Source: Lactiplantibacillus nangangensis (GTDB lineage: Bacteria; Bacillota; Bacilli; Lactobacillales; Lactobacillaceae). Taken from it: a stretch of 64,000 nucleotides of DNA. Of this stretch, positions 1-64,000 are shown piece by piece (within the stretch, counting starts at the first letter, position 1; every line of letters begins with the position of its first letter). The notes below the pieces were generated by a model. The model worked only from the letters and a program-made list of their open reading frames with translations. It was not told the origin of the DNA and made no database searches. Made by a program: the position numbers and the translations under genes. The stretch lies in the NCBI RefSeq assembly GCF_005405065.1, contig NZ_BJDI01000016.1:1-64000 (forward strand), given 5' to 3'.

Positions 1-102
1 CTCTTCACAGTATACGAAAAAATCCGCTGCCAGTAATCAAGTTTTTGATTACCAACAACAGATATTTTAGAACCGATTTTCATCCGATATTTGGGGTTTT
101 TA

Positions 103-315
103 CTAATTGTTATCGCTTTGTTTACGTTTAATTAGAGTTATTGAGATCCAAGTGGCACTGCCAAGACATATGGCTAGTAATATAAGCCACCAGCGGCTAA
201 AAATCCAATCAATGACATAAATTATGACCATGAACCCGAGTAGCAGCCATAGCCACTTGGTAAAGAATTTATAACCTAACCACAGTAATAATAAGATGAC
301 TAATAGTGTTATCAA
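103..315 (-). CDS. small hydrophobic membrane protein, unknown function
   Basis: A 70-residue protein that is mostly two long hydrophobic stretches (about residues 1-35 and 38-60) followed by a short basic tail with KRKQ. The start is a TTG preceded by GGGAG at about 8 nt, which supports translation. I do not recognise the family; it resembles the many short two-helix membrane proteins of lactobacilli. It reads in the same direction as the lipoprotein gene to its right, about 50 nt downstream, so the two may be co-transcribed. Confidence 0.5.
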   Translation of the reverse strand: MITLLVILLLLWLGYKFFTKWLWLLLGFMVIIYVIDWIFSRWWLILLAICLGSATWISITLIKRKQSDNN

Positions 316-365
316 GAAAATACTCCCAACTTTGAATTATGATAGATGAGTTAATTTTGTTGGTA

Positions 366-980
366 TCAGTCAGAGAGAACGTGGTACGTGCCCATATAGA
401 TTGGTATGATTGGTGTATCGGTTAATTTAGCTGGTGTTAGCGTACGAATATGTTCATTTGTTCGTTGATAGGAGCTATCAAGATAGTATTCAGTGGCACT
501 AGTAAATAGTGATTTGGGATCGTTTTTCCCTTTTTTTTGCAGTTCTTCAAAGTTTAACTTGTCTAGATTTTCTTTAGAGTAATAGATAGCATAGGATAGC
601 AATTCCTTACTTTTGCCGTTTCGAACGTACTTATCAGTTTGTAATAGTGTTATGCCTTTATGAGCCATTGGTGATTTTGCGGTAGTTTTTAGTATTTTGA
701 TTAAACTTACTTCATTATCATTATTGGAGCCCTTTAGCTGATAGTCCTTTAATTCGATGTTCAAGATATCCTTAGTTGTTGTTACTTTCTTAAAATGGTT
801 CTTTTGGGGCATGACCTGTTTTAAATATTGCGTGGTTTTTTCTAGGCTGGTTGTCTCCGTGACCTTTAAAGCCTGTTTTTGTTCAGTATCAGATCTTGTT
901 GAGAGTAAACTGGCGGTATCACAGGCTGTCAATAATAGTCCCAGTGCTACTGTCATTCCCAGAATGGCAGCTTTTTTCAT
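366..980 (-). CDS. putative lipoprotein, unknown function
   Basis: The chosen ATG (MKKAAILGM) has GGAGG about 8 nt upstream; a longer reading to 1022 would put extra residues in front of the signal peptide. The product is about 204 residues with a lysine-rich start, a hydrophobic core and the lipobox LTAC, so it should be lipidated and anchored outside the membrane. The mature part is polar and lysine-rich, with no motif that I recognise. It is probably transcribed leftward with the small membrane protein at 103-315. Confidence 0.7.
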   Translation of the reverse strand: MKKAAILGMTVALGLLLTACDTASLLSTRSDTEQKQALKVTETTSLEKTTQYLKQVMPQKNHFKKVTTTKDILNIELKDYQLKGSNNDNEVSLIKILKTTAKSPMAHKGITLLQTDKYVRNGKSKELLSYAIYYSKENLDKLNFEELQKKGKNDPKSLFTSATEYYLDSSYQRTNEHIRTLTPAKLTDTPIIPIYMGTYHVLSD

Positions 981-1218
981 AAATAATTCCTCCAAATAAC
1001 TAATTTTGCCCGGCCGGAACAATTAGTTAAATCTAACATGCAGTTGGTTGGTTAACTATCCATTTTTGGTAAAAATGTTGTAAACGTTAAGTGTTGAGTC
1101 AGACAATGAGTCATTATTACTTATGTGAAACTAATGTTTACAAAAGGCTGAATTTGTCTTTTCAGATGCGTATTGCATCGGTTAAGCTTATGAGGTTTCA
1201 GCGTACCCCAAAGTAACG

Positions 1219-1224
1219 TATAAT
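1219..1224 (+). promoter_or_regulatory. -10 element upstream of the M50-like gene
   Basis: TATAAT lies 17 nt after a weak -35 (TTTCAG), and the gene at 1262 has AGGAGG in front of its ATG. The remaining 980-1218 stretch shows no ORF that I can support. Confidence 0.45.
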
Positions 1225-1261
1225 TTAAGCCATAATAAGATTTATACAGGAGGCAGTTTTA

Positions 1262-2266
1262 ATGCAGGTAGTGGGACAATTTATTGCCACAGTGGGCTGG
1301 CTAGGCTTAGCACTCATTGTCAGCGAGCTAGGTGCCACCTTAATTTATGAGCTCGGACAGTGGGTCAGCTTCCGCTTGATTAGTGCCCGGGTGGTCCAGT
1401 GGGCCGGCTTTCGATATCAGCTGACGAAACGCGATGGCCATTGGCGTTTTAGCCATCCGTTGACCAGTTATCCACATCTCGTGGCGATGCCGCCGGCGGA
1501 TGCACACAAGTTTAATCATGCGGTCTATTGTTTCGGTGGTGGGCTTTTCAGCTTGATTACGGTCGTGCTGAGTTTGGTGACGTTGGGCCAATTTACGCTC
1601 AGCTTCAACCTCTGGCTGTTGGCGTTCATTATTTGGATCTGGGCGAATACGTTGAAAATTGGGCAATTGTTGCCGATGAACCTGCATGGTCGACCAACGG
1701 CAGCGAAAGATTTCCAGACGGCCCGTGAATCGGATGCGGCCATGACGGCGGCATATGTCACGGCTGTCGCCACGGCCCTGAAAGCTCAAACTGGCAGTGT
1801 GGGCGCATTAGACGCGGCGATGATCGTCATGCCTCGGGGTGGCGGTAATCAGAATTATTTTGTGGTTCGCCAAGCTTACCTGACATTGGCTTGGGGGTTG
1901 CAACACGGCTTCGGTACACCGGATTTACTGGCGGGGTTGGCTCGGTTGGAACCCAGCTTTAATACGTTACCCCCAGCTGATTTGGCAACCTATCTAGACG
2001 CCACGCTCTATTGGAACTTATTAGCGAATCGAACTGAGCCACAGATCATCGGTTGGTATCAAGATACGGGCGTTCAACAAGTGTTGCAACGCTACGAACC
2101 GTTGGCTAACTATAAACTCCAAGCTGTCTATAATTGGCGCGTGGCGCAGCAACCAGCATTAGCTTTAACGCAAATTTCCCGCGGCTTGAAGTTGGCGAAA
2201 CGGAGTCGTGACGTGACCGAAGTTGAGTGGCTCCAAGCGCTCAAAGTCATGATTGAAACTGCTTAG
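1262..2266 (+). CDS. membrane protein resembling M50 metalloproteases but lacking the catalytic motif
   Basis: A 334-residue protein with an N-terminal helix, two more hydrophobic segments near residues 92-130, and a soluble helical C-terminal half. Its layout resembles the small M50 family proteins of lactic acid bacteria, in which HELGH is followed by a conserved middle region ending in a proline pair, a glycine-rich helix (FGGG here, about residue 91) and an NDG motif. Here the HELGH position reads YELGQ (residues 29-33) and the NDG region reads NLHG (about 140-143). The zinc ligands are therefore missing and no protease activity is expected. AGGAGG precedes the ATG. The family link is my reading and is not certain. 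Confidence 0.5.
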   Translation: MQVVGQFIATVGWLGLALIVSELGATLIYELGQWVSFRLISARVVQWAGFRYQLTKRDGHWRFSHPLTSYPHLVAMPPADAHKFNHAVYCFGGGLFSLITVVLSLVTLGQFTLSFNLWLLAFIIWIWANTLKIGQLLPMNLHGRPTAAKDFQTARESDAAMTAAYVTAVATALKAQTGSVGALDAAMIVMPRGGGNQNYFVVRQAYLTLAWGLQHGFGTPDLLAGLARLEPSFNTLPPADLATYLDATLYWNLLANRTEPQIIGWYQDTGVQQVLQRYEPLANYKLQAVYNWRVAQQPALALTQISRGLKLAKRSRDVTEVEWLQALKVMIETA

Positions 2267-2352
2267 GTTCTGGTAAAGATTGGTCGGTAAGGCGTTTATG
2301 ACAAAGTGGTCGTGCTAAGCTGAAAGTAGCTTAATTGAGAAGGGTGAAAAAA

Positions 2353-3465
2353 GTGAAGCAGCGGATACAACAACATTGGGGTTTGTGGCTGACGCTCATC
2401 GTGATTGTCATCGGTCTAGTGGGGGTCGGTTTAACGCGGGTCAATGCTGGGCTTTATCGGCAGACCGTGGCTCAGGTGACTAAAGTTCAGGCTATCGATC
2501 ACAATGCCACGACGGATGAATTTAATAACAAAGATGTGACTAATACCCAGTGGGTCACGGTGAAAGTCTTAAATAAGCAACACAAGGGACGTACCTATCG
2601 CCTAAAAAATACGTACACCAAGTCGCAGGCGATGGATCAAGATTATCGTGTCGGCAATCAGGTCTTTTTACGGATTCCAAGTCAAAAAAAGGCGGCTATC
2701 ACGATTCAAGGCTTGAAGCGGGATACGACACTAGCTTTCGTAGCTTGGCTGACGCTAGCTTTGCTACTGCTGATCATGCGGTTCAGTGGCTTGATGGCGT
2801 TGCTGAGTGTGACCCTCAACGCGGTGCTCTTCTATGCGGCGATTCAGATTGATCTCGCGACCAATGGGGGCCATCTCTACACCCTTTTTGGCGTACTAGC
2901 CGTTATTTTCGCAGTACTGACGCTGTGGCTAGTGCTGGGATTCTCGCGAAAAATGTTAGTCACGTTAGGCGCAACGATTGCCGGAACTGGGATTGCGGTC
3001 ATTATTAGTTTGATTGTCTTTGCGGTCACCCATGAACGCGGCGTCACGTATGAAGCCATGCAGTATGTCACGCAAGTTCCTAAGCCATTATTCTTAGTCG
3101 AGACGATTTTAGGTTCACTCGGCGCGGTCATGGACGAGTCAACCGATATTGTGGCGTCACTCTTCCAGTTACAAGAAGAACGGCCGGATATTACGGCGAG
3201 TCAAGTCTTTAAGTCGGGTCTGCAAATTGGACATTCCATCATGGGACCGCTGATTAATGTCTTATTCCTTATTTTTATGGCCGACACCTTCTCGATGACC
3301 TTGCTTTATTTGAGAAATGGCAATAATTGGGGTTATACCTTTACGATGAACATGTCATTAGGGATGGTGCAAAGCTTGATTTCTGGGATTGGCATTGTCT
3401 TGGCGATTCCGGTTGCCAGTTGGTTAGCGAGTCAGTTAATGCCGAAGGGGGCGCGTCACGCATGA
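2353..3465 (+). CDS. YibE/F family membrane protein, first of a pair
   Basis: The likely start is the GTG that follows AGAAGGG at about 8 nt; an upstream TTG at 2335 overlaps that ribosome site. About 370 residues: one N-terminal membrane anchor, an extracytoplasmic domain of roughly 100 residues, then six or seven membrane segments that contain the YibE/F signature region (GSLGAVMDESTDI). Members usually occur as tandem pairs of unknown function, as here. The stop codon overlaps the ATG of the next gene, which indicates translational coupling. Confidence 0.8.
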   Translation: MKQRIQQHWGLWLTLIVIVIGLVGVGLTRVNAGLYRQTVAQVTKVQAIDHNATTDEFNNKDVTNTQWVTVKVLNKQHKGRTYRLKNTYTKSQAMDQDYRVGNQVFLRIPSQKKAAITIQGLKRDTTLAFVAWLTLALLLLIMRFSGLMALLSVTLNAVLFYAAIQIDLATNGGHLYTLFGVLAVIFAVLTLWLVLGFSRKMLVTLGATIAGTGIAVIISLIVFAVTHERGVTYEAMQYVTQVPKPLFLVETILGSLGAVMDESTDIVASLFQLQEERPDITASQVFKSGLQIGHSIMGPLINVLFLIFMADTFSMTLLYLRNGNNWGYTFTMNMSLGMVQSLISGIGIVLAIPVASWLASQLMPKGARHA

Positions 3466-4226
3466 GTACGATTACCGTTTTAGGCTTAGTTTTATTTGCG
3501 TTGATGACGCTGATTGGTGGCAAAACCGGTGCGACTGCCTTTTTGAGCTTGATTTTTAATTTTGGCTTGTTATTTTTGGCGATTGTGCTGATTTCGTGGG
3601 GATTCCCAGCCATGGGTGTCTCGTTAGTCGTTGGGACGGTGATTCTGGCCTTCACGATTTTCTTTGGTGAAGACAATGAATTAGCCGCGAAAACGGCGTA
3701 TATTGCGTCGTTGATCATTATGGTCGCGTTGATTTTACTGATTTTTCCGGTGGAGCATTGGGTCATGGCGCAAGGTTTCAGCTTGGAAGACAGTGAAGAC
3801 TTGGAAGGCATGTCGCTCACAATTGGCGTCTCGTTTGTGGGGGTGGCCGTGACTGAAGCGATTTTGAGCACGTTGGGTGCGATTGCTGAAGCTAGCATTG
3901 CGATTGCGGCGGGACTTAGTGAGATTATTGAGCAACATCCGCACGTCGCGACCAAACGACTTTACATTGACGGCATCAGTATTGGCAAGCAGATTATTGG
4001 GACTACGTTCAACACGTTATTCTTTGGTTTTTTTGGTGGCTTCTTGGCGTTATTTATTTGGTTTTCGGGCCTACACTATTCATTTGGGAGCGTCATCAAT
4101 AATAAAATATTCGTTGGTGAAGTATTAATGATTTTGTTTGCCTTGATTGGGGTTATTTTAGCGGTTCCAATTACAACTTGGGTCATGACACTTGAACACC
4201 GCCGCGCGGCTAAGCTGAAAGATTGA
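3462..4226 (+). CDS. YibE/F family membrane protein, second of a pair
   Basis: The ATG overlaps the stop of the preceding gene (ATGA). The product has 254 residues and is almost wholly membrane-embedded (about seven segments), lacking the extracytoplasmic domain of its partner. It carries the matching signature (STLGAIAEASIAIAAG). The two proteins probably form one complex. The function of the family is not established, so no substrate is assigned. Confidence 0.8.
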   Translation: MSTITVLGLVLFALMTLIGGKTGATAFLSLIFNFGLLFLAIVLISWGFPAMGVSLVVGTVILAFTIFFGEDNELAAKTAYIASLIIMVALILLIFPVEHWVMAQGFSLEDSEDLEGMSLTIGVSFVGVAVTEAILSTLGAIAEASIAIAAGLSEIIEQHPHVATKRLYIDGISIGKQIIGTTFNTLFFGFFGGFLALFIWFSGLHYSFGSVINNKIFVGEVLMILFALIGVILAVPITTWVMTLEHRRAAKLKD

Positions 4227-4281
4227 CGTCAGGTCGGTCAATCTGGTAGGGTGAAGTGAAACGTTGTTGTAGGAGGAAACT

Positions 4282-4845
4282 ATGCAAATTAGAAAAGCGC
4301 AACCACAAGATAGTGCGCAAATTGCGCCATTGATTGCGATGATTTATCGTGATATGGAAATGCCAGTGTTGAAAAATGTCAGCGAGGCTGATTTATTGGC
4401 GATGCTGACCAAGTTGTACGCCATGCCTGAAAATATTGACGGGCTTGCGCAGACGTTTGTCGCTGCCGATGGTCAGCACGTACTCGGTGTGGCGTTCGGT
4501 CACCCGGCGGAAAATGAAGTCGCTGTGAACCAGATTTTGGCGCGCGTCTCAGCCGCACAGTCTGGGTTTGATGGCCCGCTGGAACTTGGTGGGGAAGCTC
4601 GACCAGGTGAATGGTACCTGAGCATGCTAGCGGTCGACCCGCAAACCCAAGGTCACGGTGTCGGCAGTCAGTTATTGACGGCGTTACCAAAGCTAGTCGC
4701 TGATTTGGGTGAAACCAAGTTAAGCTTAAACGTGGATGATGGTAATCCACGGGCCGCAAAGTTGTATCATCGCCAAGGTTTCACGGTCGATGGTAAATTG
4801 ATGATTGGCGTTCACCCTTATGAACATATGATCAAAAAAATATAA
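4282..4845 (+). CDS. GNAT-family N-acetyltransferase
   Basis: 187 residues with the acetyl-CoA binding signature QGHGVG at about residue 128, preceded by the strand LSMLAVDP, and a C-terminal region typical of the fold (NPRAAKLYHRQGF). AGGAGG precedes the ATG. The acceptor substrate cannot be told from sequence. The gene starts about 55 nt after the YibE/F pair and could share its transcript. Confidence 0.8.
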   Translation: MQIRKAQPQDSAQIAPLIAMIYRDMEMPVLKNVSEADLLAMLTKLYAMPENIDGLAQTFVAADGQHVLGVAFGHPAENEVAVNQILARVSAAQSGFDGPLELGGEARPGEWYLSMLAVDPQTQGHGVGSQLLTALPKLVADLGETKLSLNVDDGNPRAAKLYHRQGFTVDGKLMIGVHPYEHMIKKI

Positions 4846-4856
4846 GTTAGTTAATC

Positions 4857-4893
4857 AGTCTGGGACCGTTAGTCAGTTCTCAGGCTTTTTTTA
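4857..4893 (+). terminator. rho-independent terminator after the acetyltransferase gene
   Basis: Inverted repeat with CTGGGA facing TTCTCAG, followed by a run of seven T. Confidence 0.55.
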
Positions 4894-4951
4894 TGGTGAT
4901 GAGACGGGTAAACTAGACCTTAAGACTAAGATGTTAGGGAGGAATTTTGGG

Positions 4952-5623
4952 ATGCAACTATATTTTGTCCGGCATGGTCAGACGCAGTTTAATGTGGAGC
5001 AACGGTTTCAAGGTGGGTCAGCGGATTCACCGTTAGTTGAGGCCGGCATCAACGGAGCGAAAGCGGCTGGCAACTATTTGAGCCAGATTCAATTTGCCAA
5101 AGTCTACAGCAGTCCACAGGGGCGTGCGTTAGATACGGCGAAGCTGATCACCGCTGAAAATCGTTGGCAACCGGCAATCACTGTCGAGCCGCGCTTTAGT
5201 GAGTTTGACTTTGGCAGCTGGGATGGTCAATTGGAAAAGGATGTTGAGCCCAAGGACCAGCTTGAAAAGGTGATTAATCAACCAGCAGCTTATCAACCAG
5301 AGTTGGCTAATGGCGGGGAAACGTATCCTGAATTTATGGCGCGAACCACGGCGGCGGTGCATGCGGCGGTTGCTAAGGCTGGTGTGGACAATCCACTTCC
5401 TGTTTTGATTGTGTCACATGGCCTAGTGACGACCATGACGATCAAAACGTTAATGGGTGTGCCAATTTCTGGGTTGCGCGATCCATTTGTCATCGACGGG
5501 AAGACGTTACACACAATTGGGCACGGAATTGTGGATAACGATAGTTTAACGATCGTTGAAACGACTGACAATCAAAACTTTAAGTTGAAGACTTGGAACG
5601 AGACGAGTTATTTGGCTAATTAA
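4952..5623 (+). CDS. histidine phosphatase (phosphoglycerate mutase-like) family protein
   Basis: The ATG (MQLYFVRHG) follows GGGAGG at about 8 nt, so the in-frame ATG at 4931 is less likely. 223 residues with the phosphate-binding RHG near the N-terminus, a second conserved region with an acidic residue (RFSEFDFGSWDG) and the late catalytic histidine in VSHG. The family includes phosphatases of sugar phosphates, nucleotides and alpha-ribazole phosphate; the substrate here is unknown. It is the last rightward gene before repeat copy A. Confidence 0.8.
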   Translation: MQLYFVRHGQTQFNVEQRFQGGSADSPLVEAGINGAKAAGNYLSQIQFAKVYSSPQGRALDTAKLITAENRWQPAITVEPRFSEFDFGSWDGQLEKDVEPKDQLEKVINQPAAYQPELANGGETYPEFMARTTAAVHAAVAKAGVDNPLPVLIVSHGLVTTMTIKTLMGVPISGLRDPFVIDGKTLHTIGHGIVDNDSLTIVETTDNQNFKLKTWNETSYLAN

Positions 5624-5658
5624 AGGCTGGTAATTTTAACCAGTTAATAGTTGATAAT

Positions 5659-5854
5659 TGCCGCTTCCGGTTGTTGTTGATAACATGCGGCCGTGGGACC
5701 GGGGCAAGCCTGAGGAACGTCTTGCCCCTCGCCCGAAAGCTTTGCAAAACCCGCAAATCTCTCGGCCGGTCCGTGGTGTAAGACCGGAAATTCGCCGGTC
5801 AAACGCCACCCACACGGCCGATGCTATCAACAACAACCTCCAGCTAGTTAACTG
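5659..5854 (-). repeat. family-1 intergenic structured repeat, copy A
   Basis: About 195 bp, nearly identical, on the opposite strand, to copies at 7669-7864 and 40867-41061. The ends carry an inverted repeat (TTGTTGTTGATA / TATCAACAACAA). Internally there is a hairpin with ACCGG/CCGGT arms and a GGACCGG/CCCGGTCC pair. No protein-coding potential is conserved. With its flanks it fills most of the 440-nt gap between the histidine phosphatase and esterase genes. Confidence 0.8.
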
Positions 5855-5996
5855 CTTTGAGTGATTAGTTAATTGGACGGAGCAATGAGCCGTACGAGGC
5901 AATTCTGGGTATAACCAACGCTGGCGTTACTGGATTTCACGGCAGTTTTGACACTTTTGGTCTTTAGTTACCAGTTATAAAGTAAAAAATAACACA

Positions 5997-6039
5997 AGAG
6001 GGTTTCAGAAATCAGTTTTAAGATTTCTGAAACCCTCTT
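5997..6039. terminator. bidirectional terminator between convergent genes
   Basis: A near-perfect 17-bp stem (AGAGGGTTTCAGAAATC and its complement) with A and T runs on either side. It serves both the rightward phosphatase gene and the leftward esterase gene. Confidence 0.85.
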
Positions 6040-6062
6040 TGATTGTCTAAGTTTGTTACAGT

Positions 6063-7088
6063 TTAAAGTAGGCTGACGAGACTTTCGGTCATTAAATCAG
6101 CGACATCTCGTGCTTGCCAGAAGCGGTCAATCAGTGGTGCAAAGGCGTGATTCTGACCTTGATATTGAACAAAGGTCGTTTCAACGCCAGCATTGGCTAA
6201 GCGTTCGGCGTATTCCCAAGCTTGCAGACGGAACGGATCGAATTCACCCATCATGATCATTGTCGCTGGTGAGTGTGCCAGGTCGAGTTGATTGATTGGC
6301 GAAACTAATGCCGAGGCAGCCTCAACGTTGGCTGGCAGATAATAATCAGTCATGATCGTATCAATTTGCCGGAACAAGTCGTGGTAATGTGCAAAACGGT
6401 TTCGCTGACTTGGAATAATTGGAAATTGGCTGACATCCCAAAGCGGGCCTTGGTGGTCAGCACCTGGTGCGGTGACTGGGTATAACAATAATTGTTGATT
6501 AATTTGATTGCCACCTAGTTGACGGTTTAAACTTGCCACGGCCAAAGCAATATTGGCGCCCGCCGAATCCCCGGCAATCGCGATTTTAGTGTCTGGCCGA
6601 GTTTCGTGCAAGTACTGGATAACGGCTAAGCCATCTAGCATACCAGCAGGGGCTTTATGTTCTGGGGCGAGACCATAATCAACGTTGATGATTTCACAAT
6701 GACTTTGGTCGGCAATCATTTTCAGGAGTACGGTATTGTTTTGAGGCTCACCACCGTAAAAGGCACCTCCATGGAAATAAACTAGCATTTGGTGCTTTAG
6801 GACGATTGCTGGGGTCAGCCATTCGATTGGGACGGCGCGGTTCTGACAATTTAGTAAGGTTTGTTCAACAGTTACGCGATCCCCAATAGGATCTTTAATC
6901 GGTGGGGTGAGGCTACCGTCCCGTAGCGCGGCCAGATTATTTTCTAAGTGGACTGGTTCGTCCAAATTAGTCATATTTTTCAAGACGGCGGGATCAAGTT
7001 GACCGCCAGAGACTTCGTCATTAAAAGGTTTAGTAACTTTATTAACACCGTTGATTTTTACGGGCTTTAGATTAGTCATGGGCATCAT
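6063..7088 (-). CDS. alpha/beta hydrolase, esterase/lipase (HSL-like) family
   Basis: 341 residues with the oxyanion-hole motif HGGAF, the nucleophile elbow GDSAGAN, an aspartate in the EFDPF segment and a late histidine in NHAF, which together make a complete Ser-Asp-His triad. There is no signal peptide, so it is cytoplasmic. Members act on short-chain esters. The gene stands alone between two inverted family-1 repeats (A and B) and has family-2 copy D upstream. The ATG has AGG about 9 nt upstream; a second ATG two codons on is possible. Confidence 0.85.
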   Translation of the reverse strand: MMPMTNLKPVKINGVNKVTKPFNDEVSGGQLDPAVLKNMTNLDEPVHLENNLAALRDGSLTPPIKDPIGDRVTVEQTLLNCQNRAVPIEWLTPAIVLKHQMLVYFHGGAFYGGEPQNNTVLLKMIADQSHCEIINVDYGLAPEHKAPAGMLDGLAVIQYLHETRPDTKIAIAGDSAGANIALAVASLNRQLGGNQINQQLLLYPVTAPGADHQGPLWDVSQFPIIPSQRNRFAHYHDLFRQIDTIMTDYYLPANVEAASALVSPINQLDLAHSPATMIMMGEFDPFRLQAWEYAERLANAGVETTFVQYQGQNHAFAPLIDRFWQARDVADLMTESLVSLL

Positions 7089-7239
7089 AATTAGGACCTA
7101 CTTTCTTAAAGTGTTAACTGACGCGTACAGTTAGTTCTTAAGTCTTATTATAAGTAGGGGGGATATGAATTAATAAAATACTGAATAGTAACTTTAGTGA
7201 ATAATCATATTGGTGGCTGCTTATTTGAGGGTGCCTCGG

Positions 7240-7390
7240 TTGCCGCCTGCCGGTCGGGACCTAAAACGCTGGAACGCCATGGGCCATTTTAAAGCCAAAG
7301 GGCGGTCTTTAAAACTGGCCTTTTCCTAAGTCCGGGAAGCCCACCCGCACTAAGGAAAATTTCATGGCTGAGCGTTTTAGGCCCCGACCT
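7240..7390 (+). ncRNA. family-2 structured element, copy D (candidate RNA)
   Basis: Outer helix 7252-7270 with 7371-7389 (19 positions, one A.C mismatch), inner helix 7276-7281 with 7363-7368, hairpin 7287-7314 with loop CCAAAGGGCGGT, and hairpin 7321-7359 with an internal A.A mismatch. The second copy at 35465-35610 has the same fold with paired base changes. I do not recognise the family. Strand is given as the direction in which the shared sequence reads; true transcription is unknown. Confidence 0.6.
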
Positions 7391-7495
7391 CTCGGCTAAA
7401 TAGGATGCTGTTCTAGATAGCTAACGTGTATCTGGCAATGTTTTTGATACTGAAATAAATTGCTGTTGTTGACTACAAGTGCATCCTCAAGAAAA

Positions 7496-7546
7496 TAAAA
7501 ATCTGTAAAGTGTCATAGATTTAACTATGATGCTTTACAGATTTTT
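7496..7546. terminator. orphan terminator-like hairpin between copies D and B
   Basis: A long stem (AAATCTGTAAAG ... CTTTACAGATTT, with an inner CATAG/CTATG) followed by a T run. No protein gene ends here: the esterase begins at 7088 leftward and murE ends at 7926. It could end a transcript of element D, or read-through from murE. The rest of the 7089-7925 gap holds only elements D and B. Confidence 0.6.
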
Positions 7547-7668
7547 TACTAAGAGTTGAAAATATTAAGCCTGTTGAGAATTTAATAATACTGGTGTTGG
7601 TTATGTCCAAAACTGCCTTGCACCGCTCATCACGCTGTCAGTCTGAACAACAAACTAATCACTAAAAG

Positions 7669-7864
7669 CAGTTATTTAGCTGTAGGCTGTTGTTGAGTGC
7701 ATCGGCCGTGTGGGTGGCGTTTGACCGGTGATTGTCCGGTCTTACACCACGGACCGGTCGGGAGATTTGCGGTTTGGGCAAAGCTTCCGGGCGAGGGTCA
7801 AGACGGTTGTCAGGCTTGGCCCGGTCCCACGGCCACATGTACTCAATAACAACCGGAAGTGGCA
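7669..7864 (+). repeat. family-1 intergenic structured repeat, copy B
   Basis: Same element as copy A but in the opposite orientation, so A and B form a long inverted pair 1.8 kb apart around the esterase gene. The ends pair imperfectly (TTGTTGAG / CTCAATAA) and the internal CCGG hairpin is present. It lies just downstream of murE. Confidence 0.8.
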
Positions 7865-7925
7865 CTATGCGACTAGCTTGCATAACGCGGCTCAGCAATT
7901 TTTAACCAAAAATTGAATTTAGTTC

Positions 7926-9404
7926 TTAAATGGTTGGTTTGAGGGCTAAGGCTTTAGCAGCTTCTTCACTGTCGTCAAAGTGATGCTTGGTCCGACCTAA
8001 AATCTGATAGTCCTCGTGACCTTTGCCGGCAATCAAGACGACGTCACCGGGCTGTGCTTGGGCAATCGCTTTAGCAATGGCTTCATGGCGGTCAACGTAA
8101 ACTGGGACGTTAGCGTCGGGAACGCCGGCGACCATGTCTTGCAAGATGGCTTCAGGGTCTTCGGTCCGCGGATTGTCAGAAGTGAAGATTGGCTTCGTAC
8201 TCCGTTGAACGGCAATCTTGGCCATCTTTGGCCGCTTACCTTTATCACGGTCACCACCACAGCCAACGACACAATAGATGTCCTTTTTGGCGAAGTCTTG
8301 AATGGTTTCCAAGGCATTGAGTAAGCCATCGGGAGTGTGGGAATAGTCCACAATCACGCTGACACCGGTATGGGATGGGACTGCTTGGAAACGACCCTTA
8401 ACACCGGGAACTTTTTCGAGCGAGGCAATGATTTGGTCTTCTGGAATCCCACTTGCGTAAGCGGCGGCAAAGGCGGCCAACATATTGTAGACGTTGAATT
8501 GGCCAATCAGTTTCATAGTGACATGGGTCACGTGACCAAAGACGGACAAATCGAATTCGGTGCCGTGGCTTTGAATTTGGACATTTTGCGCGTTGATCAT
8601 GGCGTCGGGTTTCAACCCAAAGGTCAACACATGTGCCGCTGTATATTGTTCAAATTCTTTGCCAACCGGATCGTCAGTGTTCAAAACGGCAACTTTTTCA
8701 GTGCCATCTGCACCATATTTATTCCCAAGTTGGGCGAATAACATCGCTTTGGCTTCGGCGTATTTCGCCATCGTTTTGTGGAAATCCAAGTGATCTTGCG
8801 TCAGATTAGTGAAGACGGCAATATCATAATCGATGCCCCAAACACGGCCGAGTACGAGGGCGATAGAAGAGACTTCCATGGCAACTGTGTCCACACCAGC
8901 ATCCCGCATGGCCGCGAGTGTCCGTTGTGTCGTGATGGCGTCAGGCGTCGTGTTAGCGGTGGGGAGCTTCTTGTCTTTAATTTTACGATACATCGTCCCA
9001 ATCAAACCGGTGGCTTGTTGTTGGTCACGATAGATTTGTTCGATCAAATGAGTCACGGTCGTTTTACCATTGGTCCCAGTAACGCCGATCATCCGCATCT
9101 TTTGGCTCGGTGCACCATAGAAAACGTCGGCCAAGATCGCCATTGCGCGTTCCGTATTTTGAACGTAAATCACGGGAACCGCGACGTTGATTGGTTTCTG
9201 GGCCACGATGATTTTGGCACCAGCCGCGACAGCTTGGTCGACCAAAGTATGACCATCCACGTGGTAGCCATCGACGGCTACAAACATGGCGCCGGATTTG
9301 ATTTCGCGAGTATCCTGCGTCAGCATGGTCACGTCAAAATCACTGTCCAAAGCTGGTTGGACTTGTTTGAATTTTAAACTATTAATTAATTTGCTTGCTT
9401 TCAT
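7926..9404 (-). CDS. murE: UDP-N-acetylmuramoyl-tripeptide synthetase MurE, mDAP-type
   Basis: 492 residues, the usual length. It adds the third peptide residue to UDP-MurNAc-L-Ala-D-Glu in the cytoplasm, using ATP. The P-loop GTNGKTT is at residues 110-116, the carbamylated-lysine region follows, and a DNPR-T-EDP motif lies in the C-terminal domain. DNPR marks MurE enzymes that select meso-diaminopimelate rather than lysine. In the conserved EVSSH segment the histidine is replaced by isoleucine (EVSSIAL), which is unusual. It lies 177 nt downstream of dapG in the same direction, behind a terminator. Confidence 0.92.
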   Translation of the reverse strand: MKASKLINSLKFKQVQPALDSDFDVTMLTQDTREIKSGAMFVAVDGYHVDGHTLVDQAVAAGAKIIVAQKPINVAVPVIYVQNTERAMAILADVFYGAPSQKMRMIGVTGTNGKTTVTHLIEQIYRDQQQATGLIGTMYRKIKDKKLPTANTTPDAITTQRTLAAMRDAGVDTVAMEVSSIALVLGRVWGIDYDIAVFTNLTQDHLDFHKTMAKYAEAKAMLFAQLGNKYGADGTEKVAVLNTDDPVGKEFEQYTAAHVLTFGLKPDAMINAQNVQIQSHGTEFDLSVFGHVTHVTMKLIGQFNVYNMLAAFAAAYASGIPEDQIIASLEKVPGVKGRFQAVPSHTGVSVIVDYSHTPDGLLNALETIQDFAKKDIYCVVGCGGDRDKGKRPKMAKIAVQRSTKPIFTSDNPRTEDPEAILQDMVAGVPDANVPVYVDRHEAIAKAIAQAQPGDVVLIAGKGHEDYQILGRTKHHFDDSEEAAKALALKPTI

Positions 9405-9539
9405 TAATTTAGACGTCCTTTTTTAATTAAAATAGACTACTTATCGGTTACTAGAATACCATGCGGCAGGCTAAAAAGTCGAGGTGCACCAGCCGCATCG
9501 TTAGTTGAACGAGCTGAATCTGATGGGATTCTGCGACGA

Positions 9540-9576
9540 AAAAACGCTAGACCCGAGTTCAGGTCTAGCGTTTTCG
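9540..9576 (-). terminator. terminator after dapG
   Basis: Perfect 13-bp stem (AAAACGCTAGACC / GGTCTAGCGTTTT) with T and A runs at the ends, directly after the dapG stop. It separates asnB-dapG from murE, which would then need its own promoter in 9405-9540. Confidence 0.85.
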
Positions 9577-9581
9577 TGAAC

Positions 9582-10787
9582 TTAAGCTTCGATGCCTAAA
9601 AATTCATCATGTAACGCGTTCATTGCGACTTTCAAATCAGCTTCTTTAACTAGGACCCAAATGGTGGTGTAGCTATCGGTTGATTGTAAAATGTCGATAT
9701 GTTGCGCGCTTAAAGCGGTGACGATGCGAGCTGTCACACCGGGCGTCCCGGTGATCCCAGCGCCAACAACTGAAACCTTGGCACAGTTGCCAATCGCCTG
9801 GCAATGCACTTGAGCTTTAGCGAAGAGTTCTTGCGCAACTTTAGCATCGCCATTGACCAAATTAAAGACCACTTGGTGTTGGGTGATGTTGATAAAATCA
9901 ACACTCAAGTTATGTTGTGCCATTAATTGGAAAATTTCACTGGAACTCATTTTATCGGTTGGTACTGTGAATTGCGTCAAATTGGTTTGATGCGCAACTC
10001 CAGTGACGGTGCGATAATGTTCGATTTGTGTTGTTGTGCGGTCGGTGACCAACGTGCCGAGTTCATCGGGGGCTTGATAAGTCGAGCGAATCCGCATCGG
10101 AACGTGCGCTTGTTCCGCAATTTCAACGGCGCGCGGGTGAATCACTTTAGCGCCTTCATGAGCCATGTTCGCTAACTCTTCGTAGCTGATAGCCTTAATA
10201 AAGCGTGCGTGGGTGACTAAACGGGGATCAGCTGTCATCATCCCGTTGACGTCTGTGAAAATATCGACGCGTTTGGCTTTCAAAGCCGCCCCCAAAATGG
10301 CAGCGGACGTATCAGAGCCACCCCGGCCAATCGTCGTAATGTGACCGTCTTTAGTGGCACCCTGAAAACCAGTGACCACTACGACGTCGGCATCAACAAA
10401 TGCTTCTTGGATTGGCTTAGGGTCGACGCGCAAAATTTTAGCGTTTTGGAAATCGTCGTTAGTCACGATGCCAGCATCGTGACCAGTCATCGCAATCACG
10501 TTTAACCCTTGTTCACGGGCTAATTCGGTGAAAACGGCGGTCGAGATGGTTTCACCAACGGAGACTAACATGTCGAGTTCGCGATTGGTTAAGCGGGAAG
10601 ACTCACCGTGTACCAGACCGAGTAATGAATCGGTGGCGTAGGGCGCGCCTTTACGACCAATTGCGGAAACGACGACAATGACTTTATCGCCTTGGTCAAC
10701 CGCGTATTGCACGTGGCGCAAGGCTTGCTTACGGGCGGTGTCGTCTTTGACTGACGTGCCACCGAACTTTTGTACAATAATTTCCAT
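9582..10787 (-). CDS. dapG: aspartokinase, DapG-like (predicted DAP-sensitive class)
   Basis: 401 residues. It phosphorylates L-aspartate, the first step towards lysine, diaminopimelate, threonine and methionine. The N-terminal kinase domain starts with VQKFGGTSV and contains GRGGSDTSA; two ACT domains occupy about residues 265-400. The sequence closely follows what I recall of Bacillus subtilis DapG (VKDD, PYATDSLLGL, PRAVEIA), the aspartokinase inhibited by diaminopimelate rather than lysine. Only 6 nt separate it from asnB upstream, so the two form an operon. The allosteric class is inferred from similarity. Confidence 0.85.
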   Translation of the reverse strand: MEIIVQKFGGTSVKDDTARKQALRHVQYAVDQGDKVIVVVSAIGRKGAPYATDSLLGLVHGESSRLTNRELDMLVSVGETISTAVFTELAREQGLNVIAMTGHDAGIVTNDDFQNAKILRVDPKPIQEAFVDADVVVVTGFQGATKDGHITTIGRGGSDTSAAILGAALKAKRVDIFTDVNGMMTADPRLVTHARFIKAISYEELANMAHEGAKVIHPRAVEIAEQAHVPMRIRSTYQAPDELGTLVTDRTTTQIEHYRTVTGVAHQTNLTQFTVPTDKMSSSEIFQLMAQHNLSVDFINITQHQVVFNLVNGDAKVAQELFAKAQVHCQAIGNCAKVSVVGAGITGTPGVTARIVTALSAQHIDILQSTDSYTTIWVLVKEADLKVAMNALHDEFLGIEA

Positions 10788-10793
10788 GAAAGT

Positions 10794-12695
10794 TTACGAC
10801 TCCTCGATTTGACTCGCATGGGCGTTTGCCGTTGGACTATCCATTAAGTTGTCGCTTTCGACGTAGATCTTATGCCACATCATAAAGGTCAAGACAGTCC
10901 AGAGCTTCCGTGAGTTGTCACGCACGCCAGCTTTATGGTCATCCAATAGCTTCAAGAAATAGTTTTTATTAAAGTATTCATCGGTTTGAGAGTCATTGAT
11001 GATTCGTTTAGCCCAATCATACATTTCGTCTTTTAACCAGAATCGAATTGGCACTGGGAAACCGAGCTTTTTACGATGCAAGACGTGTTCTGGTACGATG
11101 TCTTCCACGGCTTTCCGCAAGATATACTTAGTCGTGCCATGACTGATCCGTAAATCAGCCGGAATTTCAGCGGCCAAGTTGTAAACTTCACGGTCAACGA
11201 ATGGTGTCCGTAGTTCGAGGCTTGACGCCATCGTAGTCCGGTCGGCGTTGTGCAACAAGTCGCCGTTCAACCAAGTGTGCATATCGATGAATTGCATCCG
11301 ACTGATTGGATCATAGTCGACGGATTCATCGTAAAATGGTTGTGTGATTGATTGGAACGGATGATTGGCATTATAGTTCTTGATGAATTTCTTTTTCTCA
11401 TCTTCGCCGAAAATGAAAGCATTGCCGACATAACGGTTTTCGAGTGGGGTGGTCCCACGCATTAAGAATGAGCGACCGCGCATCCCTTCAGGCATCATGA
11501 GCGCAATCTTCTTCAAAGCGCCGTTAATTGGTTTCGTGTAACGGAATGGTTTCAAAGATTCTGGTTCGTGATAGATCGTATAACCACCAAATAATTCGTC
11601 GGCACCTTCACCAGTCAAAGCAACCTTGACGTGCTTAACGGCTTCTTTGGCTAAGAAGTACTGCGGCACAGCGGCCGGATCAGCCAACGGATCATCCATA
11701 CTCCAAACGAAGTGTGGGAAGGCCTTCATGAAGGCTTCTGGCGTGATGATGTTGCTGTAGTTTTTCACGTCGAGAATTTGAGCGGTTTCTTGGGCAACAT
11801 CTAATTCACTGTAGCCTTCACGTTCGAAACCGACCGAGATCGTTTCAAGATGTGGATTATAGTTTTTGGCAATTGCTACTATAATAGAAGAATCGATCCC
11901 ACCAGATAAGAATGACCCAACTGGCACATCAGAACGCATGTGGATTTTAACGGAATCGATCAAGGCATCCTTGATTTTTTGCGCATATTCATCCTCGGAG
12001 CGCTTGACTGGATGGAATTCACGGTGATAGTAGCGCGTGATTTGTGGTGCCGAGCCCAGTTTCTTAGTTAAGGAACAACCAGGAGCGAGCATTTTGATTT
12101 CTTTAGTTAACGTTTCTGGTTCTGGGACGAATTGGAACGTCATGTAGTCTTGCAAGGCATTTTGATCGAAAGTTTTGTCCTTCAAAATCTTGTAAATGGC
12201 TTTGCTTTCAGAAGCGTAGTAGAAATCACTACCTTGAACCGCATAGTAAAATGGCTTGATACCAAATTGATCACGAGCGGCAAATAACGTTTTTTCTTGT
12301 TTATCCCAAATGACAAATGCGAACATCCCACGGAAGTATTTGGTGCAATCTTCATGATATTTAGCATACATGCCTAAAATCACTTCAGAGTCAGAACTCG
12401 TTTTGAATTCATAACCTTCCGCTTTAAGTTGTTCACGTAATTCAATATAGTTATAAATTTCACCGTTGAAAGTCATCCAATAGCGTTCATTATCATAGGA
12501 TAGTGGTTGATGACCACCCGCCAAGTCAATAATACTTAGGCGACGGAATCCCATTGTAATGTTGTCATCGGCAAAGTAACCATCATCATCGGGACCCCGA
12601 TGGACAATCATCTTTGTCATTTCGTGGATGGTTTGATCGTAAGCTTCATTATCTGCTTTTTTCCGATCAGTTAAGCAACCAACAAAACCGCACAT
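10794..12695 (-). CDS. asnB: AsnB-type glutamine-dependent amidotransferase, probable mDAP amidase-synthetase
   Basis: 633 residues. It begins MCGFVG, so Cys2 is the glutaminase nucleophile after Met removal; the second domain has the ATP-pyrophosphatase loop SGGIDSS at about residue 265. The family transfers ammonia from glutamine to an acid. In L. plantarum AsnB1, and in B. subtilis AsnB, the target is meso-diaminopimelate of peptidoglycan precursors. The tight link to dapG and nearby murE suggests the same role here rather than free asparagine synthesis. The upstream 12696-12960 stretch probably holds its promoter; I see no convincing lysine riboswitch there. Confidence 0.88.
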   Translation of the reverse strand: MCGFVGCLTDRKKADNEAYDQTIHEMTKMIVHRGPDDDGYFADDNITMGFRRLSIIDLAGGHQPLSYDNERYWMTFNGEIYNYIELREQLKAEGYEFKTSSDSEVILGMYAKYHEDCTKYFRGMFAFVIWDKQEKTLFAARDQFGIKPFYYAVQGSDFYYASESKAIYKILKDKTFDQNALQDYMTFQFVPEPETLTKEIKMLAPGCSLTKKLGSAPQITRYYHREFHPVKRSEDEYAQKIKDALIDSVKIHMRSDVPVGSFLSGGIDSSIIVAIAKNYNPHLETISVGFEREGYSELDVAQETAQILDVKNYSNIITPEAFMKAFPHFVWSMDDPLADPAAVPQYFLAKEAVKHVKVALTGEGADELFGGYTIYHEPESLKPFRYTKPINGALKKIALMMPEGMRGRSFLMRGTTPLENRYVGNAFIFGEDEKKKFIKNYNANHPFQSITQPFYDESVDYDPISRMQFIDMHTWLNGDLLHNADRTTMASSLELRTPFVDREVYNLAAEIPADLRISHGTTKYILRKAVEDIVPEHVLHRKKLGFPVPIRFWLKDEMYDWAKRIINDSQTDEYFNKNYFLKLLDDHKAGVRDNSRKLWTVLTFMMWHKIYVESDNLMDSPTANAHASQIEES

Positions 12696-13044
12696 GTGTG
12701 TTCATCTCTCAATCTGTAAGTTTAAGTTTTTTAAGGCACTGAATGGTACTCAATGTTTTGTTGTTAATTTACCTGATTTTACCGCTTAAGTAAAGCAATC
12801 ATAGGCATTGTAACGGATTCTTACCGAATTGCCATCATATTCTTGACAGGTTTTGGCCTGATTTCGATATTTAAAAAGTAATATTCGGTTTATACATATA
12901 ACTAATGAGTACACTTGAACTATTATACTTGCTTTAAGCGCTAAGATAAAGATGATTAAGCGTTTCGTAGCGGTTACAAAGTAAAATAAATTTAATATAA
13001 TTGACTTTTTGCTGTCACTGAAACGTGCTAGTAACCGTCCTAAT

Positions 13045-13138
13045 ATTACAAAATATTACAAAAAGAGCCATTTATTACAGAAAATGGGTGAATTAGTAAT
13101 CTGCTTGCTATTGGTTTGTTACATCCAGTCCGTATACT
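13045..13138 (+). promoter_or_regulatory. upstream region of the LysM gene: TTACA repeats and promoter
   Basis: Two ATTACA motifs start at 13045 and 13055, exactly 10 nt apart, with a third at 13074; on the other strand they read TGTAAT, resembling WalR boxes. A possible promoter follows: TTGGTT, 16 nt, TATACT (13133-13138). An alternative promoter has TATAAT at 12996-13001. The remaining gap 12696-13044 shows no ORF or RNA that I can name. Confidence 0.35.
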
Positions 13139-13221
13139 TAGCTCCTGTTGTTAAGTCCGGTAACCACGTGGTACTGAACTTTAAGAAACTACCCAAAAAA
13201 CACAGGAGTGAAACTATTTAT

Positions 13222-13881
13222 ATGAAGATCAAGAGTTTACTATTATCAACTGCAGCCGCGGCTAGTTTGTTTGTCCTCGGCACAACTGCTGCCAACGCCG
13301 ACACCGTTACGGTCAAGGCTGGCGACACCGTTAGTGCATTGGCAGACACTTATAACACCACGATTTCAGCAATTGAAAAAGCTAACTCATTAGCTGACGT
13401 TAACTTAATTATCGTTGGCCAACAGTTGGAAGTAAATGGCACGACGACTCAAGCTGTCGCAACACCAGCTTCACAAGCACCGGCCCAATCACAGGCGCCT
13501 GCTTCACAAGCCCCAGCTCAGTCTCAAGCCCCTGTACAATCACAGACCCCAGTTCAATCTCAAGCACCTGCTCAATCACAAGCTGCTTCAGCAGCCCCAG
13601 CAGCAACGACGGCTAGTGCGCCAGTTCAATCACAAGCGCCAGCAGCCACGACCAATGATTCTGACAGTTCAGCTAAAGCTTGGATCGCCAACAAGGAATC
13701 AGGCGGTTCATACTCAGCTACCAATGGTCGTTATATTGGTAAGTATCAATTAGACTCATCATATTTAAATGGTGACTATTCAGCGGCTAACCAAGAACGA
13801 GTTGCCAACAACTATGTTTCATCACGTTATGGTTCATGGGCAGCAGCACAATCATTCTGGCAAGCAAACGGCTGGTACTAA
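13222..13881 (+). CDS. secreted LysM protein with transglycosylase-like C-terminal domain
   Basis: The start at MKIKSLLL follows AGGAG, and a clear signal peptide ends near ANADT; the frame is open further upstream, but the extra residues read like leader. 219 residues: LysM (VTVKAGDTVSALADTY, about 28-75), a low-complexity Ala/Pro/Gln/Ser linker (about 78-150, repeated QAPAQSQ), and a C-terminal module with NKESGGSY and GKYQLDSSYL, typical of the transglycosylase-like proteins of lactobacilli. The Glu in KESGG is the likely catalytic residue. It should bind and cut or remodel peptidoglycan at the surface. Confidence 0.88.
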   Translation: MKIKSLLLSTAAAASLFVLGTTAANADTVTVKAGDTVSALADTYNTTISAIEKANSLADVNLIIVGQQLEVNGTTTQAVATPASQAPAQSQAPASQAPAQSQAPVQSQTPVQSQAPAQSQAASAAPAATTASAPVQSQAPAATTNDSDSSAKAWIANKESGGSYSATNGRYIGKYQLDSSYLNGDYSAANQERVANNYVSSRYGSWAAAQSFWQANGWY

Positions 13882-13909
13882 ACTCAGCTTAAATTTAGAT
13901 TAAATCAAA

Positions 13910-13954
13910 AGGAGCACCATCACCCATTTTGTGGGCTGATGGTGCTCCTTTTTT
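13910..13954 (+). terminator. terminator after the LysM gene
   Basis: Stem AGGAGCACCATCA with its full complement, then eight T. It also faces the convergent MerR gene. Confidence 0.85.
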
Positions 13955-14398
13955 TTAGGTTAGCGCTGGATAGGGATCCGGCAAGCCATTGGCGATCTTT
14001 TCAGCTTTCGCGTATCGTCTTTCGGCGGTGATGACTTGTTGGGCGTTGGGGGCATTGTAAATATTGAGCTTGAAGTCAATTTCTTTTAAATTCGCCATGA
14101 TTTTTTGTTGTGCTGCCAAGATGGCCTCACGATGGGCGCTTAATAAAGCTTGTCGTGCGGGAATAGTACTTGGACCCGCCATGACAGCGTCGATATAGTG
14201 ACGGATGTCAGCGATTTTCATCCCGGTATTTTTTAAACAAGTGATGGTATGCAAGAGTTGTAAGTCGGCATCGGTAAATTCACGGTAGCCGGCGTGATTC
14301 CGACTGACGAAGGGTAATAGTCCTTGTTTGTCGTAAAAACGTAAGGTATAGATGGATAAATGTGTCTTTTCAGCGACGGCTTTAATCGTATAAGTCAA
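13955..14398 (-). CDS. MerR-family transcriptional regulator
   Basis: 147 residues with an N-terminal winged helix (LSIYTLRFYDKQGLLP) and a C-terminal coiled coil. There are no metal-binding cysteine pairs in the tail, so it is unlikely to be a metal sensor of the CueR or MerR kind. It is transcribed away from the SDR gene at 14503. The gap carries a promoter with the 19-nt spacer typical of MerR-activated genes. It most likely controls itself and the oxidoreductase. Confidence 0.85.
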   Translation of the reverse strand: MTYTIKAVAEKTHLSIYTLRFYDKQGLLPFVSRNHAGYREFTDADLQLLHTITCLKNTGMKIADIRHYIDAVMAGPSTIPARQALLSAHREAILAAQQKIMANLKEIDFKLNIYNAPNAQQVITAERRYAKAEKIANGLPDPYPALT

Positions 14399-14416
14399 AA
14401 ATGTCTCCTCCTACGC

Positions 14417-14447
14417 TTGCCCTAGAGTATTGTCTAGGGCTTATGAT
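14417..14447 (+). promoter_or_regulatory. MerR-type promoter with 19-nt spacer and dyad operator
   Basis: TTGCCC (14417-14422), 19 nt, TATGAT (14442-14447). The spacer holds the inverted repeat CCCTAGA..TCTAGGG. A 19-nt spacing is diagnostic of promoters that MerR regulators untwist. It drives the SDR gene. Confidence 0.75.
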
Positions 14448-14502
14448 GAGTCCAGTTTAAAAGACATCAGTCAAAAATACAAGCAAACGGGAGTTAATTA
14501 AA

Positions 14503-15513
14503 ATGAAGCAAAAGGTCTTAGTTACAGGTGGAAATGGTTTTTTAGCGCTATGGGTGATCAAGGATTTATTAGCAGCTGGTTACGCGGTTCGAGCAACGTT
14601 ACGGTCATTAGCTAAGGTGACTCAGGTTAAGACTGCGCTTCGGCAACAAGGTGTTTCGGTAGCCAATTTGAGCTTTATTGCGGCGGATTTGACTCGTGAT
14701 GACGGTTGGGATGCGGCGATGGCAGATATTGAAACGGTGATGAGCGTGGCAGCGCCAGTTTTTGTTAATAGTGAGGCTGTTCCAACACAAGTCGTCCAAA
14801 CAGCTAAAACTGGCACACTGCGCGTGTTGAAGGCCGCAACGCGAGCCGGTGTCAAGCGCGTAATCATGACGGCCAATTTGGGCGCGGTCGGTTTCAGCCG
14901 TTTGGATCAGCATGGCAAGGTCACCGAACAAGATTGGACAGATCCTGATCAACCAGGGTTATCGTTGTATGAAAAGTCGAAGTTATTGGCAGAGCAAGCT
15001 GCTTGGGCCTACGTTAAAGCGACATCGGCCGCGCCTGAGTTAGTCACAATCAATGCTGGTGCGATGTTAGGGTCAGCACTAGATCAACATGTCTCCGGTA
15101 GTTTTGGGTTAGTCAAACGTTTGTTGACTGGACAGCCAACACCTAATTTTAAGGTCAACGTGGTCGATGTGCGTGATGTCGCAGCCATGCACGTGTTAGC
15201 AATGACCACGCCTAACGCAGCTGGTCAACGGTTTCTGGCAGTGGCGGATGGCCCAATAACTGCTAAAGAGATTCGGACGTTAATTAAGACACAACGACCG
15301 GCTCAAGCGACGAAATTGCCCAAAGCATTACTCCCAACTTGGTTAGTGCGGGGATTAGCCCCATTTATCCAACCGGTGAAAGAAGTCAATTTGATGATGC
15401 GGGTGAACCACCAAGTTAGTAATCGCAAGGCCCGGACAATTCTGGGCTGGCAACCGATGAGCTCAGCCGAGCAAGCCGTTTTAGCGGCGGTGGATTCGTT
15501 GACGACCAAATAA
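14503..15513 (+). CDS. NAD(P)-dependent extended SDR oxidoreductase (dihydroflavonol reductase-like)
   Basis: 336 residues with the Rossmann motif GGNGFLA at residues 8-14 and the catalytic Tyr-Lys pair in SLYEKSKLLAE. The family reduces carbonyls of aldehydes or ketones, or oxidises the alcohol. The true substrate is unknown. Control by the divergent MerR regulator would suggest a role in a carbonyl or other stress response, which is inference. Confidence 0.85.
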   Translation: MKQKVLVTGGNGFLALWVIKDLLAAGYAVRATLRSLAKVTQVKTALRQQGVSVANLSFIAADLTRDDGWDAAMADIETVMSVAAPVFVNSEAVPTQVVQTAKTGTLRVLKAATRAGVKRVIMTANLGAVGFSRLDQHGKVTEQDWTDPDQPGLSLYEKSKLLAEQAAWAYVKATSAAPELVTINAGAMLGSALDQHVSGSFGLVKRLLTGQPTPNFKVNVVDVRDVAAMHVLAMTTPNAAGQRFLAVADGPITAKEIRTLIKTQRPAQATKLPKALLPTWLVRGLAPFIQPVKEVNLMMRVNHQVSNRKARTILGWQPMSSAEQAVLAAVDSLTTK

Positions 15514-15554
15514 CAGCAAAAAGGACTGTGGCAATTGTCACAGTCCTTTTGCTG
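15514..15554. terminator. bidirectional terminator
   Basis: Stem AAAAGGACTGTGACAATTG and complement, between the SDR gene and the convergent azlD. Confidence 0.85.
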
Positions 15555-15557
15555 ATT

Positions 15558-15884
15558 TTAGCCCCAACCGACTAAACGGAGCAGTGCCATGGCAATGACA
15601 CCCGTGATGACGACGGCCAGCAAGCTTTTGGTTAATACGCCGGCAAGAATTGCTGGGATTGAAGCGGTGATGTTTTCGAGATTAAAACCGGGCCATTGCC
15701 CAGCGTGATAAGTGAGTAAACTTTCGACGAAGATGGCGGTCATAATGGCGACCGGTACAAATGATAGAAAGTTGATCAGCCATTTAGGCACAGTCAAGTT
15801 TTTAATGACCGCGAAAGGGACGACCCGGGAAAGCCAAGTGACTAGCCCGCACAGTAAAATGGTGACGAGCACGTATTTAGTCAT
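15558..15884 (-). CDS. azlD: AzlD family branched-chain amino acid exporter subunit
   Basis: 108 residues in about four membrane segments, including the typical WLSRVVPF region near the N-terminus. It pairs with AzlC, whose 3' end overlaps its start by 8 nt. Together the pair is thought to export branched-chain amino acids or analogues. Confidence 0.85.
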   Translation of the reverse strand: MTKYVLVTILLCGLVTWLSRVVPFAVIKNLTVPKWLINFLSFVPVAIMTAIFVESLLTYHAGQWPGFNLENITASIPAILAGVLTKSLLAVVITGVIAMALLRLVGWG

Positions 15885-16581
15885 GGGGACTCACCGCCAT
15901 TCCAAAGCCACAGCCCAGCAACGTGGCAATCAATAACGCAATATTACCGGGGAAGAACCGCATTAAGAAAAACATGGCGATGGCTACAAATAAGACCACT
16001 AATAATTGTGTTTTTAAGGTTTTACTGCGATCCGTGATAATTTGTAAGTAGAGCAAGCCAATAAACATGCCAACGACCGCAAAGTCTAAGCCAAATTGGT
16101 TGGGATCGGCAATTAAGTTGCCTAATAAACAGCCAACTACTGTTGCGGCTGCCCAAACTAAATACGCCAGAATATTGGCGGCATGCAACCAGCGTGGTCG
16201 TAATTGGTGATCAGTTCGATTGATTTTGTTCATGCTGAGCGCAAACGTTTCATCGGTCAGTAGGGACCCTAATGCAATATTTTGTAAAAGGGAATCTTTT
16301 TTGAAGTACTGTGCGATTGACATACTCATCAAGATCATCCGTGAGTTAATGAGAAAAGTTGAGAGGACGATGGCAGAAATTGGGCTACCCGCGAGTAGCA
16401 TGCTGATGATAATAAACTGCGCTGAACCTGCATAAACAATCAATGACATGAGTAAAACGGCCAGAACTGATAAGTGACTCGTATTGGCGACAATGCCCAT
16501 GGCTAGGCCAACACCAATGTAGCCAAATAACGTTGGGACAACGTCTTTAAACCCACTTTTAAAGGTTAACTCTGCATTCAT
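15877..16581 (-). CDS. azlC: AzlC family branched-chain amino acid exporter, large subunit
   Basis: The ATG at 16581 (MNAELTFKSGFKD) follows AAGGAGG, so the TTG at 16611 is not needed. 234 residues with six or seven membrane segments and the family pattern GFKDVVPTLFGYIGVGLAMG and FAVDETFAL-like LLTDETFAL. First gene of the azlCD operon. Confidence 0.88.
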   Translation of the reverse strand: MNAELTFKSGFKDVVPTLFGYIGVGLAMGIVANTSHLSVLAVLLMSLIVYAGSAQFIIISMLLAGSPISAIVLSTFLINSRMILMSMSIAQYFKKDSLLQNIALGSLLTDETFALSMNKINRTDHQLRPRWLHAANILAYLVWAAATVVGCLLGNLIADPNQFGLDFAVVGMFIGLLYLQIITDRSKTLKTQLLVVLFVAIAMFFLMRFFPGNIALLIATLLGCGFGMAVSPHD

Positions 16582-16771
16582 ATGTATTTGGAAGCCTCCT
16601 TGACTAGTCAAAAAAATGACGTGATTCTAGTTTACACTTTTTGGTGAAAATAATGAAGAATTTTATCATGCCATTTTAATGTGCTGGTCACGAAATTATT
16701 ACTTGCATTTGCTGGTGGCTGGGCGTAACATAAGCACATTGATTTTTTGAAAGGACAAATGGTGAGAGAAA

Positions 16772-16990
16772 ATGACTCTGGAACAATTAGCAGCCCGTAG
16801 CGGGGTCGCTGCTGATAAAATCGCCGCTTACACGCAAGCTGGTTTATTGCCATGTAAGGATGCACATGCAACGTTTAGTGCCGACGATCAATATTGGCTA
16901 GATATGGTCAATTGCTTCTTAGAAAATGGCTCATCCGTTGAGGACTTAAAAGATTTGATGCCACTATGTGAACAGTGTGCCACCAATTAG
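16772..16990 (+). CDS. stand-alone MerR-like DNA-binding domain protein
   Basis: 72 residues that match only the winged-helix part of MerR regulators (LAARSGVAADKIAAYTQAGLLP) and then end with CEQC. It lacks the coiled coil and effector domain. It is either a small regulator that may bind a metal or redox signal through its two C-terminal cysteines, or a remnant of a longer gene. A possible SD AAAGGA is distant (about 15 nt) and AGAGA is nearer, so initiation may be weak. Confidence 0.6.
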   Translation: MTLEQLAARSGVAADKIAAYTQAGLLPCKDAHATFSADDQYWLDMVNCFLENGSSVEDLKDLMPLCEQCATN

Positions 16991-17166
16991 CCCTAAATCA
17001 GGATACTGCAATCGTGCAAACGAGTTTGATGAAAATCAAGCTCGTTTTTTGTTCACCCGGGAAATAATTGCCGCTACCAATGAAAAACTTTTTTTGCGAT
17101 AATTAAACAAAAGGGTTGCTTATGACGCCACGTCATCCCGTATAACTAGTGTTGGAGGTGAGATCT

Positions 17167-17883
17167 ATGTCACAATACACGACCGGTGAGTTAGCTAAAT
17201 TAGCGCAAGTTTCAGTACGGACGATCCAATATTATGATCAACGTCAGTTATTAATGCCCAGTGCCAAGTCTGAGGGTGGGCGACGCTTGTATAGTGTGGC
17301 CGATTTGAATCGCTTGAAGTTGATTTTATTGCTGAAGCAGTTAGGGCTTTCTTTGAAGTCGATTCAAGCGGTGTTGGCTAGTCCAGAAGCGCCGAAAGTC
17401 TTAAGACTCTTATTAGTTGAGCAAGCCAATGTCCTACAGAAGCAAGTTGATACGACGCAACAACAATTAAGTCAAATTGAACAGTTGCAACGGGGCTTGA
17501 CTGATTTAACGAACTTACCGATAAATTCAATTACCGACATAGATCAATTAATGACAAATCAACAAGGGTTATCGCGGATTCATCGACAATTGCTACTTTG
17601 GAGCATCGGCATCGATGTGATTGAGATTGGAACGCTTACTTGGGGAATCGTGAACGGTCAATGGTGGCCATTTATCATCGGTCTGGCTATCGTTGTGCTT
17701 GGTGTGGCTTGGTTAACCCATCACTATTTTCAAACGGTCAATTATGTTTGTCCAAACTGTCAAACCAGCTTTGTCCCACACTATTGGCAGGCTGTGTTTG
17801 CGCGACATACGCCTAAAACGCGCAAGCTAACTTGTCCACAGTGTCACGGTCGCTATTTCTGTGTCGAACATTATGGTCGCTAA
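17167..17883 (+). CDS. MerR-family regulator with membrane segments and a zinc ribbon
   Basis: The ATG follows GGAGGTGA. 238 residues: MerR winged helix (VSVRTIQYYDQRQLLMP) and coiled coil to about residue 125, two hydrophobic segments around 145-190, then CPNC ... CPQC, a four-cysteine zinc ribbon. It would be a membrane-bound transcription factor. Its target is unknown. It is followed by a strong terminator, so it is monocistronic. Confidence 0.8.
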   Translation: MSQYTTGELAKLAQVSVRTIQYYDQRQLLMPSAKSEGGRRLYSVADLNRLKLILLLKQLGLSLKSIQAVLASPEAPKVLRLLLVEQANVLQKQVDTTQQQLSQIEQLQRGLTDLTNLPINSITDIDQLMTNQQGLSRIHRQLLLWSIGIDVIEIGTLTWGIVNGQWWPFIIGLAIVVLGVAWLTHHYFQTVNYVCPNCQTSFVPHYWQAVFARHTPKTRKLTCPQCHGRYFCVEHYGR

Positions 17884-17884
17884 T

Positions 17885-17937
17885 TAAAAAATGCCACCGC
17901 ATTAGTCGTTGATGAACTAACGTGGTGGCATTTTTGA
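17885..17937. terminator. bidirectional terminator
   Basis: Stem AAAAAATGCCACC(G) with GGTGGCATTTTT, between the membrane MerR gene and the convergent DUF4811 gene. Confidence 0.8.
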
Positions 17938-17954
17938 GTCCTTCAAGTGAAGAC

Positions 17955-18674
17955 TTATTTAGCTTGTTTAACGGTTTTGATCATGCTTTGCATGGCGCTA
18001 GCTTGATATTGCGCTGCAGCTTGTTTTTCGAGTTGGGCTAACTGGGCTTGAGTCATGCTTGGATTCTTCATCATAGCGGCCTTGACCGTATTTTGAACAT
18101 AAGCCTTGGCACGAGCCTTTAAAGTTGCCGACTGTTGCTTAGCAAGCTTGTTAAGTTGTTTGGCTTGCGCCGTGCTGAGCACGACCCAAGTCTTCTTAAC
18201 ATAGAATGTATTGGTCCGTTTAATCAATTGCTTGTCATTGTTGGCGATACCAAACCAGAACTTGGCTGTCCCACTCTGATACGTCCAGCGGGTAGTCTTC
18301 GTGACCAGCTTGGTTGAACCAGTCGTCGTTTTGACTTGGTTAGCCGTTTTGACGCTGGCAGTTGTGGTACTAGGCTTCTTTTGATCAGCGGTGGTCTTAT
18401 AAATGTAGACGCGATGCTGGTCAGCGGTCCCAACGGATTGATACAAGAGCATGTCGAGTTGCGAGGACCCCGCCGACTTCAACGCGACAGTTTTAGTTGT
18501 GGTTACTTTTTGCATGCCAAAGTGTTGGCTGTCATTCATGACAATGAGCGCTAATGACGCGATTAAAGCAATGCCAAACAAGCCAGTTAAGCTATATTTG
18601 ACCCATGACCCTGACATGTAAACAGCGGTTAAAAACAAGGCGATGGCACTAATTATTAGTAAAACGATAGTCAT
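17955..18674 (-). CDS. DUF4811-type membrane protein
   Basis: 239 residues: two membrane segments within the first 50 residues, then an extracytoplasmic region rich in Thr, Lys and Gln. Proteins of this type are usually encoded next to multidrug MFS pumps in lactobacilli. Its start overlaps the stop of the MFS gene (TAATG), so the two are translationally coupled, and it may be an accessory part of the pump. No enzymatic motif is visible. Confidence 0.75.
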   Translation of the reverse strand: MTIVLLIISAIALFLTAVYMSGSWVKYSLTGLFGIALIASLALIVMNDSQHFGMQKVTTTKTVALKSAGSSQLDMLLYQSVGTADQHRVYIYKTTADQKKPSTTTASVKTANQVKTTTGSTKLVTKTTRWTYQSGTAKFWFGIANNDKQLIKRTNTFYVKKTWVVLSTAQAKQLNKLAKQQSATLKARAKAYVQNTVKAAMMKNPSMTQAQLAQLEKQAAAQYQASAMQSMIKTVKQAK

Positions 18675-20146
18675 TAGGCGTCAACCTCCTTTTTGGGTAA
18701 TTTCGTTGAGTGCGTCTTGTCTTGCATGAAGAAGGCGACGATTAATCCAACGACACAGAAGGCGACAGCGACGTAAAATGCGGCATGGTAGCCGTTCAAC
18801 GTGGCATTAAAATACTTATCTTGATAGGCTAAAGGATTGCTCTTGAGTAATGACTTAGCAGGAGCTTGCGAAGTAGTGACGTTTGATAACACAGAGGTCA
18901 AAATCGCAGTTCCAATTGAACTGGCAATTTGACGAACCGTATTGTTGACCGCGGTCCCATGACCCATCATATCTAGTGGTAAAGCATTCATCCCAGCGGT
19001 TGTTGCTGGCATCATAACCATCGAAATCCCGAACATCCGGATGGCGTATAAGACGACGATGTAGATGGTTGGTGTAGTACGAGTGATGAACATGAACGGC
19101 ACGGTCCCGGCAGTTAGGAGAAACATACCTAAAATTGCTAAACGCTTTGCCCCAAAGCGGTCAAAGGCTTGTCCGGTAATTGGGCTCATGATCCCCATCA
19201 TCAAAGCTCCAGCTAACAATGTTAAGCCAGAATTAAAGGCTGAGAAGCCATGAATAATTTGTAAGTAGAGCGGAATAACCATTTCGGCGCCGACCATGGC
19301 CATGTTAGTCACGGAGCTCAGTACGGCGGCGATGGTAAAGCGAACATGCTTGAAGACGCGGAAATCCAAGAAAGGTTTTTCCATGGTTAATTGACGCCAA
19401 ACGAATAAAATGATCCCGATGACCCCAATGGCTAACATGACTAAGACTTTGGTTGATGTCCAGCCATCATCACCGACAGATGAGAAGCCATAAAGTAAGC
19501 TCCCAAAGCCTAAAGTTGATAAGGCCAAGGAAAGAAAGTCGAGTTTAGGCTTCGACGTTTCCAAAACGTCCGCCATAAAGAAGAAACCTGCAATTAACAC
19601 GACGGCGACGATTGGAATGATCATCCCAAACAAATCACGCCAGCTCATGTTATCGATGACCCAGCCGGAAAGGGTCGGGCCAATTGCCGGCGCTAGGCCG
19701 ATAACGATTCCGGCCATCCCCATGGCAGCCCCACGTTTATCAGCGGGAAAAATTGTTAACATAATCGTTTGTAACAGTGGCATCGTGACCCCGACGCCGA
19801 CCGCTTGAATCAGGCGGCCTGTCAGTAATAATTGAAAATTAGGCGCTGTAAAACAAATAATGGTCCCAATTTCAAAAATAGTCATGGCAGATAGGTATAA
19901 CCACTTGGTACTAAAACGGGTACTTAACCAAGCACTTACTGGAATCATGATCCCATTGACCAACAAAAAGCCGGTCGTTAACCATTGTACAGTTGAAGTT
20001 GTAATCGTGAAGGCCTTCATCAAAGTTGGAAAGGCGGTCGTTAAAATCGTTTGATTCAGGACGGTACAGAACGTCCCAATGAGTAAAATGGCAATTAGTA
20101 AGCCACGTTTGTATGGTTTACCATTGGTATCTAAAGCAGTTGACAA
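18674..20146 (-). CDS. MFS multidrug efflux transporter, DHA2 (14-helix, EmrB/QacA) family
   Basis: 490 residues with 14 predicted membrane segments. Motif A-like WLSTRFSTKWLY lies after helix 2 and the antiporter motif C region (GLAPAIGPTLSGWVID) in helix 5, so it is a proton-drug antiporter. It is divergent from a MerR regulator and has its own strong promoter, suggesting drug-induced expression. Substrates cannot be told from sequence. Confidence 0.88.
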   Translation of the reverse strand: MSTALDTNGKPYKRGLLIAILLIGTFCTVLNQTILTTAFPTLMKAFTITTSTVQWLTTGFLLVNGIMIPVSAWLSTRFSTKWLYLSAMTIFEIGTIICFTAPNFQLLLTGRLIQAVGVGVTMPLLQTIMLTIFPADKRGAAMGMAGIVIGLAPAIGPTLSGWVIDNMSWRDLFGMIIPIVAVVLIAGFFFMADVLETSKPKLDFLSLALSTLGFGSLLYGFSSVGDDGWTSTKVLVMLAIGVIGIILFVWRQLTMEKPFLDFRVFKHVRFTIAAVLSSVTNMAMVGAEMVIPLYLQIIHGFSAFNSGLTLLAGALMMGIMSPITGQAFDRFGAKRLAILGMFLLTAGTVPFMFITRTTPTIYIVVLYAIRMFGISMVMMPATTAGMNALPLDMMGHGTAVNNTVRQIASSIGTAILTSVLSNVTTSQAPAKSLLKSNPLAYQDKYFNATLNGYHAAFYVAVAFCVVGLIVAFFMQDKTHSTKLPKKEVDA

Positions 20147-20181
20147 GTGAACCCCTTCTCTCTAAAAAAACTACGCTGTCT

Positions 20182-20210
20182 AATATAATCGGATTTTATA
20201 CTTTTGTCAA
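20182..20210 (-). promoter_or_regulatory. promoter of the MFS operon
   Basis: On the minus strand TTGACA, 17 nt, TATATT. It lies immediately next to the divergent MerR promoter, so one bound regulator could affect both. Confidence 0.75.
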
Positions 20211-20215
20211 CAAAC

Positions 20216-20242
20216 TTGACATTAATATCAAAGAATATATAC
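20216..20242 (+). promoter_or_regulatory. promoter of the divergent MerR gene
   Basis: TTGACA at 20216-20221, 16 nt, TATACT. The regulator starts at 20277. Confidence 0.65.
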
Positions 20243-20276
20243 TGAATATTGTAAATTGAAGAAAAGAGGCCGCCAA

Positions 20277-20729
20277 GTGAACAATCAGAATGCAGCATTT
20301 TTTAAAAATTTAAAAGCGCAAGTGAATAAGCATCAATTCACAGTTGGTATTAGTGATCTTGCTAAGACGACTGGCGTTTCACAGACCCAATTACGTTATT
20401 GGGAACAAAAAGGGTACATTCATAGTCAAAAAGTTACCGAAAAAAATACCGTTCATCGTTTTTCTTATGGCACGTTAATGCGGGTTCATTTCATTAAAGC
20501 AATGTTAGATGAGGGATTCACCTTAGCTGCGGCCGCACAACGAGCGACGGAGCAAAGCACGCAGATGGAAATGATGCGAATTTTTGCCACCAACGCGTTT
20601 CAAGGTGTTGAGGAGCGGGATGGTCATCATATGATCAATCTGGGCTATTTTGATGAAGCCCATACGCAGAATTTATATGTTTATATTATTGGAAATGAAC
20701 CTCATTATCGGGTCTATCCGAAAAAATAA
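20277..20729 (+). CDS. MerR-family regulator, probable controller of the MFS pump
   Basis: The GTG start (VNNQNAAFF) follows AAAGAGG; a TTG at 20256 is the other candidate. About 150 residues, with the winged helix in the middle of the N-terminal half (TTGVSQTQLRYWEQKGYI) and a helical dimer region. The C-terminal part is short and not similar to a known drug-binding domain. Divergent orientation and shared promoter DNA suggest that it regulates the MFS-DUF4811 operon. Confidence 0.8.
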   Translation: MNNQNAAFFKNLKAQVNKHQFTVGISDLAKTTGVSQTQLRYWEQKGYIHSQKVTEKNTVHRFSYGTLMRVHFIKAMLDEGFTLAAAAQRATEQSTQMEMMRIFATNAFQGVEERDGHHMINLGYFDEAHTQNLYVYIIGNEPHYRVYPKK

Positions 20730-20879
20730 CTGAACCGTTGCTGGCTTCTAGCTTGTGAAACCGGTTAATTAATGGTAGATTTAAGTCGGTAAGTATCGGT
20801 AAGTCATGCGGACAACAAGTTTCCCACTCGTCAATCGATCTTATGGCTGGATTGACCGTTGTCATGTTGGTCGTGTTTT

Positions 20880-21067
20880 GAAGTTTAACTTTGCAAAGAG
20901 ATTTACAACAGAGCGCGAAACTAGCGCTGAGAGATGCCTGGATTAGTCCAGGTAGTGATCGTGCATAAAACAACGTGTAATTGAATCTAGAAGTAGTTTT
21001 CAATTGTCCGGTGATGATACTTACTAGTAGGGCCCAAGTGCTGTGGGAAAGCTTGGGTCTTTTTTTA
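20880..21067 (+). ncRNA. candidate small RNA or untranslated transcript ending in a terminator
   Basis: Two hairpins (AGCGC/GCGCT near 20913 and CCTGG/CCAGG near 20939) are followed by a strong terminator (GACCCAAG/CTTGGGTC with seven T, about 21030-21067). No supported ORF or T-box core is present. The start is a guess. The 789-nt gap 20730-21518 holds only this and the tandem repeats. Confidence 0.35.
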
Positions 21068-21147
21068 TTGCAAGAGTGTGAGGTCAACCGGGTTGCTTCC
21101 GAGCATAGCCTAGCCATCAGTATCATGCGGATTTTGCATGGTGCTGG

Positions 21148-21360
21148 TGGCGTAGCTAAGCGAAGGACGCAGGTTGACCGAACACGTTTCGGCTATCTAG
21201 GTCCGAGTGGTTGCTTAACCGGGATAAGCGGAGCCCGCAGTCGAATTTTACACGTTTCGACTATTTAGGTAGAAAGAGTGGTTAACTGGCGTAGCTAAGC
21301 GGCCGACGCCCGTTGGCTGAGTATGTTTTGACTATCAAAGTAGCCCTCTTTCGCCGACCG
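21148..21360 (+). repeat. three tandem imperfect units of about 66-74 bp
   Basis: Units at 21148-21220, 21221-21286 and 21287-21360. Each has a small hairpin around TAAGCG (arms GCGT/ACGC, CGGG/CCCG and GGCGT/ACGCC), then a segment around ACACGTTTCG (ATGTTTTG in unit 3) and a CTAT motif followed by TTAGGT-like sequence. The arms change in pairs between units, suggesting selection on folding. Not recognised. Confidence 0.6.
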
Positions 21361-21518
21361 GCTATAATTGCAATAGTCGCAACTTATGGGCCAAATTGGT
21401 CATTCATGACCATAACCATCATTACTTTAAGATGTCGTACTTAACCAAAAAAGCCCACCTTCAAGCTGTGAAGGCGGGTTAACTGTCTAGTCTGATTGAA
21501 GCCTACAAGGCAATCAAG

Positions 21519-22076
21519 TTAGTCAACACGTTCGATTTTACCAACGGCAATCGGCAAGGTGACGTGTGTGGAGTAATGTCCAACTGCACCAGCAACTGTA
21601 TCTGGCAGGGAAACATCGTCGGTGACACCATGGACGTAAATGACGCGCTTATCTAATTCAAGTTCGCTGTCGTTAAAGGTGGCTTTGAAATTTGCTGTCA
21701 ATTCTTTTAGTGGCACGACCTTAGTGTAAGCAAAGTAGCCGTTAGCATTCGCCACTGGATAGTCGTCGTTAGGAATGTTCATTTTGTGTGGTGCAGCGTC
21801 CAAAGGAACCATCGTCGTACCCGAAACAGCTCCGGTTTCGGGCAAATCAACGAAGCCATCTTGATTAACATCTTGTGCCATCGTGGCAATGGCAGCTGGC
21901 CGACCATCCGGAAAGCCGTGGAAATGTTCCCAATGTTGGGCATTAGCGGGTGTGTCGAATAGTTCCAAGTTAATCGTTAAGCTTTCTCCGTTGATTACTA
22001 ATAAAGCACTGCCATGTGCTGCAGTCCCAATTTTTTCAGCATTTAGTGGTACGATCTTTGCACGATAGATTTTCAT
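21519..22076 (-). CDS. unrecognised cytosolic protein with an EF-hand-like loop
   Basis: 185 residues, no signal peptide and no membrane segment. A calcium-loop-like stretch DVNQDGFVDLPE lies at about residues 70-81, and HFHGFPDGRP at about 51-60. The C-terminal half is beta-rich in character. I do not recognise the family with confidence; a faint resemblance to CHRD-type domains (HGF after a His) is not enough for a call. It is divergent from the Crp/Fnr gene and shares with it a perfect FNR-type box, so it is probably under that regulator. Confidence 0.65.
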   Translation of the reverse strand: MKIYRAKIVPLNAEKIGTAAHGSALLVINGESLTINLELFDTPANAQHWEHFHGFPDGRPAAIATMAQDVNQDGFVDLPETGAVSGTTMVPLDAAPHKMNIPNDDYPVANANGYFAYTKVVPLKELTANFKATFNDSELELDKRVIYVHGVTDDVSLPDTVAGAVGHYSTHVTLPIAVGKIERVD

Positions 22077-22135
22077 AAGTCATTGCCTCCGTTAAGTTGA
22101 TATCGTTAGTGTATACTATAGTTGCAGCCGAAAAA

Positions 22136-22149
22136 TTGATAATTATCAA
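22136..22149. promoter_or_regulatory. perfect FNR/FLP-type operator
   Basis: TTGATAATTATCAA fits TTGAT-N4-ATCAA without mismatch. It lies 14 nt before the ATG of the Crp/Fnr gene and about 40 nt upstream of the likely start of the leftward gene (minus-strand -10 TATAGT or TATACA at 22110-22120). That position suits activation of the leftward gene and repression of the regulator. Confidence 0.75.
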
Positions 22150-22163
22150 GAAAAGAGTGGAAA

Positions 22164-22814
22164 ATGACACATTCTGCAATTAAATGTGTGCAAGGCGCAC
22201 CAATCTTTAAAGGCTTAGCCGCAGCAGATATTGCTGAGCTAGCTCAAATCTCGGTCCATCAGGAATTAGTTAAACGCGGTCAGCTTTTATATCAGCCACT
22301 GACCCCGTTAAAACGGATGATGATCGTGGATCAAGGTCGGGTGAAAGTTTATCAGTTGGATGAAAATGGTAAGGAAAAAGTATTGTACATGTTACGGGCG
22401 GGGGCAATCGATAGTGAAGCGGCCCTCTTTACACAGCATCAACATTATAATTATGCCGAAGCTGCTGAGGATAGCTTAGTTTGTTCAATTAGTCGGGATG
22501 ACTTTCAGGCGTTGATTCACCGAGTGCCCCAAGTCGCCATTAACTTGCTCAATGTGTTAGGTGATCGGTTGACTGCGTTAGAGTCCGTGAGTGCTTTGAC
22601 TGGTAATTTAAAATCGAAGAATCGAATTTTAGTTTATTTACAACAGCTCTGTGAACAACAACAACAAAATCCGTTCACATTACCGGAAAAGAAGAAAGAA
22701 TTGGCGAGTTATTTAGGCATTACGCCAGAAACGTTGAGTCGGCAACTAGCGCAGTTGGGACAAGAGGGGGTACTCAAAATTGACGGCCGTCAAATCACGT
22801 TAATCGAAAAATGA
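22164..22814 (+). CDS. Crp/Fnr-family regulator, FLP-like
   Basis: 216 residues: cyclic-nucleotide-type beta barrel (about 15-130), dimer helix, and a C-terminal winged helix with the recognition segment ITPETLSRQLAQL. E. coli FNR has a cluster of N-terminal cysteines for an Fe-S centre; here there is only Cys8, plus Cys107. FLP of Lactobacillus casei is known to use a cysteine pair at comparable positions as a thiol-disulphide switch. Redox sensing without Fe-S is therefore likely. It probably regulates itself and the divergent gene. Confidence 0.85.
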   Translation: MTHSAIKCVQGAPIFKGLAAADIAELAQISVHQELVKRGQLLYQPLTPLKRMMIVDQGRVKVYQLDENGKEKVLYMLRAGAIDSEAALFTQHQHYNYAEAAEDSLVCSISRDDFQALIHRVPQVAINLLNVLGDRLTALESVSALTGNLKSKNRILVYLQQLCEQQQQNPFTLPEKKKELASYLGITPETLSRQLAQLGQEGVLKIDGRQITLIEK

Positions 22815-22863
22815 GGCCAGTGCAGTTGCACCGACCTCATCGTCTGAGTTTAATAGTGGTTGT

Positions 22864-23208
22864 TTATGATTTCGCAACTTGCGCGAAGTGTCCAGCATAC
22901 CATTCGTCCCAATTGACGGCTGGATTGCCGCTCTCAAAGTACTTTTGATCCAAGCGGTCAATTAAGGTTAGGTAGTCTTGATAGGAAAAGTCAACACTAT
23001 CGGTGAGACGTTGATCCTTAGTCATGAAACGTGACAGGTTTAAATGTTCATTAATGTCAGTCATATAGTTGACGACATCATAATTGGACATTAGCTCAAG
23101 ATTGTTGGCATCAAAAAGCTGTTGATAAAATTTGGCAAAGCTTTCAACAGCTTTATGTTGCAAGCTATCATTAAGTTGGGTAATGGATAATTGAGCATCA
23201 TCATTCAC
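22864..23208 (-). CDS. hypothetical acidic helical protein
   Basis: 114 residues, acidic, predicted mostly helical, with several Tyr and Asp and no cysteine. No signal peptide or membrane segment. A GGAGG-like sequence precedes the start codon. I do not recognise it. It is convergent with the Crp/Fnr gene and separated from it by a weak hairpin. Confidence 0.6.
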   Translation of the reverse strand: MNDDAQLSITQLNDSLQHKAVESFAKFYQQLFDANNLELMSNYDVVNYMTDINEHLNLSRFMTKDQRLTDSVDFSYQDYLTLIDRLDQKYFESGNPAVNWDEWYAGHFAQVAKS

Positions 23209-23442
23209 GATGCGGTTCCTCCTTAGGTTTGAAGCACGGTCCGAAAAAAATAAATTTTAAAACGGCTATGACCCGTAAGTCACAGTTTTGCGCTACAATT
23301 TAATTATGGCACGATTACCGTGGCTTTTCAAAGAATTGTCAAAATTAGCGCCACTTAATTAACGAGTGGTAAAAAAATTGTAAATGGTGTACGATACATT
23401 AATTAAGCAGACAGAAAAATTTAGTTGAGGTGAAGTAAATTC

Positions 23443-24090
23443 ATGACCCCCATGAAGGAAGATTACTTGAAAATTATTTTCGAACTTGGTGGTACGAAGA
23501 AAAAGGTGTCGAATAAGCAAATTGCACTTAGCTTAGACATCGCAGCCGGCTCCGTGACGGAAATGGTTGGTAAATTAGTGCAAGATGGTTTGGCTAAACA
23601 CACGCCTTACGCTGGCATCTCATTAACTGCTGAAGGGATTCGGTATGCGGAGACATTGGTCCGGAAGCATCGTATCTGGGAAGACTTTTTGGTTGATAAG
23701 TTAAATTATGATTTGCCAGATGTGCATTCCGAAGCAGAAGTTTTGGAACATGTGACGAGTGAACGCTTGGTGGATTCACTGGAGTCTTACTTAGGTCACC
23801 CAACGCATTGTCCACATGGTGGCGCGATTCCGGATAAGGATGGTCACTATACGGAAGACAGCCATACTGCGCTAGCCGATACCGAAGATGGTACGGTGGT
23901 TTCAATCGAACGGTTTATTGATAATCATGATTTATTACTTTACTTACATGATATTGCTTTGAAAATTGGGCAATCAGTTAAAGTCATCAAACATGATCCG
24001 TTTGAGGGTCCGGTGACGATCGAGGTTCAAACGACCGGCCAACAAATTCCGGTTAGCTACAAAGCGGCTCATAACATCTTTGTTAAATAG
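23443..24090 (+). CDS. DtxR/MntR-family metal-dependent regulator
   Basis: 215 residues: N-terminal winged helix (AAGSVTEMVGKLVQDGL), a dimerisation and metal-binding domain with the family pattern RKHRIWEDFL and HPTHCPHGGAIP, and a C-terminal FeoA/SH3-like domain. Such proteins use Mn(II) or Fe(II) as co-repressor; the length and three domains fit the longer members. GAGGTGA precedes the ATG. No metal transporter gene adjoins it, so its targets must lie elsewhere. Confidence 0.88.
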   Translation: MTPMKEDYLKIIFELGGTKKKVSNKQIALSLDIAAGSVTEMVGKLVQDGLAKHTPYAGISLTAEGIRYAETLVRKHRIWEDFLVDKLNYDLPDVHSEAEVLEHVTSERLVDSLESYLGHPTHCPHGGAIPDKDGHYTEDSHTALADTEDGTVVSIERFIDNHDLLLYLHDIALKIGQSVKVIKHDPFEGPVTIEVQTTGQQIPVSYKAAHNIFVK

Positions 24091-24346
24091 ACCGTTATGT
24101 TTGAAAATCGATTAACGAAATGTGGCGATGGCTCACTGATTTTTCGGAATTCTTAATCGTTTGATAAAAGAATTTTGGAAATCCACGTGATTCGCTATCC
24201 TTTTCAAAGACAATATGCTACAATTACTCTTGTAGCTTGGTTAGGTAATTTTGGTCAGATCGTTTCAATAAACTATCCCCATTTGCACCGAATCATGATT
24301 TACATTAATTTATATGTGCAAAAAAGCACTAGGAGGATTTTTTATT

Positions 24347-24547
24347 ATGGAACATGGAACAGTTAAATGGTTTAACGCCGATAAAGGTTTTGGTTTTATC
24401 ACTCGCGAAAACGGTAGCGATGTATTCGTACATTTCTCAGCTATCCAAGAAGACGGCTTCAAGACTCTTGAAGAAGGCCAAGCTGTATCATTCGACGTTG
24501 AAGAAAGCGATCGTGGCCCACAAGCAGTTAACGTTACTAAAGACTAA
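24347..24547 (+). CDS. cspC: cold-shock protein
   Basis: 66 residues, the usual length, with both RNA-binding motifs KGFGFI and VFVHF. It binds single-stranded RNA or DNA and loosens mRNA structure. AGGAGG precedes the ATG. A 256-nt gap upstream with no ORF probably contains a long leader, as in other csp genes; a -10 TACAAT lies near 24219. The letter in the symbol rests on my memory of the L. plantarum gene order and is less certain than the family. Confidence 0.9.
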
Positions 24548-24593
24548 TTAACGGCTTAAAAGGCTTTTCTCTAACTTGTTAGAGAAACTTCAA

Positions 24594-24633
24594 AGACCGG
24601 TTATGGAGGGAAACTTCCATGGCCGGTTTTTTT
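24594..24633 (+). terminator. terminator after the cold-shock gene
   Basis: Imperfect stem ACCGGTTATGGAG with CTTCCATGGCCGGT and seven T. A weaker hairpin (TTTCTCTAAC/GTTAGAGAAA) lies just before it. Confidence 0.75.
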
Positions 24634-24726
24634 CGTCGTTTTTGAAGATAAAGGTGGCCGTGGCGCTGAATTTAGCTTAAAGTTAGGCTATTGAGAAATT
24701 GAGACGACGATGAAGGGGCTGCTGAA

Positions 24727-25470
24727 ATGACGACGGATGAATTAATAATTGCGACCTGCTTAAAAGCGGGCAAAATCATGGTTGAGAATGGGTCGGAGAT
24801 CTCACGGGTCGACGATACCATGACGCGAATTGCGCAAAACGCCGGCGTCGTGCAGGCGAACACCTATGTGACGATTACTGGGGTTATGATGTCGATTCAA
24901 GGTCGGAATGCCACGCAGATTGCTTCAATCACGAAACGGACAATTGATTTGGAAAAAGTCGCGCAGGTGAATCAGTATTCTCGTGAGTTCGCGGACCAAC
25001 GAATTGATCTACCAACGCTACATGCCCGGTTGAATCAGTTGGATCAGGCGTCACGTTCATTTCCGTTATGGTTACAGCTGGTAGGAGCGGCCCTAGTTAG
25101 TGGCCCGCTGATGATCATGTTCCGTCAAGAAACGATCAATACTTGGCCAACGGTGTTGATTGGGACCCTGGGTTACTTAGTCTTTTATTTATTGAACCGT
25201 TATTTGAAAATTAAATTTTTGAGCGAATTAGCCGCCGCATTGTTTATTGGGTTTGCGGCTGAATGGACCTATCAGATTGGTTGGGGGACAAACATCAACG
25301 ATATCATTATTGGGGCGTTGATGCCGCTAGTTCCGGGGGTCCCGCTGACAAATGCGGTCCGCGATATTTTAGCAGGAAATTTTGTCAGTGGTCCGGCGCG
25401 CGCAGTTGAAGCACTCATTTCGGCGGCAGCATTGGGCTTTGGCATTGCTGTCGTGATTACGATTTTTTGA
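24727..25470 (+). CDS. threonine/serine exporter family, N-terminal half (ThrE-like)
   Basis: 247 residues. The N-terminal cytoplasmic domain has the family signature (AGKIMVENGSEISRVDDTM), followed by about five membrane segments. In Corynebacterium ThrE both halves are fused; here they are two adjacent genes. The next gene starts 13 nt on. It may export threonine, serine or a related small molecule; the substrate is not proven in this group. Confidence 0.85.
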   Translation: MTTDELIIATCLKAGKIMVENGSEISRVDDTMTRIAQNAGVVQANTYVTITGVMMSIQGRNATQIASITKRTIDLEKVAQVNQYSREFADQRIDLPTLHARLNQLDQASRSFPLWLQLVGAALVSGPLMIMFRQETINTWPTVLIGTLGYLVFYLLNRYLKIKFLSELAAALFIGFAAEWTYQIGWGTNINDIIIGALMPLVPGVPLTNAVRDILAGNFVSGPARAVEALISAAALGFGIAVVITIF

Positions 25471-25483
25471 GGAGGACGTGCTG

Positions 25484-25936
25484 ATGGGTGTCATTGGACA
25501 ATTAATATTAGCTTATTTGGCCGTTCTGGGATTCGGCTTGATTATCAATATCCCACATCAAGCGTTAAATCTCGCTGGCTGGATTGGGACTGTGACTTGG
25601 GGTGGCTACTTGCTCGTCCAAGTATTTGATGGTGGTGTCGTACTCGGCAGTTTCATTGGTTCGGTCGGAATCGGGGTTTTAAGCAGTCTCGCGGCACGTT
25701 ATAAAAAGATGCCCTCAATTATTTTCAATATTCCCAGCTTAGTTTCGTTTGTCCCTGGGAGCCAAGCTTATCAAATGGTGCGTAATTTTGCGTTAGGCAA
25801 CTATGATCAAGCGGTTGGGTTTATGTTACAGGTGGTCGTCATTACTGGCGCAATTGCGTTGGGATTTTTGGTTGCAGAGTTATTAAATCAATTGATCGCG
25901 TTTTGTCGTCAACATTGGCAACAGTTGCGATCCTAA
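25484..25936 (+). CDS. threonine/serine exporter family, C-terminal half
   Basis: 151 residues in about four or five membrane segments, with the IPSLVSFVPGSQAY region typical of the small ThrE partner. The ATG lies 8 nt after GGAGG; a GTG at 25478 is too close to it. It completes the transporter with the preceding gene. Confidence 0.85.
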   Translation: MGVIGQLILAYLAVLGFGLIINIPHQALNLAGWIGTVTWGGYLLVQVFDGGVVLGSFIGSVGIGVLSSLAARYKKMPSIIFNIPSLVSFVPGSQAYQMVRNFALGNYDQAVGFMLQVVVITGAIALGFLVAELLNQLIAFCRQHWQQLRS

Positions 25937-26046
25937 ATCGGGGATGGTCATCACAAGATAGTGGTGACTTTTTTTGTCGGATGACTTGCATTAGACCTAC
26001 TCGAAGCTAGTATGATGAGTTTAGCTTGAAGATGGGGGAGTTATTA

Positions 26047-26904
26047 ATGAACAGTCAAAAGTTTAGACACGTATCGGGTTTGATTTTAGCCCTTGTGTTA
26101 ACGATTAGCCTAGTGGGTTGTGGTCGCCAGTTAAAGACGACAAAATATGTGCAAAGTACCACGCCAACCTTGTTTTTTCATGGCGGTGGGAGTAGCTATC
26201 ATGCAGAGGAACACATGGCGGATGCGGCTAAGCAAGCCGGTGTCACCAAGACGATTATTCGCGCGATGGTTGCTAAAAATGGTCAGGTGAAATTAGTTGG
26301 CAAAATTCGCCCGGGTGCGATCAATCCGATTGTTGAAGTGAATTATGCCAATAATAAAGAACTCAATTATCGCAAACACGGCCAGTGGGCAGCAAACGTG
26401 GTTGTCGCGTTACAGAAACAGTATCATTTTAAGCGCATTAACATGGTCGGACATTCGCTGGGAAATATTTCGTTGATCTATTATTCATTGAACAATGCTG
26501 GCAATCGGCAGTTACCAAAGTTGTCAAAGCAAGTCGATATTGCCGGGCATTTTGCTGGGTTGGATTTCAAAGGGATGCCAGCAAGTGTCACCCAACCAGC
26601 GGGATTGACCTTGAATGCGGCTGGTAAACCGAATAAAATGAACGCCACTTATCGTGAAATGACCAAGTTGCGACAGGTTTTGCCTAAACAGCAAGTTAAA
26701 GTGTTGAATCTGTATGGCAATATTGGTGGTCATACGGATGGGACGGTCCCGAATGTGGCGACACTCTCCTTAAAATATTTGGTTGCGCCGCGAGCGAAAA
26801 GTTACCAAGAAAAAGAATTCACCGGTAAACTCGCAAGACATTCGAAATTACATGAGAATCCCCAAGTGGATCGTAGTCTGATCCATTTTCTATGGGGAAA
26901 ATAG
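26047..26904 (+). CDS. surface lipoprotein alpha/beta hydrolase (DUF915 family)
   Basis: The ATG (MNSQKF) follows GGGGGAG. 285 residues with a signal peptide and lipobox LVGC, then the oxyanion region FFHGGG, the nucleophile elbow GHSLGN, and late Asp and His residues (GGHTDG, RHSKLHEN). DUF915 proteins are secreted or anchored hydrolases of lactic acid bacteria with poorly known substrates. Monocistronic, followed by a terminator. Confidence 0.85.
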   Translation: MNSQKFRHVSGLILALVLTISLVGCGRQLKTTKYVQSTTPTLFFHGGGSSYHAEEHMADAAKQAGVTKTIIRAMVAKNGQVKLVGKIRPGAINPIVEVNYANNKELNYRKHGQWAANVVVALQKQYHFKRINMVGHSLGNISLIYYSLNNAGNRQLPKLSKQVDIAGHFAGLDFKGMPASVTQPAGLTLNAAGKPNKMNATYREMTKLRQVLPKQQVKVLNLYGNIGGHTDGTVPNVATLSLKYLVAPRAKSYQEKEFTGKLARHSKLHENPQVDRSLIHFLWGK

Positions 26905-26906
26905 CA

Positions 26907-26951
26907 AAATGAAAGCACCGGCTCACAAATTGGGCTGGTGCTTTCATTTTG
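26907..26951. terminator. bidirectional terminator
   Basis: Stem AATGAAAGCACC(GG) with GGTGCTTTCATTTT between convergent genes. Confidence 0.85.
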
Positions 26952-26956
26952 GTTAA

Positions 26957-27661
26957 CTATTGTCGGATTCGATTAAGAACGAGTTGATGATTGGCGTTAC
27001 GTGTCATTTCCCAAACTTCGGTGAAACGTTCAATATAAGTTTTGTCATGGCTGTTTTGGTTATAAGCCGCTGACTGATTGTCATACTGGAAGTAGTCGCG
27101 AGCTTGCGCGGTCACGACTACGTTTAACTTGGCTGGCGTAGTCGTGATTTCTTGAGCCAAATCTATAATCACGAGTCCCTCTAATTGATCCGTTTTATGT
27201 TGTTGCTGGTATTTTTTTAGAATTCGGCGCTGCTTGGCAAAATAGCGTGATCCCATTAAGGTACTGAGTGTGTTTAAATCATTCTTGGTCCAGGCAGTTT
27301 CAACCTTGTAAAAGAATGGCTCAAATTCACTGCGTTGCTCAGCTGATAATGGCATGGTATTTTGAGGCGCTAGGTGTTGCTTTTGCCGTCGTTGTCGAAT
27401 TTGACGCACGCCAGGAACAATAAACAATAACCCAAAACCAGCAAAAATAATCACATCAAAAATATTTGTCCGGTGATAATAGCCACCACCGTAATAACCA
27501 CCGTTGTCGTAATCATTGTTGTTATAAGTACTAGTCGTGCCGCCGTTGCTAGTACCACCACCTGCGTTACCGCCAGTACTCCCACCGGCCCGTGCCATTG
27601 CAGGTAATGGGGTGAGTAATAGCAAAATTGCGACGGTTAGTGTTAGACCCCATTTTCTCAA
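26957..27661 (-). CDS. secreted/membrane protein with a TIM44-like domain
   Basis: About 234 residues: signal-like N-terminus, a Gly/Asn/Tyr-rich low-complexity stretch (about 25-60), one membrane segment near 68-88, then a cytosolic-type alpha+beta domain that resembles TIM44-like domains (FFYKVETAWTKNDLNTL). No ATG fits; a TTG at 27661 (MRKWGLT) has GGAAG upstream, and another TTG at 27682 is possible. Function unknown. Confidence 0.7.
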   Translation of the reverse strand: MRKWGLTLTVAILLLLTPLPAMARAGGSTGGNAGGGTSNGGTTSTYNNNDYDNGGYYGGGYYHRTNIFDVIIFAGFGLLFIVPGVRQIRQRRQKQHLAPQNTMPLSAEQRSEFEPFFYKVETAWTKNDLNTLSTLMGSRYFAKQRRILKKYQQQHKTDQLEGLVIIDLAQEITTTPAKLNVVVTAQARDYFQYDNQSAAYNQNSHDKTYIERFTEVWEMTRNANHQLVLNRIRQ

Positions 27662-27765
27662 AGTTAGTGCACTTCCGTTCAAGGATTAAGTGCATTAAGT
27701 TTAACATAATGAGTGATCACTGATTGTTAAGTTCGTGTAATTAATGAGTAAAGTTCAGTTCGTTG

Positions 27766-28014
27766 CTAGTCAGACAGGCGGGTCGATTCAGCAGCGTTAA
27801 AGACCCAGCTACCAGTGTCGGTTTTCTGATAGGCCATTTCGGTGATTTTACCGGTTTTCATATCGGTGAAGATGAATTTGATTTCATCGTTGTTCCGAGT
27901 AGCGTAGCGAACGCTCAAACCATTGCTAGGGTTATCTTTGATTTTTTCAACCGCCGCCCCTAAGGCGGGACCGTCTGGATACTGACTGGCTAGTTCAAAT
28001 TTTGCTTGTGACAT
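27766..28014 (-). CDS. small conserved-looking hypothetical protein
   Basis: 82 residues, soluble, with no cysteine and no membrane segment. The ATG has GAGGTAATC upstream, a reasonable ribosome site. No family recognised. It is divergent from the L,D-transpeptidase gene. Confidence 0.65.
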   Translation of the reverse strand: MSQAKFELASQYPDGPALGAAVEKIKDNPSNGLSVRYATRNNDEIKFIFTDMKTGKITEMAYQKTDTGSWVFNAAESTRLSD

Positions 28015-28160
28015 GAGATTACCTCTTCCTATTAAGCTGATGTTTCATTATATCATGGGGTTGTTTACGATTACCGCATAATAATTATTGCGTTTTATCG
28101 GTTCACTGAGTATTATATTAATTGTGTTAATTGTTTGTGATTTTAATTAGGAGGGCGCAC

Positions 28161-29141
28161 ATGAAAAAAAGGTTAAAACGGGTCATCGGTGGGGCCATGA
28201 TGCTGGTAGTAGTGCTGCTTGCAACACCACAGGGGGTCATGGCTAGCCGGACTTATCGGCGCACACGCACGACACCGGTTGCAAAAAAGGCCTACTATAC
28301 GACGGATACTAAGTCACATACTTTTAGAGCGAATGGCAATTACAGTCGTTGGACTTTTAAAGCTAATCATGATTTAAAAAATTATCGAAATACGACTTGG
28401 GTGACGACACAGAAAACTTATATCATGATGAACGGGAAACGCGTTTTGTATTACTGGGTGCACAACAGTAAGAATAATGCGACCGGCTGGATTTGGAGTG
28501 GTTATCTAAAATCGAAAGCTACTGCCAGTGTACCTAAAACGGAGGCACAGTTAGTAGCCCAAACGAAAGTCGCCAAAAAAGCGCAACAGATCGTGACCGT
28601 GGTTCAGAATGGGCCATCCACGGCAACGTTGAAATTATGGCAGAAGCAGCGGAATGCAACTTGGCAAAATGAGTTAACTGCCAGCAGTCGAATTGGTGCG
28701 AATGGCATTGGTCATTCGAGAGAAGGTAGCAGTACGACACCGATTGGAGCGTATCATTTGAGTACTGCCTTTGGTAAGGCAACGACGGCTCGCACGGCGG
28801 GCATGAGCTATCGTCAAATTAAGGCTAACAGTTACTGGATTGAAGATCCCAATGACCGTCAATATAATACTTGGCAGACGCGCGGGTGGGCGAATAATCA
28901 GAATGAACACCTGATCGATTACACACGTGCGGCGCCACATAATCAGTACGAGTTAGCAGTTGTCATGGATAATCGTGGTCAAAATAATGGTTCGGGCTTC
29001 TTTATTCATGTCAAAAATCAATGGGCAACAGCGGGCTGTGTCTCGATCAGTTTACCAGAGTTACGCAACCTAGTTAGTCAATTAGGCCAACAAGCCTATG
29101 TCATTGACGTGCAAAAGGTTGCTCAGTTACAAAATTATTAA
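28161..29141 (+). CDS. L,D-transpeptidase (YkuD domain), secreted
   Basis: The ATG follows AGGAGG; the longer frame from 28131 is not needed. 326 residues: basic start and signal peptide, a repeat-like tyrosine-rich region (about 40-140), then a C-terminal YkuD domain with HVKNQWATAGCVSIS, which holds the catalytic Cys and nearby His. It cross-links or anchors through mDAP-type tetrapeptides in the cell wall. The mDAP pathway earlier in the window supplies its substrate type. Confidence 0.85.
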   Translation: MKKRLKRVIGGAMMLVVVLLATPQGVMASRTYRRTRTTPVAKKAYYTTDTKSHTFRANGNYSRWTFKANHDLKNYRNTTWVTTQKTYIMMNGKRVLYYWVHNSKNNATGWIWSGYLKSKATASVPKTEAQLVAQTKVAKKAQQIVTVVQNGPSTATLKLWQKQRNATWQNELTASSRIGANGIGHSREGSSTTPIGAYHLSTAFGKATTARTAGMSYRQIKANSYWIEDPNDRQYNTWQTRGWANNQNEHLIDYTRAAPHNQYELAVVMDNRGQNNGSGFFIHVKNQWATAGCVSISLPELRNLVSQLGQQAYVIDVQKVAQLQNY

Positions 29142-29159
29142 TACAGTTGTTAGCGTAAA

Positions 29160-29195
29160 AAATTCCTGTCAAAGTTGATTGACAGGAATTTTTTT
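29160..29195. terminator. terminator after the L,D-transpeptidase gene
   Basis: Perfect stem AATTCCTGTCAA / TTGACAGGAATT with seven T; it also serves the convergent LCP gene. Confidence 0.85.
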
Positions 29196-29207
29196 GTACT
29201 ATTGTGA

Positions 29208-30218
29208 TTATTTACCGTACATGGAACCAGTTGTGGCTGCTTTAAGATCTAGGGACTTTCGAATAACATTAGTGACGCGTTGCTTTTCAGTTTGAGGCAC
29301 AACTTCGAAGGATTGACCGTTGATCATTTTACCATTCCCTTGGGCGTGGTCTGAAACAATGTTCTTGGTTGAAGAACGATAGTTGGAGACGATGCTAGTC
29401 AAGTTACTGAACGTTAAATCGGTCCGCGTTTCCTTAGCTAAGGACTTTAAGAAGTCTTGTTTCATTAAGTTCGTTGCATTAGTACTTTCACTGATGATGG
29501 CGGTAATTAACTGACGTTGACGTTGTTGCCGTCCATAGTCACCCAATGGATCATCGTAACGCATCCGTGAGTAGCCAAGCGCTTTGGCACCATTCATATG
29601 CGTCTTAACACCTTTAGTGTAGGTATATCCTTCATAGGTAAAGGACCGAATTGGGGTGATGTCAACACCGCCAACTTCATCAACGACTTTCTTCATGCCA
29701 CCCATGTTGATCAAAGCATAGTAGTCAATTGGAACATTCAACCATTTTTGAACAGTTTTAATCGTTGTCCCAGCACTACCGTAAGCATAAGCTGCATTGA
29801 GCTTAGCAGGGAAGTCTTGCTCGAAACCTGAAATCGAAACTTCAGAATCTCGTGGCAAACTCATTAACGTCGTTGTTTTAGTCGACGGGTTGATGGTTGC
29901 TAAGATAATCGTATCCGTTCGGCCTTTGTAATCACGACCCAATGCCCCAGTATCGGTCCCAAGTAACAGAATTGAGACTGGCTTTTTACCATTTAAGACA
30001 GCCGAAGTATCCCGTGACTTTTTGATGCCACTGCTTTGATACACAATCTTAGCCGCATTCTTGGCATTAAAATAAGTTCGAGCGGCAAAAGCGCCAACAC
30101 CAACTAGCAATACCGCAATAATGATTAAAATGGTATTTCGAACTGGATGTTTTTTCTTTGGACCTTCGCCCCCTGAATTATCCTGATGCATCTGTGAACG
30201 ACTTGGCATTTCTTCCAT
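29208..30218 (-). CDS. LytR-CpsA-Psr (LCP) family wall-polymer ligase
   Basis: The ATG (MEEMPSRS) follows GGAGG. 336 residues: short cytoplasmic tail, one membrane segment (about 28-48), then the LCP domain with LLGTDTG, GRTDTI and SLPRDS, the Asp/Arg residues that hold the polyprenyl pyrophosphate. These enzymes attach teichoic acids or other glycopolymers to peptidoglycan. Convergent with the L,D-transpeptidase and divergent from PAP2. Confidence 0.88.
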   Translation of the reverse strand: MEEMPSRSQMHQDNSGGEGPKKKHPVRNTILIIIAVLLVGVGAFAARTYFNAKNAAKIVYQSSGIKKSRDTSAVLNGKKPVSILLLGTDTGALGRDYKGRTDTIILATINPSTKTTTLMSLPRDSEVSISGFEQDFPAKLNAAYAYGSAGTTIKTVQKWLNVPIDYYALINMGGMKKVVDEVGGVDITPIRSFTYEGYTYTKGVKTHMNGAKALGYSRMRYDDPLGDYGRQQRQRQLITAIISESTNATNLMKQDFLKSLAKETRTDLTFSNLTSIVSNYRSSTKNIVSDHAQGNGKMINGQSFEVVPQTEKQRVTNVIRKSLDLKAATTGSMYGK

Positions 30219-30487
30219 GAATTTTTCCTCCAATGGTTATGTAAAAACTATACATAGTTTAGCATTTTTTTGCGTTATCGGAAACAAATTCCAATTAACC
30301 CCTAAGAATCTTAAGCACCCTATAACTCGACTACAATCATACCTGTTTTTAGCCGGCAAAGTGATGGATTTAAGTTTTCTTTGTGATTTTTTAAGGTTCC
30401 CTAAATAAGGCTGGCGTTATTTCTGTCCGTAAATGGCGTATGGTATAATTTTTTTAATTGTTAATATTAATGGGGGTTCTAGTTTTG

Positions 30488-31150
30488 ATGATCGATAAGT
30501 CGCGTCTTCGGCCGGTCAAATTCGTCATTGCAGTCATCTTATTTGCGTACCTGAGCTATTTTATTCACGCTGGTGCAGTTGGTATCGATCTATTGGATGC
30601 TGGCTTGAGTTCGTTGGCAACGATTAAAGTGAACGGCTTTTTCACTGGCCTGTTTACCGTAATCAGTTGGCTTGCTTCTCCAGGCCGGGATGTGCTTTGG
30701 ATGGTGTTGTTGGCATTTTTACTGTATGGATTTAAGTACAAAATTCAGGCATTGTGGTCGTTGGCCTTAATGGCCGGTGGTGTTGTGCTGGACTTTATTT
30801 TTAAGCATCTGATTGCGCGTGACCGGCCAATTGGCCATTTGGCGTCGGATGACGGTTACAGTTATCCAAGCGGGCACACCTTGGGAACTTTCTTGTTAGT
30901 GGCAACGATTATCATTATTATCGTGCCGGAAATAGATAATTATCGATTGGCGCAAATCATCAAATGGGCAAGTATTATCTGGCTATTATTAGTCATGGTG
31001 GCGCGGGTTTATTTACAGGCGCATTACCCGACTGATACGATTGGTGCAGTTTTGTTGGGCTGGCTGTGGGTCGAAGTGATGTCATGGCTGTATATTGCCT
31101 ATGCACCGAGATTATTAAATTGGCGCTTATTTTATCGGTCTTATTTGTAA
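30488..31150 (+). CDS. PAP2-family membrane phosphatase
   Basis: 220 residues, five or six membrane segments, with all three signature parts: KHLIARDRP, PSGHT and ARVYLQAHYPTD. In the third, the usual Ser before Arg is Ala. The family removes phosphate from lipid phosphates such as undecaprenyl pyrophosphate or phosphatidic acid outside the membrane. The ATG has GGGGG about 11 nt upstream. Confidence 0.85.
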   Translation: MIDKSRLRPVKFVIAVILFAYLSYFIHAGAVGIDLLDAGLSSLATIKVNGFFTGLFTVISWLASPGRDVLWMVLLAFLLYGFKYKIQALWSLALMAGGVVLDFIFKHLIARDRPIGHLASDDGYSYPSGHTLGTFLLVATIIIIIVPEIDNYRLAQIIKWASIIWLLLVMVARVYLQAHYPTDTIGAVLLGWLWVEVMSWLYIAYAPRLLNWRLFYRSYL

Positions 31151-31187
31151 GTTGGCTGAACAATCTAAATGTGTTTGTGCGCCACTA

Positions 31188-31236
31188 AAATAGTCGTTCA
31201 GAAATCAGTTGAAGATTTCTGAACGACTATTTTAGT
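31188..31236. terminator. bidirectional terminator
   Basis: Stem AAAATAGTCGTTCAGAAATC and complement, between the PAP2 and hydrolase genes. The central TCAGAAATCAGTT is shared with the terminator at 5997-6039. Confidence 0.85.
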
Positions 31237-31255
31237 ATGGTACTTTTTTGTGAAA

Positions 31256-32050
31256 TTAGGCCTGGCTTTGTAGCCATTCAAGGGCCAAAGTAAGCCAATG
31301 AGCGGCGTGAGGCTGATCAGCATCGGCTTTCCAAGCAGTTTGCGCATTGGCTAGTGCGAGCCCATGTGGCCCATGATTAAAGACATGTAGCTCATATGGG
31401 AGTTGTTGTTGTGCTAAGGCACTGGCATATGCTAACGCGTTAGTCGCTGGGACAAGCGGGTCGTCCGCTGTCACCCAAATAAAGGTCGGTCGATTTTGGA
31501 CATTAACTTGGGTCTCGGCCGCCATTTCACTGACGTTACTAGTCCATTTTGCTAGAGTTGCGGCATCAGTTGGATAGCCGTCCGTGGGGTTAATGACGGG
31601 ATAGCTCAAGATCACGTTGCGAGGCTTTAACTCCGCTGCGGTGGTTTGAAGCAAGGCTGGCAGTTTCGTTTGCCAGTAGTCATTATAAAGGGCTACGATA
31701 TGGCCGCCGACGCTAAAGCCAACTGGTGTGAGTTGTTCGGAATCGATGTGCCAACTAGTGGCTTGTTGGCGAATCAGTTGCATTGCGCGGGCGAGATCCA
31801 AGACGGGTGCCAATCCCAATGGTTGCTGATCACTTAATAAGGTGTATTCCAGATAGAACGCTTGATAGCCGTGCCCGGCAAACGCCATGGCCAATGTTTC
31901 AGCTTGGCCGACTGGAATGTGCGTATAGCCTCCACCAGGAACGATAATAATCGCCGGATAGTGTGTTTTACCGGTATTTTGATCCGGCGTGTGTAGAAAA
32001 CCGGTCAGTTGTGCTGGTCCGGTGCCTAATTTTTGCTGAATCACTTGCAT
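31256..32050 (-). CDS. alpha/beta hydrolase, esterase family
   Basis: The ATG (MQVIQQ) follows GAGGTGA; the longer frame overlaps the divergent gene and is rejected. 264 residues, cytosolic, with PGGGY (oxyanion), GFSVGG (nucleophile Ser), Asp in ADDPLVP and His in GPHGL. Resembles acetyl-xylan-esterase-like carbohydrate esterases and short-chain esterases. Divergent from the acetyltransferase. Confidence 0.85.
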   Translation of the reverse strand: MQVIQQKLGTGPAQLTGFLHTPDQNTGKTHYPAIIIVPGGGYTHIPVGQAETLAMAFAGHGYQAFYLEYTLLSDQQPLGLAPVLDLARAMQLIRQQATSWHIDSEQLTPVGFSVGGHIVALYNDYWQTKLPALLQTTAAELKPRNVILSYPVINPTDGYPTDAATLAKWTSNVSEMAAETQVNVQNRPTFIWVTADDPLVPATNALAYASALAQQQLPYELHVFNHGPHGLALANAQTAWKADADQPHAAHWLTLALEWLQSQA

Positions 32051-32111
32051 GCAATCACCTCTATTGATATGGTTAACATAACTATTATAACGCAAGCGAG
32101 GGGGCTCAGTG

Positions 32112-32678
32112 ATGCTTGAGGCAACGTCTGAGTTACAGGATGAACAATTAAAATTACGACCATTTGTCATTGGCGACGCGGCAGACTATTTTGAAATGGT
32201 ACGCGATCCTAATGTGGCGGTCAATGCTGGCTTCACCCCGACTAACAGTTTAGTTGAGGCGGAATACTTACTAAGTCGGCAGTTAAAAATGCCGGAAGTG
32301 TACGCAATCGTCTTGACCAAGTCGGCCAAAGTGATTGGGAGCGTAGGGCTATACGAGCGGATGAATGCACAAGGCGAGCCCGCAGCACAACAAATGGATC
32401 TGGGCTATATGTTAACGGCAAGCGCCTGGGGGCATGGCTACATGACGGCGGCGGTGCATTTGATTGTCAATTATGCGTTGCAAGACTTAAAATTACGACG
32501 ATTGACCGCCAGTTGTTTAGCCCCTAATATTGCCTCCAAGTTAATTTTGGAACACGCGGGGTTTCGACAATACGATCAAGTGACACATCCTGCCTATGCT
32601 CAGTTTGGTGCGGGTCAAACTGAGTTGTTTTTTGAGCTAGTTCCCGCAAATGGAGATGATTGCCATGCAACTCGCTAA
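32112..32678 (+). CDS. GNAT acetyltransferase, RimJ/RimL-like
   Basis: 188 residues. The ATG follows GAGGGGG at 7 nt. It has the RimL-like layout with an early LKLRPF strand and the acetyl-CoA loop WGHGYM. Substrate not predictable; RimJ/L relatives acetylate protein N-termini or small amines. It overlaps the Rrf2 gene by 14 nt, so the two form an operon. Confidence 0.85.
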   Translation: MLEATSELQDEQLKLRPFVIGDAADYFEMVRDPNVAVNAGFTPTNSLVEAEYLLSRQLKMPEVYAIVLTKSAKVIGSVGLYERMNAQGEPAAQQMDLGYMLTASAWGHGYMTAAVHLIVNYALQDLKLRRLTASCLAPNIASKLILEHAGFRQYDQVTHPAYAQFGAGQTELFFELVPANGDDCHATR

Positions 32679-33189
32679 ATCATTTGAACAAGCCGCCTGT
32701 GTGCTAGTTTTATTGGCGACACAACGACCAGATATTCCGCTCACGTCGGATGTGATTCATGAACGAATCGGCGGTTCAGCCTCGTATATTCGTAAAATTA
32801 TTCGGAAATTGGTCGTCGCAGACTTGGTGGCGTCAACGAGTGGCAATAATGGTGGGGTTCAGTTAGCCAGATCACCCGAAACGATTTCAATTAAAGATGT
32901 CGTGGTGGCGATTGAGGGGCCACTGCATACTTTTCCCGACCGGGGCTATTTTGACCAAGTTTTTAAAGATGTCCAACCAGTCGCAGATGAGGGGACCAAA
33001 GTCGTCAATGCGATTTTTTCACAAGCTGATGAACTTTGGCTTGAGTTTTTGAGTCAACAAAAAATTGCCGCGTTAATTAAGGATTTGCTAGCCGTTAGTC
33101 AGATTCCAGTATTAAATTGGAACAATCAAACTGAAGACAAGATGTCCCAATTGAATCGTTTATTGGCCCGAATGCGGGTTGAAAAGTGA
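32665..33189 (+). CDS. Rrf2-family transcriptional regulator
   Basis: The ATG (MQLAKSFEQA) has GGAG about 8 nt upstream. 174 residues with the Rrf2 winged helix (GGSASYIRKIIRKL, then the wing SGNNGGVQLARSPETI). The three cysteines that bind Fe-S in IscR or NsrR are absent, leaving one Cys near the N-terminus, so the signal is something else. It lies just upstream of alsS, whose promoter has a small dyad, and is a candidate regulator of it. Confidence 0.85.
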   Translation: MQLAKSFEQAACVLVLLATQRPDIPLTSDVIHERIGGSASYIRKIIRKLVVADLVASTSGNNGGVQLARSPETISIKDVVVAIEGPLHTFPDRGYFDQVFKDVQPVADEGTKVVNAIFSQADELWLEFLSQQKIAALIKDLLAVSQIPVLNWNNQTEDKMSQLNRLLARMRVEK

Positions 33190-33293
33190 ACCCTCATACA
33201 AACAAATTAGAAATGTATGCGGTTTCGATGAGGCTTTTGTGGTTACTACAGGATTCAGCTGGACTATTGGTCAAGTTGAAATAGGAAACTTTT

Positions 33294-33346
33294 TTCACAA
33301 GTGAACAATCACTGTTATTGCAAGGCTATCTATGGTATTCTAACAA
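33294..33346 (+). promoter_or_regulatory. alsS promoter with an upstream dyad
   Basis: TTCACAAGTGAA (33294-33305, inverted repeat TTCAC-AA-GTGAA), then TTGCAA (33318-33323), 17 nt, TAACAA. The dyad is a candidate site for the neighbouring Rrf2 protein. Confidence 0.45.
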
Positions 33347-33376
33347 TAATTTTCACAAATAGGAGCGAGCAAAAAA

Positions 33377-35059
33377 ATGGCAGATAAAAAGTATTATGGC
33401 GCCGACGCAATCGTTGACAGTCTGGCAAATCATGACGTTAAATACGTTTTTGGGATTCCCGGCGCTAAGATTGACCGCGTTTTCGAACGTTTAGAACACC
33501 CTGTTAATCCTAAGAGCCCCAAGTTGATCGTGACACGCCATGAACAAAACGCCGCCTTTATTGCGGCAGGGATTGGTCGAATCACCGGTAAACCAGGGGT
33601 CGTTATGACCACTTCTGGTCCTGGTGCTAGTAATTTAGCGACCGGCTTAGTGACGGCCACGGCCGAAGGTGATCCAGTTTTGGCCATTTCTGGTCAAGTA
33701 CAACGGGCCGATTTACTCCGGTTGACGCATCAAAGCATGGATAACGCGGCCTTATTTGAACCAATTACGAAATACAGTGCCGAAGTCCAAGAACCTGAGA
33801 ACGTCTCAGAAGTGATTGCGAACGCCTATCAATCAGCGGTTGCTGCTAAACAAGGGGCTAGTTTTGTCAGCATTCCCCAAGATGTGACCGATTCAATTGT
33901 CCGGACACCGGTCATTAATCCGTTGCAAGCACCAAAATTAGGGCCAGCCAGTCCGGTTGAAGCGACCTTATTGGCACAAAAAATCAAAGCGGCCAACTTA
34001 CCAGTTTTGCTTGTTGGGATGCGGGCATCTTCACCAGAAGTCACACAAGCGATTCGGAACTTAGTGAAAGCAGCTAACTTACCTGTTGTTGAAACATTCC
34101 AAGCGGCTGGGGTCATTTCACGCGACTTGGAAGCAGATCACTTCTTTGGACGGGTCGGCTTATTCCGGAACCAACCGGGCGACATGTTATTGAAGAAATC
34201 TGATTTAGTGATTGCGGTCGGTTATGATCCAATCGAATATGAACCACGTAACTGGAACGCTGAAGGTAACTCCCGTATTGTTGTGATTGACGCTATGCGT
34301 GCCGAAATTGATCATAACTTCCAACCAGAGACTGAATTGGTCGGCGACATTGCGCAGACGTTGGACTTCTTGTTGCCATACATGAACGGCTACGATATTA
34401 GTGTAACGTCCAAAGCTTATTTACGTGAGCTACAAGAAAAATTGAAGACTCGCGATTTTGTCCCTAATATTGATGCCGATTCGACACTCAGTCACCCCTT
34501 ATCAGTTATTGCCGCGTTACAACAACGCGTGACGGATGAAATGACGGTGACAGTCGATGTAGGGAGCTTTTACATTTGGATGGCGCGCCATTTTCGAAGC
34601 TACGAACCACGGCATCTCTTGTTCAGTAATGGGATGCAGACACTTGGGGTAGCTTTGCCATGGGCGATTGCGGCGGCGTTAGTTCGACCAAATACGCAAA
34701 TCGTGTCAGTTTCTGGTGACGGTGGCTTCTTATTTTCAAGTCAAGAATTGGAAACGGCAGTTCGCTTGAATTTAAACATTGTCCATTTGATTTGGAATGA
34801 CGGCAATTACGATATGGTGAAATTCCAAGAAGAAATGAAGTATGGTGAAGATGCGGCGGTCAGCTTTGGCCCCGTTGACTTTGTAAAGTACGCTGAAAGC
34901 TTTGGCGCTAAAGGCCTCAGAGTTGATCAGCCGAGTGATTTGGAGGCTGTGCTCGATAAAGCGTTCAAGACTAAGGGTCCCGTTGTTGTGGATATTCCGA
35001 TTGATTATTCCGACAACAAAGCCTTAGGTAAAACAATGTTGCCTGATCAGTTCTATTAG
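33377..35059 (+). CDS. alsS: acetolactate synthase, catabolic
   Basis: 560 residues. It joins two pyruvates to alpha-acetolactate with ThDP, leading to acetoin and diacetyl and relieving pyruvate acidity. The catalytic Glu is in RHEQNAAF near residue 55 and the ThDP/Mg motif begins GDGGFLF at about 449. The early FGIPGAKID is typical of the catabolic AlsS form. No regulatory small subunit adjoins it, which also fits the catabolic type. AGGAG precedes the ATG. Confidence 0.92.
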
Positions 35060-35078
35060 ACTGATAAATTTTTGACGG

Positions 35079-35107
35079 TTGTCAAATTGAAATGGCTTTT
35101 GTATAAT
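35079..35107 (+). promoter_or_regulatory. promoter of the lysine riboswitch transcript
   Basis: TTGTCA, 17 nt, TATAAT, starting about 20 nt after the alsS stop. Confidence 0.75.
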
Positions 35108-35114
35108 GGTTGAG

Positions 35115-35370
35115 TATATCGAAAGAAGAGGACGCGGTTAACAAGAGTAGCTGGTCGGAATCGGGTAACCGATGGTGATCATCAGTGAAAGGGGCAACTG
35201 CCGAAATAGGTTTGACTGTTACCGTCAAAGCTGTTGGGCCTTGGTTGAATAAATCAAGGACTGTCGCAACTGGGACTCAGTTGCGGGGCGCTATCGACGA
35301 TGAAATCAGCATTTAACATGATATCTGATTAAGTCTTTTTGCGCAGTTTGCAGAAGGACTTTTTATTTTG
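35115..35370 (+). promoter_or_regulatory. lysine riboswitch (L-box) with terminator
   Basis: The conserved L-box pieces appear in order: AGAGGACGCG, AAGAGTA, AAGGGG, GCCGAA, then a helix around CAACTGGGACTCAGTTG and the closing GGGGCGCTATC. A terminator follows (AAGTCTTTTTGC / GCAGAAGGACTT and T run, 35331-35369). With lysine bound, the terminator should form and shut off the permease downstream. Confidence 0.88.
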
Positions 35371-35464
35371 GATTGTGATGCCAGAATCGGTGGAAACACT
35401 TTTAGATATAAATAAACGACTCTAAGTTAAATCTTAATTGACGAATCAACAAAATCAGTGCTGA

Positions 35465-35610
35465 CTTGCCACTCTGGTTGGGCCAAAATTGGCTGGAACG
35501 TGGTGGCCACGGTTGTGAGCCAAAGGGCGGTCTCACAAGCCGGGCTTTATCTAAGACGGAAAATCACCGTCTAAGATAAACTTCACCACTGAGCCAGTTT
35601 TGGCCCGCCC
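35465..35610 (+). ncRNA. family-2 structured element, copy E (candidate RNA)
   Basis: Outer helix about 35479-35494 with 35592-35607, inner helix 35500-35505 with 35584-35589, hairpin 35513-35538 with loop CCAAAGGGCGGT, and hairpin 35546-35580. Same fold as copy D with compensatory changes. It lies in the leader between the lysine riboswitch terminator and the permease gene. The rest of 35371-35713 has no ORF. Confidence 0.6.
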
Positions 35611-35713
35611 GACGTTGAATCCTGTTTGGAAAGGAAAGAACGAATCTAGCCGAGAGGTTGTCAGTCACTATCAGGATTAATGAAAGAGTCAAACATTTTT
35701 TGGAGGTTTCTGC

Positions 35714-37162
35714 ATGGCAGAAGAACAACAGCATGAAGTGAAGCGCTCGTTACAGACGCGCCATCTCTCCATGATTGCATTAGGCGGTAGTATTGGGACT
35801 GGTTTGTTTGTGGCATCCGGTTCCGCGATTTCAACGGCTGGTCCAGGTGGGGCCTTGTTAGCTTATGTTGGGATTGGGATTATGGTGTATTTCTTAATGA
35901 CCAGTTTAGGTGAAATGGCGACTTATTTGCCGGTTTCAGGGTCATTTTCAACTTATTCCACCCGCTTTGTGGATCCCGCACTAGGGTTTGCAATGGGCTG
36001 GAATTATTGGTTTAACTGGGCGATTACCTTGGCCGTCGATATTAGTACGGCAGCAATCGTCATGCAATTTTGGTTGCCACACGTTCCAGGATGGATTTTT
36101 AGCTTGATTGCTTTAATCTTGATTTTCACGATCAATGCCTTATCAGTCCGGTCATTTGGTGAAACGGAATATTGGTTATCCCTCATCAAAGTGGTTACTG
36201 TGTTAATCTTCTTGGTAGTCGGGGTACTCACAATTTTCGGAATTATGGGCAGTAGTGCCACTGATCTCAGCAACTTCACCTATAAAAAAGCCCCATTTGT
36301 TGGTGGGATTCCGACGATTTTGAGTGTGTTCGTGGTCGCTGGTTTCTCATTTCAGGGGACTGAATTAATTGGGATTACAGCTGGCGAATCCGCCACGCCT
36401 GAAAAAAGTATTCCCGCTGCCATTAAACAAGTTTTCTGGCGAATTCTACTATTTTATATCTTGGCGATTTTTGTCATTGCGGCAATCATTCCTTACACGT
36501 CGAAAGATTTGTTAGGGTCGTCTGCGAGTGACATCGCCATTAGTCCGTTTACGTTAGTGTTCAAAAAAGCCGGTTTAGCCGCGGCAGCAAGTATTATGAA
36601 TGCGGTCATCCTAACGTCTGTATTATCGGCAGCTAACTCTGGGATGTATGCGTCAACGCGAATGCTGTACTCACTTTCAAAGCAAGGTTATGCCCCGAAG
36701 ACATTTGGCCGCGTCAATGGTCGGGGAATTCCAATCATGGCGTTGTTTGGGACGACAGTCATCGGTTTGTTGACTTTCTTATCCAGCATGTTTGGCGATC
36801 GTATTTACATTTTCTTAGTTTCAGCGAGTGGGTTGACCGGTTTTATCGCTTGGCTAGGCATAGCCATTTCACATTTGCGTTTCCGGCAAGCTTTTGTTAA
36901 ACAGGGGCACGATGTCAGTGAGTTGCGCTATCATGCAAAGTTGTTCCCATTTGGGCCATTATTTGCGTTCTTTCTCTGTTTGGTGGTTATCATTGGGCAA
37001 GACCTGCACTCGTTTGCGACCTTAGATTGGCAAGCCATTGGTGTCACTTATATGAGTATTCCATTATTTGTCGTGTTATTTTTCTATTACAAAATTCGTT
37101 ATCATACAAAATTGATTCCGTTGGATAAAGTTGATCTGACCAAGCATCATTTGGATGACTAG
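35714..37162 (+). CDS. lysP: lysine-type amino acid permease (APC family)
   Basis: 482 residues, 12 membrane segments, starting with the family signature (LSMIALGGSIGTGLF). It has the FQGTELIGITAGE helix 6 region typical of the amino acid permease subgroup that includes LysP. The lysine riboswitch upstream supports lysine as substrate. TTGGAGG precedes the ATG. The symbol is assigned from the switch plus family. Confidence 0.88.
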   Translation: MAEEQQHEVKRSLQTRHLSMIALGGSIGTGLFVASGSAISTAGPGGALLAYVGIGIMVYFLMTSLGEMATYLPVSGSFSTYSTRFVDPALGFAMGWNYWFNWAITLAVDISTAAIVMQFWLPHVPGWIFSLIALILIFTINALSVRSFGETEYWLSLIKVVTVLIFLVVGVLTIFGIMGSSATDLSNFTYKKAPFVGGIPTILSVFVVAGFSFQGTELIGITAGESATPEKSIPAAIKQVFWRILLFYILAIFVIAAIIPYTSKDLLGSSASDIAISPFTLVFKKAGLAAAASIMNAVILTSVLSAANSGMYASTRMLYSLSKQGYAPKTFGRVNGRGIPIMALFGTTVIGLLTFLSSMFGDRIYIFLVSASGLTGFIAWLGIAISHLRFRQAFVKQGHDVSELRYHAKLFPFGPLFAFFLCLVVIIGQDLHSFATLDWQAIGVTYMSIPLFVVLFFYYKIRYHTKLIPLDKVDLTKHHLDD

Positions 37163-37171
37163 TTGAAAATT

Positions 37172-37204
37172 GTGTCTGAGCGAGTTCGCTCAGGCCCTTT
37201 TTTT
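37172..37204 (+). terminator. terminator after lysP
   Basis: Stem TGAGCGA / TCGCTCA, then GGCCC and seven T. Confidence 0.75.
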
Positions 37205-37343
37205 AGGGTAAGGTTGACAGTGACTAGTGGATGGTTCAAGATAGTTTTTACGCTGAGCGATGAAAGCTTCAGCGAGTGATAACTATTCTTATGACAGTGA
37301 GTTTTATTAATCGGATCACAAGCAAGAAAGGCAATGAGAGAAT

Positions 37344-38111
37344 TTGAAAAAAACGATGATTACTGGACTAGCACTGATCGCATTAACCGGTCTGCTGGGT
37401 GGTTGTGCAACCGGCACGAACACCAAAAAGGCGGCGACAGCTAGTTCCACTAAGACGGTCAAAACACAGACTAAACGCCAAAAATTAATTAGTGAGCTGC
37501 CTAAGGGCGTCAAATCAACGGATACAGCGCTATTGGTCGTAAATAAATGGCATAAATATAATGAGTTGCGTTTTAGCAAATCGACGATTAATGGTATCCC
37601 AGTTCGTAGCTCAATTGTGAAGCCATTGACGGCCTTTTTGGATGGTGCTAAAGCGGCTGGCTATCCAGCAACCTTAGTTTCCGGTTACCGGTCCGTTGAG
37701 TATCAAAAGACCGTGTGGGACCAATCCATTCAATCGTACGAAAATCAAGGTAAGACGGCTAAACAAGCCTTAAAATTAACGCAGGAGTTTGTCGCGGTAC
37801 CGCGCGGGAGTGAGCACCAAACTGGGCTGGCCGCTGATGTGATGAATACGAAGTGGTTCAACGCCAACGGAAGTCAGTTGCTCTCGAAATCAGACCAGGC
37901 TGCTGGGCAAAAATGGTTGATCAAACATGCACCAGATTATGGCTTTGTTTTACGGTTCACTAAGACTGGTGAAAAATCGACCGGTATTGAGTATGAATCC
38001 TGGCATTTCCGTTATGTTGGTCAAAAGAGTGCGGCCTTCATGACCAAGCACAATTTAACGCTGGAACAGTACGTGTCGTTGCTGAAAGCACGCGAAAAAG
38101 CCGCCAAGTAA
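37344..38111 (+). CDS. VanY-type D-alanyl-D-alanine carboxypeptidase lipoprotein
   Basis: 255 residues from a TTG start (MKKTMITG), the only good one before the lipobox LGGC. It has a Thr/Lys-rich linker, then the peptidase M15B domain with SGYRS, the zinc motif SEHQTGLAADV and the last zinc/acid region ESWHFRYV. It trims the terminal D-residue of peptidoglycan peptides outside the cell. Complete zinc ligands suggest an active enzyme. Confidence 0.88.
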   Translation: MKKTMITGLALIALTGLLGGCATGTNTKKAATASSTKTVKTQTKRQKLISELPKGVKSTDTALLVVNKWHKYNELRFSKSTINGIPVRSSIVKPLTAFLDGAKAAGYPATLVSGYRSVEYQKTVWDQSIQSYENQGKTAKQALKLTQEFVAVPRGSEHQTGLAADVMNTKWFNANGSQLLSKSDQAAGQKWLIKHAPDYGFVLRFTKTGEKSTGIEYESWHFRYVGQKSAAFMTKHNLTLEQYVSLLKAREKAAK

Positions 38112-38125
38112 CTTGCAACTAGATA

Positions 38126-38154
38126 TTGCATTTTACGGACCGTGTGCGTACAAT
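38126..38154 (+). promoter_or_regulatory. promoter of the deoxynucleoside kinase gene
   Basis: TTGCAT, 17 nt, TACAAT. Confidence 0.65.
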
Positions 38155-38214
38155 ATGTAGTGTTGCTTTTAATAAACAGACGAAATATTGCTTATGAATA
38201 AAGGAGAGAACCCC

Positions 38215-38850
38215 ATGCTTGTAATGTCAGGAACAATCGGTGCCGGCAAGACCAGTTTGACGCAATTAGTTGCCGATCACTTCGGCTCAAAAGCGTTTTA
38301 CGAATCCGTCGATGACAATCCTATTTTGCCATTATTTTATAAGGATCCTAAAAAATATGCTTTTTTACTCCAAATCTACTTTTTAAATAAACGACTTGGT
38401 AGTATCAAATCAGCATTTGCCAACGATTTGGATGTTTTAGATCGTTCAATTTTTGAGGATTCATTATTGTTTCATTTGAATAGCGACTTAGGCCGTGCCA
38501 CGAGTACGGAAGTTGATATTTATGATTCTTTACTAAAAAATATGATGCAAGAATTGCCAGAAGCACCTCACCAAAAAAATCCTGATTTATTGATTCACAT
38601 TAATATTTCGTTCGATACGATGTTGAAACGAATTCAAAAGCGGGGCCGTTCATACGAACAGATCGATCAAGATCCAGATTTGTATAAATACTATGAAACA
38701 TTGAATGATCGTTACACACAATGGTATGCCAATTACGATCACAGTCCTAAGATGCAAATCGATGGGGACAAGCTTGATTTCGTCGCTGATCCAGCGGCGC
38801 GCGACCAAGTTATTAAATTAATTGATGATAAGGTTGCTAGTTTAGCTTAG
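38215..38850 (+). CDS. deoxynucleoside kinase
   Basis: The ATG (MLVMSGTIG) follows AAGGAGAG. 211 residues with the P-loop GTIGAGKTS, the catalytic DRSIFEDSLLF segment and the lid arginines around KRGRSYE. Lactobacillus enzymes of this family phosphorylate deoxyadenosine, deoxyguanosine or deoxycytidine for dNTP salvage. Lactobacilli commonly carry tandem copies; only one is here, so the base preference is left open. Confidence 0.88.
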   Translation: MLVMSGTIGAGKTSLTQLVADHFGSKAFYESVDDNPILPLFYKDPKKYAFLLQIYFLNKRLGSIKSAFANDLDVLDRSIFEDSLLFHLNSDLGRATSTEVDIYDSLLKNMMQELPEAPHQKNPDLLIHINISFDTMLKRIQKRGRSYEQIDQDPDLYKYYETLNDRYTQWYANYDHSPKMQIDGDKLDFVADPAARDQVIKLIDDKVASLA

Positions 38851-39084
38851 TTGCCTTATAGTAATAGCAGAATATTAAACACGGCGCGTTTTAAGTAGAC
38901 AGTCAGAGAACCGGTGGTTGGTGTGAACCGGGTGTCGAAACTCCGACGCGACAATGTGGGCAGGTAATACTGCACGGCAGAGCCGTTATCCGTTTAAGGG
39001 TGGGATTCTTTGTAATCCTGAACTTGGGTGGTACCGCGAATCGCAGTCTCTTCGTCCCAATCTGGGAGGAGAGACTGTTTTTTT
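38851..39084 (+). promoter_or_regulatory. serine T-box leader
   Basis: The T-box core GGGTGGTACCGCG is at 39026-39038; stem I carries GAACCGG and a likely UCC (Ser) specifier at 38942-38944. The terminator stem CAGTCTC/GAGACTG with T run lies at 39044-39084. Uncharged tRNA-Ser should favour read-through into serS. A possible promoter is TTGCCT, 16 nt, TATTAA at 38851-38878. Confidence 0.9.
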
Positions 39085-39111
39085 ATCGCAAATTTTAAGG
39101 AGGATTTTTAG

Positions 39112-40386
39112 ATGTTAGATGTCAAACAAATTCGTCAAAAACCAGATTTCTTTAAAGAACAGCTTGGTCACCGCGGTGTGCCAGCTGAACAGATTGATGC
39201 TTTGATCAAAGCCGATGCAGATCGCCGTGACTTGATTGCCAAGAGTGAACAATTGAAGTCGACCCGGAACCAAGTCTCTGGTGAAATTTCACAATTGAAA
39301 CGGAACAAGGAAGATGCCAGTGCACAAATTGCCGAAATGCAAAAAGTTAGTGCTGAAATCAAAACCTTGGATGAAGATCGTCGTCAAGCGGATGCCCAAG
39401 TACAAGATATGGCCGCACATTTACCAAACGTGCCACATCCAGATGTTCCTGTTAGCTTAAACGAAGACGATTCTGTGGAATTACGTCGAATCGGCACCCC
39501 ACGTCAGTTTGACTTTGAACCAAAAGCTCATTGGGAACTTGGTGAAAGCCTTAATATCTTGGACTTTGAACGTGGTGCCAAGGTTTCTGGCAGTCGTTTC
39601 TTGTATTACATGGGTGATGGCGCTAAGTTGGAACGGGCCGTCTACAACTTCTTCTTGGACCAACATGAAGCGGAAGGCTATACCGAAGTCTTACCACCAT
39701 ACATGGTTACCGATGAATCGATGTACGGTACCGGTCAATTTCCTAAGTTTAAGGATGATGCTTTCCGGATCACGACCCAAGATTTGAGCTTGATTCCAAC
39801 TGCTGAAGTGCCACTGGTCAACTATTACCGCGATGAAGTGATTCCAGCTGAAAAGTTACCGGTTTACTTTACTGCGTTGACGCCAGCTTTCCGTGAAGAA
39901 GCTGGGAGTGCTGGTCGTGATACCAAAGGGTTGATTCGATTACATCAATTCAACAAGGTTGAAATGGTTAAGTTCACGAAGCCTGAAGACTCATGGGATG
40001 AACTTGAAAAATTAACCAACAATGCTGAATCACTATTGAAGAAGCTCGGTTTGCCATACCACGTCATCACCTTGACGTCTGGTGACATGAGTTTCACCGC
40101 CGCAATGACCCATGACTTGGAAGTTTGGTTCCCAGAACAGAACAAGTATCGTGAAATTTCGAGTTGTTCAAACTGTACCGATTTCCAAGCTCGTCGTGCA
40201 CACATCCAATACCGTGATGACGATGGCAAACTCCAATTTGTCCACACGTTGAACGGGAGTGGTTTAGCTGTTGGTCGGACGGTTGCCGCCATCATGGAAA
40301 ACTATCAAAATGCGGATGGTTCAATTACGATCCCTGACGTTTTGGTGCCTTACATGCATGGTAAGACTAAGATCACAAAGAACTAG
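39112..40386 (+). CDS. serS: seryl-tRNA synthetase
   Basis: 424 residues, the family length. An N-terminal coiled-coil arm (about 30-105) binds the long arm of tRNA-Ser. The class II motif 2 ([17 protein letters not shown]) and motif 3 ([10 protein letters not shown]) are complete. The T-box upstream with a serine specifier confirms the amino acid. AAGGAGG precedes the ATG. Confidence 0.96.
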
Positions 40387-40413
40387 TTTATTTTTAAATA
40401 AGGTCCAATTCTA

Positions 40414-40467
40414 GCAGTCCAGTATGGCTTGGTATATGTCCAAGCTGTGGTGGGCTGCTTTTTTGGT
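40414..40467 (+). terminator. terminator after serS
   Basis: AGCAGTCC ... GGGCTGCT with inner GGCTTGG/CCAAGCT, then six T. Confidence 0.75.
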
Positions 40468-40660
40468 ATAATGACTTGTTTATCAACTCGTAGTGGCTTA
40501 GAATCGTGAGAAAGAGCGTCACAGTGACTATTAGGATAGTGAGGATGAGGACTATCAAAAATTTGACAGTGCCGAAGCCGGTTTGAAGGCACTATACGAG
40601 TAATTGCTGCTTATTTGCAGCTAGGTTGAAAGTGTTTTTTGTCGTGAATCTAGTAATATA
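40467..40660 (+). ncRNA. candidate structured RNA of unknown family
   Basis: TATAAT at 40467-40472 could be a -10 (no good -35). Downstream, ACTCGTAGTG (about 40485) pairs with CACTATACGAGT (about 40591) around a ~95-nt core with hairpins ACTAT/ATAGT and AGTGCC/GGCACT. Then follow GCTGC/GCAGC and a run of six T. The layout recalls a riboswitch or sRNA, but no gene follows directly. Confidence 0.4.
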
Positions 40661-40786
40661 GCCGTTGCGAATGAAAAAATGTCATCGTGATGGGGCCGTC
40701 ACTCGGAATTGCAGTGTTGTAGGGAAAATCAGTTAAAGAACGTCAATTCCAGCCGACAAGTCGTGTCATTGAGCCGTCCAGCAAGG

Positions 40787-40848
40787 TGAATCAGTCAAGT
40801 ACCCCCAGATTTTTTGGGGGTCACAACTTGCTAATTTTGATTGATTCA
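40787..40848. repeat. long imperfect hairpin
   Basis: Nested arms TGAATCA/TGATTCA, CAAGT/ACTTG and ACCCCCA/TGGGGGT around a T-rich loop, 18 bp from repeat copy C. Function unknown. Confidence 0.5.
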
Positions 40849-40866
40849 GTGCCTAGTCACTCAGAA

Positions 40867-41061
40867 CAGTTGATTAGCTGTAGGTTGTTGTTGATAGCAT
40901 CGGTCGTGTGGGTGGCGTAAGACCGGTGATTTTCCGGTCTTACGCCACGGACCGGCCGGGAGATTTGCGGTTTGGGCAACCCTTCCAGACAGGGGACCAA
41001 GACGTTTCTGGCTTGGCCCGGTCCCGCGACCACATGTTATCAGCGACAACCGGAAGCGGCA
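40867..41061 (+). repeat. family-1 intergenic structured repeat, copy C
   Basis: Third copy, same orientation as B. It has the best internal hairpin (GTGGCGTAAGACCGG and exact complement, 15 bp). It lies in the 1.1-kb gene-free stretch before the tRNA cluster; apart from this copy, the hairpin and the candidate RNA, I see only promoters there. Confidence 0.8.
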
Positions 41062-41394
41062 AATTTTAACAGTCAGTCTTTAGTGACTGGATTTCGAACA
41101 GCCTAACTACTGAATATATTCAACAAGTTGAAGCTGAAATTCGGTCATTAAAGTGGTCTGATTATGCTGTAAGTGGCTGATTCCTAAAAAATATCATCAT
41201 TTTCAATGAATTATTTCAAAAAAATGGACGGCTTAAAACGTTGATATAATAGTAATTCCATTGATAAATAACCAAACAAGTCAAAAAAGTTGCATTTAGG
41301 GGTTTGCAGATTTTGTGACCAGTGCTATAATATTTCTTGTCGGAAAAATATGCGTTTCAAAAGCATATTTATCCAAAAAGATTTAAAAAAGATG

Positions 41395-41423
41395 TTGACA
41401 GTTATTCAACATGATGGTAAAGT
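41395..41423 (+). promoter_or_regulatory. probable tRNA cluster promoter
   Basis: TTGACA, 17 nt, TAAAGT. A second candidate upstream is TTGCAG, 16 nt, TATAAT near 41325. Confidence 0.55.
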
Positions 41424-41494
41424 TAAATAGTTGTCACGGCTTAACAGTAAGCACTGCTTGGAACGACAACAAGGCATGATTGATTATTAATCAT

Positions 41495-41576
41495 GCGGGT
41501 GTGGCGGAACTGGCAAACGCGCTAGATTTAGGTTCTAGTGTCTTACGACGTGGGGGTTCGAGTCCCTTCACCCGCA
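41495..41576 (+). tRNA. tRNA-Leu (anticodon UAG)
   Basis: 82 nt, acceptor GCGGGTG/CACCCGC, long variable arm, GTTCGAGTC T-arm. CCA is not encoded. Confidence 0.93.
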
Positions 41577-41579
41577 CAT

Positions 41580-41652
41580 GCCGACTTAGCTCAGTTGGCA
41601 GAGCATCTCACTAGTAATGAGGAGGTCGGAGGTTCGAATCCTCTAGTCGGCA
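41580..41652 (+). tRNA. tRNA-Thr (anticodon AGU)
   Basis: 73 nt, acceptor GCCGACT/AGTCGGC, anticodon loop CTAGTAA. The A at position 34 would need care in decoding ACN; A34 is often inosine only in tRNA-Arg. Confidence 0.9.
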
Positions 41653-41678
41653 TTTTCCATCAATTAAATAGTTTTTAT

Positions 41679-41750
41679 GCGGAAGTAGTTCAGTGGTAGA
41701 ACATCACCTTGCCATGGTGGGGGTCGCGAGTTCGAATCTCGTCTTCCGCT
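41679..41750 (+). tRNA. tRNA-Gly (anticodon GCC)
   Basis: 72 nt, acceptor GCGGAAG/CTTCCGC, anticodon loop TTGCCAT. Confidence 0.93.
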
Positions 41751-41758
41751 TTTATGTT

Positions 41759-41844
41759 GCCGGGGTGGCGGAATTGGCAGACGCACAGGACTTAAAATCC
41801 TGCGGTTAGTGATAACCGTACCGGTTCGATCCCGGTCCTCGGCA
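41759..41844 (+). tRNA. tRNA-Leu (anticodon UAA)
   Basis: 86 nt with a long variable arm; anticodon stem-loop CAGGACTTAAAATCCTG. Confidence 0.93.
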
Positions 41845-41854
41845 TTTTAAATAT

Positions 41855-41928
41855 GCACCCATAGCGCAATTGGATAGAGTGTCTGACTACGAATCAGAAG
41901 GTTGTAGGTTCGACTCCTACTGGGTGCA
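41855..41928 (+). tRNA. tRNA-Arg (anticodon ACG)
   Basis: 74 nt, acceptor GCACCCA/TGGGTGC, anticodon stem-loop CTGACTACGAATCAG; A34 is expected to become inosine. Confidence 0.93.
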
Positions 41929-41936
41929 TTTAGTAT

Positions 41937-42010
41937 CGGGAAGTAGCTCAGCTTGGTAGAGCACCTGGTTTGGGACCAGGGGGTCGCAGGTTCGAATCCT
42001 GTCTTCCCGA
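41937..42010 (+). tRNA. tRNA-Pro (anticodon UGG)
   Basis: 74 nt, acceptor CGGGAAG/CTTCCCG, anticodon loop TTTGGGA. Confidence 0.93.
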
Positions 42011-42064
42011 TCGATCAAAACAGTCTTAGTTATTATAACTAGGGCTTTTTATTTAAAGTTTTAA

Positions 42065-42138
42065 CGGGAAGTAGCTCAGCTTGGTAGAGCACTACGTTCG
42101 GGACGTAGGGGTCGCAGGTTCAAATCCTGTTTTCCCGA
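42065..42138 (+). tRNA. tRNA-Pro (anticodon CGG)
   Basis: 74 nt, nearly the same as the preceding tRNA-Pro except the anticodon arm (ACTACGTTCGGGACGTAG) and a few T-arm bases. It looks like a duplicate that changed anticodon. A weak hairpin with T run lies between the two. Confidence 0.9.
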
Positions 42139-42149
42139 TTATGACTAAA

Positions 42150-42190
42150 CCACGAAAAAATCCAGTCAATTGGCTGGATTTTTTTGTGCC
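42150..42190. terminator. bidirectional terminator
   Basis: Stem AAAAAATCCAG(TCAATTGG)CTGGATTTTTT between the tRNA cluster and convergent phnW. Confidence 0.85.
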
Positions 42191-42195
42191 GTTTT

Positions 42196-43302
42196 TTAAT
42201 GAGATTGGTTGTGTTGTTGATAGTCGGCGATGACGGTCAATAAACGGTCGATATCTTGCGGCTGAACGTCACCAATCGAGCCGATTCGAAAACTGGGGGT
42301 CGTCGTGACTTTGCCAGGATAGATGACGAAGCCGCGAGTTTTCAAAAACTGATAGAAGTGGTGAAAGTCGAAAGCTGGCGTCGGGTAATTAAATGAGGTA
42401 ATAATCGGCCCTTGAATGGCTGGCTGAATGATTAACGTAAAACCGAGCCGTTGCATCCCAGCACTCAAACGTTGTTGATTTTCACAATAACGCTGATAAC
42501 GTTTGGTGACACCACCTTCAGCGGTCAATTCGGTCAACGCCTGTGCAAAGGCATGGACGACATGGGTAGGTGACGTGAAACGCCATTTGCCTGGAAATTT
42601 GGTCATTGTTTGCCATTGCTCATAGAGATCGAGGCAGAGTGACCGTGCATTCCCTGCTGTTTTCGCGAGTGCTTGCTGCTTAGCAATGATAAATGCAAAC
42701 CCAGGAACGCCTTGGATGCACTTGTTGGAACTACTAATGAGGTAGTCACAGTCTAATTCATCAATGTTCAGCGGGACCCCGCCGAAGCTCGACATCGCAT
42801 CAATGATACTGACAATATGGCGGGCTTTTAGCAGCGGCATGATTTCTTCGATAGGATTCAAAATACCGGTGGTAGTCTCACTGTGAATCATGGCAAAGTG
42901 AGTCACTTCTGGATGCTCAGCCAAGGCTTGGGCAATCTTGTTAGGATCGACAGCTTGGTCTTCGTCAAAACAAACATCAATATGTGGGATTTGATAATAG
43001 GCGGCAATTTCGCTGATGCGTTGGCCGTAAGCGCCGTTGATAGCAATCATTAAGAGGGCGCCTTGACGTGGAATCGCCGTCCCAATTGTGGCTTCAACGC
43101 CATAACTGCCACTACCTTGTAACAGCACACTAGTATAGGTCTCGGGGTTGGCGTGGGCGACGGTTAGCAGTTGAGCGCGGACTTTCTCAGTAATCTCTCG
43201 GTAGTCTTGATCCCAAGTACAGTAGTCGATTTGCATAGCGGCTTTGACCGTGGCTGTCGTGCTGAGTGGACCAGGGGTTAGTAATAAATAAGGTTGTTTC
43301 AT
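42196..43302 (-). CDS. phnW: 2-aminoethylphosphonate-pyruvate transaminase
   Basis: 368 residues, PLP-dependent class V fold. It moves the amino group of 2-aminoethylphosphonate to pyruvate, giving phosphonoacetaldehyde and alanine. The PLP lysine is in SSNKCIQGVPG and an upstream Asp in IDAMSSFG. Last gene of the leftward phosphonate operon, 12 nt after phnX, which uses its product. Confidence 0.93.
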   Translation of the reverse strand: MKQPYLLLTPGPLSTTATVKAAMQIDYCTWDQDYREITEKVRAQLLTVAHANPETYTSVLLQGSGSYGVEATIGTAIPRQGALLMIAINGAYGQRISEIAAYYQIPHIDVCFDEDQAVDPNKIAQALAEHPEVTHFAMIHSETTTGILNPIEEIMPLLKARHIVSIIDAMSSFGGVPLNIDELDCDYLISSSNKCIQGVPGFAFIIAKQQALAKTAGNARSLCLDLYEQWQTMTKFPGKWRFTSPTHVVHAFAQALTELTAEGGVTKRYQRYCENQQRLSAGMQRLGFTLIIQPAIQGPIITSFNYPTPAFDFHHFYQFLKTRGFVIYPGKVTTTPSFRIGSIGDVQPQDIDRLLTVIADYQQHNQSH

Positions 43303-43314
43303 AATTTTACTCCT

Positions 43315-44112
43315 CTAATATTGAGTTGCGTCTGACTGATTCAGCGTGGTAATCAAATCAGGCAGTTCCGCAATGGAAGTTAAGACGAAGTCGGCCTGGA
43401 CGCCGTGATATTGGTCACTGACGTGTTGACGGGCAGTAGTTTGTTCTGCCGGAGTCAACGCGGAAAATTCAGCTTCGGTCAGGCCCATTAAATTGCTACC
43501 ATCGACGAGCCCAACGCCTAGGCAACCAGCATTCTTGGCTTCCAGAATATCGTTGATCGAATCACCGACTTTTAAAACTTGAGCGCGGTCCGTCACGGCA
43601 AGCAGATCGCAAGCTCGGGCCAACATTGCGGCGGCTGGTCGTCCGACACCTTTAGTTTGTTCAGAGGTCACGTTGACGCTGGGCCGATAGCCTTGTTCAG
43701 CAGCCACTGGCAAAACGATGTTGAGCATATCAGCGTCGTAGCCGGAAGTGGTGCCAAAAGGCAGCTGATGGTCGGTTAAATAGGTTATGACACTTGCCAT
43801 CCCGGGCTTGAGCTTGGCAAAGTTTGGTAGCTCGCTCAGTAATCGCTGCTTAAAGTCGTGATAGAGCTGTTCACGGTCAGTGGCAGTTGGGTCACGGTGG
43901 TAAAGCTGTTGCCATGTTTTTTGGACGTCAGGGAGCGCCATGATTTTGCGAATATGCTGCGCTTTATCTAGGCCCATATCACGGCGGATTTCAGCGACGG
44001 TTAAGGTGATGCCAGTTGCTTTAAACGCTTGTTGAAAGGCAAAAATTGGTGCTTGACTCCCATAATCGATGGTCGTACCCGCCCAATCGAAAACTACTGC
44101 TTGTATTGTCAT
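43315..44112 (-). CDS. phnX: phosphonoacetaldehyde hydrolase (phosphonatase)
   Basis: 265 residues, HAD fold. The nucleophile Asp is in FDWAGTTIDYG and the Schiff-base Lys in the cap (MGLDKAQHI). It splits phosphonoacetaldehyde into acetaldehyde and phosphate. With phnW it makes a complete route from 2-aminoethylphosphonate to phosphate. Confidence 0.93.
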   Translation of the reverse strand: MTIQAVVFDWAGTTIDYGSQAPIFAFQQAFKATGITLTVAEIRRDMGLDKAQHIRKIMALPDVQKTWQQLYHRDPTATDREQLYHDFKQRLLSELPNFAKLKPGMASVITYLTDHQLPFGTTSGYDADMLNIVLPVAAEQGYRPSVNVTSEQTKGVGRPAAAMLARACDLLAVTDRAQVLKVGDSINDILEAKNAGCLGVGLVDGSNLMGLTEAEFSALTPAEQTTARQHVSDQYHGVQADFVLTSIAELPDLITTLNQSDATQY

Positions 44113-44130
44113 CTTAAAAGACCTCGTTTT

Positions 44131-44964
44131 TTAGTTTTGTTTGAGATAGTGTCCCCGAAGTTGAATTGAAATGATTTCTAGGACAACGGCGACCGCTAAG
44201 AGTAGGTAAACAATCAATCCAACTTCATGAAAGTTAAAGTAGAAACCACTGGCCATGAAGAGGTAATACCCAATATCATTCGCGCCAGCTGCGGCACCAA
44301 CCGCAACGGCATTGGCAAAGTTGATTTCAAATCGAATGAAAGTCCAACTCAGCAGTGCGGGAATAATGGAAGGCAGAATCGCTTGGAAAACGATCGGCCA
44401 AAAACGGACACCACTGGCTTTGAGCGCTTCAATCGTTTCTGCCGGGGTGGCTTCAATGCTTTCAGAGTATGCTTTGACGAGATAAGCGATACTGTGAAAA
44501 GTTAATCCAACGACCGCGGCACTGGCGCCTAAGCCCATCACTACGGAATAGATCAGAACCCATAAGATGGTCGGAATCGCCCGAATAAAGGCCATGGCGG
44601 CTTTGATCGTATTTGCCAGCCAGGCTGGGGCTAAGTTACGCGCCGCCCCCATCGCAATGAAGAAAGCAAAGAGCGCGCCGAGAATGGTCGTTAGTAGTCC
44701 TAATGAGATACTGGTCACCAAAGCACGTAAGAGCAGCGACCAAGTGTCTTGACCAACACCTGGATGCAAAAACATGATGTTGAGATTGTTACCTAGCGAG
44801 CTCATTGCAGAACTGATTTTTAAGCCGGCAGTGTTCAACGTGAGTAACGCGTACAAGGTGATGAGTGTTAAACCGCCCAACACGGTACGCAAGATGCGAC
44901 GCGGTCGGGTCAGTAGAGACAATTTGGGTGGGAGTGAGATTGGGGCTTGTTTGACAGTCTTCAT
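44131..44964 (-). CDS. phnE: phosphonate ABC transporter permease (second)
   Basis: 277 residues, six membrane segments, with the permease loop EALKASGVRFWPIVFQAILP. It overlaps the first permease gene by 4 nt (ATGA). Forms the membrane channel with its neighbour. Confidence 0.9.
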   Translation of the reverse strand: MKTVKQAPISLPPKLSLLTRPRRILRTVLGGLTLITLYALLTLNTAGLKISSAMSSLGNNLNIMFLHPGVGQDTWSLLLRALVTSISLGLLTTILGALFAFFIAMGAARNLAPAWLANTIKAAMAFIRAIPTILWVLIYSVVMGLGASAAVVGLTFHSIAYLVKAYSESIEATPAETIEALKASGVRFWPIVFQAILPSIIPALLSWTFIRFEINFANAVAVGAAAGANDIGYYLFMASGFYFNFHEVGLIVYLLLAVAVVLEIISIQLRGHYLKQN

Positions 44965-45761
44965 GCGATCGCCTTCCTAATTCTGGTTGACGTGAGTTCG
45001 AGTGCAATGACGAGTACCGCAATCAGGAGCACGATCAGACCCGCTGCATCGTAACGGAAACTTTTAAAGTAGTAGTTAAATAAGAAGCCAATCCCAGTCC
45101 CAGTCAAAATGCCAACCAAGGTTGCATCCCGTAAATTGTTTTCAATCATATAGAGGAGCCAACTCATCAAGGTCGTGGCGACTTCTGGCAAGACCCCACA
45201 GAAAACACATTGTAAATAAGTCGCCCCAACTGCGCGTAACGCATTCAGTTTTTCGGGGTCCAGGTCCTCGATAGTTTCCGTGAAAGCCCGGGTCAAATAA
45301 CCAAGTGTCATGAAAAATAAGGCTAGAAAACCGGTGAAATCACTTTGTTTAAATGAAAACAGTAAGATCATCGACCAAGCGACAACGGGAATGTTGCGGA
45401 CTAGCGAGGCCCCTAAACGCACGATGACGCGCCAATAAGGGGCTGGGGCAGTGGGCTTCGCACCCAAGACGGCAAAGAAGAGACTGAATAAGCCGGCACA
45501 GATGGTCGAAGCAATTGAGACTAGCAACGTTCGCCACAATTGAAACGAGATGGCCCCCAGATAAGATAGGGAGCGTTGTGTGGGGATAAAGTTTTTCGCT
45601 AACCAAATCAGTCCAGCAGGTACTTGGGCGAGCGAGGACATGGTTTGAAAATTAACTAAAACCATGGATAGCCAGTAAATTCCGATTAGGATTAAGAGGA
45701 TGATCAATAATTGGCGGTTTCGACGCCGGAAGAATTGTTGTGGTGTTGGTTTAGTTGGCAT
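44961..45761 (-). CDS. phnE: phosphonate ABC transporter permease (first)
   Basis: 266 residues, six membrane segments, with the coupling loop EKLNALRAVGATYLQCVFCG. It overlaps phnC by 11 nt and the second permease by 4 nt, so the whole set is translated from one tight mRNA. Two unequal permeases are usual for this transporter class. Confidence 0.9.
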   Translation of the reverse strand: MPTKPTPQQFFRRRNRQLLIILLILIGIYWLSMVLVNFQTMSSLAQVPAGLIWLAKNFIPTQRSLSYLGAISFQLWRTLLVSIASTICAGLFSLFFAVLGAKPTAPAPYWRVIVRLGASLVRNIPVVAWSMILLFSFKQSDFTGFLALFFMTLGYLTRAFTETIEDLDPEKLNALRAVGATYLQCVFCGVLPEVATTLMSWLLYMIENNLRDATLVGILTGTGIGFLFNYYFKSFRYDAAGLIVLLIAVLVIALELTSTRIRKAIA

Positions 45762-46518
45762 CGGCAGTCACCGCCTTAGTTTCTGGTTGACGGTAGATGG
45801 CTTGGAGTTTCTCCGGGGTAAGCGCACGTTCGGGGCCTTCGAAGACAATGGTCCCTTGGTTGATTCCAACGATATGGTCTGCGTAAGTCTGAGCGATATC
45901 GAGTTGATGTAAGTTGATGAGAATGATGAGTTGTTTACTCTGGGCCAATTCGCGCAAGATATCCATGACAAGCTTGGTTGATTTGGGATCCAATGACGCA
46001 ATCGGTTCGTCACAAAGGATCATTTTGGGATGCTGCATCAAAGCTCGGGCAATGCCGACGCGTTGCTGTTGACCACCACTGAGCTGGTCGCAACGTTGCA
46101 AGGCAAAATCAGCTAAGCCGACATCCTGTAGCAATTTGGCGGCTTCATTTTTTTCAGTGGCACTGTACAGGCCAAGCATGCCGGCAAAAGTTGATTTTGC
46201 ACCGAGCCGACCGTGCAAGACATTTTCAAGGGCTGTCAGGGGGCCAATTAAATTGTAATTTTGGAAGATCATGCCAATATGATGACGGATGCGTCGTAGG
46301 TCGGACTTGTTCGCTTGGCGGATATCTTCATCATCTAGAAGAATCTGACCGGCATCATCCTTGATCAGTTGATTGACACTACGTAAAATCGTGGTCTTAC
46401 CGGCACCGGATGGCCCAATAATGGCGGTGACCTCACCAGGCTTGGCTGTGAAGCTCACAGCCTTCAAGGATTGTTTCTGGCGATTGTAAGATTTATCGAG
46501 ATCAATGACTTTTAACAT
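45751..46518 (-). CDS. phnC: phosphonate ABC transporter ATP-binding protein
   Basis: 255 residues with Walker A GPSGAGKTT, signature LSGGQQQRVGIARAL, Walker B MILCDEP and a His switch region. AAAGGA precedes the ATG. It powers uptake together with the two permeases and PhnD. Confidence 0.92.
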   Translation of the reverse strand: MLKVIDLDKSYNRQKQSLKAVSFTAKPGEVTAIIGPSGAGKTTILRSVNQLIKDDAGQILLDDEDIRQANKSDLRRIRHHIGMIFQNYNLIGPLTALENVLHGRLGAKSTFAGMLGLYSATEKNEAAKLLQDVGLADFALQRCDQLSGGQQQRVGIARALMQHPKMILCDEPIASLDPKSTKLVMDILRELAQSKQLIILINLHQLDIAQTYADHIVGINQGTIVFEGPERALTPEKLQAIYRQPETKAVTADAN

Positions 46519-46542
46519 GGCGAGTTCCTTTCTGTGACTGGT

Positions 46543-47577
46543 TTAGTAGCCAACTAATTCGTGGGTTGGTTTGTACCATTTATCAGTCACTTTGACTAAT
46601 TTTGTCTTGGCGGAAGCCTTTTGGAACATCATTGGGACTTTGGCGTTTGGTGCCGAGAAAATCTTTGGATTGTCGGCGAAAGCTTTAGACGTGAAGACGG
46701 TGGCTAATTTCTGTTCATCTTTGGTACTTAACGTTTTCGCGTTGTAGACCCATGGTCCTTGTTGAACGGTCATCTTAGCGATGTCGACCACTTGCTGCCC
46801 TTTGAGCGTGTTGAAAGGTGCGGCAGCGTTTGGCTTGACGGTAAATGTGGTGCCGACTTGATTCCAAGTCCCACTTGTGGCGGTCAAATATGGTGTCAAG
46901 TCTTCATCATCGAAAGCCGCCACGTCGACGTCCCCTTTGAGCAAATTAACTGCTGACCCTTGGTGTGAGCCACCATATAAGACTTTGCTAAAGAAGCCGC
47001 CACTCTGAGTTAACTTATCAGTGTTCTTGATTTTAAATTCACGACTAATTTCAGATAGTGGAACTAAAAAGCCAGAAGTTGAACTGTTGGAAACGTATGA
47101 GATCCGTTGACCTTTGATATTTTTGATACTGTATTGGCCATTTTGACGATATTTGGCCGCGTTTTTCTTTTGCACCATGAGATAGGCATGGTAGGTCGCA
47201 TCTTTTAAGCCACCATTGGCATCGGAAACTGTGGCGAACGGTTTAACTTGTTTGCTAATATGGTTGGCTTGGATATAACCGTTTGCTCCCATGTAGGCCA
47301 ATTGAGCTTTGCCCGACGCAATAGCTTGAATCGCAACATTATAGTCGGTCGTCGTCTGTAGGTTGACCTTTTTGCCGGTTGCCTTTTCAATCGTTTTTTG
47401 AAGCGCCGTCCGGGATCCGGCAAAGCTTTTGGCCGATTCATTGGGGTAGAAGACAACATTGATCGTTTTTGAGGCGTTGCTGGCTGAGGTGGTCGACTTG
47501 GTACTACACCCGGCTAAACTGAGTGCCAAGAGCGCAACACCGCCTAGCCCCACTAAGCGATTATTAATTTTAGTCAT
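46543..47577 (-). CDS. phnD: phosphonate ABC transporter substrate-binding lipoprotein
   Basis: 344 residues, signal peptide with lipobox LAGC, then the PhnD/phosphate-like binding fold with VNVVFYPNESAK-type early strand and SNSSTSGFLVP around the ligand. First gene of the operon; GGAGG precedes the ATG at a somewhat long spacing. It captures phosphonate outside the membrane. Confidence 0.9.
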   Translation of the reverse strand: MTKINNRLVGLGGVALLALSLAGCSTKSTTSASNASKTINVVFYPNESAKSFAGSRTALQKTIEKATGKKVNLQTTTDYNVAIQAIASGKAQLAYMGANGYIQANHISKQVKPFATVSDANGGLKDATYHAYLMVQKKNAAKYRQNGQYSIKNIKGQRISYVSNSSTSGFLVPLSEISREFKIKNTDKLTQSGGFFSKVLYGGSHQGSAVNLLKGDVDVAAFDDEDLTPYLTATSGTWNQVGTTFTVKPNAAAPFNTLKGQQVVDIAKMTVQQGPWVYNAKTLSTKDEQKLATVFTSKAFADNPKIFSAPNAKVPMMFQKASAKTKLVKVTDKWYKPTHELVGY

Positions 47578-47965
47578 ATTTTTTGATTACCTCCGTAATT
47601 TTTTTTGGGAACAGGGGCAAGCATACGGAGTGAGTGTAAAGACTCGTTGTCTGTGTTGTAAATTTAAAGTATATGTTTTGTAAAGATGCTGGGAGATATG
47701 CCTCCTAACAAGGGTTGTCAGCATTGTTTTGATAGCTATTTTAGTTTAAGGTTGGTTTGTTAAATTAATGTAAATGGTTCAGCTACCATGAGCAAGCAGT
47801 CGTGATCAGGGCTGGTTGGTCACGATAGTTAACTGATAGAATTATTGAAAAATTTTTAAAGGTCAACTGTGATTTTCAGGTCAAACAATTGAATGCAGTC
47901 GCGCTGCGTGATATGCTTTAACAACCGTGAGAGCCCTATTGGTAGCGCCCTTTAGGTGAAATTCT
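47578..47965. other. divergent phnD-ctsR spacer
   Basis: No ORF supported. A hairpin with ATGCTG/CAGCAT arms (about 47685-47725) lies in the phnD leader, another (TCGTGA/TCACGA) near 47801-47825, and two GGTCAA half-sites at 47861 and 47879. No Pho box is recognisable. Confidence 0.5.
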
Positions 47966-48013
47966 TTGCAATTTGTTTTTATCCTCGTATAATAAAAGTC
48001 AATATTAGTCAAA
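47966..48013 (+). promoter_or_regulatory. ctsR promoter with CtsR operator
   Basis: TTGCAA (47966-47971), 16 nt, TATAAT (47988-47993), then the direct heptad repeat AGTCAAT-ATT-AGTCAAA (47997-48013), which fits the CtsR site. Bound CtsR would sit on the transcription start. Confidence 0.85.
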
Positions 48014-48035
48014 GATAATGTAAAGGGTGAAGCAG

Positions 48036-48503
48036 ATGCAAAGTCAAAATATCTCCGATATCATCGAAAAATATTTGAAAAGTATTTTGGCGGACGCAGA
48101 GCATGTTGAAATCCGGCGGTCAGAAATTGCTGACTTATTCAATGTGGTCCCTTCTCAGATCAATTATGTGATCAAGACCCGATTCACGATTCAAAATGGT
48201 TACTTAGTCGAAAGTAAGCGTGGCGGTGGTGGTTATATTCGAATCGAGAAGGTTAACCTATTGGATGACGCCGACGTTTTGGACACCCTAATTCAAGTGA
48301 TTGGGGATTCAATAACGCAACGGGATGCTTATGCGGTCGTCCAAAGCCTCTATGAAGATGATGTCTTAAATCGCAGGGAGGCACAATTAATTTTAGTCGC
48401 GACTGATCGGAATACGCTTGCCGTTGATGATCATGATTTGGAAAACAGTCTGCGGGCGCGTATTATTATTGGAATTTTGAACCACCTGCGTTATGAAAGT
48501 TAA
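48036..48503 (+). CDS. ctsR: CtsR, class III heat-shock repressor
   Basis: The ATG follows AAAGGGTGA at 6 nt; an in-frame GTG at 48027 overlaps the ribosome site. 155 residues with the DNA-binding helix (VVPSQINYVIKTRF) and the glycine-rich wing SKRGGGGYIRI, which also senses heat. No mcsA or mcsB lies between it and clpC, as is usual in lactobacilli. Confidence 0.95.
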   Translation: MQSQNISDIIEKYLKSILADAEHVEIRRSEIADLFNVVPSQINYVIKTRFTIQNGYLVESKRGGGGYIRIEKVNLLDDADVLDTLIQVIGDSITQRDAYAVVQSLYEDDVLNRREAQLILVATDRNTLAVDDHDLENSLRARIIIGILNHLRYES

Positions 48504-48521
48504 AGAAAGCGAGGAATCGCA

Positions 48522-51026
48522 ATGGATAACCTATTTACCCCGAGTGCCAAGAGTGTCTTAGTTTTAGCGCAAGAGCAGGCTAAGTATTTTAAACATCAAG
48601 CAGTAGGAACGGAACATTTATTATTAGCATTGGCCATCGAGAAAAATGGGATTGCTAACAAAGTTTTACAACAGTATGCCGTCACTGAAGATGACATTCG
48701 TGAGGAAATCGAGCGCTTTACCGGTTACGGCACCTTAAGTAACGTCGGCAAAGACACTTATTTACCTTATTCACCGAAAGCCAAGGAGATCTTGTCAGTA
48801 GCAGGTGATGAAGCTAAACGGTTAGGTGCTAACAAGATTGGCACGGAACATTTACTCTTAGCGATGTTGTCAGATGAAAGTATCCTGTCCTCGCGTATTT
48901 TAATGAACTTAAACTTAGATTTAGGTCAAACCCGCAAAGTTGTGCTTCGCAAGCTCGGTGTCAGTGATGCCATGGGCAAGCGTAAGACTAACGGCCCAGC
49001 GCGTGGTGGCAAAAAAGCCGAAGGAACGCCAACTTTGGACTCATTAGCACGTGATCTAACACAATTAGCTAGTGAACAACAGATGGATCCCGTGGTTGGC
49101 CGGTCTAAAGAAGTTAAACGGGTCATTCAGATCCTGTCACGCCGGACTAAAAATAACCCAGTCTTAATTGGGGAACCCGGTGTTGGGAAGACGGCGATTG
49201 CGGAAGGTTTAGCCCAAAAGATCGTTGCTGGTGATGTCCCAAGCGATATGGCCGACAAGCGCCTAATGATGCTCGATATGGGGTCATTAGTTGCCGGCAC
49301 CAAGTATCGTGGTGAATTCGAAGATCGTTTGAAGAAAGTGATCGACGAAATTTATAACGATGGGCATGTCATCTTATTTATCGATGAATTGCATACCTTG
49401 ATCGGTGCTGGTGGCGCTGAAGGGGCCATTGATGCCTCCAATATTTTGAAGCCAGCCTTAGCACGTGGCGAACTTCAAACCATTGGGGCCACGACTTTGA
49501 ATGAATATCAAAAGTACATTGAATCAGATGCTGCCTTAGAACGGCGCTTTGCCACAGTCATGGTGGATGAACCAACACCTGATGAAGCGGTCGAAATTTT
49601 GATCGGCTTACGGCCACGCTACGAAGAACATCATCACGTGAATATTACGGATGAAGCCGTTGAACAAGCGGTCAAGCTTTCTAGTCGTTATATCAGTGAT
49701 CGTTTCTTACCAGATAAGGCGATTGATTTAATGGATGAAGCGGCGGCTAAAGTGCGCATCGACCAAATGGATCAACCAACGAAATTGTCGAAGAATCAAG
49801 ATAAGTTAGCCGATTTACGGCAACAAAAGGAAGCCGCCATTGAAGATCAAAACTTCGAAGAAGCGGCCGATATCCGTAAAAAGGAAATGAAACTCAAAAA
49901 TCACTTGGATGAGTTAGCAGCCGCCCAAGAAGCTGCCACTGAAAATAGTGACCAACCAAAGTATGCATTGGATGTGACTGGTGAAGATATTGCGCAAGTT
50001 GTTGCGGAATGGACCGGTGTGCCATTGACTCAGTTGCAAAAGACTGAAAGTGAGCGCTTGGTTAATTTGGAAAAGATTTTGCATGAACGGGTCGTTGGTC
50101 AGCCAGAAGCCGTTTCAGCGGTGGCGCGTGCCATTCGCCGAGCTCGTAGTGGGTTGAAAGACCCGAGTCGGCCAATTGGGTCTTTCATGTTCTTAGGACC
50201 AACTGGGGTTGGGAAGACCGAATTAGCCAAAGCCTTGGCTCAAGCAATGTTCGGTTCCGAAGATAACATGATTCGGATCGATATGTCCGAATATATGGAG
50301 CGTTATTCGACCAGTCGCTTGATCGGTTCTGCTCCCGGTTATGTTGGTTACGATGAAGGTGGCCAATTAACAGAAAAGGTGCGTCAGAAGCCATATTCAG
50401 TCGTCCTCTTTGATGAAGTTGAAAAAGCACATCCCGATGTCTTCAACATTTTGTTGCAAGTCTTAGATGATGGCTACTTAACGGATTCGAAAGGGCGCAA
50501 AGTTGATTTCCGGAACACGATTTTGATCATGACGTCGAACTTAGGTGCTACGACCTTACGCGATGAAAAATCGGTTGGGTTCGGTGCTACGGATAAGGCC
50601 AATGATTACAAAGCGGTTTCCGCAACGATTCGTGAAGCCTTACGGAAGGCTTTCCGTCCTGAATTCTTGAACCGAATCGATGAAACGATTGTCTTCCATT
50701 CATTGAACCGTGATGAATTACATGAAATCGTTAAATTGATGGCTAAAGAAATTGTGGATCGGGTTGCCCAACAAGGTATCAAGATTAAAATCACGCCAGC
50801 AGCAATCGATGTGGTTGCTAAAGCTGGGTTCGATCCTGAGTACGGCGCACGACCAATTCGGCGAGCCTTACAGACAGAAGTTGAAGATCGGTTAAGCGAA
50901 TCCTTATTGACTGGTGAAATTAAGGTTAATGATCAAGTCACGATTGGTGCCAGCAAAGGAACCATCACCATTAATGTTAAGAGTCAGCCGAAGTCAGACG
51001 GTCGTTCGACGGTTTCTTCAAAATAA
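48522..51026 (+). CDS. clpC: ClpC ATPase subunit of the Clp protease
   Basis: 834 residues: Clp N-domain repeats (about 1-145), AAA-1 with GEPGVGKTA, a UVR motif in the middle ([17 protein letters not shown]), AAA-2 with [14 protein letters not shown], and the ClpP-contact C-terminal domain. It unfolds proteins for ClpP. It starts 18 nt after ctsR, so it is repressed by CtsR and induced by heat. Confidence 0.96.
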
Positions 51027-51039
51027 CTAAGTTAATCAA

Positions 51040-51076
51040 AAAGAGCTGAGGAGCCATTTTCTGAGCTCTTTTTTGA
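51040..51076 (+). terminator. terminator after clpC
   Basis: AAAGAGCT / AGCTCTTT stem with six T. Confidence 0.8.
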
Positions 51077-51221
51077 TGGCTACAAGTTGATTGAGGCACC
51101 AAGGTCAGCTAAATTGGAACTGGGTTCGGTAGTAATCGCTAAAAAAATGGTGTAAGTTATAAGGGGAGAAAAAGTGATTTTTAGGTAAAAAATAAATTTA
51201 ACAAGAAAGGTGATGATTGGC

Positions 51222-51818
51222 ATGGTTACGCGTGCAGAACAGTTGGCCAAAACCCATCAAGCAATTTTGGATGCTGCGCGAGAATTATTTTTGACTCATG
51301 GCTATGCAGCGACCAGCACTCGTGATATTGCGGCAGCCATTGGGATTACCCAACCGGCTTTGTATCACCACTTTAAAGATAAAGAAGTCATTTTTATCGC
51401 AGTCATCACGACCGTGGGTGCCGAAATTAAAACTGGACTGACAGAGATTTTATCACAGCCAGGTCAAGAGCCATTGGAACAACTGACGGATGTGTCGTTG
51501 TTGTTAACGCATAAACATCCTGCTGATATTTTTACGTTGATCCATACTAGTTTTAAAGATTTATCGCGCGAGCACATTGGCCAGTTAGCAGGAGTCTTTC
51601 GAGATGATTATGTCCAACCATTACAGTCATTCTTTAGCCAACCAAGTTTACACTTGCAAGCCGGCGTGACGCCGGCAATGGCGGCTAACTTTTATTTAAC
51701 CAGTTTGAGCCCGTTATTCAATCGATTCCATCAGATTGGAAATCCGGAAGCCGATGAACGAACTCAGGTGCAAACGTTGCTTAAGATGATCATGTATGGC
51801 GTCGCCACCGACGCTTAA
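51222..51818 (+). CDS. TetR-family regulator
   Basis: The ATG (MVTRAEQLAK) has AAAGGTGAT upstream; ATG/GTG at 51210-51215 overlap that site. 198 residues with the N-terminal helix-turn-helix (TSTRDIAAAIGITQPALYHHFKDK) and a variable ligand domain. No adjacent target gene; its own upstream region is the likely site. Ligand unknown. Confidence 0.85.
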   Translation: MVTRAEQLAKTHQAILDAARELFLTHGYAATSTRDIAAAIGITQPALYHHFKDKEVIFIAVITTVGAEIKTGLTEILSQPGQEPLEQLTDVSLLLTHKHPADIFTLIHTSFKDLSREHIGQLAGVFRDDYVQPLQSFFSQPSLHLQAGVTPAMAANFYLTSLSPLFNRFHQIGNPEADERTQVQTLLKMIMYGVATDA

Positions 51819-51837
51819 AACTTAACGAGTCATTCGG

Positions 51838-51866
51838 TTGACAGTCAGCCAGTTTCGATGTATATT
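51838..51866 (+). promoter_or_regulatory. rpoBC promoter
   Basis: TTGACA, 17 nt, TATATT: a near-perfect sigma-A promoter. Confidence 0.85.
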
Positions 51867-51889
51867 ATAACTTGTCTGTAACCGTGAAC

Positions 51890-52050
51890 TTGAACAAAAG
51901 CGCAATCTATTGTCTGCGCGTTTTGTTAATATAAGCCCAAAAATAGTCCAACTTAAATGACTATTTTTGGTTTTTTTATGCCCAAAATTCGGCTTTTAGT
52001 GCATTTGTAACACAAATGTAATATTTGCTGCTGGGCCGAGTCACGGAATA
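51890..52050 (+). promoter_or_regulatory. rpoB leader with two terminator-like hairpins
   Basis: Hairpin 1 (ACAAAAGCGCA / TGCGCGTTTTGT, about 51893-51927) and hairpin 2 (CCAAAAATAGTC / GACTATTTTTGG plus seven T, about 51939-51978) lie between the promoter and rpoB. This could be attenuation. A Lactobacillales rpoB leader motif (Lacto-rpoB) is known and may overlap here. Confidence 0.55.
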
Positions 52051-52069
52051 ATAAGAAGGGGTGAACAAC

Positions 52070-55000
52070 TTGGCCGGACATTTAGTTAAATACGGTAAAC
52101 ACCGTACCCGTAGAAGTTATGCACGTATCAAGGAAGTTCTTGATTTGCCTAACTTGATCGAAATCCAAACTGATTCATATCAGTGGTTCTTGGATGAAGG
52201 TCTCCGGGAAATGTTTGAAGATATTTTGCCAATCGACGATTTTGCAGGAAAACTTTCACTTGAATTTGTCGACTATCAACTATTAGAACCAAAGTACACC
52301 GTCGATGAAGCACGTGAACATGATGCGAACTATTCAGCACCACTGCATGTGACTTTACGACTGACTAACCATGAAACTGGCGAAATCAAGTCGCAAGATG
52401 TATTCTTTGGCGATTTCCCATTAATGACTGAACAAGGGACATTTATTATTAATGGTGCCGAACGGGTCATTGTTTCACAATTGGTTCGTTCACCCGGTGT
52501 TTACTTTAATGAAGAATTAGATAAAAATGGTCGTCCTAGCTACGGCACCACAGTGATTCCTAACCGTGGGGCTTGGCTAGAACTTGAAACCGATGCAAAG
52601 AATATTTCATACGTTCGGATCGACCGGACACGGAAGATTCCTTTAACGGAATTAGTCCGGGCCTTAGGTTACGGTTCTGACGACGATATCATCGATATGT
52701 TGGGTGAAACTGACAGTTTGATTAACACCTTGGAAAAAGATGTTCATAAGAACACTGATGATTCACGTGTTGAAGAATCTTTGAAAGATATCTATGAACG
52801 ACTACGTCCTGGTGAACCTAAGACGGCTGATAGTTCACGGAGTCTTTTGACGGCGCGTTTCTTTGATCCAAAACGTTACGACTTTGCACCAGTTGGTCGT
52901 TACAAGGTTAACAAGAAGTTAAGCATGAGGACGCGTTTAATGGGTCAAACCTTAGCTGAAACCTTAGCTGATCCTGATACCGGTGAAGTTATTGCCCAAA
53001 AGGGTGACGTCATTGATAAAAACGTGATGGCTAAGTTATCAACTTATTTGGAACGTGACGATTTCAAGACCGTCACTTATACGCCATCTGACGAAGCTGT
53101 TGTGACGAATCCAATGGTTTTACAGGTTGTTAAAGTTTACTCACAAAATGACCCAGAAAAGGTTGTTAACGTGATTGGCAATGGCAACATTGACCTTAAG
53201 TTCAAACATATCTTACCTGCTGATATCATTGCTTCCATTAACTACTTCTTCAACTTACAAGAAGGTTTAGGCACGACCGATGATATTGATCACTTGGGTA
53301 ACCGACGGATTCGTTCCGTGGGTGAATTGTTACAAAACCAATTCCGAATCGGGTTATCTCGGATGGAACGGGTTGTTCGTGAACGGATGTCTATTCAAGA
53401 CGCCGCTACGGTAACGCCACAACAATTGATCAATATTCGACCAGTCGTTGCTTCAATTAAAGAATTCTTTGGGTCATCACAATTGTCTCAATTCATGGAT
53501 CAAACTAACCCCTTAGGTGAATTAACGCATAAGCGTCGTTTATCTGCCTTAGGACCTGGTGGTTTGACTCGTGACCGGGCCGGTTATGAAGTTCGAGACG
53601 TGCACTATACCCACTACGGTCGGATGTGCCCAATTGAAACTCCTGAAGGTCCTAACATTGGTTTGATCAACAGTTTGTCTTCTTATGCCAAGGTCAACCG
53701 TTATGGCTTCATCGAAACGCCTTATCGTCGTGTCGATTGGACGACTCATAAGGTTACCGATAAGATTGACTATTTAGCTGCTGACGAAGAAGACCAATTT
53801 GTCATTGCCCAAGCGAACTCGCCATTAACTGATGACGGTGCTTTCGTTGAAGATACTGTTTTAGCCCGTAAAAAGGAAGAAAACTTGGAAATCTCCATCG
53901 AAGACGTCGATTACATGGACGTTTCGCCTAAGCAAGTTGTTGCCGTTGCCACCGCATGTATTCCTTTCTTGGAAAACGATGACTCTAACCGGGCCTTAAT
54001 GGGTGCCAACATGCAACGACAAGCCGTTCCTTTGGTTGATCCACATGCCCCATTAATCGGGACTGGGATTGAATACAAGGCGGCCCATGACTCTGGGATT
54101 GCCTTAATTAACCGGCATGAAGGAACTGTTGAATACGTTGATGCTCGTGAAATTCGGGTTCGGCGTGATGATGGTTCATTAGATACCTACAAATTAATGA
54201 AATTCCGTCGTTCTAACGGTGGTAAGAACTACAACCAACGTCCAATCGTCAAAACTGGCGATCACGTTGATAACGACGAAGTCTTAGCCGATGGTCCAGC
54301 GATGGAAGGCGGGGAATTAGCTTTAGGCCAAAACCCATTAGTTGCCTTCATGACTTGGAACGGTTATAACTTCGAAGATGCCATCATTATTAATGAACGG
54401 TTGGTCCGTGAAGATGTTTACACGTCAATCCATATTGAAGAATATGAATCAGAAGCGCGTGATACAAAACTTGGACCTGAAGAAATGACTCGTGAAATTC
54501 CTAACGTTGGGGAAGACGCTTTGCGTAACCTTGATGAAGATGGGATTATCCGCGTAGGTGCTGAAGTCAAAGATGGTGACATCTTAGTTGGTAAGGTGAC
54601 GCCTAAAGGGGTTACCGAATTATCAGCTGAAGAACGTTTGTTACATGCCATCTTCGGTGAAAAGGCCCGCGAAGTTCGGGATACTTCCCTCCGAGTACCA
54701 CATGGTGGTGGCGGGATTATCCAGGATGTTAAGATCTTTACCCGTGAAAATGGTGACGAATTATCACCCGGTGTGAACATGATGGTTCGTGTTTACATTG
54801 CGCAAAAACGTAAGATTCAAGTCGGTGACAAGATGGCCGGACGACATGGTAACAAAGGGACTGTTTCAATCGTGGTTCCTCAAGAAGACATGCCGTACAT
54901 GCCTGATGGGACCCCAATTGACATTATGTTGAGCCCAATGGGTGTGCCTTCACGTATGAACATCGGACAAGTTTTGGAATTGCATTTAGGGATGGCTGCT

Positions 55001-55675
55001 CGTAAATTGGGTATTCATATGGCAACGCCTGTCTTTGATGGGGCGCGTGATTCTGATATTTGGAAGGCTGTTCGTGAAGCTGGTATCGACGCCGATGGTA
55101 AGTCAATCGTCTATGATGGTCGGACTGGTGAACCATTCGACAAGCGTGTCGCTGTCGGGGTTATGCATTATATGAAGCTTAGTCACATGGTTGATGACAA
55201 GATCCATGCTCGTTCAATCGGACCTTACTCTTTAGTTACGCAACAACCACTTGGTGGGAAAGCGCAATTTGGGGGCCAACGTTTCGGTGAAATGGAAGTT
55301 TGGGCCTTGGAAGCTTATGGGGCTGCTTATACCTTGCAAGAAATCTTGACTTACAAGTCTGATGACGTGGTTGGTCGGGTTAAGACCTATGAAGCTATCG
55401 TTAAGGGCGAACCAATTCCTAAGCCAGGCGTGCCGGAATCATTCCGCGTGTTGGTCAAGGAATTACAAGCATTAGGACTGGATATGAAGGTCTTGGATGC
55501 TGATGATAAAGAAATTGAATTGCGGGATATGGATGACGATGACGACGATGTCGTTAACGTGGATGCCTTGAGCAAGATCCAGCAAGAAAACGAAAAAAAG
55601 GCCGCTGATAAGCCAGCTAAAGCTGACAAACCAGCCGCTACTGAAACAACAAACGCTCACCAGGATAATCAATAA
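52070..55675 (+). CDS. rpoB: RNA polymerase beta subunit
   Basis: 1201 residues from a TTG start ([20 protein letters not shown]) that follows AAGGGGTGA; a GTG at 52061 overlaps the site. The rifampicin region ([20 protein letters not shown]) is of the sensitive type. An acidic C-terminal tail (MDDDDDDV) and Lys/Ala-rich end follow the conserved part. Forms the active core with RpoC. Confidence 0.97.
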
Positions 55676-55692
55676 AAAGGGAGGTCGGTCCT

Positions 55693-58600
55693 TTGATCGA
55701 TGTCAACAAGTTTGAAAGCATGCAAATCGGTCTGGCATCCCCAGACAAGATTCGCAGCTGGTCATATGGCGAAGTTAAAAAGCCTGAAACCATTAACTAC
55801 CGGACATTGAAACCTGAAAAAGACGGTCTGTTTGATGAACGTATCTTCGGTCCTACTAAGGATTGGGAATGTGCGTGTGGTAAATACAAACGGATCCGTT
55901 ATAAGGGTATTGTCTGTGACCGTTGTGGTGTCGAAGTTACCCGTAGTAAAGTCCGTCGTGAACGGATGGGGCATATCGAACTCGCCGCACCAGTTACTCA
56001 CATCTGGTATTTCAAGGGTATTCCTAGCCGAATGGGCCTTGTCTTAGACATGAGCCCACGGGCACTTGAAGAAATCATTTACTTCGCTTCATACGTTGTT
56101 ATCGAACCTGGTAACACCCCGCTTGAAAAGAAGCAATTGCTTTCAGAACGTGAATACCGTGAAAAGAAAGCCCAATACGGCAATGAGTTTGATGCCGAAA
56201 TGGGTGCCGAAGCCATCAAACGCTTATTAAATAACGTGGATCTTGAAAAAGAAGCACGGGATTTGAAAGAAGCTTTGAAAGATGCATCTGGTCAAAAGCG
56301 GACACGTGCTGTTCGTCGTTTGGACATCATTGAAGCCTTCGTTACTTCTGGTAACGAACCGGCTTGGATGGTCATGGATGCCATTCCGGTCATTCCCCCG
56401 GATCTACGACCAATGGTTCAATTGGAAGGTGGGCGTTTTGCCACTTCTGACTTGAATGATTTGTATCGTCGGGTCATCAACCGTAACAACCGGTTGAAGC
56501 GTTTATTAGACTTAAACGCTCCTGGGATCATCGTTCAAAACGAAAAGCGGATGCTCCAAGAAGCTGTTGATGCCTTGATCGATAATGGTCGGCGTGGCCG
56601 TCCGGTTGCCGGTCCTGGTAACCGTCCTTTGAAGTCACTTTCACATATGTTGAAAGGGAAGCAAGGTCGGTTCCGTCAAAACTTACTTGGTAAACGGGTT
56701 GACTATTCTGGTCGTTCCGTTATCGATGTTGGCCCATTCTTGAAGATGAACCAAATGGGGTTACCTCGTCAAATGGCGTTGGAACTCTTCAAGCCATTCA
56801 TCATGAAAGAATTGGTTAAACGTGAATTAGCTTCTAACATTAAGAATGCTAAACGTAAGATCGAACGGGCTGATGATGATGTTTGGGGCGTCTTAGAAGA
56901 CGTCATCAAAGAACATCCCGTGTTATTAAACCGGGCCCCTACGCTTCACCGTTTAGGGATTCAAGCGTTCGAACCTGTTTTGGTTAGTGGTAAAGCGATG
57001 CGGTTACATCCATTGGCTTGTGAAGCTTACAATGCCGATTTCGATGGTGACCAAATGGCCATTCATTTGCCTTTGTCAGATGAAGCCCAAGCTGAAGCAC
57101 GTTTGTTAATGTTAGCTGCTCATCATATCTTGGCGCCTAAGGACGGGAAACCCGTTGTCACGCCATCTCAAGATATGGTTATCGGTAACTACTACTTGAC
57201 GACTGAAGAAGTTGGTCGTGAAGGCGAAGGCATGATCTTCAAAGACTTGAATGAAGCTCAAAAAGCTTATCAAGCTGGTTATGTGCACATGCACAGCCGG
57301 GTTGGGATTCAAGTTTCATCAATGCCTGACAAACCATTCACGGACGAAGAAAAGCAAGAAGTCTTAGTAACGACTGTTGGGAAAGCAATCTTCAACAATA
57401 TCTTGCCTGGTAAGTTCCCTTACTTGAACGAACCAACCAATGATAATTTGATTGATGGCACTCCTGATCGTTACTTCTTGAAGCCTGGCGAAAATATCCA
57501 TGACTTCTTAGATGGCCAAGAATTGATCATGCCATTTAAGAAGGGCTTCTTAGCTGATATTATCGCTGAAGTTTACAAGCAATATCATGTGACGGCAACG
57601 TCACTCTTGCTTGACCGGATGAAGGACTTAGGTTACAACATTTCAACTAAGTCTGGGTTGACGGTTGGGGTTGCCGATATTACTGACTTGAAAGAAAAGC
57701 CAGCCATTATCGACGAAGCTCATAAGCAAGTTAACACGATTTCAAAACAGTTCCGTCGTGGGTTAATTACTGACGATGAACGTTATGAACGGGTCATTGG
57801 TGTTTGGAACGACGCCAAGGATCAAATTCAACAAAAACTGATTGAAAGTTTCAGCCCAGATAACCCTATCTTCATGATGAGTGATTCTGGTGCCCGTGGT
57901 AACATTTCTAACTTTACTCAGTTAGCTGGGATGCGTGGTTTGATGGCTGCCCCTAATGGGAAGATCATGGAATTACCAATCCTTTCAAACTTCCGTGAAG
58001 GACTCTCTGTCTTGGAAATGTTTATTTCTACCCATGGGGCTCGTAAAGGGATGACCGATACGGCCTTGAAGACTGCCAACTCAGGTTACTTGACTCGTCG
58101 ACTTGTCGATGTTGCCCAAGATGTCATTGTGCGTGAAAAGGATTGTGGGACTGATCGTGGTTTACGGATCAGCGCCATCATGGATGGTAACGAAGTCATC
58201 GAACCATTGTACGACCGGATTCTTGGCCGTTACACGATGAAGACGATCTTTGATCCTGAAACACATGAAGAAATCGTTGGTAATAACGTCATGATCGATG
58301 AAGCTTTGGCACAAAAGATTGTTGATGCTGGTGTTACCGAAGTCACGATTCGTTCTGCATTTACTTGCAACACGAAACATGGGGTTTGTGAACACTGTTA
58401 TGGTCGTAACATGGCTACCGGTGACGAAGTTGAAGTCGGTGAAGCTGTTGGGACTGTTGCGGCACAATCAATCGGTGAACCCGGGACGCAATTAACCATG
58501 CGGACTTTCCATACTGGTGGTGTTGCCGGAGACGATATTACCCAAGGGTTACCTCGTGTTCAAGAAATTGTTGAATCACGGAATCCTAAAGGGCGTGCCG

Positions 58601-59334
58601 AAATCACTGAAGTGACTGGGACGGTACAATCAATCGAAGAAAATCCAGCGGAACGGACAAAGGAAGTTACGATTAAGGGTGAAACTGATACTCGGACTTA
58701 TACTTTGCCATTAACGGCTCGGATGGCGGTCAGTGAAGGCGACTTTATTCACCGTGGTGCGGCGTTGAACGTTGGGTCAATTGATCCTAAGCAATTAATT
58801 CAAGTTCGCGATGTCTTATCAACTGAAAACTACTTGCTCCGTGAAGTCCAACGGGTTTACCGGATGCAAGGGGTTGAAATTGGCGATAAGCACGTTGAAA
58901 TCATGATTCGTCAGATGCTTCGTAAGGTCCGGATCATGGATCCAGGTGACACTGATGTCTTACCTGGGACTTTGATGGATATTGCTGACTTCAAGGATGA
59001 AAACTACAAGACGTTGATTGCTGGTGGAATTCCAGCAACGTCACGGCCAGTTATTCTTGGGATTACCAAGGCTGCCTTGGAAACTAATAGTTTCTTATCA
59101 GCGGCTTCATTCCAGGAAACAACTCGGGTCTTAACTGATGCGGCTATTCGTGGTAAGAACGATCCATTGATCGGGCTTAAGGAAAATGTCATCATTGGTA
59201 AGATCATTCCTGCCGGGACTGGTATGCCTAACTATCGTCATATCAAGCCGAAGGAAGTTGGCAACGTGGCTGATGGGGTTTACTCAATCAGCGACCTTGA
59301 AAAACAAATGCAAGAACAAGATACTAGCAAGTAA
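55693..59334 (+). CDS. rpoC: RNA polymerase beta' subunit
   Basis: 1213 residues from TTG, preceded by GGGAGG. First zinc site CACGKYK/CDRCG, the catalytic [10 protein letters not shown] with three Asp for Mg, and the second zinc site with [11 protein letters not shown]. Spaced 17 nt after rpoB in one operon. Confidence 0.97.
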
Positions 59335-59344
59335 TTGCTAACCA

Positions 59345-59385
59345 GCTTTAAAAAGGCGGCCAGTCAAATGGTCGTCTTTTTTATT
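59345..59385 (+). terminator. terminator after rpoC
   Basis: AAAGGCGGCCA / TGGTCGTCTTTT stem and T run. Confidence 0.8.
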
Positions 59386-59450
59386 GCATAAACCTCAGTT
59401 TCGGGTAGTATTGAGAGGAAGGTTTAAATGAGCTGAGAGGCGGGAATGCA

Positions 59451-60101
59451 ATGTTAAAGGATGATCAGATTGTCTGGGCAATTCATCAGATGGAAGCAGA
59501 AATGGGGCCAGTGGGTCCGTCGCTAGATTCGCGGACACCATTTCAGTATTTAGTATCTGTTATTTTGAGTGCGCAAGCCACCGATGTGTCGGTCAATAAG
59601 GTGACGCCAGTATTGTTTGACCGCTATCCGACGCCGGCCGCGCTGATGGCTGCCGACGTGACTGAGGTGGAAAGCATCATTAAAAGTGTGGGATTATTTC
59701 ACAATAAAGCCAAGAATATTATTAAAACGGCGCGCATGGTTCATGAAGACTTAAACGATGAGGTCCCAACTGATCGTAAAGGAATTATGGCGTTGCCGGG
59801 AGCTGGGCGAAAGACTGCCAATGTGGTTTTGAGTGATGTCTTTGCGCAAAATACGTTCGCAGTTGATACGCACGTGTCAGCCATTTCGAAGCGCCTCCAT
59901 TTTATTGATCAAGCAGCGTCACCACTACAAGTGGAACAAAAAATCGTGAGTGTGCTGCCACCAGCTGAACTTCATCAAGCCCATCATACGATGATCGAAT
60001 TTGGCCGGAAGTATTCGATGAAGCTGACGCCGGATAAAGAAGTCTGCCAACTGATTATTGACTGTGACCAGTTGAATGAAGAAAATGAAGGATTACAATA
60101 A
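59451..60101 (+). CDS. nth: endonuclease III-family DNA glycosylase/AP lyase, Fe-S loop degenerate
   Basis: 216 residues with helix-hairpin-helix LPGAGRKTA (catalytic Lys) and catalytic Asp in VDTHV. The normal C-X6-C-X2-C-X5-C loop at the C-terminus is reduced to two cysteines (PDKEVCQLIIDC), so no 4Fe-4S cluster is expected. It removes oxidised pyrimidines from DNA. GGGA precedes the ATG weakly. Confidence 0.88.
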   Translation: MLKDDQIVWAIHQMEAEMGPVGPSLDSRTPFQYLVSVILSAQATDVSVNKVTPVLFDRYPTPAALMAADVTEVESIIKSVGLFHNKAKNIIKTARMVHEDLNDEVPTDRKGIMALPGAGRKTANVVLSDVFAQNTFAVDTHVSAISKRLHFIDQAASPLQVEQKIVSVLPPAELHQAHHTMIEFGRKYSMKLTPDKEVCQLIIDCDQLNEENEGLQ

Positions 60102-60108
60102 CGTCGAA

Positions 60109-60152
60109 TAACAAACGCGACAACCATTGAGTTAATTGGTTGTCGCGTTTTT
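60109..60152. terminator. bidirectional terminator
   Basis: AAACGCGACAACCA / TGGTTGTCGCGTTT with T runs, between nth and comC. Confidence 0.88.
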
Positions 60153-60160
60153 ACGACGTG

Positions 60161-60841
60161 TTAGTCTAGTTGAGTCGTCATGATGAACGCCCAAGTCAAA
60201 AAAGGGACGAACGGCAACTGGGCTCGCTGGTGTGTAAGCGCGAAAGTTAGCAGTGCGCCAAATGAAGCCAGCGTCAGACTGGTCAAAACTAAGTCGGGTG
60301 TCGCTAAACAACTCAGCAAAACGAGAATATCAACGTCACCCAACCCAAATTTTTTTGTTTTCCAAGCCAACCCGTATAACCCAAGGAGTAGGGTAGCAAC
60401 AATAGCCAGTGGGATCGACAAAATCGGCGGTTGAAACCACAGCCCGAGCACACCAGGGAGAATCAAAGTAATTGGAAAAACACTGAAACTAAGTCGGTCG
60501 GTGAGACTGTTGAAAATCAAAACTGCATAGCCAAGTAGCAGTGGCAAGCTTAACGGCAGTGGCAGTTGCCAATTAAACAAGACAAGCCCGCCACAGAGCA
60601 GTTCGATCCAAGTTGACCGTAAATTGATGGCTGTTTGGCAGTCAAAGCATTTACCACGTTGCAGTAGCACGCCCAGCAGTGGTATGAGTTGCCAAAAACG
60701 TAATTGATGCTGACATTGTGGACAAACCGACCGTTGTTTAGTGTATAATGATTGCATGTCGCTGAGTCGTTCGGCCATGCAAGTGATGAATGAGCCGCAG
60801 CAAGCACCAATCGTGAACATGAGACTATTGAGTAAGAGCAT
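60161..60841 (-). CDS. comC: prepilin peptidase (type IV leader peptidase, competence ComC)
   Basis: The ATG (MLLLNSLMF) follows AAAGGGGGA. 226 residues, about seven membrane segments, the zinc loop with CPQC and CFDC, and the catalytic Asp in FGLGDVDIL. It cuts and methylates ComG-type pseudopilins. No comG genes adjoin it here. The first Asp motif lies near residue 115 (NSLTDRLS). Confidence 0.88.
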   Translation of the reverse strand: MLLLNSLMFTIGACCGSFITCMAERLSDMQSLYTKQRSVCPQCQHQLRFWQLIPLLGVLLQRGKCFDCQTAINLRSTWIELLCGGLVLFNWQLPLPLSLPLLLGYAVLIFNSLTDRLSFSVFPITLILPGVLGLWFQPPILSIPLAIVATLLLGLYGLAWKTKKFGLGDVDILVLLSCLATPDLVLTSLTLASFGALLTFALTHQRAQLPFVPFLTWAFIMTTQLD

Positions 60842-60894
60842 GGTTAATCCCCCTTTATAGGAGTTAACTACGCAAAGAAAATGTGAAGTCACTG

Positions 60895-60921
60895 TTGACA
60901 CCATACTTTCATCATGATACT
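60895..60921 (+). promoter_or_regulatory. candidate str operon promoter
   Basis: TTGACA at 60895-60900, then GATACT with a TG in front (extended -10) at a short spacing. A leader of about 170 nt precedes rpsL, with no ORF. Confidence 0.45.
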
Positions 60922-61094
60922 CTTGTAAAGGTGCTTTTCGCAGACAGATTCCTGTATAGGAATACAGACATGCTGACTGGTCGGCTGAGCGCAGAATTGC
61001 CATCGTTCATGGGTTATTTTTTTGTTAAAAAAAGAACCACCTGGATGTGTGGACTTAAAAATCAGACATTTTTGGAAGGAGGACACTTTAGAAC

Positions 61095-61508
61095 ATGCCA
61101 ACAATTAACCAGTTAATTCGTAAAGGTCGTAAATCTAAAGTATCAAAATCAAATGCCCCAGCTTTAAACTTCGGGTATAACAGTTACAAGAAGGTTGCTA
61201 CTAATAACCCTGCACCACAAAAACGTGGGGTTGCAACTCGTGTCGGCACAATGACTCCTAAGAAGCCTAACTCAGCTTTACGGAAGTATGCACGTGTCCG
61301 TTTATCTAACTTGATTGAAGTTACCGCTTATATTCCTGGTATTGGTCACAACCTTCAAGAACATAGTGTTGTCTTGATTCGTGGTGGACGTGTAAAGGAT
61401 TTACCTGGTGTACGTTATCACGTTATCCGTGGTACTTTAGATACGGCCGGCGTCGAAGATCGTCGTCAAAGTCGTTCTAAGTATGGTACCAAGAAGCCAA
61501 AGGAATAA
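61095..61508 (+). CDS. rpsL: ribosomal protein S12
   Basis: 137 residues. The streptomycin-site segment [11 protein letters not shown] has the wild-type Lys, so no resistance change is seen. GGAGG precedes the ATG. First gene of the str operon. Confidence 0.97.
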
Positions 61509-61522
61509 AGGAGGTAAGTTAA

Positions 61523-61993
61523 ATGCCAAGAAAAGGACAACCAGCAAAGCGCGAAGTTTTGCCAGATCCAATGTACGATTCTAAGTTAGTAACGCGTTTA
61601 ATTAACCACTTAATGTTAGATGGTAAACGTGGGACTGCATCAACTATCTTGTATGATGCGTTTGATCAAATTAAGGAACAAACTGGAAACGAACCTTTAG
61701 ATGTCTTCGAAGAAGCAATGAAGAACGTTATGCCAGTACTTGAAGTTAAGGCTCGCCGTGTCGGTGGTTCTAACTATCAAGTTCCTATCGAAGTTCGTCC
61801 AGACCGTAAGACGACCTTAGCACTTCGTTGGATCGTTCAATATGCACGTTCACGTGGTGAACACACCATGTCAGACCGGTTAGCACGTGAAATCATGGAT
61901 GCTGCCAACAATACTGGTGCCTCAGTTAAGAAGCGTGAAGATACGCATAAAATGGCTGAAGCCAACCGTGCCTTTGCACATTATCGTTGGTAA
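61523..61993 (+). CDS. rpsG: ribosomal protein S7
   Basis: 156 residues, full family length, starting [15 protein letters not shown]. It follows rpsL by 14 nt with AGGAGG in the gap. Nucleates assembly of the 30S head. Confidence 0.97.
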
Positions 61994-62039
61994 GATTTCT
62001 ATGGTTTGGTTGAAGCTTAACTTTAACTAAACGTAACAA

Positions 62040-62081
62040 CAAGGTGGCTATTATATGTGAGCATATAGTAGCCATTTTTTG
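62040..62081 (+). terminator. terminator-like hairpin between rpsG and fusA
   Basis: TGGCTATTATATG / CATATAGTAGCCA with six T. It may lower fusA transcription from the upstream promoter. A dyad CTACTAT-ATTA-ATAGTAG follows at 62104-62121, with TATATT as a possible fusA -10. Confidence 0.8.
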
Positions 62082-62168
62082 AAAAAAGCTTTATACTTTT
62101 TCCCTACTATATTAATAGTAGGTTTTACTGTTAATTCCATTTAATTGAGAGGAGTAACACATTTTCTA

Positions 62169-64000
62169 ATGGCTAATACAAGAGAATTTTCACTCGATAA
62201 GACTCGTAACATTGGTATCATGGCCCATATCGATGCCGGTAAGACCACTACTACCGAACGTATCTTGTACTATACTGGTAAAATCCACAAAATTGGTGAA
62301 ACCCATGATGGTGCTTCACAAATGGACTGGATGGCCCAAGAACAAGAACGTGGTATCACGATCACTTCTGCTGCGACTACTGCTCAGTGGAAGAACCATC
62401 GGATTAACATCATCGATACCCCAGGACACGTTGACTTCACTGTTGAAGTTGAACGGTCACTTCGGGTCTTAGATGGTGCGATTACCGTCTTAGATGCCCA
62501 AGCTGGTGTTGAACCTCAAACTGAAACCGTTTGGCGTCAAGCCTCAACGTATAACGTTCCTCGTGTCGTTTTCGTTAACAAGATGGACAAAATCGGTGCG
62601 GACTTCAAGTATTCTGTAAGTACGATCCATGATCGTTTACAAGCGAATGCTCACGCAATCCAATTACCAATTGGTGCCGAAGACAATTTCGAAGGGGTCA
62701 TTGACTTAATCGAAATGAAAGCTGATCTTTATGATGAAGATCAACTCGGTACGGAATGGGATACTGTTGACGTTCCTGAAGAATACAAAGCAGACGCCCA
62801 AGCTGCTCGTGATGACTTGATTGAAGCTTTAGCTGATATCGATGATGGCATCATGGAAAAATATCTTGGCGGTGAAGAAATTTCTAAAGAAGAAATCAAA
62901 GCTGCTATCCGTAAGGGTACTTTGGCACTTGAATTCTTCCCAGTTTTAGCTGGTTCAGCCTTCAAGAACAAGGGTGTTCAAATGTTGATGGATGCGGTTG
63001 TTGACTACTTACCATCACCACTTGATGTTAAGCCTTATAAAGCGACTGATCCTGAAAACGATGAAGAAGTTGAATTGATTGCCGGTGATGATAAGCCTTT
63101 CGCTGCGTTAGCATTTAAGGTTGCCACCGACCCATTCGTTGGTCGTTTGACATTTATCCGGGTTTACCAAGGTACTTTGGAATCTGGTTCATATGTCTTA
63201 AACGCTACCAAGGACAAACGTGAACGTGTTGGTCGTTTACTTCAAATGCATTCTAACCAACGGAAAGAAATCCCAGAAGTCTTCTCTGGTGATATCGCCG
63301 CTGCGATTGGTTTGAAGAACACCACTACTGGTGACTCATTGACTTCTATTGAACATCCATATCATTTGGAATCAATGGAATTCCCTGATCCCGTTATCCA
63401 GGTTGCCGTTGAACCTAAGACTAAGGCTGACCAAGATAAGATGAACGTTGCCTTACAAAAGCTTTCTGAAGAAGATCCTACTTTCAAGGCTGAAACTAAC
63501 CAAGAAACTGGTGAAACTTTAATCGCTGGGATGGGTGAATTACATTTGGACATCATCGTTGACCGGATGCGTCGTGAATTCAACGTTGAAGCCACTGTTG
63601 GTGCACCTCAAGTTTCTTATCGTGAAACATTCACTAAGGAAACTAAGGTCCAAGGTAAGTTCGTTCACCAATCTGGTGGTAAAGGTCAATATGGGGATGT
63701 TTGGGTTGAATTTACACCTAACGAAGAAGGTAAAGGCTTCGAATTCGAAGACGCCATCGTCGGTGGGGTTGTTCCTCGTGAATACATCCCTTCAGTTGAA
63801 CAAGGCTTGAAGGAATCAATGGCTAACGGTGTGTTAGCTGGTTATCCTTTAGTTGACGTTAAGGCTAAATTGTATGATGGTTCTTACCATGATGTCGATT
63901 CTAGTGAAGCAGCCTTCAAGATTGCCGCTTCATTAGCCTTACGGAATGCAGCTAAGTCAGCTGGCCCTGTTATCCTTGAACCTATCATGAAGGTTGATAT
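62169..64000 (+). CDS. fusA: elongation factor G, 3' end outside the window
   Basis: Starts [20 protein letters not shown]. The GTP-binding parts are present: [23 protein letters not shown] and NKMDK. About 610 of some 698 residues are inside the window, still open at 64000. It moves tRNA and mRNA through the ribosome. GAGAGGAG is about 13 nt before the ATG. Confidence 0.96.

Follow-up and report, generated by a model that had tools for sequence, protein, structure and literature searches.

Among the repeats of bacterial chromosomes, the REP/BIME and REPIN-RAYT sequences are intergenic, present in many copies, palindromic and grouped as inverted pairs, whilst the attC sites of integrons are covarying folds of which a single strand is active. 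A REP has been described as one hairpin, 20-40 bp long (PMC3733652). The element described here, from a window of 64,000 nucleotides of Lactiplantibacillus nangangensis (the whole stretch of DNA that was analysed), is likewise intergenic, multi-copy and palindromic, and its dispersed unit is an inverted pair; however, each arm is a multi-branched fold of 157-200 nt rather than a single short hairpin, and this genome holds no Y1 transposase. As with attC sites, it is a covarying fold with one probable folding strand, but no cassette array or gene is seen between neighbouring elements. With the cis-regulatory RNAs of Rfam, such as riboswitches and the T-box, it shares a branched fold, invariant loops, compensatory stems and the tolerance of G.U on one strand; in contrast to these, the family reaches no Rfam threshold score, is not tied to one gene or side, and is dispersed in about a hundred copies as convergent pairs. 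One subfamily of approximately 405 bp resembles the MITEs of IS982 transposons in having terminal inverted repeats (TIRs), target duplications and an intact IS in the genome, yet it carries two covarying folds as cargo, the folds are kept in place, and most units of the family lack the TIR. The family combines REPIN-like pairing, MITE spread and riboswitch-like covariation, and there is a real chance that it is more than a set of dispersed palindromic repeats.

The branched fold of the element is kept by compensatory changes. A preliminary description of the window had reported two copies, at 7.2 and 35 kb, with such changes in every helix; both were recovered by covariance models at these sites (Table 1), and the changes do extend to every helix. 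In 56 comparable consensus pairs the two copies differ on both sides in 17 and on one side in none; 32 pairs are unchanged and 7 are unpaired in one copy, so that pairing is not kept at every position of the two. CCAAAGGGCGGT, CTGGAACG and both CTAAG segments show no difference between the copies, as had been claimed, and on the strand then read each copy is more stable than 200 dinucleotide shuffles (z -5.2 and -7.4). The suggestion that the stems drift whilst the fold is retained holds for a far larger sample. When 38 copies from the same genome were aligned, 94.9% of 2084 cells pair, as against 30-47% with the partners slid by 1-3 columns; double changes occur in 36 of the 56 pairs (399 cells) and the covariation score is 0.486, compared to 0.136 for shuffled and 0.03-0.09 for slid alignments. 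For 43 copies from six genera the corresponding values are 92.3% of 2413 cells (31-49% slid), with 45 of 57 pairs covarying and a score of 0.555 (0.169 shuffled, 0.07-0.13 slid). When 12,297 column pairs were ranked without reference to the structure, base pairs of the fold took 26 of the first 30 ranks.

Each arm is a three-way branched fold. On the folding strand it is comprised of an outer and an inner stem, separated by an unpaired CA/GTTCC internal loop, followed by two hairpins; in one of these both sides carry CTTAG, and in the other GAGACC/GGCTC surrounds the loop. Across the 43 copies 24 columns are invariant, many of them unpaired, and the GGAA/CA loop and bulges are retained. Two types are distinguished by length, S (157-173 nt) and L (about 190-200 nt). 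As the fold is kept across many lactobacilli though its letters drift, the cell seems in some way to rely on the shape of the element.

Whereas the preliminary description counted just two copies, there are about a hundred in the genome. A blast search placed the element in at least 37 positions (40 of 50 candidates scored), and a covariance model built from the 38 own-genome copies (R1) yielded, at E <= 0.001, at least 102 matches, including one that is the same place on the other strand; as 150 of 816 candidates were scored, the copy number may exceed 102. The resulting 101 places, at about 165 nt each in 2.9 Mb, amount to roughly 1% of the genome. Covarying homologues were also found in other Lactobacillaceae, where R1 matches 28 of 121 genomes (11 of 40 genera) and a second model (R2), built from the 43 copies of six genera, matches 124 of 388 genomes (15 of 40 genera) at E <= 1e-6; the E-values of both models are rough, their calibration having been short. 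R2 matches are present in 19 of the 21 genomes of the genus, and the two genomes without a match indicate that the element is dispensable. In an order-wide draw R1 matched 8 of 246 genomes, of which one, with a weak score (35 bits), lies outside the Lactobacillaceae. This genome, G159, from another family of the same order, has three weak matches of 34-35 bits, possibly distant members. The distribution is patchy, genomes having many copies or none. The named records among the matches listed belong to Lactiplantibacillus, Levilactobacillus and one Lactobacillus sp., and the flanks place the genome near L. daoliensis and L. pingfangensis. A single 181-base query found no match in plasmid and phage records.

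Nor do the copies stand alone, as the preliminary description had them; they belong to convergent pairs. The stretches of the genome that were examined contain 75 units, arranged as (+ -) in 38 cases, (+ + -) in 3, (+ - -) in 1 and (- -) in 2, with 31 single copies, and neighbouring copies are oriented (+ -) 42 times, (+ +) and (- -) three times each and (- +) never. The gaps between arms are 21-63 or, mostly, 200-430 bases, with one of 116 and one of 545. In 40 short stretches from other genera all 16 pairs are (+ -). The arms of a unit can be of different type; the L type, called 'Family 1' in the preliminary description, has at least 40 relatives in the genome by blast. The 7.2-kb copy is the left arm of a unit of this kind, since R2 finds the L type at 7673-7866, within its right arm. 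Left and right arms share an identity of 0.61-0.63 within units and 0.64-0.66 between units. A giant hairpin formed from both arms was rejected on these figures, and because arms of the same unit are no more alike than those of different units, the structure under selection is the fold of the individual arm. A dispersed subfamily of G121 (L234, L240, L243, L246, L249) retains its first arm together with some 75 bases of the spacer, and the second arm, of L type, is reduced in several copies.

Table 1. Elements of the window and their parts, with the IS982-family copies of the same genome
Feature	Position	Strand	Score or basis
S-type element, left arm of convergent pair	7239..7402	- (probable folding strand; read as + in the preliminary description)	R1 171.7 bits, R2 159.4 bits
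Helices of 7239-7402, folding strand (outer and inner stem)	7396-7394/7247-7245; 7389-7363/7281-7252	-	
Hairpins of 7239-7402, folding strand	7359-7345/7335-7321; 7320-7304/7296-7282	-	
Spacer of the 7.2-kb pair	7403..7654	.	
L-type element ('Family 1'), right partner of 7239-7402	7655..7870	+	R2 7673-7866, 40.5 bits, E 2e-9
S-type element, second copy	35465..35621	-	R1 142.8 bits, R2 140.2 bits
Helices of 35465-35621, folding strand	35610-35584/35505-35476; 35580-35566/35560-35546; 35545-35529/35521-35506	-	
Remnant of right partner of 35465-35621	about 35644..35664	+	By-eye leader comparison, 21 genomes of the genus
L-type element, no partner found	5657..5868 (blast extent)	-	R2 5657-5850, 49.9 bits
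L-type element, no partner found	40853..41063 (blast extent)	+	R2 40871-41063, 52.1 bits
956-bp IS982-family copies, same genome	L250 1021-1976, 2266-3221; L251 1006-1961		

True RNA stems tolerate G.U and not A.C, as seen in the lysine riboswitch of the 21 genomes of the genus, used here as a control, where the two stand at 88:15. On the strand that had originally been read, A.C mismatches outnumber G.U pairs (95 to 48 in 80 own-genome copies and 221 to 56 in 125 copies from other genomes, constitutive G.T columns omitted), and that choice of strand was not borne out. Folding each strand separately gave the same picture: at up to 85% identity (n=94) G.U:A.C is 163:53 on the complement and 46:77 on the strand first read, and at up to 75% identity (n=33) 65:29 and 38:43. 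Among 45 copies from other genera the complement has 80:36 and the strand first read 46:74. By genus, the values for the complement and the strand first read respectively are 50:16 and 17:42 in g16, 6:2 and 2:6 in g22, and 2:1 and 1:2 in g12 and g5 together; in g4 the asymmetry is weak (17:10 and 16:13) and the consensus energy is better on the strand first read. The L type has 203:56 on the complement and 81:66, with a poor consensus, on the strand first read. The complement is also more stable, at a mean of -83.9 as against -77.0 kcal/mol. The folding strand is thus probably the complement of the one first read, pointing out of the pair. However, G.T is tolerated in DNA as well, so the asymmetry cannot separate RNA from single-strand DNA. 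A wider caution is that, without a comparison of G.U with A.C, the wrong strand of a palindromic repeat may be taken for the folding one.

The folds also seem constrained where they sit, judging from one unit common to three species and three comparisons between two species. In the unit shared by G121, G122 and G132 the arms are 88.5-90.4% and 89.7-90.9% identical, compared to 41-62% for the 40-base spacer; both elements being kept whilst the spacer is scrambled points to constraint in place. The coding flanks 300-1200 bases off are 82-87% identical and the near flanks 61-98% depending on the side, the right flank from +21 to +150 (95-98%) being more conserved than the elements. Read on the folding strand, this unit shows 4 compensatory changes and 8 one-sided changes which keep the pair by G.U, with 5 changes that abolish a pair in one or more of the species. 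Of the two-species comparisons, one gave 84% and 87% for the arms and 53%, with large gaps, for the spacer; the second gave 71% (left) and 88% for the arms; and the third, at the 35-kb site, gave 95% for the element and 80% and 85% for the neighbouring 40 bases. Spacers are not conserved between units.

Movement is documented for one subfamily. A pair of approximately 405 bp is dispersed over unrelated sites in several species (25 aligned), and its ends are the inverted repeat CGCTTGGTGCTAGTTG. The same TIR occurs 956 bases apart three times in the L. nangangensis genome, enclosing an ORF of 289 aa that is intact in two cases and broken in one, and the protein is an IS982-family transposase (NF033520, 219 bits, cut-off 130). 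In 18 composites both TIRs were located, and in nine of these the sequences immediately beyond the TIRs have 6-11 nt in common; among crossed pairs 0.65% share at least 6 nt. This subfamily is an IS982-family MITE, and one that has moved as a whole, leaving behind target duplications of 8-11 nt. The TIR has 22 matches in the same genome and about 190-200 in two other species. As most units lack TIRs and the long-gap pairs show no excess of duplications (6 of 41 share at least 7 nt, against 9% when shuffled, although age could have erased them), IS982 accounts for one subfamily only. The 956-bp copies themselves have no element match in L250 or L251. The preliminary description had offered either a functional RNA or an element mobile via folded single-stranded DNA; the retention of the fold on which both were based stands, whilst the movement documented here took the ordinary double-strand transposon route.

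Units are almost always situated between ORFs, 3 of 75 overlapping an ORF of at least 80 aa, and their neighbouring genes are codirectional in 43 cases, convergent in 17, divergent in 14 and undetermined in 1 (both counts with a simple ORF caller). A role solely as a terminator at gene ends was rejected, as gene orientation round the units is unremarkable by inspection of these ORF calls. No conserved promoter- or terminator-like motif was detected in 165 non-redundant flanks; nothing there shows transcription of the elements, and an autonomous sRNA gene was rejected for want of a conserved promoter or T-run. Coding was likewise rejected, 62 of 80 copies having no frame open from end to end. 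With regard to novelty, the preliminary description was upheld against Rfam 15, in which no family lies on the window elements at gathering thresholds and, at relaxed thresholds, nothing lies on the 7.2-kb copy; in 14 other loci one low match overlaps an element at relaxed thresholds (TB11Cs5H3, 23.7 bits as against 50). The family was not found described in the open-licence literature, and may be in print elsewhere; nor was a description found in two stem-loop surveys (PMC2267715, PMC1590033), whose tables include Lactobacillus johnsonii and no plantarum. A T-box-like match (43.5 bits, gathering score 93) was noted beside, and outside, the element in L281 at 566-727.

We propose, giving it an even chance, that these are twin cis-acting RNA elements which have spread as transposon passengers and are useful or harmless in either orientation. 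The element would act in cis at the RNA level: a transcript entering a unit from either side would include first the antisense arm and then the arm in folding sense, and with the arms inverted a transcript of either direction would receive the same folded RNA, which might, for instance, halt, cut or shield it. An intergenic insertion would then do no harm, or be of use, at any site and in either orientation, and this would explain both the passenger spread on transposons and the upkeep in place. Several findings count against this proposal: the flanks have no conserved promoter or terminator; gene orientation shows no clear bias, which a termination role alone does not predict; 31 of the 75 units are single; two genomes of the genus do without the element; the constraint in place is drawn from few loci, with one left arm at 71% and one right flank more conserved than the elements; and the strand asymmetry is weak in g4, whilst in the L type the strand first read has 81:66. 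If the upkeep in place is true, the family would represent a working strand-polarised nucleic-acid structure without an Rfam family, found in 15 of the 40 genera sampled among the lactobacilli of food and gut; it would offer a testable case of a mobile element with its own RNA structure retained by the host, and studies of RNA structure would gain a large natural alignment. An extended form of the proposal, tentative and rather less probable, is a bidirectional RNA device on a mobile twin unit, by which every transcript, on entering from either side, would acquire one copy of the same large RNA fold. About one in three of the Lactobacillaceae genomes sampled would have acquired such units, frequently in high copy number, and selection would maintain them there as a means of controlling or protecting transcripts throughout the genome, with a putative dedicated RNA-binding partner.

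The strongest competitor, possible though on the doubtful side, is that the arms serve a REPIN-like mobile unit as its ends, folded as single-strand DNA, and that a transposase specific for this structure recognises the outward strand of both, in which case the covariation would reflect selection for mobility. Such an origin is consistent with the inverted twin arrangement, with a strand polarity that fits ends related by inversion, with the patchy distribution of many copies or none, and with the lack of surplus duplications at long-gap units, as would follow if the enzyme made none. However, the enzyme family searched, the Y1 transposase (PF01797), has no match in this genome and no association with the element over 121 genomes (9 of 28 with the element and 23 of 93 without, p 0.47), and a RAYT/Y1 transposase was rejected as the mover. 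The documented movement instead uses IS982-type ends on double-strand DNA, and a fold retained in an old shared insertion which has lost its spacer would be unexpected of dead copies. A cis-acting RNA is held to be the more likely of the two, and single-strand DNA the less likely.

It is improbable that the units are no more than MITEs, derived from IS982 and lacking autonomy, with long inverted ends that fold by chance and pairing as a by-product of the inverted repeats. The TIRs, target duplications and intact IS982 of the 405-bp subfamily are what this would predict, but the covariation is found inside each arm and not between the arms, the 22 TIR matches compare with 75 units, the long-gap units lack the duplications, and the IS982 copies of the genome carry no element. 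Finally, quasi-palindrome correction is a known process, and template switching between hairpin arms could keep complementarity without selection, giving double changes far more commonly than single-sided ones, as is the case here; yet bulges and mismatches should then vanish, whereas the unpaired GGAA/CA loop and bulges persist, and the strand asymmetry is not predicted, which leaves this explanation highly improbable.

Returning to the proposed cis-acting elements as they lie in the window, the 35-kb copy lies in the leader that precedes an ORF resembling an amino-acid permease (35714-37162), 3' of a lysine riboswitch (35118-35301; RF00168, 108.8 bits) which has a terminator-like stem and T run and is kept in the 21 genomes of the genus. 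Apart from the remnant in Table 1, the right arm of this unit has been lost; the orthologous place in G122 has the whole pair (the partner in L197 being called by the model), and in the remaining 19 of the 21 genomes no pair separates the riboswitch from the permease. Two of these 19 (L202, L203) nevertheless have a unit immediately upstream of the lysine riboswitch. At the 7.2-kb locus, three relatives which share the neighbouring gene have a different sequence in its place, and 4 of the 20 other loci of the genus have a match somewhere in the stretch compared. The spacer of the 7.2-kb unit contains a terminator-like hairpin and T run at about 7497-7548. Elsewhere in the window, short repeats (CCxGCTTCACAAGC...), in-frame looking, are present at 13465-13646 inside the ORF 13009-13881, and a repeat of approximately 70 bp with a ACACGTTTCGGCTATCTAGGT-like core occurs three times in tandem at 21148-21341; a sequence similar to the latter adjoins an element unit in L029.
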